From positions 1 through 26,724 of the IMG/VR virus record IMGVR_UViG_3300045999_007246: 26,724 nt of DNA; one strand, written 5' to 3'. The notes below the pieces were generated by a model. It was not told where the DNA came from and did not search any database. It was given only the letters and a program-made list of their open reading frames with translations. The stretch comes from a virus. Positions 1-26,724 of the stretch are shown piece by piece. Positions within the stretch are counted from its first letter, which is position 1, and each line of letters starts with the position of its first letter. The position numbers were made by a program, and so were the translations under genes.

Positions 1-99
1 AGTGAAAGAGAGGACCTCTTCCGTAATCTCGATATCGACGTCCTCGGTGGGACCGTCGTCGGTATACGGAAGCTCTTGATTTTCTGGATCAATAGACAT
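1..99 (-). CDS. Unidentified late protein, N-terminal fragment
   Basis: An ATG at 99 on the minus strand opens a frame that stays open to the window edge, 33 codons. It begins MSIDPENQELPYTDDG and continues with a strongly acidic stretch (PTEDVDIEITEEV). It lies 11 bases downstream of the GroES-like gene's stop and on the same strand, so it should be the next gene of the late operon; an AGGAGC Shine-Dalgarno-like sequence sits just before the ATG. In related phages this position often holds a structural, scaffold-like or virion-associated gene. The visible part is too short to identify, and I assign no function. The gene is cut by the window end, not obviously by mutation. Confidence 0.6.
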   Translation of the reverse strand, partial: MSIDPENQELPYTDDGPTEDVDIEITEEVLSFT

Positions 100-110
100 G
101 CTTTAGCTCC

Positions 111-569
111 TTAGAAGTTTCCAGCAAACTTACCTGACATCACATCTTCCGGCCCGCTGATCACGGCCATCACACGGTCGTCGGGGAGCAGAGCCATCGC
201 AACGCCGCGATAGGAAACCATCGTCGACTCATAGCGCGGAATCAGGATCCAATCGCCGACCTTGCACCAAGGCCCGGAACGTTCGAACTTCTCGCCCTGA
301 TAGGCTTCGGGACCAACGGCGCACACCAGCGCAGACACCGAAGAATACTTGTCCTCGGCGCGCACGGTATCCGGCAGATACAGCGTGACTTCCGTCCCGT
401 CTTCCTGCGTGATCGTCTTAAGCTCTTCAGGACGCACGTAAATTTTTACGGCCACGAGATAGCCCGCTGGCTGCATATCGAACGAACGACCCGTAATGGC
501 CGTGAATTCTTCGTCGATCAACTCCTTAGCCAGAGCCTCCTCGTGTGGCTCGATCTTGCTCATACTCAT
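111..569 (-). CDS. GroES-like phage co-chaperonin
   Basis: A 152-residue protein resembling the co-chaperonin Cpn10/GroES, which caps the GroEL chamber during protein folding in the cytoplasm. Visible features are the N-terminal strand PAGYLVAVKIYVRPE, a long polar segment EDGTEVTLYLPDTV that could be the mobile loop binding GroEL, then the core SALVCAVGPEAYQG, KVGDWILIPRYES and the closing strand DDRVMAVI, which matches the GroES order of VLAVG, KVGDIVIF and ILAIV. It is longer than bacterial GroES (about 97 residues), with an acidic helical extension at the front. I chose the ATG at 569: GGGAG lies 9 bases upstream and it overlaps the previous gene's TGA. No GroEL gene is visible, so it presumably works with host GroEL, perhaps on capsid protein. 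The fold assignment is good; the substrate is inference. Confidence 0.8.
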   Translation of the reverse strand: MSMSKIEPHEEALAKELIDEEFTAITGRSFDMQPAGYLVAVKIYVRPEELKTITQEDGTEVTLYLPDTVRAEDKYSSVSALVCAVGPEAYQGEKFERSGPWCKVGDWILIPRYESTMVSYRGVAMALLPDDRVMAVISGPEDVMSGKFAGNF

Positions 570-850
570 CAATACATACTCCCTTTTCTGGTATCCGGTT
601 TTTTATCGTCGTCTGGCTGCAACATACGCTTGTACTCGTCGTTGATGACGCTAATCGCAGCCGTGTAGGCGCGCACCAACGCATTACCCTCCAGAACCTG
701 AAGGGCAATCTCTTCTGCCGTCAGCGCAGGGATGTGCTTCTCCCCAAAGCTCGACGGCCTAAAACGGACATTAAGACTGTATTCAGTGGCGCGGTCGCGC
801 AGTTCGCCTATGCGCTCAATCGCGCGGCGCCCGAGTTCCTCGGCTGACAT
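569..850 (-). CDS. Small helical hypothetical protein
   Basis: A 93-residue protein, mostly helical and charged (MSAEELGRRAIERIGELRDR at the start), ending in a polar tail DDDKKPDTRKG. Start ATG at 850 is preceded by GGAGAG with about 5 bases spacing. It overlaps the upstream small gene by 35 bases and meets the GroES-like gene in a TGATG overlap, so these are one translational unit in the late operon. There is no signal peptide, membrane segment or recognised motif. Its position among the head-gene cluster suggests a virion or assembly role, but this is only context; I do not recognise the family. Confidence 0.65.
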   Translation of the reverse strand: MSAEELGRRAIERIGELRDRATEYSLNVRFRPSSFGEKHIPALTAEEIALQVLEGNALVRAYTAAISVINDEYKRMLQPDDDKKPDTRKGSMY

Positions 851-998
851 TCACACTCTCCGGTAGTTTTTTGTAATTCTTGGTCGCAGCGATATAGTCT
901 TTGCCAATCTTCTGCGGAATTCTCACGGCCTTCGCAAAGGCAGGGTTATGCGCGGCTGCACTCATCAAGCGATACTGACGCTTTGATCTTGCAGGCAC
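816..998 (-). CDS. DUF3008-like small basic protein
   Basis: A 60-residue basic protein starting with GTG at 998 (GGGCGAG lies upstream). The opening MPARSKRQYRLMSAAAHNP followed by KIGKDYIAATKNYKKLPE resembles the small phage and bacterial DUF3008 family, whose members begin MPAKSKxQQRFM and end with a KGLPE-like motif. No biochemical function is known to me for that family. It sits 16 bases downstream of the low-complexity virion-associated gene and overlaps the next gene by 35 bases, as is common in this late operon. The GTG start is required, because the conserved MPARSK segment lies immediately after it. Confidence 0.6.
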   Translation of the reverse strand: MPARSKRQYRLMSAAAHNPAFAKAVRIPQKIGKDYIAATKNYKKLPESVNVSRGTRAPRD

Positions 999-1014
999 AG
1001 CCGCGCACTCGCCC

Positions 1015-2493
1015 TTATTTGCCGCGCATCTTGTTCATGACGTCGATGATGTTGCCCTCAGGCGTCATCATGCCCTTGCGGACCTTCGCAGCGCCGCCCT
1101 GAGCCTTCTTGATCGGCGCCTGACCCTTGCGCGTCTTACCAGCGCCGCCAGCCGCGTAGCCCATCGGAGAGCCGCCACCCATGTAACCCATCGGGTCACC
1201 GCCCATAGCCATAGCGCGCGTCACCTTCGACGCTTCCATGTCCTTCGAGCCAGCAGCCATCGCGCCGCCGTTCATCTTCTTGGCCGGCTTCATCGGCTTA
1301 CCAATGGCAATCATGACAGCCAGACCGTCCTTCGGCTTGGCTTCCTTGACCTTGCCGCCCTTGGCATAATTAACGGAACGCGGCGGACGTTCTAGCATTA
1401 CACCAATGCCAGCCTTGCCAGCCTTGGCGTCGTAGTCCCTACGCGCCGCATCCTTTGCCGCCTTACTATCGGCTTTAGCCTTTCGGCGCTCACTTAATGC
1501 GTTAGCGATGCGAGTAAAGATGTCGGGGTTCTCCTCGCGATTCTTGGCCATGTTACGAGCCTGAGTCGACATCTGATCCTGAATAGCGCCCACGCCACGG
1601 TTAATTGCACTGCCTAGGCCGCTATTAGAGCCCGCATCGCTACCTTTCGCAGCCGCACGGGCTGTGCCAGCAGGCGCAGCGGCACGGTTCGAGCCAGCAG
1701 GCGCGGACGACGCGCCACGAGTCGGAGTGGCGGCAGGAGTCTCAGTCGCAGCGGCAGGCGGGTTCCCGCGAGGCGCCGGAGCGGCAGCCGGAGGCGCAGC
1801 GGCAGCGGCCCGGATCGGAGCCGGAGCCGGAGCAGCAGCGCGACCAGCCTTCGACGTTTCACCGGCCATCTTGGTGTTGTAGGTGTTACCCCGCCAAGTG
1901 AAGACGCCATTCGCGCCCTGATCGCGGCGCGCCTCATTGAACGCTTCTTTGAACGACTGCTTCTTCGCCGCGTCGGAGGTTTCCTTAGCGCGCACAGTGT
2001 TCAGGTTGCGGGCTTCCGCCACCTTGGATTCAAGATTCGGTAGCGGGGCACGGGGCCGGGACATTTCCTCCAGCATCTTCATGTCGAGCTCGACAGGCTT
2101 AACCTTGCCGCCCTTCTTGTAGCCGCCCATCTCGGTGGCCAGCTTGCGTGCGGTGTCAGATGACGTCTGGACCTTGCCGCCCATAGCCATCTTCATCTTC
2201 TTCATCTCTTCGCCCGTTAGGCGCGAATTGCGGTTGCCTGTGGCAAATCTGGCGGCATCCTCTTTCGAGACCGTCGCCTTCTTAATCATCTCGTTCTGCG
2301 CCTTGGCAGCGGCGAGGTCAGCCGGCGTCGGCATCGGCTTCTTCACCGGACCGCCAACCTTATAGGTCGGGATCGGACGAGCGTTCGCGCGCTGCTGCAG
2401 GGCCTTCGCACCGTTCGGCTGGTTCGGCATAGGCTCAGCAATTGCCGAACCGAAAATCGCACGAGCCTTGGCCCGCATATCAGTCGTCTTCAT
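1015..2493 (-). CDS. Low-complexity, GG/K-motif virion-associated hypothetical protein
   Basis: A 492-residue protein coupled to portal by an ATGA overlap. It is built of three compositional parts: an N-terminal half with scattered KxGG motifs (YKVGGPVKK, MGGKVQ, YKKGGKVK), a central Ala/Pro-rich linker of about 75 residues near residues 215-290, and a Met/Gly/Lys-rich C-terminus (MGGDPMGYMGGGSPMGY, KKAQGG). A further YAKGGKVK lies near residue 375. It has no recognised enzyme domain. Similar Gly/Lys-rich proteins are seen next to portal genes in short-tailed phages and may be minor head proteins, internal proteins or scaffolds. Role here is inferred only from position. The Ala/Pro section produces long artificial open frames on both strands. 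Confidence 0.75.
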   Translation of the reverse strand: MKTTDMRAKARAIFGSAIAEPMPNQPNGAKALQQRANARPIPTYKVGGPVKKPMPTPADLAAAKAQNEMIKKATVSKEDAARFATGNRNSRLTGEEMKKMKMAMGGKVQTSSDTARKLATEMGGYKKGGKVKPVELDMKMLEEMSRPRAPLPNLESKVAEARNLNTVRAKETSDAAKKQSFKEAFNEARRDQGANGVFTWRGNTYNTKMAGETSKAGRAAAPAPAPIRAAAAAPPAAAPAPRGNPPAAATETPAATPTRGASSAPAGSNRAAAPAGTARAAAKGSDAGSNSGLGSAINRGVGAIQDQMSTQARNMAKNREENPDIFTRIANALSERRKAKADSKAAKDAARRDYDAKAGKAGIGVMLERPPRSVNYAKGGKVKEAKPKDGLAVMIAIGKPMKPAKKMNGGAMAAGSKDMEASKVTRAMAMGGDPMGYMGGGSPMGYAAGGAGKTRKGQAPIKKAQGGAAKVRKGMMTPEGNIIDVMNKMRGK

Positions 2494-4838
2494 TGAAAAC
2501 CTCCAAGGTTCCGCAGGGCCTCCGACTGCAGCTTCATTGCCGCAATCTTCTCTCTCGATGCGCGATTCGCCGCGTCAGTCTGAGCTTCCATCTGAGCCTT
2601 CGCAAGCTCCACCTGAGCATCGCGCTCGTTATCCGCCTGCTTGATCTGCAGCTTCTGCATCTCAACCTGCGCCATCTGATCGACCTCAGGCTGCGGCTTA
2701 TACATCGGCGCCAGCTGCTGCATAGCCTGCGCAACCATGACCGCCAGCTGGTTCTCAAGCTCCGGAGGCATCGGCATACCCGGAGGCGGCAGCGGCTGGC
2801 CAATGATCTGCTCAACCTGCTGACGCATCTTCAGCGCCAAGTGCTCGTTGATGTGCGCCTGCAGAATCGGATTATCCTGCGCAATCGGCGCGTGTGCCGC
2901 GATGTGCGCGTCGTGATCCTGATACGCACCCGCCACCAGCGGCATGCCCACAATCGCGTTCTGATTCTCCGTCAGCGGATCCAACGGACGCGGCTTCTGA
3001 CGCTCCGGCGCCAGAATCAATTCAATCTTCTCAGGCGCAACGCCCATCTCGACGTACATCTGCCGATACGCTTCCCGCAGATTGTGCTGATCCGGCTGCT
3101 GCGTCGCAAACCGCAGCAACGCCTCGGCACGCATCATCCGCTGGGCCGACGATGAAATGTTCGGATCGGACACCGGGATCACGTCGATGTTATTCGCGAA
3201 ATCCTCGCGCATAATCGCCGCCATGCCGCCGCGCACCGGGAACGGATACGGCTCATCCGGCAGATACTTCCCGAACAGATCCGCAATCAGCTTCAGTTCG
3301 CGGCTAAACGCCCTGTGGCAGCGCTTCAGTGTCGCCGACTGCAGACGGGTCGCCGCCTCCATTAACGCCACCGTCGTGCCTACAGGCGCATCCTGACGCC
3401 CCTCGCCGACCGCAATCTCCGTCGTGTTCGCCAGATTCCGGGCGGCTTCGTAGGTTTCCTTCAGCAGCGCCAGCGATACCTGTGACGGCTCCTTATACGG
3501 CATCGTCATGATCGCGTTCTGGATCGGCAAGCCGCCGGTATCGATCTCGCGGAACTCCGTCGGACCAATACCGATGTTGTTGTCCTCCAGCCGCATGCCC
3601 TTCACGCGCAAGCCGCCCGGGAAGTTATTCAGCGTGCCCGCATCAATCAGCTGGCGGCGGATCGACGTCGCCGTCTTCGCCGAATTCCCCAGCAAGTGCG
3701 AATAACCCAGACCGTAGAACCCAACGCCCGGCATGAACTTATAGTGCGTGAACGGGTTCTTCCGCTGGAACGTCGGGTCCCCCTCGTCGTAGTTCCGATA
3801 AACCGACAGAACCTTCCGGGTTCCCTCTTCAATCGTCACGACATACGGCAGCGGGATGCCATCCTCGTTCTCATACCCCACAAGGTTCAGATCCGCGTAC
3901 ACCTCGTAGATCCGGTACTCCTCAGTGCCCTCAGCACCCGGCTCCACGCCCTGAACGCCGTCCACTTCCGCCTGAATCGGCGTCTGCGAGCTATCGTCCG
4001 CCTGCGGATCACCCAGATCGATGTCCCGATACACGCCCGCCAGCTGCGCCAACCGGAAATTCCGGCGAGTCATCGGCGTTATGTGGCAGAAACGCGGGCT
4101 GGTCGCCAAATCCGTCGTACCATACGACGCGATAAAGTTATCCGGCAGCACAAAACGGCTCACCGGACGCCCCAGAAGCCGATCTTGATACGTCTTCTTA
4201 AACGTCGAGCCCACCAGCGGCAGCCAGAACAGCATCTGGTCGAATTCTTCGTAGAATTCCGGCGCCAATTCCGTCAGATACAGGTTCATGAACTGCTGCA
4301 CCCGGGACGCCTGCGCCTCCAGCTGCTCGTTCGCGACCCCAATCACCTGCGTTTTCACCGGGCCAGCCGCCGGCATCAACTCACCAGCGGCCACAGCCTG
4401 CCAGCGCACCACAGCCTCAGCCATCAGCGGGTCATAGACGCCGCACGCGCCCTTAAACGGCGTCTGGCGGTCCTCAATCTTCAGACCCATCAGCTTGATG
4501 CCCTCAGACATCGTCGCTTCCCAGTCACCGCGCGACTGCTTGTCTTCCTCGACACCGCTCAGCAACGTCTCGCCAAGCGTGTTCATGTCCATATCGTCCA
4601 TGTACAGCGCCAGATTCGCGTCAAACGGCGCCTCTTCCGGCAAATCCGTCTCAGGCTCGAAATCAATCTCGACCCCGCCGTCGTCCAGTTCCGTGAACTC
4701 CGCGCCGTCAATCATCGCCGGGCCGTCGTCGTCGATCTCAATATCGGCGGCATCCAACGGCAAATCCACATCGACGCCGCCAATCCCTTCGAACGCAGGG
4801 CGGAGCGTGTCAGCGAGCGATGTCGGTCTGCGTGCCAT
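2490..4838 (-). CDS. Portal protein (podovirus-like)
   Basis: A 782-residue protein immediately downstream of TerL, of the size typical for portals of short-tailed phages. Portals form a dodecameric ring at one head vertex through which terminase pumps DNA. Recognisable segments are an acidic N-terminus, VYDPLMAEAVVRWQAVAAGEL with PAAGPVKT, the FWLPLVGSTFKKTY segment and the GVGFYGLGYSHLLGNSAK region. The last 100 residues or so form a long charged helix rich in Gln, Lys, Glu and Ala, as in portal barrel or crown domains. I chose ATG 4838, with AAGGA 5 bases upstream; a TTG at 4853 overlapping the terminase end is less likely. It overlaps the next gene by ATGA. The assignment combines similarity by eye and the TerL-portal order. 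Confidence 0.9.
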   Translation of the reverse strand: MARRPTSLADTLRPAFEGIGGVDVDLPLDAADIEIDDDGPAMIDGAEFTELDDGGVEIDFEPETDLPEEAPFDANLALYMDDMDMNTLGETLLSGVEEDKQSRGDWEATMSEGIKLMGLKIEDRQTPFKGACGVYDPLMAEAVVRWQAVAAGELMPAAGPVKTQVIGVANEQLEAQASRVQQFMNLYLTELAPEFYEEFDQMLFWLPLVGSTFKKTYQDRLLGRPVSRFVLPDNFIASYGTTDLATSPRFCHITPMTRRNFRLAQLAGVYRDIDLGDPQADDSSQTPIQAEVDGVQGVEPGAEGTEEYRIYEVYADLNLVGYENEDGIPLPYVVTIEEGTRKVLSVYRNYDEGDPTFQRKNPFTHYKFMPGVGFYGLGYSHLLGNSAKTATSIRRQLIDAGTLNNFPGGLRVKGMRLEDNNIGIGPTEFREIDTGGLPIQNAIMTMPYKEPSQVSLALLKETYEAARNLANTTEIAVGEGRQDAPVGTTVALMEAATRLQSATLKRCHRAFSRELKLIADLFGKYLPDEPYPFPVRGGMAAIMREDFANNIDVIPVSDPNISSSAQRMMRAEALLRFATQQPDQHNLREAYRQMYVEMGVAPEKIELILAPERQKPRPLDPLTENQNAIVGMPLVAGAYQDHDAHIAAHAPIAQDNPILQAHINEHLALKMRQQVEQIIGQPLPPPGMPMPPELENQLAVMVAQAMQQLAPMYKPQPEVDQMAQVEMQKLQIKQADNERDAQVELAKAQMEAQTDAANRASREKIAAMKLQSEALRNLGGFQ

Positions 4839-4846
4839 AACTATCC

Positions 4847-6382
4847 TTACCAATAAAACTCAACACGCTCAAGCGGCGTGTCATACACGGGTTCATACGG
4901 ATCTTCCGTGTTCGCCACCCAGCCACTCTGCTTAATCCGCAAAAACGCCATCGTCATCGTGTCGACCCAGTCCCGCGAATCCGCCGCCGGAAACTGCACG
5001 CACTGCTCCATAAAATCCCGCGCCCACGGCCTCAACTGATCCGGCGAATTCTTCATCGTCGGCAGCCATACCCGACCGTTCTCAATCAAATCCGTCACAA
5101 GCCGCACACGCGCAATCTTATCGCCGAACTTATCCGGGTTAAACGGCGTCGCCACAATCCCCGCCCGCCCCAGATCCTGTATCAGCATCTGACCGTTCGC
5201 CTTCGCCTCCACCAGCACCGTATCCGGCGCCCTTTCCCGCGATGCCTTGATCGGCAGCTTATAGTTATCGTCCCGATAATCCGTCGCCATCCGCTGCACC
5301 ATGCGCCTCAGAATCGGCCACTCCGCCCGCTCCCGCCACACACTCAGCAAAATCAGGTTCGGAATCCCATTGTCGTCATCGAACACACCCCACGTCGTCG
5401 ACGCACTAAACGCCGACGTCTTATTCGCCGTCAGCGCCGTGTCCCACGCCTGCAAAACATACTTCACCTTCGGCGGCTCGGGGGAGCGCCACCACTTAAA
5501 CCACGTCTGATCGATGATGCCACCATCATCAACCACCGGGTTCTGCTGATACAACGACGACCAGATCCTAGACGTCGTCGATGGCTGGCGGCGGATATTC
5601 TCAAGTTCCTCTTTCGGGAACTGCTCCGGCCACAGTGCATCCCCGGGCTTGCGCCCAAGAATGTCCTTATCCACCGCCATAGCGGGCAATATCACCCGCT
5701 CCCACTTCTCCCCCTCACCATCCCTCTCCGCCTGATCCAGACGACCCATGTGGTCACCCAGATGCCAGCGCGTCCCAATCAAAACTATCGGCGTGTCCTT
5801 GTTCTTCCGACGCGTGAAAAAATCCGCGCCATACCACGACCACAACTTGTTACGCTCACTCTCACTCTCCGCCGCCTGAATCCCAGACAGCAAATCGTCC
5901 CCAATCAATATGTCCCCACGACGACCCGTCACGTTCGCCCCAACCGCGGTCGCGTGATAACCACCACTCCCCGTCGTCATCCACTCCCCAGCCGCCGTCT
6001 TGTCCGCGCTAATCCCAACGCCCGGGAACAGCCGGCGGTGCTCGTCACCCTTGATGACGTTCCGCACCTTCAAACCAAACGAATCCGACAACTCCTGCTT
6101 GTGTGTCGCAAAAATCACGTTCCGGTCAGGGTTCTTCGACAGATAATACGCCGGGAAATAGTGAGACGCCGCAAACGACTTCCCGTGACCCGGAGGCATG
6201 CTAATCATCAAACGGCGGATCTCACCGCGCGCAACCGCATCCAGCTTTTCACACACCAACCGCAAATGCGGCGGCGGCTTCAGACCACTCACATACTCAA
6301 CATACTTCGCAAACGACGATATCGCCTCCTCGCGGGAAACCAACTCCGCCAGCAATTCATCCAGCGTCAGGTCGTCGTTCAT
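4847..6382 (-). CDS. terL: Terminase large subunit
   Basis: A 511-residue packaging motor: an ATPase translocates DNA into the prohead and a nuclease cuts the concatemer. The ATPase half shows Walker A PPGHGKS at residues 63-69, Walker B GDILIGDD around 156-163, and a GTRWH segment at 203-207 as in coupling motifs. The C-terminal RNase H-like nuclease shows D313 in QAWDTA, E392 in VEAKANG and D471/D474 in RDWVDT, the expected acidic triad. Length is normal for the family. It begins directly after the TAG of the upstream HTH gene and has only a weak Shine-Dalgarno sequence, so translation is probably coupled. Portal follows within 8 bases. No truncation or frameshift is visible. Confidence 0.95.
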   Translation of the reverse strand: MNDDLTLDELLAELVSREEAISSFAKYVEYVSGLKPPPHLRLVCEKLDAVARGEIRRLMISMPPGHGKSFAASHYFPAYYLSKNPDRNVIFATHKQELSDSFGLKVRNVIKGDEHRRLFPGVGISADKTAAGEWMTTGSGGYHATAVGANVTGRRGDILIGDDLLSGIQAAESESERNKLWSWYGADFFTRRKNKDTPIVLIGTRWHLGDHMGRLDQAERDGEGEKWERVILPAMAVDKDILGRKPGDALWPEQFPKEELENIRRQPSTTSRIWSSLYQQNPVVDDGGIIDQTWFKWWRSPEPPKVKYVLQAWDTALTANKTSAFSASTTWGVFDDDNGIPNLILLSVWRERAEWPILRRMVQRMATDYRDDNYKLPIKASRERAPDTVLVEAKANGQMLIQDLGRAGIVATPFNPDKFGDKIARVRLVTDLIENGRVWLPTMKNSPDQLRPWARDFMEQCVQFPAADSRDWVDTMTMAFLRIKQSGWVANTEDPYEPVYDTPLERVEFYW

Positions 6383-6736
6383 CTAAACAGCCAAATCCAA
6401 GGGCAGAAACTCAACCCAGTTCTTAACGGTATTTTCCGTTGCGCCCACCGCCACGCCGCACTCCCTCCAAGTCGACCCCTGCCTGCGCATAATCACAATC
6501 CGTCTTATCTTCGCTGGGCTGCTTTTACCGCCTAACCTGCAGTTGCCGCCCCGAAACCATTTTTCGTAATCAGCCAATGGCGGAATAGACTTAGCCTGTA
6601 TCGCAATTCTACTCCCGTTGTGAGGCGCAGAAATTATCAAACCCGAACTCTTGGTAACAGCAGGACTGTATATCCTGTTACCCAAATACATTCTGGCAAT
6701 CGTGCCGTTTCCCATCCCAGTCAGACGCTGCGTCAT
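6383..6736 (-). CDS. HTH-domain protein inserted between TerS and TerL
   Basis: A 117-residue basic protein in a tight ATGA overlap with the small terminase-like gene and directly abutting TerL. Residues about 74-106 (SPAKIRRIVIMRRQGSTW, then VAVGATENTVKNWV) look like a helix-turn-helix of the kind in transposase, sigma-like or small terminase proteins: helix, glycine-containing turn, and recognition helix ending in W. The first 70 residues are unlike any family I recognise (NGTIARMYLGNRIYSP, SGLIISAPHNGSRIAIQAKS). Codon use looks poorer in G/C third positions than in TerL and portal, hinting at separate acquisition. It could be a second DNA-recognition subunit for packaging, a late regulator or a moron. 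Function is unresolved. Confidence 0.7.
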   Translation of the reverse strand: MTQRLTGMGNGTIARMYLGNRIYSPAVTKSSGLIISAPHNGSRIAIQAKSIPPLADYEKWFRGGNCRLGGKSSPAKIRRIVIMRRQGSTWRECGVAVGATENTVKNWVEFLPLDLAV

Positions 6737-7248
6737 ACATCATCCCCAATCCCACGAACCAACGTCCCCTCAATCACATTCACCGGCCTCGCCCGATCTG
6801 CAACCATCGCCCTGAGCGTTGCCAAATCCAGATCCTTCGCACTCACACTGTGGTTCACATTCACCGTCTGATCCAACATCCCCAGCAACTGTGCCTGCGT
6901 CTTCACAGCACTAATCGCACTCGGATACGCACCCTTGTCCATCGCCGCCTGAACAACAGCCTGCAACTCATCCAAAAACAAATCCCGCGTATACTCCCGG
7001 CGCTCAACCTCAACCCCCGAAGCCTCAGCCGCCATAATCAACCGCTGAACCTCAGGACGCGCCAGCTGCCTTGAAGCGACAATCGACATGTTCAACTCAG
7101 GGCTCGTAATCCCAGCCCGAACACACGCAATCTCAGCCGCGTTCCCCTTCTTCAACGCACGCTGCTCAACATAAACACGCGCAAAAATCGCGTCCCGATC
7201 CTCAGCGGTTATCGTGTCTAAATCATCCATGCCAGCAAACATAATCAT
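6733..7248 (-). CDS. Small terminase subunit-like protein
   Basis: A 171-residue, mostly helical protein, first gene of the late operon. It resembles small terminase subunits: an N-terminal region AAEIACVRAGITSPELNM that could be a helix-turn-helix, a central oligomerisation region with AISAVKTQAQLLGMLDQT, and the NVNHSVSAKDLDL tail that commonly follows in these proteins. Small terminases recognise the packaging site and stimulate TerL. The order TerS - HTH - TerL - portal supports the role. Start is ambiguous: ATG 7248, ATG 7242 and ATG 7230 are all possible and no strong Shine-Dalgarno sequence decides; I give the longest, which lies about 18 bases from the inferred transcription start. 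Confidence 0.75.
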   Translation of the reverse strand: MIMFAGMDDLDTITAEDRDAIFARVYVEQRALKKGNAAEIACVRAGITSPELNMSIVASRQLARPEVQRLIMAAEASGVEVERREYTRDLFLDELQAVVQAAMDKGAYPSAISAVKTQAQLLGMLDQTVNVNHSVSAKDLDLATLRAMVADRARPVNVIEGTLVRGIGDDV

Positions 7249-7272
7249 CCAAACCGTTCAGCGCAATAAATT

Positions 7273-7301
7273 ATTATATATGGAACCACAGTTAAAAACA
7301 A
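7273..7301 (-). promoter_or_regulatory. Leftward late promoter candidate
   Basis: On the minus strand a perfect -10 hexamer TATAAT (7278 down to 7273) lies 17 bases from TTGTTT (7301 down to 7296), a partial -35. Transcription would begin near 7266, a short leader before the first terminase gene. This is the only good leftward promoter I see ahead of the late block. Confidence 0.55.
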
Positions 7302-7302
7302 A

Positions 7303-7435
7303 GGGGGGTGTTTTAGGGGGTGGGGGGTCTGTGCGTAGCCCAGACGGATTTGGAGCGAAATGTGGGGGAGAGTGGGTATATATAGGATAAAAGCTGCGGC
7401 TCGCGGGCGCGAGTGGGTGGGTGGGGGTGCGCGGG
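7303..7435 (+). other. G-rich tract with G-quadruplex motif in divergent control region
   Basis: The plus strand carries repeated G runs: 7303-7308, 7316-7320, 7322-7327, 7364-7368 and 7373-7375, then GGGTGGGTGGGGGTGCGCGGG at 7415-7435, which by itself satisfies four G3 tracts with loops of 1, 1 and 5 bases. The tract lies directly upstream of the leftward promoter and within the leader region of the rightward genes. No convincing gene lies in it; short minus-strand open frames read C-rich low-complexity peptides and have no ribosome binding sites. Confidence 0.65.
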
Positions 7436-7517
7436 CAGTGCCATAGCCGCCCCCAGCCAGAAACAGGGCGGGCATTGCACCACATCCGGCTGAATATATG
7501 TCCGCATCTGGTGATGG

Positions 7518-7546
7518 TTGTTGACGTTTACGGTTGACCGTATGCG
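7518..7546 (+). promoter_or_regulatory. Rightward promoter/operator candidate with palindrome
   Basis: TACGGTTGACCGTA (7529-7542) is an inverted repeat with 6-bp arms and a TG centre. It sits in the spacer of a weak promoter match, TTGTTG 7518-7523 and TATGCG 7541-7546 with 17-base spacing, ahead of the first rightward gene. TTGACG at 7521 is an alternative -35. A small hairpin TGGGC-GATAT-GCCCA (7569-7583) follows in the leader. Confidence 0.4.
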
Positions 7547-7605
7547 CTGTTTCGTGGTTTCCTGTTCATGGGCGATATGCCCAGTCTAGTGGAAAGGAAA
7601 CAGAC

Positions 7606-7920
7606 ATGAATAAAGATTACACCACATCCGGCGAGCGTGGCGTTGCCACCCGGCTGGTGCGCGCCGCGATCAATGCCGGCTTCACCGTCTCGGTCAACGA
7701 TGGCGAAGAGTGGACGGTCAAGCGCAGCGACAGCGAGGCGGTGATCCTGCCCGCGCTGGCCACCACCGGCCATGACACTCTGCGGTTCCGCAACAGCGCC
7801 GGGGAACACGTCGGCAGCGCCCTCCTTGTTTGGGGCAACGACGAAACCGGCGAGGAACTGATTGCAGACCACACCGACAACGCCGCGACAACCGCGCTCT
7901 ACAACGCCGCGCAACGCTAA
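7606..7920 (+). CDS. Small hypothetical early protein
   Basis: A 104-residue soluble protein, first of the rightward genes. It starts at ATG 7606 after the strong AAAGGAAA ribosome binding site, ending the long leader from the divergent region. Visible pieces are a short helix GVATRLVRAAINAG, a beta-like middle FTVSVNDGEEWTVKR, and a C-terminal DHTDNAATTALYNAAQ. The layout of an N-terminal helix followed by strands and another helix is common in small phage and plasmid proteins, but I do not recognise the family. Its leader is nearly the same as that of the gene at 8196, suggesting shared translational control. An upstream in-frame TTG at 7534 is unlikely. Confidence 0.75.
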   Translation: MNKDYTTSGERGVATRLVRAAINAGFTVSVNDGEEWTVKRSDSEAVILPALATTGHDTLRFRNSAGEHVGSALLVWGNDETGEELIADHTDNAATTALYNAAQR

Positions 7921-7928
7921 TAGCAACA

Positions 7929-7949
7929 GGGCCGGCCCAGCGCCGGCCC
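7929..7949 (+). other. GC-rich hairpin between early genes
   Basis: GGGCCGGC (7929-7936) and GCCGGCCC (7942-7949) form an 8-bp stem with a 5-base loop in the gap between two small genes. No T-run follows, so it is more likely an mRNA stability or processing element than an intrinsic terminator. Confidence 0.5.
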
Positions 7950-7970
7950 ACCACCACGAAAGGAACGACC

Positions 7971-8171
7971 ATGACACGCACCACCATTGAGCAAGCCGAC
8001 GGCACCCTCTGGCTTTGCTGCGACACATATTGGCCACGCCAACGCAACGTTCCGGGCCGTGAATATTGGGTGAGCTACCTGAACGGGCCAGCGACAACCA
8101 TGCCCGGAAGGGTCGTCGGGTTCTATGCCAGCAGCATGGAAGACGCACACAAGAAACTTGGCCTCGCCTGA
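7971..8171 (+). CDS. Small hypothetical protein
   Basis: A 66-residue protein starting at ATG 7971, preceded by GAAAGGAAC. It contains aromatic-rich strands (GTLWLCCDTYWP, REYWVSYLN) and ends in SSMEDAHKKLGLA, a probable helix. No membrane segment or signal peptide. The two adjacent cysteines CC at residues 16-17 are unusual for so short a protein, but no metal site is apparent. It belongs to the first rightward cluster, after the 7929-7949 hairpin. Family not recognised. Confidence 0.7.
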   Translation: MTRTTIEQADGTLWLCCDTYWPRQRNVPGREYWVSYLNGPATTMPGRVVGFYASSMEDAHKKLGLA

Positions 8172-8195
8172 ACCATCCCTGAAAGGAAACAGACC

Positions 8196-8423
8196 ATGAC
8201 ACGCAAAGATTACGTGATGATTGCCGCCACCATCAGCGAGCTACTGGCCGACATTGAGCGGGAGTCTGCCCCTATGGCTGTGTGCGACCGCACCCGCGCC
8301 CTCATGGCCGGGGAGCACCTAGGCGTCCGGCACGTTGCCATGCGGCTGGGCGACCAGCTGCGGCAGGACAACCCCCGGTTCGACCGCGCCCGGTTCATCG
8401 AGGCTTGCGGCCTGACCGCCTAA
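8196..8423 (+). CDS. MTRKDY-type small conserved protein
   Basis: A 75-residue helical protein. MTRKDYVMIAATISELLADI at the start and NPRFDRARFIEACGL at the end match a small protein widely found on alpha- and gammaproteobacterial plasmids and phages, in which an N-terminal MTRKxY helix is followed by a conserved NPRFDRxRFxxACG tail. No biochemical function is established to my knowledge. Start ATG 8196 follows GAAAGGAAAC; the whole leader plus AAAGATTAC coding segment resembles the gene at 7606. It is followed by a strong hairpin and a perfect palindrome. Confidence 0.75.
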   Translation: MTRKDYVMIAATISELLADIERESAPMAVCDRTRALMAGEHLGVRHVAMRLGDQLRQDNPRFDRARFIEACGLTA

Positions 8424-8430
8424 TCACACC

Positions 8431-8452
8431 GGGGGAGGCTTAGGCCTCCCCC
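8431..8452 (+). terminator. Strong hairpin, terminator-like but without T-run
   Basis: GGGGGAGGC (8431-8439) and GCCTCCCCC (8444-8452) form a perfect 9-bp stem with a 4-base loop just after the 8196 gene's stop. No U-tract follows, so efficient intrinsic termination is doubtful. It may act as a transcript stability element or as a partial terminator together with the palindrome that follows. Confidence 0.5.
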
Positions 8453-8471
8453 ATCACATTGCAATGTGATG
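8452..8471. repeat. Perfect 20-bp palindrome
   Basis: CATCACATTGCAATGTGATG reads the same on both strands, with 10-bp arms and no spacer. It starts on the last base of the 8431-8452 hairpin and lies 22 bases before the next start codon. Its symmetry suggests a dimeric regulator's operator; it could alternatively fold as a cruciform or RNA hairpin. No cognate regulator is identified. Confidence 0.7.
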
Positions 8472-8493
8472 CAACACACTGGGAGCAAGAGAC

Positions 8494-8646
8494 ATGGAAC
8501 AGTCTATTCGCGATTGGATTATTGAAGCCCGCGCCAATGGCAACCGCACCGACCAGCCCGACGACTTAGCCGCCCGCTGGCTTGATCTAGCCGACGACAT
8601 TGACGCCTTGATCAAGGCAATCACTCCCAACGCAGCGAAGGATTAA
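8494..8646 (+). CDS. 50-residue hypothetical protein
   Basis: A short frame from ATG 8494 with GGGAG 8 bases upstream. The product is MEQSIRDWIIEARANG followed by NRTDQPDDLAARWLDLADDIDALIK, two amphipathic acidic helices. Codon use is G/C-rich like its neighbours. It lies 7 bases before the next gene. Family unknown; the helical content suggests a protein-protein binding role, but this is speculation. Confidence 0.6.
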   Translation: MEQSIRDWIIEARANGNRTDQPDDLAARWLDLADDIDALIKAITPNAAKD

Positions 8647-8653
8647 CAGCACC

Positions 8654-8953
8654 ATGACCACCTATACCGCTTCCGCCTATTTTCTTGGCAAGTATCGCCC
8701 GGTTTACGTTACCGGCGACACGCCGACGCAAGCCCTAGCGCGTTTGGCCGAACGTATCGCCGACGCCCCCGACACTTTGCGCGACCGTTTGCAGAGCGTT
8801 TGGGATATGACCACGCGCAATGGCTGGGGCCATTGCACCGCCACCACGTCGGAATATGGCACCTACGGTGTTTCATGGCGCGAAGGCATTACTTGGGAGC
8901 CTCTGGCGGCAATCGTCGCCGACCTGCCCGAATGCCCCGGTGTTCGTTATTAA
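8654..8953 (+). CDS. Small hypothetical protein
   Basis: A 99-residue protein starting at ATG 8654; AAGGA lies in the end of the previous gene, 11 bases upstream. It begins TTYTASAYFLGKYRPVYV, then a helix PTQALARLAERIADAP, then an aromatic, glycine-rich second half (RNGWGHCTATTSEYGTYGVS, ITWEPLAAI). The first 35 residues look like two strands plus a helix. No signal peptide or membrane segment. Family not recognised. It is part of the short-gene run that ends at the terminator at 9443. Confidence 0.7.
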   Translation: MTTYTASAYFLGKYRPVYVTGDTPTQALARLAERIADAPDTLRDRLQSVWDMTTRNGWGHCTATTSEYGTYGVSWREGITWEPLAAIVADLPECPGVRY

Positions 8954-8983
8954 CGTCGAAACGCAAAGAGAGGAACCAGCACC

Positions 8984-9130
8984 ATGAAACGCTATTATCT
9001 GCACTTCCCCGGCAATCCCTATGCGCTGGGGCCGGTATCAGCCGACAGCAAGACAGCCGCCCGCGCTTGGGCGCGGCAATGGGCCGGTTTAGACCGCCTG
9101 CCGCGCGGCTTCGCACTGTGGGAGGCTTGA
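8984..9130 (+). CDS. 48-residue hypothetical protein
   Basis: ATG 8984 lies after GAGAGGAACC, giving MKRYYLHFPGNPYALGPVSA then ARAWARQWAGLDRLPRGFALWEA. It looks like a small beta-then-helix protein: two strands at the front and a tryptophan-rich amphipathic helix, ending in a short loop. The layout (strand, A/S-x-SKTAARAWAR helix) is similar in outline to the product at 10637. The stop is 2 bases from the next ATG, so the two are co-translated. Family unknown. Confidence 0.6.
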   Translation: MKRYYLHFPGNPYALGPVSADSKTAARAWARQWAGLDRLPRGFALWEA

Positions 9131-9132
9131 GC

Positions 9133-9420
9133 ATGGCCAAGATGACAAACGCCGACTACGCCGCCCTTCGCGCGGGATATGCCGAGAGCGAGCGCGTCGC
9201 CCGCGACGGGGGCCGAGCCCGGTATATCAACCCCCACCCATGGGGCAGCCGCCTGCACCGCATGTTTGAATTCGGGTGTTACGTGCACGAGAAGGGCCTT
9301 TGGCTGGGCGCTCAAGATTACTGGCAGACCGGGAGGGGTGGCACGTTCGCCTCGCCGGCAGGCACCACCTATCGCCTGTGGTGCGATAAATCAGGGCTGG
9401 GGATACAGCGCGTCGCCTGA
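9133..9420 (+). CDS. Small hypothetical protein, last gene of first rightward cluster
   Basis: A 95-residue protein starting at ATG 9133, 2 bases after the previous stop; GGAGG in that gene's end is the ribosome binding site. It begins MAKMTNADYAALRAGYAESE, a helix, then a basic and aromatic-rich region (ARYINPHPWGSRLHRMFEFG, GLWLGAQDYWQTGRG). The frame is also open far upstream through the preceding genes, but that part overlaps two real genes and is ignored. No membrane segment; family not recognised. A terminator follows 22 bases after its stop. Confidence 0.7.
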   Translation: MAKMTNADYAALRAGYAESERVARDGGRARYINPHPWGSRLHRMFEFGCYVHEKGLWLGAQDYWQTGRGGTFASPAGTTYRLWCDKSGLGIQRVA

Positions 9421-9442
9421 TAGCTCAGCATCACCCCCACCT

Positions 9443-9473
9443 AGCCCGCCCTCACCCGGCGGGCTTTTCTTTT
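9443..9473 (+). terminator. Intrinsic terminator of first rightward cluster
   Basis: AGCCCGCC (9443-9450) and GGCGGGCT (9458-9465) form an 8-bp GC-rich stem with a 7-base loop, followed by TTTTCTTTT (9465-9473). This is a textbook rho-independent terminator 22 bases after the 9420 stop. Confidence 0.85.
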
Positions 9474-9715
9474 GCCCGCCAGAGGCACCGCACGGCGCCG
9501 CCAACATCGCGCAGGCACCAGCACCACCCCCGGCGCCCGGACGCGCTGAGAGGGCTTTAAAATCGCTCCCCGGTTGAACCGCATAGGCAGGCCCGCATCC
9601 CTGCATCCCGCACATCGCCCCGCACACCCACCGCCAGAGCCTGTCACCCGGCTGAATTAACGGATGAAGCCCCCGTTTAACGTAACGTGCAGTAATACAG
9701 TCCAAGCCACTGATT
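9474..9715. other. GC-rich gap without a convincing gene
   Basis: No plus-strand gene with a ribosome binding site is visible. A 104-codon minus-strand frame (9391-9705) covers it but reads low-complexity Gly/Ala/Pro and crosses the terminator and the end of the 9133 gene, so I do not accept it. CGGTTGAACCG (9571-9581) is a small palindrome reminiscent of the one at 7529-7542. Confidence 0.5.
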
Positions 9716-9980
9716 TCATTCGATAAAACGTTTTTTCAAACGGAAAAACGCCAAATAAAACGGCCTCTGTATGAGTCCCAAGCCTTTGTTTTTATATCTC
9801 TTTTCCCTATTATTATTATAAATAAAACAGAAAATAGATATATAACCCCAATAGGATTTTTAGTGTGTTGGTTTACTAATACGGGGGGTATGGCTATATC
9901 TATGGGGCTCTATCTTTTTAAAATCCGTTTTATTTTCACATTAACAGCCACTTTATCGAGCGTTTTCAAGAGCTTGCGAG

Positions 9981-9999
9981 TCATACAGTCACTGTATGA
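9981..9999. promoter_or_regulatory. Operator-like palindrome TCATACAGT-C-ACTGTATGA
   Basis: Nine-base arms flank a single C (9990), a nearly perfect dyad typical of dimeric regulators. TATGAT at 9995-10000 is a possible rightward -10, with TTGCGA at 9974-9979 as a short-spaced -35 (15 bases), so the dyad would overlap the promoter. Confidence 0.5.
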
Positions 10000-10088
10000 T
10001 TTTCCCCGCTTTCCGTTTGTTTCCTTTGTTTTCAGTGGCTTAGTCCGTATGATTAAGGGTTTCTTAATAAATAGGTTTTTCCGTGTGA

Positions 10089-10130
10089 TTGCAGTGACTT
10101 AGGTGTTTTGTGATATACTGTATCATACAG
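10089..10130 (+). promoter_or_regulatory. Rightward promoter with overlapping dyads
   Basis: TATACT (10114-10119) is a good -10 and TTGCAG (10089-10094) a possible -35, though the spacing of 19 is long. Two dyads overlap the -10: TGATA-TACTG-TATCA (10111-10125) and CTGTAT-C-ATACAG (10118-10130), the latter sharing the half-site of 9981-9999. Transcription would lead to the gene at 10272. Confidence 0.45.
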
Positions 10131-10271
10131 GCTTGCGTTGGTTTTCGTATAAATCCGGCATCGGTTATAAATACATCCGTTTATGCTGCTGATTGTAGTT
10201 GCAGAAAAACACGTCAGCGAATAGCGATGTGTAGCGGTTTCTTGACGAGCCGCTGAACGTAGGGAGCATGT

Positions 10272-10586
10272 ATGTTTGTTGGTAAGAGCAGCCCTTGGGG
10301 CATCGTTCAGGACGAAGAAATCATCGCGGAGGGCATCGTTTACGTGTCCACGGCATCGCATGGCGGCATCTGGGTTAGCCCGGAATTGTTGGGCCGGGTG
10401 CAGGAAGCGATGCGCGATTATGCGGCTTATTGGTCGGGTTCGTCGTGCTGGTATGAGGAGGATTGCGCCGCGCAGTGCGTGGTCGTTTCTTTCCCGGAAC
10501 ACTTCCCGGCGGAGCAGGTGGAGCGGGCGCAGGCGATTGTTGATCGTTATGTGCTGAAGGTTCCGACTGTGGCGGGTGTGGCATGA
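10272..10586 (+). CDS. DUF7007-like protein
   Basis: A 104-residue protein starting at ATG 10272 with AGGGAG 5 bases upstream. It carries the SSPWGIVQDEE ... EGIVYVSTASHGGIWVSPE ... WYEEDCAAQCVVVSFPEHFP pattern of a domain common in rhizobial and other alphaproteobacterial phage and plasmid proteins, annotated as DUF7007: a SPWG start, a STxSHGG core, and a C-terminal WYEEDC motif followed by a hydrophobic strand. In those relatives the domain often occurs alone or inside larger proteins; function is unknown. First gene of the second rightward block, following the AT-rich region. Confidence 0.7.
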   Translation: MFVGKSSPWGIVQDEEIIAEGIVYVSTASHGGIWVSPELLGRVQEAMRDYAAYWSGSSCWYEEDCAAQCVVVSFPEHFPAEQVERAQAIVDRYVLKVPTVAGVA

Positions 10587-10603
10587 GCGGGGGGCATCAA
10601 CAA

Positions 10604-10618
10604 CGGGGCGCTGCCCCG
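10604..10618 (+). other. Short GC hairpin before the 10637 gene
   Basis: CGGGGC (10604-10609) and GCCCCG (10613-10618) form a 6-bp stem with a 3-base loop, ending 5 bases before the AGGAG of the next gene. It supports reading 10587-10636 as untranslated leader. Confidence 0.45.
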
Positions 10619-10636
10619 CAGTCAGGAGACCGACCG

Positions 10637-10798
10637 ATGTTTCTCGTCAAAGCCTACCGCGTCGCCAACGGCCAGCACATCACCCATCTCGACGTGCAAT
10701 TTGCCGACGAAGCTGCCGCCCGCGCCGACGCGCTTGCTAAAAATTGCAAGGCTTACACGCCTTTCTTTTTCACCGTCTCGCTGAAGGTGGCGGCATGA
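10637..10798 (+). CDS. 53-residue hypothetical protein
   Basis: I chose ATG 10637 because AGGAG lies 8 bases upstream. A longer version from ATG 10583, overlapping the previous stop as ATGA, would add MSGGHQQRGAAPQSGDRP, read across the 10604 hairpin. The product has a strand MFLVKAYRVANG, a second strand HITHLDVQFADE, a helix AAARADALAKNC, and a closing strand FFFTVSLKVAA: a small alpha/beta protein. It overlaps the next gene's ATG. Family not recognised. Confidence 0.65.
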   Translation: MFLVKAYRVANGQHITHLDVQFADEAAARADALAKNCKAYTPFFFTVSLKVAA

Positions 10799-11103
10799 GC
10801 GGGGGTCACGCACCGGGGCCGTGGACGTATGAGGGCGACCACACGCACCGCCAGTATAACATTCGGATGCTGGGCCACATGATCGGCGGTCACATTTGCA
10901 CCGTCAATAATCTGCCAACGGATGTTTTGGCGAACCGTGATCAGGGTATTGCAGCAGCCAACGCCGCGCTGATTGCCGCCGCGCCTGATCTGTTGGCGGC
11001 GCTGCGGCTGGCTGTGGACACGCTGTCACCGCCGAGAAATGCAGAAGAAACGGCGGCGATTGCTGCGGCCTGTGCCGCGCTGCGGAAGGCGGGTGTGGCA
11101 TGA
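10795..11103 (+). CDS. HAPGPW...NAALIAAAPDLL family protein (paralogue 1 of 3)
   Basis: A 102-residue protein with the conserved N-terminal MSGGHAPGPW and the C-terminal ANAALIAAAPDLLAALR helix of a family very widespread in phages of proteobacteria, in which HTPGPW and NARLIAAAPELL bracket a variable middle. The family usually occurs as short early proteins with no known enzymatic activity. Start ATG 10795 overlaps the previous TGA. Two more copies follow at 11711 and 12003. Beyond the conserved helix it has a NAEETAAIAAACAALRKAG tail, another helix. Confidence 0.75.
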   Translation: MSGGHAPGPWTYEGDHTHRQYNIRMLGHMIGGHICTVNNLPTDVLANRDQGIAAANAALIAAAPDLLAALRLAVDTLSPPRNAEETAAIAAACAALRKAGVA

Positions 11104-11210
11104 TGTGGCGCGTTATTGATTGCCCGTTTAACCGGGCGTGGTGCGCCGATCTGATTGGTCGGGTTCTGGCGGTGCCACCGTCCTACGCAATCGTGAGGGC
11201 TGTGGCATGA
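11100..11210 (+). CDS. 36-residue micropeptide
   Basis: An ATGATG start at 11100/11103 overlapping the previous TGA gives MMWRVIDCPFNRAW then CADLIGRVLAVPPSYAIVRAVA. It has two cysteines and a hydrophobic C-terminal half, but is too short for domain recognition. The stop at 11208-11210 overlaps the next ATG. Coding status is supported only by the double overlaps and the G/C-rich third positions. Confidence 0.45.
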   Translation: MMWRVIDCPFNRAWCADLIGRVLAVPPSYAIVRAVA

Positions 11211-11284
11211 CCGAGGGCCGTTTGCAATCCGCGCTGGCCGTTGCCGCGCTGGGTATCGTGGTCGCCGTTCTGGCGCTTATCTGA
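11207..11284 (+). CDS. 25-residue membrane micropeptide
   Basis: ATG 11207 overlaps the preceding stop as ATGA. MTEGRLQSALAVAALGIVVA then VLALI is a hydrophilic head followed by about 18 hydrophobic residues, a single membrane span with the C-terminus at the membrane edge. Such peptides can modulate host membrane proteins, but none is recognised. A comparable one lies at 14533. Confidence 0.5.
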   Translation: MTEGRLQSALAVAALGIVVAVLALI

Positions 11285-11295
11285 GGGAGATTGTG

Positions 11296-11454
11296 ATGGG
11301 TTGGATTATCGTGAGCCGCGCGACCGGCAAGCCTGTGCTGGAGACGTTTTCGTCTCGGACGGCGGGTGCTGTGGATCGTGCGCGATATGAAGTTTTGACG
11401 GCGCTGCAGTGGCTGCAGCGGTTTAACGCGAGTGTGAGGGAGCAGGGACGATGA
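11296..11454 (+). CDS. 52-residue hypothetical protein
   Basis: ATG 11296 is preceded by GAGGGAGA with good spacing. MGWIIVSRATGKPVLETFSS is two short strands, followed by a helix RTAGAVDRARYEVLTALQWL. The combination (GKPV...ETFSSR) recalls the small strand-strand-helix early proteins elsewhere in the window. Its TGA overlaps the next gene as ATGA. Family not recognised. Confidence 0.6.
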   Translation: MGWIIVSRATGKPVLETFSSRTAGAVDRARYEVLTALQWLQRFNASVREQGR

Positions 11455-11714
11455 GCGATTACAACGGTTGGACGAATTACGCGACGTGGCGCGTTAATCT
11501 GGAGATGTTCGACGGTGGCGATTTCGCCAGCGATAACGATTTGGATGCTTACGATCTAGGCCAGACGCTGCGCGAATTTGCGGAGGAAACGCTGGCGGAA
11601 CAGGGTTCCGGGATGGTGCTGGACTATGCGCTGGCGTTTCTGGCGGACGTAAACTGGCGCGAAATCGCGGAACACATGATCGAGGATTGGCGCGAAGTGG
11701 AGGCGGACGCATGA
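11451..11714 (+). CDS. NGWTNYATWRVNLE family protein
   Basis: An 87-residue acidic protein beginning MSDYNGWTNYATWRVNLEMF. The NGWTNxxTWxVNL opening and a C-terminal helix VNWREIAEHMIEDWREVEA match a small protein family common in phages and plasmids of many bacteria and annotated only as a domain of unknown function. It is joined to both neighbours by ATGA overlaps. The product is acidic and likely a soluble all-helical protein that binds a host protein, but no target is known. Confidence 0.75.
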   Translation: MSDYNGWTNYATWRVNLEMFDGGDFASDNDLDAYDLGQTLREFAEETLAEQGSGMVLDYALAFLADVNWREIAEHMIEDWREVEADA

Positions 11715-12001
11715 GCGCGAAGCACACACCGGGGCCGTGGTTCGCGGTCGGGTATCAGGTCGAAATTGAGAGCGAAACCGTCGCGGATATCTGCACGACG
11801 AACGCCCACCTGTTTGGGCAACCGGGCTTGCATAACGATGCAACGGCGATGGCGAATGCCCGCCTGATCGCTGCCGCGCCTGAGATGCTGAAAATGTTAG
11901 AGGTTGCGTGTGATTGTCTGGAGGCGTCGAACTTCGAGGGCGAAGACGACGAAGTGCTGGCGGCGATTGCGTCAGTGATATCGAGAGCGAAGGGAGAGTG
12001 A
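11711..12001 (+). CDS. HTPGPW...NARLIAAAPEML family protein (paralogue 2 of 3)
   Basis: A 96-residue protein with MSAKHTPGPW at the N-terminus and MANARLIAAAPEMLKMLEVA as the conserved helix, the same family as at 10795 and 12003. The middle (IESETVADICTTNAHLFGQP) differs, while the two conserved blocks keep high nucleotide similarity between copies, for example CCGGGGCCGTGG in each. An acidic tail follows (EGEDDEVLAAIASVISRAKG). Start ATG 11711 overlaps the preceding TGA. No function is established for the family. Confidence 0.8.
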   Translation: MSAKHTPGPWFAVGYQVEIESETVADICTTNAHLFGQPGLHNDATAMANARLIAAAPEMLKMLEVACDCLEASNFEGEDDEVLAAIASVISRAKGE

Positions 12002-12002
12002 A

Positions 12003-12323
12003 ATGACGGGACACACGCCGGGGCCGTGGTTTGTTATGCGGGATGGGTTCGGGATCAAGAAAGGGGTTGAGGCGCTGTGCGAGCCGGGGCCTGATGGCGA
12101 GGCGCGCTGGCTGCCAGTCTGCATCATGGAGAAAGATTGGGACGCGCAGACCGCGCAGGCGAACGCGCGGTTAATCGCTGCCGCGCCTGAAATGCTGGAG
12201 GTGCTGGAGGAGCTTTTGTGGCTAAGGACGCAGCAGTTTTCATCTGCGGTGAAGAAGAAAAACGCCTACGAGCGGGCGATGTCGATGACGCCGATGGGCC
12301 TTATAAAAGGAACGATGAAATGA
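12003..12323 (+). CDS. HTPGPW...NARLIAAAPEML family protein (paralogue 3 of 3)
   Basis: A 106-residue protein starting at ATG 12003 one base after the preceding stop, with GGGAG 6 bases upstream. MTGHTPGPWFVMRDG and ANARLIAAAPEMLEVLEELL are the family hallmarks. The central part VEALCEPGPDGEARW is unlike the other copies, and the C-terminus is a basic helix VKKKNAYERAMSM. Adjacent in tandem with the 11711 copy, it looks like a local duplication that diverged in the middle segment. Confidence 0.8.
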   Translation: MTGHTPGPWFVMRDGFGIKKGVEALCEPGPDGEARWLPVCIMEKDWDAQTAQANARLIAAAPEMLEVLEELLWLRTQQFSSAVKKKNAYERAMSMTPMGLIKGTMK

Positions 12324-12478
12324 CGGGGCAGCAAACACTGGCCGCGCTGGATGCAGCGATTGCGGAGCAGGAGCGGGCGCGGTGGGTTCATGCCCGCCGG
12401 GTGCGTGACGAGGCCGCGCAGGTGGCGCGTGAGGCGCTGGCGCGATGGTCGCGGCTGGAGAGGGAGCGGCGGAAATGA
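12320..12478 (+). CDS. Small coiled-coil-like protein
   Basis: A 52-residue protein from ATG 12320, overlapping the preceding TGA. MTGQQTLAALDAAIAEQERA then a heavily Arg/Glu/Ala-rich helix ending RWSRLERERRK indicate a single long amphipathic helix. The opening MTGQ resembles MTGH of the gene before, possibly from the same start region. Family unknown; a homodimeric coiled coil is plausible. Confidence 0.55.
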   Translation: MTGQQTLAALDAAIAEQERARWVHARRVRDEAAQVAREALARWSRLERERRK

Positions 12479-12636
12479 TGGCCGAGATACTGGATTTGCT
12501 GGCCGAGTGCGCGGAATATCTAGACCGCTATGCCGATTATGAGTCTGATGGCTATGGCGGCATGGAGCCGAATAGCGCGGCGCGGTTGCTGTATGACGTG
12601 CAGCAGATGATAAACAGGGTAGAGGGGACGGAGTGA
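12475..12636 (+). CDS. Small acidic hypothetical protein
   Basis: A 53-residue protein from ATG 12475, overlapping the previous stop (ATGATG; the second ATG could equally be used). MMAEILDLLAECAEYLDRYA is an acidic helix; EPNSAARLLYDVQQMINRVE is a second helix. The tyrosine-rich turn YADYESDGYGG lies between them. Similar two-helix acidic proteins are frequent in phage early regions. Not recognised. Confidence 0.6.
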   Translation: MMAEILDLLAECAEYLDRYADYESDGYGGMEPNSAARLLYDVQQMINRVEGTE

Positions 12637-12818
12637 TGTTCACGCACGATAATACCGATTACGTTTACACCGCCGACGAACTAGCCGCGCTGAATGAGGC
12701 GCTGAAGATTCGCATGGCGGCTGGTGAACGGGTCAAAGGCGCGATGGACGCCATCAACAACTATTGGTTCGACGGCGCAACCGTTGCCGATCTTATCTGC
12801 GAAGGCGCGGCGAATTAA
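12636..12818 (+). CDS. 60-residue hypothetical protein
   Basis: ATG 12636 overlaps the preceding TGA by one base. The product MFTHDNTDYVYTADELAALN then EALKIRMAAGERVKGAMDAI reads as a short strand followed by helices and ends VADLICEGAAN. The GGAGTG before the start is a possible ribosome binding site. The 3' end of the gene runs into the first copy of the 11-bp repeat at 12809. Family unknown. Confidence 0.6.
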   Translation: MFTHDNTDYVYTADELAALNEALKIRMAAGERVKGAMDAINNYWFDGATVADLICEGAAN

Positions 12819-12862
12819 TTTCGAGGCGCGGCGAATTAATGGCGAGTTAATGGCGAATTAAT
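12809..12862. repeat. Four direct 11-bp repeats GGCGAATTAAT
   Basis: Copies lie at 12809-12819, 12830-12840, 12841-12851 (one mismatch, GAGTTAAT) and 12852-12862. The first two are 21 bases apart and the rest are head to tail. The first copy contains the stop codon of the preceding gene. The pattern is iteron-like, 29 bases before the HTH gene, and each unit contains the AT-rich AATTAAT palindromic core. Confidence 0.75.
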
Positions 12863-12877
12863 TTGAGGGGATGTGTG

Positions 12878-12901
12878 ATGGGCGAGGGCGATGTCGGATA
12901 G
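12878..12901 (+). other. Possible 7-codon leader peptide
   Basis: ATG 12878 has GAGGGG 7 bases upstream and encodes MGEGDVG, ending in TAG at 12899-12901. It overlaps the start of the HTH gene at 12891 in another frame, so it could tune translation of that gene. Very short and unproven. Confidence 0.3.
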
Positions 12902-13355
12902 GCGTGTGATTATCCACGACCGTAGGTTCATGTGGTGGGATGGGCAGAAGTTGACGCCTGTGCGCCTGTCTGAGAAAGCGCGGGCGCACCTGTCGCAGGT
13001 GAAGGCGGTGATTGCGCGAGGGACTCCGGTGCCGGAGATTTTCCCGGCGCTGGCGGATCGCAGCAATGAGGAACTGGCGCAGCGGCTGGACGTGGATCGA
13101 GAGACTGTCCGGTTGTGGCGCAAGGACACGGGGCTGCACCGCCGTCGCGGGCCGAGAACGCTGCCAGCGCCGGGCCAGTATGACGAGACGTTGACTCTCT
13201 CGGAACTGGGCCGGGCGTGTGGCTGGGGCTGTCTATCGAGATTTGGCGAGGCGCTGAAGAAGAACCGGCCAGAGATACACGCACGGGCTGTGGCGAATGG
13301 TCGAGCGCGGAGCATGGGCCACCTGAGGCAGATGAAGAAGGAGAAGGGGGAATGA
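12891..13355 (+). CDS. HTH DNA-binding protein
   Basis: A 154-residue basic protein from ATG 12891. Residues 58-81 (SNEELAQRLDVDRETVRLWR) are a clear helix-turn-helix: helix, short turn at RLDVD, recognition helix ending in W. A second helical segment TLSELGRACGWGCLSRFGEA (102-121) may be another. N-terminal WWDGQKLTPVRLSEKARAHL is aromatic and basic. It may be a regulator of the rightward genes; four direct repeats and a possible leader peptide lie immediately upstream, so autoregulation is conceivable but not shown. It does not match a typical lambda-like repressor or a known named family that I recognise. Confidence 0.7.
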   Translation: MSDRRVIIHDRRFMWWDGQKLTPVRLSEKARAHLSQVKAVIARGTPVPEIFPALADRSNEELAQRLDVDRETVRLWRKDTGLHRRRGPRTLPAPGQYDETLTLSELGRACGWGCLSRFGEALKKNRPEIHARAVANGRARSMGHLRQMKKEKGE

Positions 13356-13771
13356 CGCGACCCGTCTATGAAAGCGATGCGGATCGCGCCAATCAGGCGG
13401 GCGTCATCGCAAAACTGGAGCGCGCCTTCGGGCTGCCTGCCACTGCACCGCGAGATCCGTTCGCGTCATACGATGCCGTGTTCCGCTGCCAGCCGCGACC
13501 CCGTGTCGTTGAGATCAAAGTCCGCCGCAATGAGCGCGCGCGATACGAAACCTATCTGCTGAGTGAGCATAAATACAATGCGCTCTGCGCCATCGACGCG
13601 AGGGGCGCTGACGCCCTGCTGGCGGTGCAGTGGACGGATGAACTGGGCATCGTTCAGGTGCCTGTCGAACACACGGTATCCACCGGGGGCCGCTATGACC
13701 GGGGCGACAGCCGCGATGTCGAGCGCGTGGTGCTGATACCGACGAGAAGTTTTATCACCGTGACGGAGTGA
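13352..13771 (+). CDS. PD-(D/E)XK-like nuclease candidate
   Basis: A 139-residue protein, ATG 13352 overlapping the previous TGA; GGGGGA lies just upstream. Residues 36-80 show PFASYDAVFRCQPRPRVVEI followed by KVRRNERARY and YNALCAI. D41 and the E54-x-K56 pair fit the PD-(D/E)XK nuclease core, followed by a helix that contacts DNA. It could act on phage or host DNA; no partner methylase is visible. The remaining C-terminal part (VEHTVSTGGRYDRGDSRDVE) is polar. I am fairly sure of the motif pattern but not of the activity. Confidence 0.55.
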   Translation: MTRPVYESDADRANQAGVIAKLERAFGLPATAPRDPFASYDAVFRCQPRPRVVEIKVRRNERARYETYLLSEHKYNALCAIDARGADALLAVQWTDELGIVQVPVEHTVSTGGRYDRGDSRDVERVVLIPTRSFITVTE

Positions 13772-13776
13772 ATGAG

Positions 13777-14016
13777 ATGATTGCGACTGCGACATACGAG
13801 AGCGACGATCTGCGGGTGACGTTCGTCTGCCAGATGGAGCGCGCCGACTACGGTGTGCCGCGCTCACCATCATGGTGGGAGCCTGTGCAGGAGACCGCTG
13901 AGATCGACGAGCTTGAGATACTGGGCGTGTCTGTGGATGCGGCGGCGCTGCCGAAGGATTTGCGTGACGCGATTTACGGACTGACTGACGGAATCGATTG
14001 GGAGGGGGAAATATGA
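13777..14016 (+). CDS. Small hypothetical protein
   Basis: A 79-residue acidic protein. I chose ATG 13777 because GGAG lies 8 bases upstream; a GTG at 13768 overlapping the previous stop would add three residues. MIATATYESDDLRVTFVCQM and ADYGVPRSPSWWEPVQETAE are beta-like; the rest ends in a short helix LPKDLRDAIYG. Its stop overlaps the next gene. Family not recognised. Confidence 0.6.
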   Translation: MIATATYESDDLRVTFVCQMERADYGVPRSPSWWEPVQETAEIDELEILGVSVDAAALPKDLRDAIYGLTDGIDWEGEI

Positions 14017-14321
14017 AACACCATGAATTCAATCTGTGCTTCGGCATCAGGGCCGAGGATGAGACGGAGGCGTGGGCGCAGTTGAGTGATTTGCTAACGT
14101 CGATCTCGCGGGATCAGTTGATCGGCGCGATGCACTTGGAAAAGCCGGGCGACCTGACGGCGCGCGATGCTGGCCGGGCGCTGCGTGTGCTGGACAATCT
14201 GGTGGATGCGTTCGACGCCTTCACGGATGACAGCATCATACCGGGGCGCCTGTATGCCGAGATGGAGCGGGCGCTGGATCTGCTCCGGGAATACGGCATG
14301 CGGCCAGCGGCGAAGCACTGA
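14013..14321 (+). CDS. Hypothetical helical protein
   Basis: A 102-residue acidic protein from ATG 14013 with GGAGGGGG upstream, overlapping the preceding TGA. It begins MKHHEFNLCFGIRAEDETEA, a strand followed by a helix, then a helical bundle DAGRALRVLDNLVDAFDAFT and ERALDLLREYGMRPA. The N-terminus also has His-His. No recognised domain. Codon use is like that of its neighbours. Confidence 0.65.
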   Translation: MKHHEFNLCFGIRAEDETEAWAQLSDLLTSISRDQLIGAMHLEKPGDLTARDAGRALRVLDNLVDAFDAFTDDSIIPGRLYAEMERALDLLREYGMRPAAKH

Positions 14322-14335
14322 GAGGGAGCGGGAGC

Positions 14336-14533
14336 ATGACTGAGAATGAAACGATTGTGGCCGCGGCTGCGGCGTTTGACAGGCGCGATGCGCTGAAGGC
14401 GCAGATGGATGCCGTTGACGCTGAGATTGCGGAGTTGGTGAAGCACTACAGCACGGCGATGCGGATGTGGGGATTTACCCCGCTGATGCTGCGCCGTGCG
14501 GTGGAGGCGCGGCTGGGCCGGAGGGCGGGCTGA
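14336..14533 (+). CDS. Small coiled-coil-like protein
   Basis: A 65-residue protein from ATG 14336 with GAGGGAGCGGGAGC upstream. MTENETIVAAAAAFDRRDAL then KAQMDAVDAEIAELVKHYST is an amphipathic helix of about 40 residues that could form a coiled coil; a basic C-terminus follows (RRAVEARLGRRAG). Its stop shares a base with the start of the membrane micropeptide. Not recognised. Confidence 0.6.
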   Translation: MTENETIVAAAAAFDRRDALKAQMDAVDAEIAELVKHYSTAMRMWGFTPLMLRRAVEARLGRRAG

Positions 14534-14604
14534 TGGCGACGGTGCTGGGCATGCTGGGCGCACTGGCGGCGGTCTATGGGATTGCTGTGGCGCTTGACCG
14601 TTAG
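14533..14604 (+). CDS. 23-residue membrane micropeptide
   Basis: ATG 14533 overlaps the previous TGA. MATVLGMLGALAAVYGIAVA then LDR is almost entirely hydrophobic apart from the last two residues, a single short transmembrane helix. It echoes the peptide at 11207. The coding status rests on overlap and composition only. Confidence 0.45.
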   Translation: MATVLGMLGALAAVYGIAVALDR

Positions 14605-14667
14605 AGAATAATTTCGCTGATAGGCTTGTCAGTTCAATTTGAAACTGTAGCATTAGCGCCCCCGCGT

Positions 14668-14696
14668 TTGACGGCGCGGATATAGAGGGATAATAT
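14668..14696 (+). promoter_or_regulatory. Promoter candidate for replication genes
   Basis: TTGACG (14668-14673) lies 17 bases from TAATAT (14691-14696), or 15 bases from GATAAT (14689-14694). It precedes the primase-like gene closely, so a transcript from it would have almost no leader; the gene's true start may lie further downstream. It sits in a gene-free gap of about 96 bases. Confidence 0.5.
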
Positions 14697-14700
14697 CGAA

Positions 14701-15093
14701 ATGACCGGGAATTGTGGCGATGTCCAAGGCTTGCCTAAAAACCACAAGAGCGGCGGGAGGCGTGCTCCCCCCTGTTCCCCCGCCGTATCCGTCAAGTCCC
14801 GGTCATACACAATCCGTGACATCAAGGATCGCCTGAGTCCGTCTCACATCGAGGCGCTGTGCCGGGACTGGTTGCCGCGCGGCAAGCGACAGGGTGGTTG
14901 GTATTTAGCATGTGCGCCGTGGCGCGACGACCGAAACCCATCGTTGGGCGTATCGTTCAGCACTGGGCGCTGGCAGGACTTCGCGACCGGCGAGAAGGGC
15001 GACATGATTGACCTGTCCATGAAGCTGTTCGGCGACAGCCTGCAGGAAACCATCAACGGCTTCGCCGAAATGCTGGGCCTGACCCATGCGTAA
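14701..15093 (+). CDS. Primase zinc-domain-like protein with missing cysteines
   Basis: A protein of up to 130 residues. Its second half WYLACAPWRDDRNPSLGVSF, then GRWQDFATGEKGDMIDLSM, follows the layout of the DnaG-type N-terminal zinc domain (CPFHxxxxPSFxV ... GGDxIDF), but only one of the zinc cysteines (CAPW) is clear. It is therefore degenerate and may bind DNA without zinc, or with other ligands. The first 35 residues are unlike a domain, and the start is uncertain because a promoter lies immediately upstream; a downstream start near RDIKDRLSP is possible. It overlaps the primase-helicase gene by 8 bases, which supports a split primase. Confidence 0.7.
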   Translation: MTGNCGDVQGLPKNHKSGGRRAPPCSPAVSVKSRSYTIRDIKDRLSPSHIEALCRDWLPRGKRQGGWYLACAPWRDDRNPSLGVSFSTGRWQDFATGEKGDMIDLSMKLFGDSLQETINGFAEMLGLTHA

Positions 15094-17491
15094 GGTAGAC
15101 CTGAAGGCACTGGCGATTGCTGAGGACATCACGGCTAAGGCCGAGATCGTCACGCCGATGCCTGAGCCGGTGGTGATCCCGGACTCGCTGCGAAAGTCTC
15201 TCGGCCCGGAGCCTGATGCGATGTGGATCTACCGCATGGCTGATGGCGCCGCGTTTGGCGCGGTGGCACGGTGGAATCCGCCGGGTGCGCGCAAAGAGAT
15301 CAGGCCGATTGTCTGGGACGGGAAGAAGTTTCTCACGTCCGGGTTCGGCAAGGGGCGCCCGCTGTATAACGGCGACCTGCTGGCGGCGTCGCCGACTGCG
15401 CCTGTCCTGATCGTCGAGGGCGAGAAGGCCGCCGATGGTGCAGCGCAATATGTGCCTGAGGGCTGGGTCATTACGACGTGGCAGGGCGGGGCGAAGGCTG
15501 TCGAGCAGACGGACTGGAGCCTGCTGGCTGGGCATAGCTGCGTGATCTGGCCAGACAACGACACGCCGGGGATCGAGGCGGCGCTGGAGATTCAGAAGAT
15601 ACTGGGCGAGCACCGCGTCCCGGTGTCGATCGTTACCCTGAGTGTGGTGTTCCCGGACGGATGGGATCTCGCGGACACCCTGCCGTTGAAGGTGAAGCCG
15701 CAGCAGGTCACGGACATCCTGCGCCGGGAACTGATGCGCGCGGCGGTGCCGGAGGCGACGGTTGCAGTGATCGAGGCGATTGAGGATCCCGACGAGAATG
15801 CCGCACGCGAGTGGCGCCCGCTAGGCTTTGACCACGACACTTATTATTTGCATCTACAGAATCGGCAGCAGGTGATTGATTTTCACATTGACCGCCTGCG
15901 GACGAGGGCTGGGTGCCTAGCGGTCTATGCCGACAAAAACCACTGGGCATGGCTGCAGGGAAAAACGGACGTCAAAGGCATCGACTGGGAAGAAGCCGGT
16001 TCAATGGTGATCAAGCAGTGCGAGGATGTCGGCGTGTATAACCCGGCCCGGCTGCGCGGACGGGGTGTCTGGCTGGACGACAAGGATGGGCCGCGGGCTA
16101 TCCTGAACTCAGGGAATAAGCTGCTGGTGGCGCGTCCCGACCGTGAAACGCGAGAGGTGAAGCATGTCCGACTGCAGAGCCGTTACAACTACACGCTGGG
16201 AGCCGACTTGATCTTAGATGTCGATAAGTTTGACGTGCGCGCGACCGACGACGATGGCCGCATGATCCGTGAACTGTGCAACAAGGTGCGCTGGGAAGCG
16301 CCGATCCACGGCGACCTGCTGGCCGGCTGGATTGCGACGGCGGTGGTGTGCGGCGGACTGGACTGGCGAACGCATGTGTGGCTCACGGGAAACCAAGGTT
16401 CAGGGAAGTCCACGGTCGTGGAAATGGTGGGAACTATGATTGGAACCGTGGCGATTTACCCTTTGGGCGCCACGACCGAGGCCGGGATCCGGCAGTGGAT
16501 CGGGAACGATTCGATACCGGTGGTGTTCGACGAAGCGGAGAATGGCGACAAAGAAGCCAAGATGGCGTCGGCGGCGCGTCGTAAGGCCGTGATGGATCTG
16601 ATGCGGCAGTCGTCGAGCGAGACCCGGGGACGGATTCTGAAGGGGTCTGCGAACCATCAGGGGCATTCGTTCACGATGCGGTCTTCGTTCCTGATGTCGT
16701 CGATTGGCGTGGGCCTGAAGGAAGCCGCCGACCTGACGCGCACGGCGGTGCTGACGCTCAGGCCAGTGGAGTCGTTCACGGCTGAGGAGCGGCGCAAGAG
16801 GGAAGAGGACTTCAAAGACTTCGTGGCCATGACTTTGGCGATCCCGAAGGACATGCCGCAGCGGCTACTGGCGCGCCAGTTGGAAAACCTGTTCACGCTG
16901 CGCCACAACATCTCGGTCTTCAAGGAAACGATTGCCACGGTGCTGGCGAACCGCCGCATCGGCGATCAGATTGGGACGCTGCTGGCTGGGTGCTACAGTC
17001 TCTACAGCACAAAGATGTTGGATATGAAGCAGTGCGAGAACTATCTGGCCACGATAAACCTTGAAGAGTTCCTGACGGTCAAGACGGAGCGCGAGGACAA
17101 GGTGTTGCTGAATCACATCGTGCAGGCGACGGTGCGGGTTGAGACGGCGCAGGGCATGCAGGATCGGACCATCGGGGAACTGCTGCTGATCTGCTTTAAA
17201 ATGGATGAACATTCGGATGTGCGGCTGAAGGTGGCCGACGACACGCTGGCGCGTTACGGGCTGAAGGTCGAGCGCGAGTATGCCGTTCCGACGGGGGTGT
17301 GGATCGGCCAGAGCATCACGTCGCTGAATAGAATTATGGATGCGTCGGTCTATCACGAGGGGTGGGTGGGCGTGTTGTTGCGCCACCCTGCCGCGAAGAG
17401 GAGCGTAAACTCGGTCTACTTCAAGGGGACGATGTCGCGCGCGATTTTTATGCCGAAGGAAGAGTGGCCAGTAGGGGTATGGGACCGATGA
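15086..17491 (+). CDS. TOPRIM and AAA+ helicase-type primase-helicase
   Basis: An 801-residue protein. A TOPRIM domain is seen at about residues 105-200: VLIVEGEKAADGA (E111), VIWPDNDTPG (D157/D159) and DGWDLAD. The C-terminal half is a phage-type AAA+ ATPase with Walker A GNQGSGKS at 435-442, Walker B PVVFDEAE at 478-485 and a downstream arginine-rich segment RTAVLTLRP. Together these make and extend primers and unwind DNA at the fork. Start ATG 15086 overlaps the previous gene. The domain order is like phage primase-helicases, with the zinc domain split into the preceding gene. Its stop overlaps the next gene's ATG. Confidence 0.85.
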   Translation: MRKVDLKALAIAEDITAKAEIVTPMPEPVVIPDSLRKSLGPEPDAMWIYRMADGAAFGAVARWNPPGARKEIRPIVWDGKKFLTSGFGKGRPLYNGDLLAASPTAPVLIVEGEKAADGAAQYVPEGWVITTWQGGAKAVEQTDWSLLAGHSCVIWPDNDTPGIEAALEIQKILGEHRVPVSIVTLSVVFPDGWDLADTLPLKVKPQQVTDILRRELMRAAVPEATVAVIEAIEDPDENAAREWRPLGFDHDTYYLHLQNRQQVIDFHIDRLRTRAGCLAVYADKNHWAWLQGKTDVKGIDWEEAGSMVIKQCEDVGVYNPARLRGRGVWLDDKDGPRAILNSGNKLLVARPDRETREVKHVRLQSRYNYTLGADLILDVDKFDVRATDDDGRMIRELCNKVRWEAPIHGDLLAGWIATAVVCGGLDWRTHVWLTGNQGSGKSTVVEMVGTMIGTVAIYPLGATTEAGIRQWIGNDSIPVVFDEAENGDKEAKMASAARRKAVMDLMRQSSSETRGRILKGSANHQGHSFTMRSSFLMSSIGVGLKEAADLTRTAVLTLRPVESFTAEERRKREEDFKDFVAMTLAIPKDMPQRLLARQLENLFTLRHNISVFKETIATVLANRRIGDQIGTLLAGCYSLYSTKMLDMKQCENYLATINLEEFLTVKTEREDKVLLNHIVQATVRVETAQGMQDRTIGELLLICFKMDEHSDVRLKVADDTLARYGLKVEREYAVPTGVWIGQSITSLNRIMDASVYHEGWVGVLLRHPAAKRSVNSVYFKGTMSRAIFMPKEEWPVGVWDR

Positions 17492-17652
17492 AGAAGGTTA
17501 GCGGGCAGGATTTAGCGCGTAAGATGGTGCGTGCTTGGCCTGATGATGTGTTGATGACGCGCGAGCCGCACGAGTTGGCGTATACGTATGGTGTTAGTCG
17601 TTCAGAGGCTGAAAAAATCTTCAAAGAAGAACGTTTGCGCCGTGATTTATGA
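17488..17652 (+). CDS. Small HTH-like protein
   Basis: A 54-residue protein from ATG 17488, overlapping the preceding TGA; ATG 17479 would add three residues. MKKVSGQDLARKMVRAWPDD followed by HELAYTYGVSRSEAEKIFKE looks like a helix-turn-helix (helix, turn YGVSR, recognition helix). It lies downstream of the primase-helicase and may be a DNA-binding accessory protein. Family not recognised. Confidence 0.55.
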   Translation: MKKVSGQDLARKMVRAWPDDVLMTREPHELAYTYGVSRSEAEKIFKEERLRRDL

Positions 17653-17702
17653 GTTGAAACGGCGGGTAGAACCCGTAGAGTATGAAAAAACCGGAGGACA
17701 GA

Positions 17703-17930
17703 ATGACGTTTAAAATTGAAGATGGTTACGAGATCCCTGCTGAGCGGCAACCCCGCAAGCGCCGGGCGAAGTATCCTTGGAACGAACTGAATGTGGGCCA
17801 GAGTTTCTTTGTCGACGGCGCGAAGCTTCGTTCGATGAGCAGCACTGCGTCACACGCCGGTCGTCGTTTGAGTCGTAAGTTTGTTGTGCGTAATGCTGAA
17901 GGTGGCGTTCGCGTTTGGCGCTTTGACTGA
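17703..17930 (+). CDS. Small basic phage protein with VGQSFFV...VRNAEGGVRVWR motif
   Basis: A 75-residue basic protein. ATG 17703 has GGAGG at 5 bases; ATG 17682 lies in frame upstream but lacks a ribosome binding site. The sequence LNVGQSFFVDGAKLRSMSST followed by SRKFVVRNAEGGVRVWRFD belongs to a small protein often found in phages: a first strand VGQSFFV, a helix rich in Ser/Ala, and a final strand ending VRVWR. It is probably DNA- or RNA-binding given the basic helix, but no role is established. A short CGGGT-AGA-ACCCG dyad precedes it. Confidence 0.7.
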   Translation: MTFKIEDGYEIPAERQPRKRRAKYPWNELNVGQSFFVDGAKLRSMSSTASHAGRRLSRKFVVRNAEGGVRVWRFD

Positions 17931-17941
17931 GGAGAGAGAGA

Positions 17942-18118
17942 ATGAAGAAACTGATTATCGCTGCCGCGCTCGCAATTGGCGCCGCTAGTCCGGCATATGC
18001 CCTACCCAGTTTTCTGGTTGCTGAGTGGTATGCCAATGGCGACCACTTCTGCCGCTATGACAACGGCACCGTGCTGAACGTCGGCTACCGCATCTGCCCG
18101 CTGAAGATCGACGGGTAA
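17942..18118 (+). CDS. Small secreted protein with signal peptide
   Basis: A 58-residue protein from ATG 17942 with the strong GAGGAGAGAGAG site. MKKLIIAAALAIGAASPAYA is a standard Sec signal peptide with an A-x-A cleavage site (residues 18-20); the mature part is only about 38 residues, with two cysteines (FCRY and RICP) that could form a disulphide. It would act in the periplasm. Mature sequence motifs include EWYANGDHFCRYDNGTV. A superinfection-exclusion or host-envelope role is possible but not shown. It is followed by two membrane-anchored proteins. Confidence 0.7.
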   Translation: MKKLIIAAALAIGAASPAYALPSFLVAEWYANGDHFCRYDNGTVLNVGYRICPLKIDG

Positions 18119-18120
18119 TT

Positions 18121-18249
18121 ATGTCGGGCCGATACCTGCTGGCAGTCATGGTCGCGACGTTTGCGACTGCGATCTTTCTCATCGTCCGTAACAAGGCGAC
18201 CGAGCAGGAGACGCTGGACATGCTATACGACGACGACATCTGGCCATGA
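18121..18249 (+). CDS. Small single-pass membrane protein
   Basis: A 42-residue protein from ATG 18121, 2 bases after the previous stop. MSGRYLLAVMVATFATAIFL then IVRNKATEQETLDMLYDDDI gives one membrane span near residues 5-22 and a short acidic tail. The stop overlaps the next ATG. It may anchor at the inner membrane with the tail in the cytoplasm. No family recognised. Candidate for a host membrane-protein modulator; a holin role is not supported by the sequence. Confidence 0.6.
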   Translation: MSGRYLLAVMVATFATAIFLIVRNKATEQETLDMLYDDDIWP

Positions 18250-18785
18250 GTAGCCAAGACATTCCCCTGCACCAATATGTCTGGGTGTCGAGCGCCCTGA
18301 TCCGGCGCGATGGGGAAGGCTGGGAGCCTGCGGTGTGGTTCGCCATACGCAGTGAACCGGGTCGGGCTTGGGGTTGCCACGTCATGCTGGAGTGCGGCGC
18401 CGTTTATCGCGGTGTCCCACCCCATGCGATTGCGTTCAGCCCCAAGCCCGGTCAGCCACACTGGACGCTGAGGCAGGCGCAGGTGTGGGATTGCTACGGC
18501 CACGGGTTCGACGTGGTGCGCTATGCGTATCTCTCGGATCTCACGGCGCGCTATGACTGCACCGATCACCGGGCGCGCTATCTGTTCACGGCTTGCCCGC
18601 GGGACGATGGGTTCAGCGCGGCGCCGGAGCAGAGCAAAGAGTTTATGTTTATGCGGACGGAGGGGGACAGGCTCCTGATCCGACCGACGAATATGCTGCT
18701 GTTCGAGGAGCGCAGTTTCACTGAGGACACCGGCTGGCCGAGCAATCTGGCTACGTCCAGCGAGATATGGAGGTGCGAACGATGA
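18246..18785 (+). CDS. Conserved hypothetical protein, 179 residues
   Basis: ATG 18246 overlaps the preceding TGA. The protein is rich in Trp, Cys and aromatic strands: EPAVWFAIRSEPGRAWGCHV then ECGAVYRGVPPHAIAFSPKP and WTLRQAQVWDCYGHGFDVVR. The arrangement suggests a beta-rich domain with several cysteines (C44, C50, C82 and others), some possibly metal-binding. The C-terminus contains a hydrophobic segment RLLIRPTNMLLFEE. I do not recognise the family. It is placed between two membrane proteins, so it may act with them. Confidence 0.7.
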   Translation: MSSQDIPLHQYVWVSSALIRRDGEGWEPAVWFAIRSEPGRAWGCHVMLECGAVYRGVPPHAIAFSPKPGQPHWTLRQAQVWDCYGHGFDVVRYAYLSDLTARYDCTDHRARYLFTACPRDDGFSAAPEQSKEFMFMRTEGDRLLIRPTNMLLFEERSFTEDTGWPSNLATSSEIWRCER

Positions 18786-18946
18786 CTATTCTGATTGCAC
18801 TTGCTCTGCTGGCAGCTATCTTTGCCTTGATGCACGTCGAGGGAAAGCTGCGCCGTGAGCTTCACGAGCTAAAGATGGAATGCGAAACGATGTTCCATCG
18901 CGACCGAAAGACCGGGCGTATCGCCAAGGGCCGGCGCAAAGACTGA
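18782..18946 (+). CDS. Small membrane-anchored basic protein
   Basis: A 54-residue protein from ATG 18782, overlapping the previous stop. MTILIALALLAAIFALMHVE is a membrane span; the rest, GKLRRELHELKMECETMFHR then a basic tail, is a helix likely to lie in the cytoplasm. It would be anchored by the N-terminus, with a coiled-coil part. The layout resembles small phage membrane accessory proteins. No function assigned. Confidence 0.6.
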   Translation: MTILIALALLAAIFALMHVEGKLRRELHELKMECETMFHRDRKTGRIAKGRRKD

Positions 18947-19008
18947 TCAGAGCTTGGACGGGCCGGGAAGACTTTCCAACATTGGAGAGTCGGCACGTCG
19001 CCCCCCGC

Positions 19009-19035
19009 TGGCAGACCGGGCCAAGGTGTCTGCCA
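19009..19035 (+). promoter_or_regulatory. Hairpin in the leader of the helicase gene
   Basis: TGGCAGAC (19009-19016) and GTCTGCCA (19028-19035) are an 8-bp perfect inverted repeat with an 11-base loop. It ends 4 bases before the AAGGA ribosome binding site at 19039-19043. There is no T-run, so it may affect translation or mRNA stability rather than termination. The gap from 18947 to 19049 holds no gene. Confidence 0.5.
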
Positions 19036-19049
19036 AACAAGGACATACA

Positions 19050-20537
19050 ATGCAGCTTCGAGATTACCAAGAATCCGCCGTGCAGGCGGTGCGCGATAGC
19101 TTTCGCTCTGGTCACAAGCACACCCTGCTGGTCAGCCCGACCGGCAGTGGGAAGACAGTGATCTTTTCATACATCGCCGCCGGCATGGCCCGGAACAACA
19201 AGCGCATCCTGATCGTGGCCCACCGCCGCGAACTGCTGAAGCAGATCAGTGCCGCCTTGAAGAAGGTCGGCGTGGCGCATGCGGTGATGGCCGGCGGGTA
19301 TCGCGGCGTGCCTACGGCGAACGTCGTCGTGGCCTCCGTGTTCACGCTCGTGAAGCGAATCAAAGGCATGCAGCCGTTCGATCTCATCATCGGGGACGAG
19401 GCGCATCACTTCACGCCTGACTCCAGCTGGGGCAAGGTCGTCATTGGTTTTCCCCGTGCCCGCGTATTGGGCGTCACAGCCACCCCTGAGCGCCTCGACG
19501 GCAAGGGGCTGGGTCAGATGTTCGACGACATGGTGATGGGCCCTACGGTGGCTGAATTGACCGCTCAGGGGTTTCTATCCCACGCTATCGTCTATGCGCC
19601 AAGCGCGCCGGATCTGAACGGGGTGGGCACGCGCATGGGCGACTACGTGCAGAAGCAGCTTGAGGAGGCGATGGTGAAGACCGTCATCACCGGGAGCGCG
19701 GTCAAGCACTACGGGAAGTATGCGCCGGGCAAGAAGGCTATCGCGTTCTGCGTGAGCGTGAGGCACGCCAAGGATGTGGCTGCAGAATTCCGGGAGGCTG
19801 GCTACACGGCTAGCCACATCGACGGCGGCATGAATGAAGAGGAACGCGACGGCGTCCTGAAGGCGTTCGAGGAAGGCCGGGTGCAGGTTCTGACCAGCTG
19901 CGATCTGGTGAGCGAGGGCTTCGACCTGCCGGCTGTGGAGGTGGCGATCCTGCTGCGCCCGACGAAGTCTCTGGGGCTGTATCTACAGCAATGCGGGCGC
20001 GCGATCAGACCCCACCCTGACAAGGAGAAGACCATCATCCTCGATCACGCCGGCAACACGGCGCGGCATGGGTTCATCGACGACGACCGCGAGTGGACGC
20101 TGGCTGATGGGTTCGTTCAGGGGCGCGGTAAGGGCGACAAGGCTGAGACGGTGCGAACCTGCACTGCCTGCTTTGCCATGCACAAGCCAAGCCCGACCTG
20201 CCCGGTGTGCGGTTACGTTTATCCCGTGAAGCCGCGGATGGTGAAGCACATCGATGGCGATCTGGTGGTGACGTCCCGCGATGGTGAGCAGGACATGACG
20301 ACCGCAGAGGGCGTGCTTCAGAACAAGTTCAAGGTGCTGACCAGTGTCGGGCGCAAGCGTGGGTATAAGAACCCCACGCTCTGGGCATACAATGTCATCT
20401 GCGGTCAGGAGGCTGCGCGCATTGCGAAGAAGGTGGGGACGCGAGCCGTTCCGACCACGAACGGACTTACTCAGGAAGAGAGGGTGTCGATATGGAAGAC
20501 GATAACGGGGACGAATCAGGGCTCGATGCGGTCTTGA
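19050..20537 (+). CDS. SF2 DEAD/DEAH-type helicase with C-terminal zinc ribbon
   Basis: A 495-residue protein from ATG 19050 with AAGGA upstream; the frame is open back to 18954 without a ribosome binding site. Helicase motifs are Walker A SPTGSGKT (29-36), DEAH (116-119), GVTATPER (141-148), SEGFDLP (288-294) and QQCGRAIRP (313-321), the SF2 order. After the helicase core come C371, C374, C384 and C387, arranged CxxC...CxxC as a zinc ribbon. Phage helicases of this kind unwind DNA during replication or recombination and may restart forks. The last 15 codons overlap the next gene by 46 bases. Confidence 0.9.
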   Translation: MQLRDYQESAVQAVRDSFRSGHKHTLLVSPTGSGKTVIFSYIAAGMARNNKRILIVAHRRELLKQISAALKKVGVAHAVMAGGYRGVPTANVVVASVFTLVKRIKGMQPFDLIIGDEAHHFTPDSSWGKVVIGFPRARVLGVTATPERLDGKGLGQMFDDMVMGPTVAELTAQGFLSHAIVYAPSAPDLNGVGTRMGDYVQKQLEEAMVKTVITGSAVKHYGKYAPGKKAIAFCVSVRHAKDVAAEFREAGYTASHIDGGMNEEERDGVLKAFEEGRVQVLTSCDLVSEGFDLPAVEVAILLRPTKSLGLYLQQCGRAIRPHPDKEKTIILDHAGNTARHGFIDDDREWTLADGFVQGRGKGDKAETVRTCTACFAMHKPSPTCPVCGYVYPVKPRMVKHIDGDLVVTSRDGEQDMTTAEGVLQNKFKVLTSVGRKRGYKNPTLWAYNVICGQEAARIAKKVGTRAVPTTNGLTQEERVSIWKTITGTNQGSMRS

Positions 20538-20716
20538 TACCACTCTCGCTGATACAGGCGCTGTCAGTTGGTCTGCTGCGGGCACTGGATGAGTGGCAGG
20601 AAGAGCGCGGCATCGAGGAGATGGAGGCCAGCAGGTGCTTCGTGGCGATGGCCGCAGCGGTCAACGCCGCAATGGAATGCCTGAGCGGTGAGACGGAAGG
20701 GGTGACGCTGCAATGA
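20492..20716 (+). CDS. Small acidic helical protein overlapping helicase end
   Basis: A 74-residue acidic protein from ATG 20492, overlapping the helicase's last 46 bases in another frame; GAGAGGG lies upstream. MEDDNGDESGLDAVLIPLSL then IQALSVGLLRALDEWQEERG is a charged start and helical body; VAMAAAVNAAMECLSGETEG follows. The TGA overlaps the next gene's ATG. Family unknown. The overlap with the helicase is longer than others in this window, so the start is less certain. Confidence 0.6.
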   Translation: MEDDNGDESGLDAVLIPLSLIQALSVGLLRALDEWQEERGIEEMEASRCFVAMAAAVNAAMECLSGETEGVTLQ

Positions 20717-21570
20717 GCATTGGATATTTTTCCGACGAGTTCTGCGATGACCTGACGCGGTATATGAAAATAAACCCTCAGGGGGCCGCGTTTTTTGGGC
20801 GTCTGCGGAAGCGGCTGCACTCGCATGCGGTTCACTTTAAACTACCCGAGAACGGTTACGTGATGCCAGATTCTGGTGATAGCGTGCTCATATCCACAGA
20901 TGTCTTGAAGCCGCCATTCCCAACCACCGTCATTGAATTTTCCACGGCTGACGGAGCGCTTCACGCTGATGAATTCCGGTCATCGAAGCGTTTGGTTCTG
21001 GCGGTTGATGAGGGTGACAGCGTCGTCCTCTACGCCTCCTACATCAAGGACGAAATTGGCAAATGGATACCGCCAATGATCTACTGGCGGTTCTACTATG
21101 GCAAGGAGATCGCGCTAAGTCGCTCTAAAGCCAAAGTGCTCACCGACGACATTCTTGCAGCGGGGGAGGTGTGGGATGGAGCGATTGGCAGCTGGATGTC
21201 TTTGGATCTCTACATCGCCGCCGAGTTGCGGAACCTGAACCAAGAACTGTCCGTTTACATGGACTTCTGCAAGGCTCTGGCGGAATACGACACCGAGTTC
21301 ACCGACCACCGTCCCGACGCCGAGCTTGCAAGGCAGCGCCGGATTCGTGGGAAGAGGCCGCTCTACACCTACAAGGTCATCACGATCACCGGGAAGCGCC
21401 GGGTGTCGGAGGTCAGCAAGGGCGGCACACACGCATCACCCGTCGCTCACCTGCGTCGTGGCCATTGGCGGACATATAAGTCGGGTCGCAAGTCGTGGGT
21501 CAGAGCCGCGATGATCAACGGCACGGACGGCATCGTGGTGAAGGATTACAAGGTGGAGTCGCGGGCATGA
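20713..21570 (+). CDS. Hypothetical protein with RRGHWRxYKSGRKSWVR tail
   Basis: A 285-residue protein from ATG 20713. The C-terminal 45 residues, HLRRGHWRTYKSGRKSWVRA and then INGTDGIVVKDYKV, match a tail motif found in many phage proteins of unknown function (RRGHxRxxxSGKxxWVxxxxVG...VxKDY). The rest is mixed alpha/beta (SVVLYASYIKDEIGKWIPPM and RFYYGKEIALSRSKAKVLTD) with a central helical part. The basic C-terminal motif may bind nucleic acid. It lies between a helicase and recombination nucleases, so it may be a replication accessory protein; this is inference. Confidence 0.7.
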   Translation: MSIGYFSDEFCDDLTRYMKINPQGAAFFGRLRKRLHSHAVHFKLPENGYVMPDSGDSVLISTDVLKPPFPTTVIEFSTADGALHADEFRSSKRLVLAVDEGDSVVLYASYIKDEIGKWIPPMIYWRFYYGKEIALSRSKAKVLTDDILAAGEVWDGAIGSWMSLDLYIAAELRNLNQELSVYMDFCKALAEYDTEFTDHRPDAELARQRRIRGKRPLYTYKVITITGKRRVSEVSKGGTHASPVAHLRRGHWRTYKSGRKSWVRAAMINGTDGIVVKDYKVESRA

Positions 21571-21773
21571 GTACCGATTTTGAAGAGTGGCTACTCGTGC
21601 AGTCTGAGAGGCTTATGAGAGAGTGGATTACCACCGGCCCCTGCATACCCGCTAAGATTGCATTTGAAAAAACGGACAAAGGTGTAGCCATACATATTAT
21701 GTATGATGAAACGAAACCTAAGGTTCGACACATCTCAATCGATGACATCCTTGATTGGAAGCCAACGGCATGA
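21567..21773 (+). CDS. Small hypothetical protein
   Basis: A 68-residue protein from ATG 21567, overlapping the previous stop. MSTDFEEWLLVQSERLMREW then ITTGPCIPAKIAFEKTDKGV is a helix followed by strands. No motif is recognised. Its local base composition is less GC-rich than its neighbours. It is coupled to the VRR-NUC gene by an ATGA overlap. Confidence 0.6.
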   Translation: MSTDFEEWLLVQSERLMREWITTGPCIPAKIAFEKTDKGVAIHIMYDETKPKVRHISIDDILDWKPTA

Positions 21774-22090
21774 AAGAAGCAATCCTCCAAGCCGAGATCC
21801 GCCTCGCTCTGGGGCGTCGCACGGACATCATGATGTTCCGCATCAACGTCGGCAAGTTCCGCCCTCTGGATGGCGGGGCCCGCGTGATTCAGTCGGCGCC
21901 AGAGGGAACCCCGGACTTGCTGGGTGTCATCGCCCCCGGTCGCGCGTTCGCAATCGAGGTAAAAGCACAGCGCGGTAAGCAGCGTCAGGTGCAGGCTGCG
22001 TGGCAGGTCGCATGGGAAAGACGTGGCGGAATCTATATCTTAGCCCGCTCTCTCGACGATGTTTACAAGGGGCTTGACATAAAACCGTAG
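21770..22090 (+). CDS. VRR-NUC domain nuclease
   Basis: A 106-residue nuclease from ATG 21770. The VRR-NUC fold is a PD-(D/E)XK variant; D49 in GTPDLLG and E63-x-K65 in AIEVKAQRGKQ are the expected active-site residues, followed by QRQVQAAWQVAWERRGGIYI, the usual helix and strand. Stand-alone VRR-NUC proteins in phages are Holliday-junction-resolvase-like or nicking nucleases acting in recombination and replication. It overlaps the previous gene, and a short gap with a potential RNA switch separates it from the YqaJ gene. Confidence 0.85.
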   Translation: MKEAILQAEIRLALGRRTDIMMFRINVGKFRPLDGGARVIQSAPEGTPDLLGVIAPGRAFAIEVKAQRGKQRQVQAAWQVAWERRGGIYILARSLDDVYKGLDIKP

Positions 22091-22094
22091 ACAG

Positions 22095-22136
22095 CGGTAT
22101 GCCTGTAAGCCCACAACAACAATACCGGAGGCATAC
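22095..22136 (+). promoter_or_regulatory. Potential SD-sequestering RNA switch before the YqaJ gene
   Basis: GTATGCCT (22097-22104) is complementary to AGGCATAC (22129-22136), whose left end lies in the GGAGG ribosome binding site (22127-22131) and whose right end touches the ATG at 22137. A second, mutually exclusive pairing is CGGTAT (22095-22100) with ATACCG (22122-22127). One structure would hide the ribosome binding site and the other would leave most of it exposed. Confidence 0.5.
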
Positions 22137-23075
22137 ATGGTAGCAGTATCCGTCCGTGACCAGACGCACTGGCACGAGATAAGATCACAACACATCGGGG
22201 GTAGCGAAGTCGCCGCCCTCTTCGACATGTCCCCGTTCACGACGCTCTGGCAAGTGTGGATGGAGAAGTCTGGCAAGCTGCCACCCGAGGATCTCTCGGG
22301 CAACAAGTCCATTCAGGCTGGCACCTTCCTCGAAAGCGGCATCGCTAACTGGGCGGCTCACCGCTGGGACATGAAGATCGACAAGGTCGTCGATTACTTC
22401 ACGGCTGATGACTGCCCCGGGATGGGCGCGTCACTGGACTTCCAGACGGACGGTGGTCACCCGGTCGAGATCAAGTGGTCGGCCCACGGTGACGGCTGGG
22501 AGTACGACGGTGACACGATCACCTCCGCTCCCGACAACTACGTCCTTCAGGTTCTGCACCAGATGGCCTGCACTGGCGCTGAGTATGGCTGGCTGATTGC
22601 GCTGATACGGAACGAGCCGCGCCGCATGAAGGTTCCTCGCAGCGAGGAAATAATTTCGAAAATTAAATCTCATGTCGCTGCGTTCTGGGACAGCGTCCGA
22701 GCAGGCCAAGAACCCCCGGTGGACTTCAATAAGGACGGAGAAGCGGTCGTGCGGCTGCTGGACTTCGTGCCCATGTCCGACATCACGCTGGGTGATGAGC
22801 ACGCCCACCTGTTCCAGAAGTATCTGGATAACGCTGCCATTGAGAAGGAGGCCAAGGCCAAGAAGGAAGAGGCAAAGACCGAGCTTCTGACCCTCAGCAT
22901 CGAGGAGATGAAGAAACATAACACATCGCAGGACAAGGCCGTCGTGAAGTGCGGCGACCGCAAGCTGTCGATCAGCACCGTGAAGGCGTCGGTTGGCACC
23001 GAGATCACGGAGCAGATGATCGGCACGTTCTACGGCGCCCGTTCTGGCTACAAGAAGCTAACGGTTTCAAAATGA
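22137..23075 (+). CDS. YqaJ-family phage exonuclease
   Basis: A 312-residue protein. YqaJ-like viral recombinases are lambda-exonuclease-type enzymes that resect dsDNA 5'-3' for single-strand annealing. Seen here are HIGGSEVAALFDMSPFTTLW, then E66 in GTFLESGI, D101 in GASLDFQ and E111-x-K113 in PVEIKW, then YVLQVLHQMA with a conserved Gln. The C-terminal part has an Ala/Glu/Lys-rich helix (IEKEAKAKKEEAKTEL). It pairs with the RecT-like protein downstream. The ATG follows GGAGG within a potential hairpin. Length is typical. Confidence 0.9.
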   Translation: MVAVSVRDQTHWHEIRSQHIGGSEVAALFDMSPFTTLWQVWMEKSGKLPPEDLSGNKSIQAGTFLESGIANWAAHRWDMKIDKVVDYFTADDCPGMGASLDFQTDGGHPVEIKWSAHGDGWEYDGDTITSAPDNYVLQVLHQMACTGAEYGWLIALIRNEPRRMKVPRSEEIISKIKSHVAAFWDSVRAGQEPPVDFNKDGEAVVRLLDFVPMSDITLGDEHAHLFQKYLDNAAIEKEAKAKKEEAKTELLTLSIEEMKKHNTSQDKAVVKCGDRKLSISTVKASVGTEITEQMIGTFYGARSGYKKLTVSK

Positions 23076-23089
23076 TAAGGTACACTGTG

Positions 23090-23257
23090 ATGAAGAAAGA
23101 AGACGTGATGATGCGGGTAAACCGCGAACTGCTGGGCAAGCTGCGCTCAGTGGCTGCACGCCACCCGCTCAAGCCCACCCTGCGCGCCACCGTTGAGCGC
23201 GCGATTGAACTCATGATCGAAGACATGGAAGAGGAGCAGAACAATGCAAACAAGTAA
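23090..23257 (+). CDS. Ribbon-helix-helix-like small regulator candidate
   Basis: A 55-residue protein. I chose ATG 23090 (AAGG 9 bases upstream) over ATG 23072, which overlaps the YqaJ stop and would add six residues. The sequence KKEDVMMRVNRELLGKLRSV then LKPTLRATVERAIELMIEDM has the order of an RHH (Arc/MetJ-type) fold: a short basic strand, a helix, a turn and a second helix. Such proteins bind DNA as dimers and regulate nearby genes. It is placed between the exonuclease and RecT genes. Its end overlaps RecT by 14 bases. Confidence 0.6.
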   Translation: MKKEDVMMRVNRELLGKLRSVAARHPLKPTLRATVERAIELMIEDMEEEQNNANK

Positions 23258-24284
23258 CCTCCCGGCCAAACCGATGGACCGGTTCAAGCAGGAGCTCGCT
23301 ATGCGCGAAAGCCACCTGCGTAGCCTGCTCCCGCAGGCCATGACCGTCGATAAGTTCCAAGGCATCGTCGTCGCCGCTGTGGCCGACAACATGGACCTGT
23401 TGGACTGCGACCGTGGCTCGCTGCTGAAGGCATGCCTGAGCGCCGCAGAACTGGGCCTGAGCCTCAACAAGAACATGGGTGAGGCAGACATCCTGAAGGT
23501 GTGGGATGGCCGCCTGAAGAAGAACGTGGCGCAATTCCGGCCCCGCTATAAGGGCCTGATGAAGCTGGCCATGCAGTCAGGTGAGGTGCTGAAGATCGAG
23601 AGCCGGCTGGTTCACGAGAACGATCTGTTCGAGGTTGTGGAAGGTCTGGACTCCAGCATCGTCCACAAGCACGGCCTGTCCAATCGCGGCGCGATGGTCG
23701 GTGCCTACTGCGTGTGGAAACTGAAGAACGGCGAGACCCAGTTCGAGGTGATGAGCAAAGAACAGATCCTTGCCATCCGTGACCGCTCATCGGCCAAGAC
23801 CAAGGACGGCAACATCGTCGGCCCGTGGAAGACGGACGAAGCCGAGATGTGGCGCAAGACCGTTGTCCGCCGGGCCAGCAAGTACATGCCGCTCTCGACC
23901 GAAGCGCAGCGCGCCGTGGCCGTGGACAATCAGGCGGAAGGCGTGATCGAAGCTGACGAGTACGCCGGCAACGAGGTCGACATCACGGACTTCGAGGAAG
24001 CCCCAGCTGCAGAAGTGCAGGTGCAGAGCCTCGAAGAGAAGCTGGCCGCCAAGACAACGGCAGCACCGCGCCAGAAGAAGGAACTCCACATCGACATTCT
24101 GGAGCCGCAGGAAGAAGGCGACATGGTCGATTGGGATGAATGGTGCGAGGCCGCATGCGAAATCGTCGCGAAGCTGACACCGGAAGAGCGGGGCGAGTGG
24201 CGAGATCTGCACAACGGCTATCTCGACGAAGCCGAACTGATGGCACCGCGCGGCGCCTTGAAGCTGCGCAAACTGTTTAACTGA
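23244..24284 (+). CDS. recT: RecT-family single-strand annealing protein
   Basis: A 346-residue protein, ATG 23244 with GAGGAG upstream. RecT proteins anneal complementary single strands with help from a 5'-3' exonuclease. Recognisable pieces are LLKACLSAAELGLSLNKNMG, AQFRPRYKGLMKLAMQSGEV and KDGNIVGPWKTDEAEMWRKT followed by VRRASKYMPLS, the canonical RecT core. A variable acidic C-terminal extension with a Glu-rich linker and LTPEERGEWRDLHNGYL follows. It forms a recombination pair with the YqaJ-type exonuclease upstream, and the SSB-like gene is directly downstream. Confidence 0.92.
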   Translation: MQTSNLPAKPMDRFKQELAMRESHLRSLLPQAMTVDKFQGIVVAAVADNMDLLDCDRGSLLKACLSAAELGLSLNKNMGEADILKVWDGRLKKNVAQFRPRYKGLMKLAMQSGEVLKIESRLVHENDLFEVVEGLDSSIVHKHGLSNRGAMVGAYCVWKLKNGETQFEVMSKEQILAIRDRSSAKTKDGNIVGPWKTDEAEMWRKTVVRRASKYMPLSTEAQRAVAVDNQAEGVIEADEYAGNEVDITDFEEAPAAEVQVQSLEEKLAAKTTAAPRQKKELHIDILEPQEEGDMVDWDEWCEAACEIVAKLTPEERGEWRDLHNGYLDEAELMAPRGALKLRKLFN

Positions 24285-24295
24285 GGAGAGAGTGA

Positions 24296-24595
24296 ATGGG
24301 TAAGAAATACGATCTGGTCGTCAAGGTTGGCGAATACACTGACGGCCAAGGCCAGACCAAGGGCCGCTTCAAGAACGTCGGCGTCGTGATGGATGGGCAG
24401 AACGGCCCCTACATCCTGCTCGACCGCACATTCAATCCTGCTGGTGTCGGCGGCAACGATGGCCGCGAGAGCATCATCGTCTCGATGTATGAGCCCAAGC
24501 AGGACGGCGCTCAGCCTACCCAGCAGCGGTCAGCAGCACCCGCTCAGCGGCAGCCAGCACCGCAGCGCCCGCTGGACGACGAAGTCCCGTTCTGA
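24296..24595 (+). CDS. SSB-like single-stranded DNA-binding protein
   Basis: A 99-residue protein. Residues 1-70 (KYDLVVKVGEYTDGQGQTKG then FKNVGVVMDGQNGPYILLDR) are a run of beta strands in an OB-fold-like layout, and the Gln/Pro/Ala-rich linker ends with PLDDEVPF, matching the acidic C-terminal tip (DDDIPF) through which SSB proteins recruit partners. It lies 11 bases after RecT, and ATG 24296 follows GAGGAGAGAG. I did not find a close resemblance to canonical SSB, so it may be a distinct OB-fold protein. It would coat single strands for replication and RecT annealing. Confidence 0.75.
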   Translation: MGKKYDLVVKVGEYTDGQGQTKGRFKNVGVVMDGQNGPYILLDRTFNPAGVGGNDGRESIIVSMYEPKQDGAQPTQQRSAAPAQRQPAPQRPLDDEVPF

Positions 24596-24602
24596 GGAAT
24601 GA

Positions 24603-24630
24603 GAGAGGCGGCCTTAACGGGTCGCCTCTT
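24603..24630. terminator. Hairpin at the convergent gene junction
   Basis: AGAGGCG (24604-24610) and CGCCTCT (24623-24629) form a 7-bp stem that can be extended inward by a G-T and two C-G pairs around the loop TTAACG (24614-24619). It lies 8 bases after the SSB stop and contains the stop codon of the minus-strand gene. No long T-run follows on either side, so bidirectional termination is plausible but weak. Confidence 0.5.
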
Positions 24631-26724
24631 CCACCTGATTATAGACCCGGTTGAAGCGCACGAACTCACCGTCGATGCGCTCCCGAAGAGCCTCAAGGCG
24701 CTCCGCCTTCGCGCCCTCATCAATGTCCAGATTCCGAATGCGCTTATGCTCTTCGTTCAGCTTCTTAACCGCAGACCGGGCCGAGGTCAGGGCGGACTGC
24801 ACCCGGGGGTTAGTATCCACCGGGAACTTTTCAATCAGCTTACGCCGCTCCGCCCCGACTGAATCCTTCAACTGCTGATTCACAGAGCGCGCCTTCTCTT
24901 CGCGCTCGTAATACTCACCGACATTCCTGCCCTTACCCGGCTGGCCGACAAGACGGCGAAGAGCCGGGGCCGCAAAGGGCTCGCCTTCTGCGCCGGTCTT
25001 GTAGATGGACTTAGCAAGCTGAGTCACACCACCGAGGCCAAACTCAAGGAGGTACTCGAAGCTCTCGGCAGGGAAATTCATTCCGCCCTTGATCTTGCCC
25101 TCTCCACCGGAGATGTCGTTCAGGAACTGAGACAGATCCTTGTAACCCTCAGGCGTATTGAACCGGGCGACAGAGGCGTAGGACTGCCCCCTGTCGAACG
25201 GCTCGTTGTAGATCGGCTTACCCATGAAGTTCTCGTTCAAAGCTAGTTCTGTCAGCGGCTTAAACACGGTCGGCGTTATGGCGCGAAGACCGGAGCTTTG
25301 CACGCTACCGGCGCTGAACTGCACAGGCGAGAAGTTCCCGAGCGCAGCGGTCACGATGTCCATCCCAGCTGCGCCAAGGTCGTCACCGCGACGGGCAGCA
25401 TCCATCGTCCGGGTGGCCAGATACGGGAAAAAGCCGAAGCCGTAGGGCATCGGGATCTTCAAATAGCTCCTCCCGTTGAAGGGGTTCATGAGGATGAGGT
25501 TGCGCTCTTTCTCGTAGTCCGGGATCTTGTCCCAGAAGAGCTTGCCGTCATCGTCCTCGTCGGAGATCGCCGCGTTGGCAGCCGCCAGTGTGGCAGCCGT
25601 GGCCATCATACCAAGCAGCGCCGCCTGAGTGCTCGACAGCTTACCAGTCTTGAACGGGTTGTTTGACAGAGCCCGCGCCGTGCGGACGCTACCCTGAATG
25701 CCGGCATTGAAGAAGGCGTACAGAGCGTTCAGCAGAGCGCCAGCCTCACCCCGACGATTGAAGTCTACGGTTGCCTCGCGCGAGATCATGGCCGCCTGCT
25801 CGCGAGTCATGCCCACGTCGAGCGCGGCGCGATAAGCGGCGAAACGGATCCCGTTCTCGAAGATGGCGTTGGTGCTTTCGAGAGCGCCAACCATCGCGCG
25901 GAAGCCCTTGCTCGTAGGCTTCCACAGCGCGTCGATGGTCTGCTTGGCGCCCTTGGCGTCCTTGATGTCCTTCAGTCTTTCGTCGAGCGTCTTCAGATCG
26001 TCCTGAATGCGGGCAGCCGCCTCTTGCGGGGTCTCACGCTGTGCCCACGACACCGAGCCACCGTCCAGTTTGAACTGCTCATACTGGTCACGCATAGCGG
26101 GATCTCCGCCCTTGCCGCCATATTCAAACGCAGCGATGGTCCTTTTCGCCTTAAATACTTCCCTGATGTTCTTACTGAAAGCCTTGGCCAGCCCCGGCGA
26201 GTCGGCCCCGAGATTCAGCGCTGCAGACTGCAGATCGCGGAAGACGTTCGGCACGAAGAAGTCAGGGTTCGCCGTGGTGAACGAGCGCGACAGCAGGCGC
26301 GTCACCTTGTTTGAGAACTCTAGGAACGCATTCATCTGCGTCGGGTTCAGGTTCTTCGCCGCCTTCGCGAGCAGGGGGTCGTTGATGCGTAGATAGAACG
26401 TCTCACCGCCGCGCTTCACGATCATGAAGTTGTCATCCTTGGGGGATGGACGCCGGATGTTCCCGTTCCGGTCGCGCGGCGGGTTGCGGTCACTGAAGAC
26501 GCGCCATTCATTCGACGGATTTTTTATGAAGAAATCCATCATCTTCTGGCCGACACGGTTGCGTTCACCGCGAACGATGCGAGCGCCGATGTCAGACATG
26601 AACGTGCCATACGGGGAGAACGGCAACGTCTTACGACCGCGACGCTGACTCCACTCGTTCTTGGTGATGGAGAAGCCAGCGCCTCCGGACATCATCTCAT
26701 CATAGGAATCCCCCTGATCATCCA
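24614..26724 (-). CDS. LPD38-like C-terminal part of a large polyvalent virion protein (5' end beyond window)
   Basis: At least 703 residues remain; the frame stays open upstream of the in-window methionines at 26695/26692 to the window edge, so this is a C-terminal part of a larger protein. In coordinates counted from 26695, it shows the FTTANPDFFVPNVFRD motif (139-154), then helices, LLNALYAFFNAGIQGSVRTA (321-340) and a hydrophobic stretch QAALLGMMATAATLAAANAA (357-376), a possible membrane segment. This resembles the LPD38 domain of polyvalent phage proteins, which are injected with DNA or carried in virions. Family assignment is by eye. It converges on the SSB-like gene. Confidence 0.65.
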   Translation of the reverse strand, partial: DDQGDSYDEMMSGGAGFSITKNEWSQRRGRKTLPFSPYGTFMSDIGARIVRGERNRVGQKMMDFFIKNPSNEWRVFSDRNPPRDRNGNIRRPSPKDDNFMIVKRGGETFYLRINDPLLAKAAKNLNPTQMNAFLEFSNKVTRLLSRSFTTANPDFFVPNVFRDLQSAALNLGADSPGLAKAFSKNIREVFKAKRTIAAFEYGGKGGDPAMRDQYEQFKLDGGSVSWAQRETPQEAAARIQDDLKTLDERLKDIKDAKGAKQTIDALWKPTSKGFRAMVGALESTNAIFENGIRFAAYRAALDVGMTREQAAMISREATVDFNRRGEAGALLNALYAFFNAGIQGSVRTARALSNNPFKTGKLSSTQAALLGMMATAATLAAANAAISDEDDDGKLFWDKIPDYEKERNLILMNPFNGRSYLKIPMPYGFGFFPYLATRTMDAARRGDDLGAAGMDIVTAALGNFSPVQFSAGSVQSSGLRAITPTVFKPLTELALNENFMGKPIYNEPFDRGQSYASVARFNTPEGYKDLSQFLNDISGGEGKIKGGMNFPAESFEYLLEFGLGGVTQLAKSIYKTGAEGEPFAAPALRRLVGQPGKGRNVGEYYEREEKARSVNQQLKDSVGAERRKLIEKFPVDTNPRVQSALTSARSAVKKLNEEHKRIRNLDIDEGAKAERLEALRERIDGEFVRFNRVYNQVEEATR

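Follow-up and report, generated by a model that had tools for sequence, protein, structure and literature searches.

Does the AT-rich, repeat-bearing stretch between two gene blocks of this phage serve as an origin of replication, or as an operator array for some regulator, the two functions offered by the initial annotation? The window, that is, the whole 26,724-base stretch of DNA analysed, is an IMG/VR virus record of a tailed phage with recognised genes for terminase, portal, RecE/RecT, helicase and primase. The low GC content of the stretch is real, at 0.376 for positions 9716-10260 compared with 0.593 for the window as a whole. Four lines of sequence evidence favour the origin half of the proposal: each genome has a single repeat cluster, its clade-specific words have changed together, the array is co-inherited with a primase-helicase, and distant relatives carry an array immediately behind the primase-helicase gene. 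On these grounds we estimate a probability of about 85% that the region is the phage replication origin, its YGTWTNA iterons probably being bound by the primase-helicase encoded at 15086-17491.

Most of the repeats first described were recovered, although not always in the form proposed. The dyad at 9981-9999 (TCATACAGTCACTGTATGA, 9-bp arms) is exact; when the region was shuffled 1000 times at the dinucleotide level, a dyad with arms of this length arose in 21 of the shuffles, making it a ~2% event. The second, placed at 10111-10130, is present but actually reads CTGTATCATACAG at 10118-10130. Half-sites at 9767 (CTGTATGA) and 10046 (CGTATGA) and the CAGTGRCTTAG pair, as CAGTGGCTTAG at 10033 and CAGTGACTTAG at 10092, were all found where expected; CTGTATGA occurs four times in the region, a number reached by 3 of 1000 dinucleotide shuffles. 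In relatives the half-sites are kept but the perfect palindromes are lost, L002 and L003 for example showing CTGTATGT where the window shows CTGTATGA. The conserved unit is a looser 7-bp iteron, YGTWTNA, on both strands, rather than a perfect dyad. The exact dyad consists of two convergent iterons, and CTGTATCATACAG of two overlapping iterons that border a conserved promoter/leader block.

Thirteen such iterons surround an AT-rich core and define the predicted origin core at 9693-10130. Eight lie on the minus strand (9693, 9724, 9736, 9756, 9823, 9877, 9981 and 10123) and five on the plus strand (9768, 9926, 9993, 10046 and 10119). The array therefore starts at 9693, slightly outside the limits of 9716-10260 first given. 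All 13 fall in the 500 nt from 9693, the densest in the contig, whereas no other 500-nt segment of the window contains more than four, so that this one short word is clustered beside the AT-rich core and nowhere else. Each of the seven contigs examined likewise has one dense cluster (10-13 sites per 500 nt versus 1-4 elsewhere) and no second one.

The core itself, at 9799-9846, is a predicted DNA unwinding element containing TTATTATTATTATAAAT, which alignments show to be near-invariant in window-type and T-type relatives; in a third group of relatives the aligned core is equally AT-rich. It is not strictly A/T-only, as had been supposed, since CCTATTATTATTATAAATAAAACAGAAAATAGATATATAAC has several G/C positions, and an iteron (9823-9829, minus strand) is embedded in it. 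To its right, alignments reveal a conserved plus-strand flank at 9847-9910 composed of CCCC, a dyad position and a single-copy TATrGGG. The flank dyad is significant in the GTGACA-type relatives and in L068 but not in the window, where 115 of 300 shuffles match it. At 9853-9905 the arms of this dyad vary among relatives (a TGTATACA pair, TGTTGAC/GTCAACA or CCTAT/ATAGG) while its position, followed by the single TATrGGG, is constant. Beside the iterons are CAnnnnCTTR elements, one being TTTCAAGAGCTTG at 9964-9976 on the plus strand and the others near 9703, 9779, 10033 and 10092; they resemble the IHF consensus and are modestly enriched. On the left, an intrinsic terminator at 9443-9465 (plus strand), its stem and T-run largely kept in relatives, closes the preceding rightward gene block. 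Cumulative GC skew, which the initial annotation had suggested as a check, reaches its minimum at 9849 in the window and inside the region in window-type and T-type contigs. In GTGACA-type contigs that minimum falls 2-3 kb left of it, and the skew may therefore be a product of divergent transcription.

Counterparts of the region occur in about 30 IMG/VR phage contigs, not all of which have the gene that follows it in the window. That gene, encoding a DUF7007 protein, was present in 25 viral contigs, and in each of the 25 it is preceded by the AT-rich stretch, although only 424 bases upstream were available for L025. The stretch is also kept in L051, L053, L054, L058 and L061, of which L053, L054 and L061 yielded no DUF7007 gene, and since the array persists in such phages the region is not merely the DUF7007 leader. 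Relatives fall into clades with different words, each repeated within its genome: YGTWTNA (window type), YGTTTCA, YGTGACA and TGTTACA, the last in a 52%-identical clade in which L068 has ten copies and none elsewhere in the locus. The best 7-mer beats nearly all shuffles in most relatives; L026 had no strong word. Because the sequences are related, counts across these genomes are not independent. Searches for DNA similarity to annotated phages and plasmids found none, an Rfam search gave nothing near gathering scores, and a genome scan for relatives returned no close prophage, the best partial match being a contig of a Sphingomonadales MAG with 55% identity over residues 1-217.

Since YGTWTNA was defined on the window's own data, T-type positions carried over by alignment provide a stronger and independent test than the window count. 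Eight of the 11 ungapped T-type iteron positions read YGTWTNA in the window (9693, 9736, 9756, 9768, 9823, 9926, 9981 and 10046) against a background of ~1.5%. The mean pairwise match among these eight aligned words was 4.1 of 7, whereas 5000 random draws gave a maximum of 2.7. That so many sites changed in the same way points to one trans-acting, co-evolving protein.

If the repeats are binding sites, their binder is expected to be inherited with the word. Each conserved window gene was therefore compared between same-word relatives (G002 and L048) and other-word relatives (G005, L061, L053, L054 and L051). Nearly all genes, including those for terminase, helicase, RecE, RecT and the 12891 protein, were equally or more similar to their counterparts in other-word phages. 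Of the conserved genes compared, the word is clearly tracked only by the part of the primase-helicase from residue ~201 to 800 and by the 82-aa gene at 17682, so that word and predicted initiator are co-inherited. The gain toward same-word relatives was 16 points for primase-helicase residues 201-300, 8 for 301-400, 8 for 501-600 and 14 for 701-800; residues 1-200 did not track the word. This suggests a recombination breakpoint within the 15086-17491 gene, near residue 200. Similarity to L061 and other T-type phages is 94-100% before about residue 200 and as low as 34% in residues 251-300. At residues 676 (N/D/H) and 757 (H/Y/F) each of the three types has its own fixed amino acid, an observation to be taken as a lead only. 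The 82-aa protein, a DUF7303 member encoded at 17682-17930 on the plus strand and adjoining the primase-helicase, gained 11 points, probably by linkage. It may be a linked passenger or an accessory factor.

The predicted cognate initiator (15086-17491, plus strand) is an 801-aa protein with a Toprim primase part, an AAA+ helicase part and a C-terminal winged-helix-like domain. Its N-terminal part has the predicted fold of a DnaG-type Toprim primase, matching the DnaG catalytic core 1eqn with E 1.5e-04. A separate 130-aa protein, whose gene at 14701-15093 (plus strand) overlaps the 15086 start, supplies the CHC2 zinc-binding domain; it matched the TIGR01391 dnaG profile with E 4.6e-08, which is below the model's curated cut-off. 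CHC2 and Toprim together identify the primase as DnaG-type. CHC2 is encoded by its own gene in the window and is apparently fused to the primase in phages S-H1 and PY223. After the Toprim part come a P-loop (GNQGSGKST) and a Walker B-like FDEAE, in a region where the AAA+ model is poor (pLDDT under 50). Among profiles, DUF5906 and Toprim scored below gathering thresholds in the window protein, the helicase part did not reach the curated Primase_Cterm cut-off, and the P4-family profile TIGR01613 gave E 0.093 and 11.6 bits against a cut-off of 108.7. A sequence search of solved structures returned nothing useful.

The C-terminal 130 residues were modelled well, with a winged-helix-like order of elements. 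Foldseek with this domain alone gave no significant match. In a second structural alignment the best DNA-binding match was SaPIbov1 Rep (residues 453-558; Z 5.2, 3.5 A, 89 aa, a Z in the chance range), followed by other DNA-binding domains, mostly winged helices, such as TcpK bound to oriT. The resemblance to SaPIbov1 Rep is therefore to be read as suggestive.

Distant primase-helicases, 33-36% identical and obtained by profile search, provided 45 testable loci. An array was called where the most repeated 7-mer within 500 nt downstream of the stop outnumbered that of every other 500-nt window of the locus. By this measure 24 of the 45 loci, representing 15 non-redundant arrays, have an array directly downstream of the primase-helicase gene and around an AT-rich core, which mostly lies 90-240 nt after the stop; five of the 45 were borderline. 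Examples are L216, with CGTAAGA eleven times around TATAAATAGAAAATAAAAAAAATAAAATG, and L190, with a CGTTACA array. In six relatives the similarity stops at residue 710-729, so that their C-terminus is a different one, and none of the six has an array there; the association between C-terminus and array gave a Fisher p of 0.007 with redundant loci counted as independent. Ten full-match relatives also lack an array directly downstream, two of them having one further away: it is missing in L188, L194, L195, L202, L213, L215, L217 and L227, and the more distant arrays are those of L214 and L230. In the cultivated Synechococcus phage S-H1 an AT stretch surrounded by CGTTAG/CCGTTCG repeats immediately follows the primase gene, and no array was found behind the gene in the other named relatives, Bordetella phage PY223, ZRG1, Dolphis and MQ-4.

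Comparable initiators are known from several mobile elements. Satellite phage P4, with its alpha protein, ori and crr, resembles the window in having iterons and a primase and helicase fused in one initiator; its primase is of the archaeo-eukaryotic type, whereas that of the window is of the DnaG/Toprim type, and no counterpart of its second element, crr, was seen in the window. The fusion of helicase and primase in alpha has been described previously (PMC7145576). SaPI origins share with the window multiple short iterons and an AAA+ helicase initiator; the C-terminal DNA-binding domain of that initiator may have a counterpart in the window protein, given the weak fold match with SaPIbov1 Rep (PDB 8tch). 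They differ in lying directly downstream of rep (PMC7581432), whereas the window array is ~5 kb upstream of 15086, and in that the window protein has a DnaG-type Toprim primase part and a helicase below the curated Primase_Cterm cut-off. SCCmec, with its putative origin, offers a parallel in the initiator helicase Cch2, the C-terminal domain of which binds in vitro, when isolated, to short iterons downstream of the cch2 gene (PMC7581432); however, Cch2 has three AAGTG iterons and a separate primase/polymerase, CCPol-MP, where the window combines ~13 YGTWTNA iterons, lying in either orientation, with a Toprim primase fused to the helicase. A further comparison is with S-H1 (MK105819), which has a 33%-identical primase-helicase and unannotated repeats around an AT core; there the array is directly behind the gene, the repeat word is another one and CHC2 is apparently fused. 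By analogy the window origin may work like those of SaPI, SCC and P4. We do not assign it to these groups, because the gene-adjacent position is lacking and their family profiles are not reached. The distance of 5 kb from the gene, where SaPIs and distant relatives have the origin just downstream, also counts against the origin reading itself.

The remaining half of the original proposal, that a phage regulator binds the repeats solely to switch the rightward block on or off and the region has no origin function, is the best placed of the alternatives and is nevertheless improbable. The array does lie between two gene blocks, just upstream of the rightward one, its half-sites are palindromic, and a promoter-like element follows it in the GTGACA-type relatives. 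The repeats, however, extend over 440 bp around an AT core and form one cluster in each genome, arrays of this kind follow the primase-helicase gene in distant relatives, and the array is retained where the next gene, DUF7007, is missing (L053, L054 and L061). The helix-turn-helix protein encoded at 12891, put forward as a candidate regulator, was rejected because it does not follow the word, being 100% identical in the other-word phage L061 and not found in GTGACA-type contigs. The region may still serve both jobs, as the right edge at 10131-10271 (plus strand), a conserved leader near-identical in window-type relatives, probably carries the promoter of the rightward block. GTGACA-type relatives have a TTGACA-like element at the matching place; a sigma-70 scan called no consensus site in 10131-10271 of the window, and promoter-like sites were no commoner than in shuffles.

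Such a promoter would also be needed if its RNA primed replication and the repeats regulated it, which we regard as very unlikely. The AT core, the promoter-like element at the right edge in relatives and the conserved TATrGGG, reminiscent of T7-like start sites, are compatible with transcription priming, but TATrGGG is single copy in this context, for which reason a T7-like promoter was rejected, and the phage itself encodes a primase; no match to a single-subunit RNA polymerase was obtained in five contigs, in a search whose control genomes were silent too. Repeat arrays also mark pac sites and centromeres, and packaging genes, transcribed leftward, are nearby, yet a packaging (pac/cos) or partition site bound by a small terminase subunit or a ParB-like protein is the least probable reading of all, given that terminase genes are more alike across different words than within the same word, the opposite of a cognate pair, and that no ParA/ParB family was among the window proteins scanned.

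For the origin reading, we infer binding, melting, loading and firing along the following lines. The C-terminal winged-helix-like domain would attach the primase-helicase to iterons on either side of the AT core, where the protein would form helicase rings in the manner described for SaPI Rep and SCC Cch2. The protein would then melt the AT core and travel outward, while the Toprim domain and the separate CHC2 domain would lay primers. These would likely be extended by a host polymerase, since no family A, B or C polymerase scored over its cut-off in large relatives, whose contigs may be incomplete, in searches with positive controls.

It is rare for the replication origin of an uncultivated phage to be located, and phage primases of the Toprim type are not commonly regarded as initiators that bind an origin. 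More tentatively, and with somewhat less than even odds, the locus might represent a widespread and undescribed class of phage replicon in which a DnaG-type primase fused to an AAA+ helicase is its own origin-binding initiator, the iteron word has been re-coded repeatedly in concert, origin-specificity types are exchanged by recombination, and the origin has moved 5 kb in one lineage. With the pairing of C-terminal domain and iteron word, origins can be sought in hundreds of phage contigs by a testable rule; the pairing also predicts between which phages origins could be shared or excluded, and provides natural protein-DNA pairs for studying changes in initiator specificity.

Several other features were observed. 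L186, whose primase-helicase has a different C-terminus, carries eight copies of AATACCGCG-type repeats at ~7400-8000, possibly iterons of another specificity. A 51%-identical relative, L182, has dense GAGCGAG, TGGCTCG and AGAACCA repeats, 15-16 copies each, at ~6700-7400. In L067 a block of ~50 nt containing ACACATATATGTGA and CACATATAGGTGA is present in two copies between small genes, at 6840-6905 and 7320-7390. In the window, a leftward open frame at 24614-26722 matches very large phage proteins (phrog_14770, phrog_616) at their C-terminal end, and 18246-18785 has a weak match to a phage family annotated as ferredoxin (phrog_3704).
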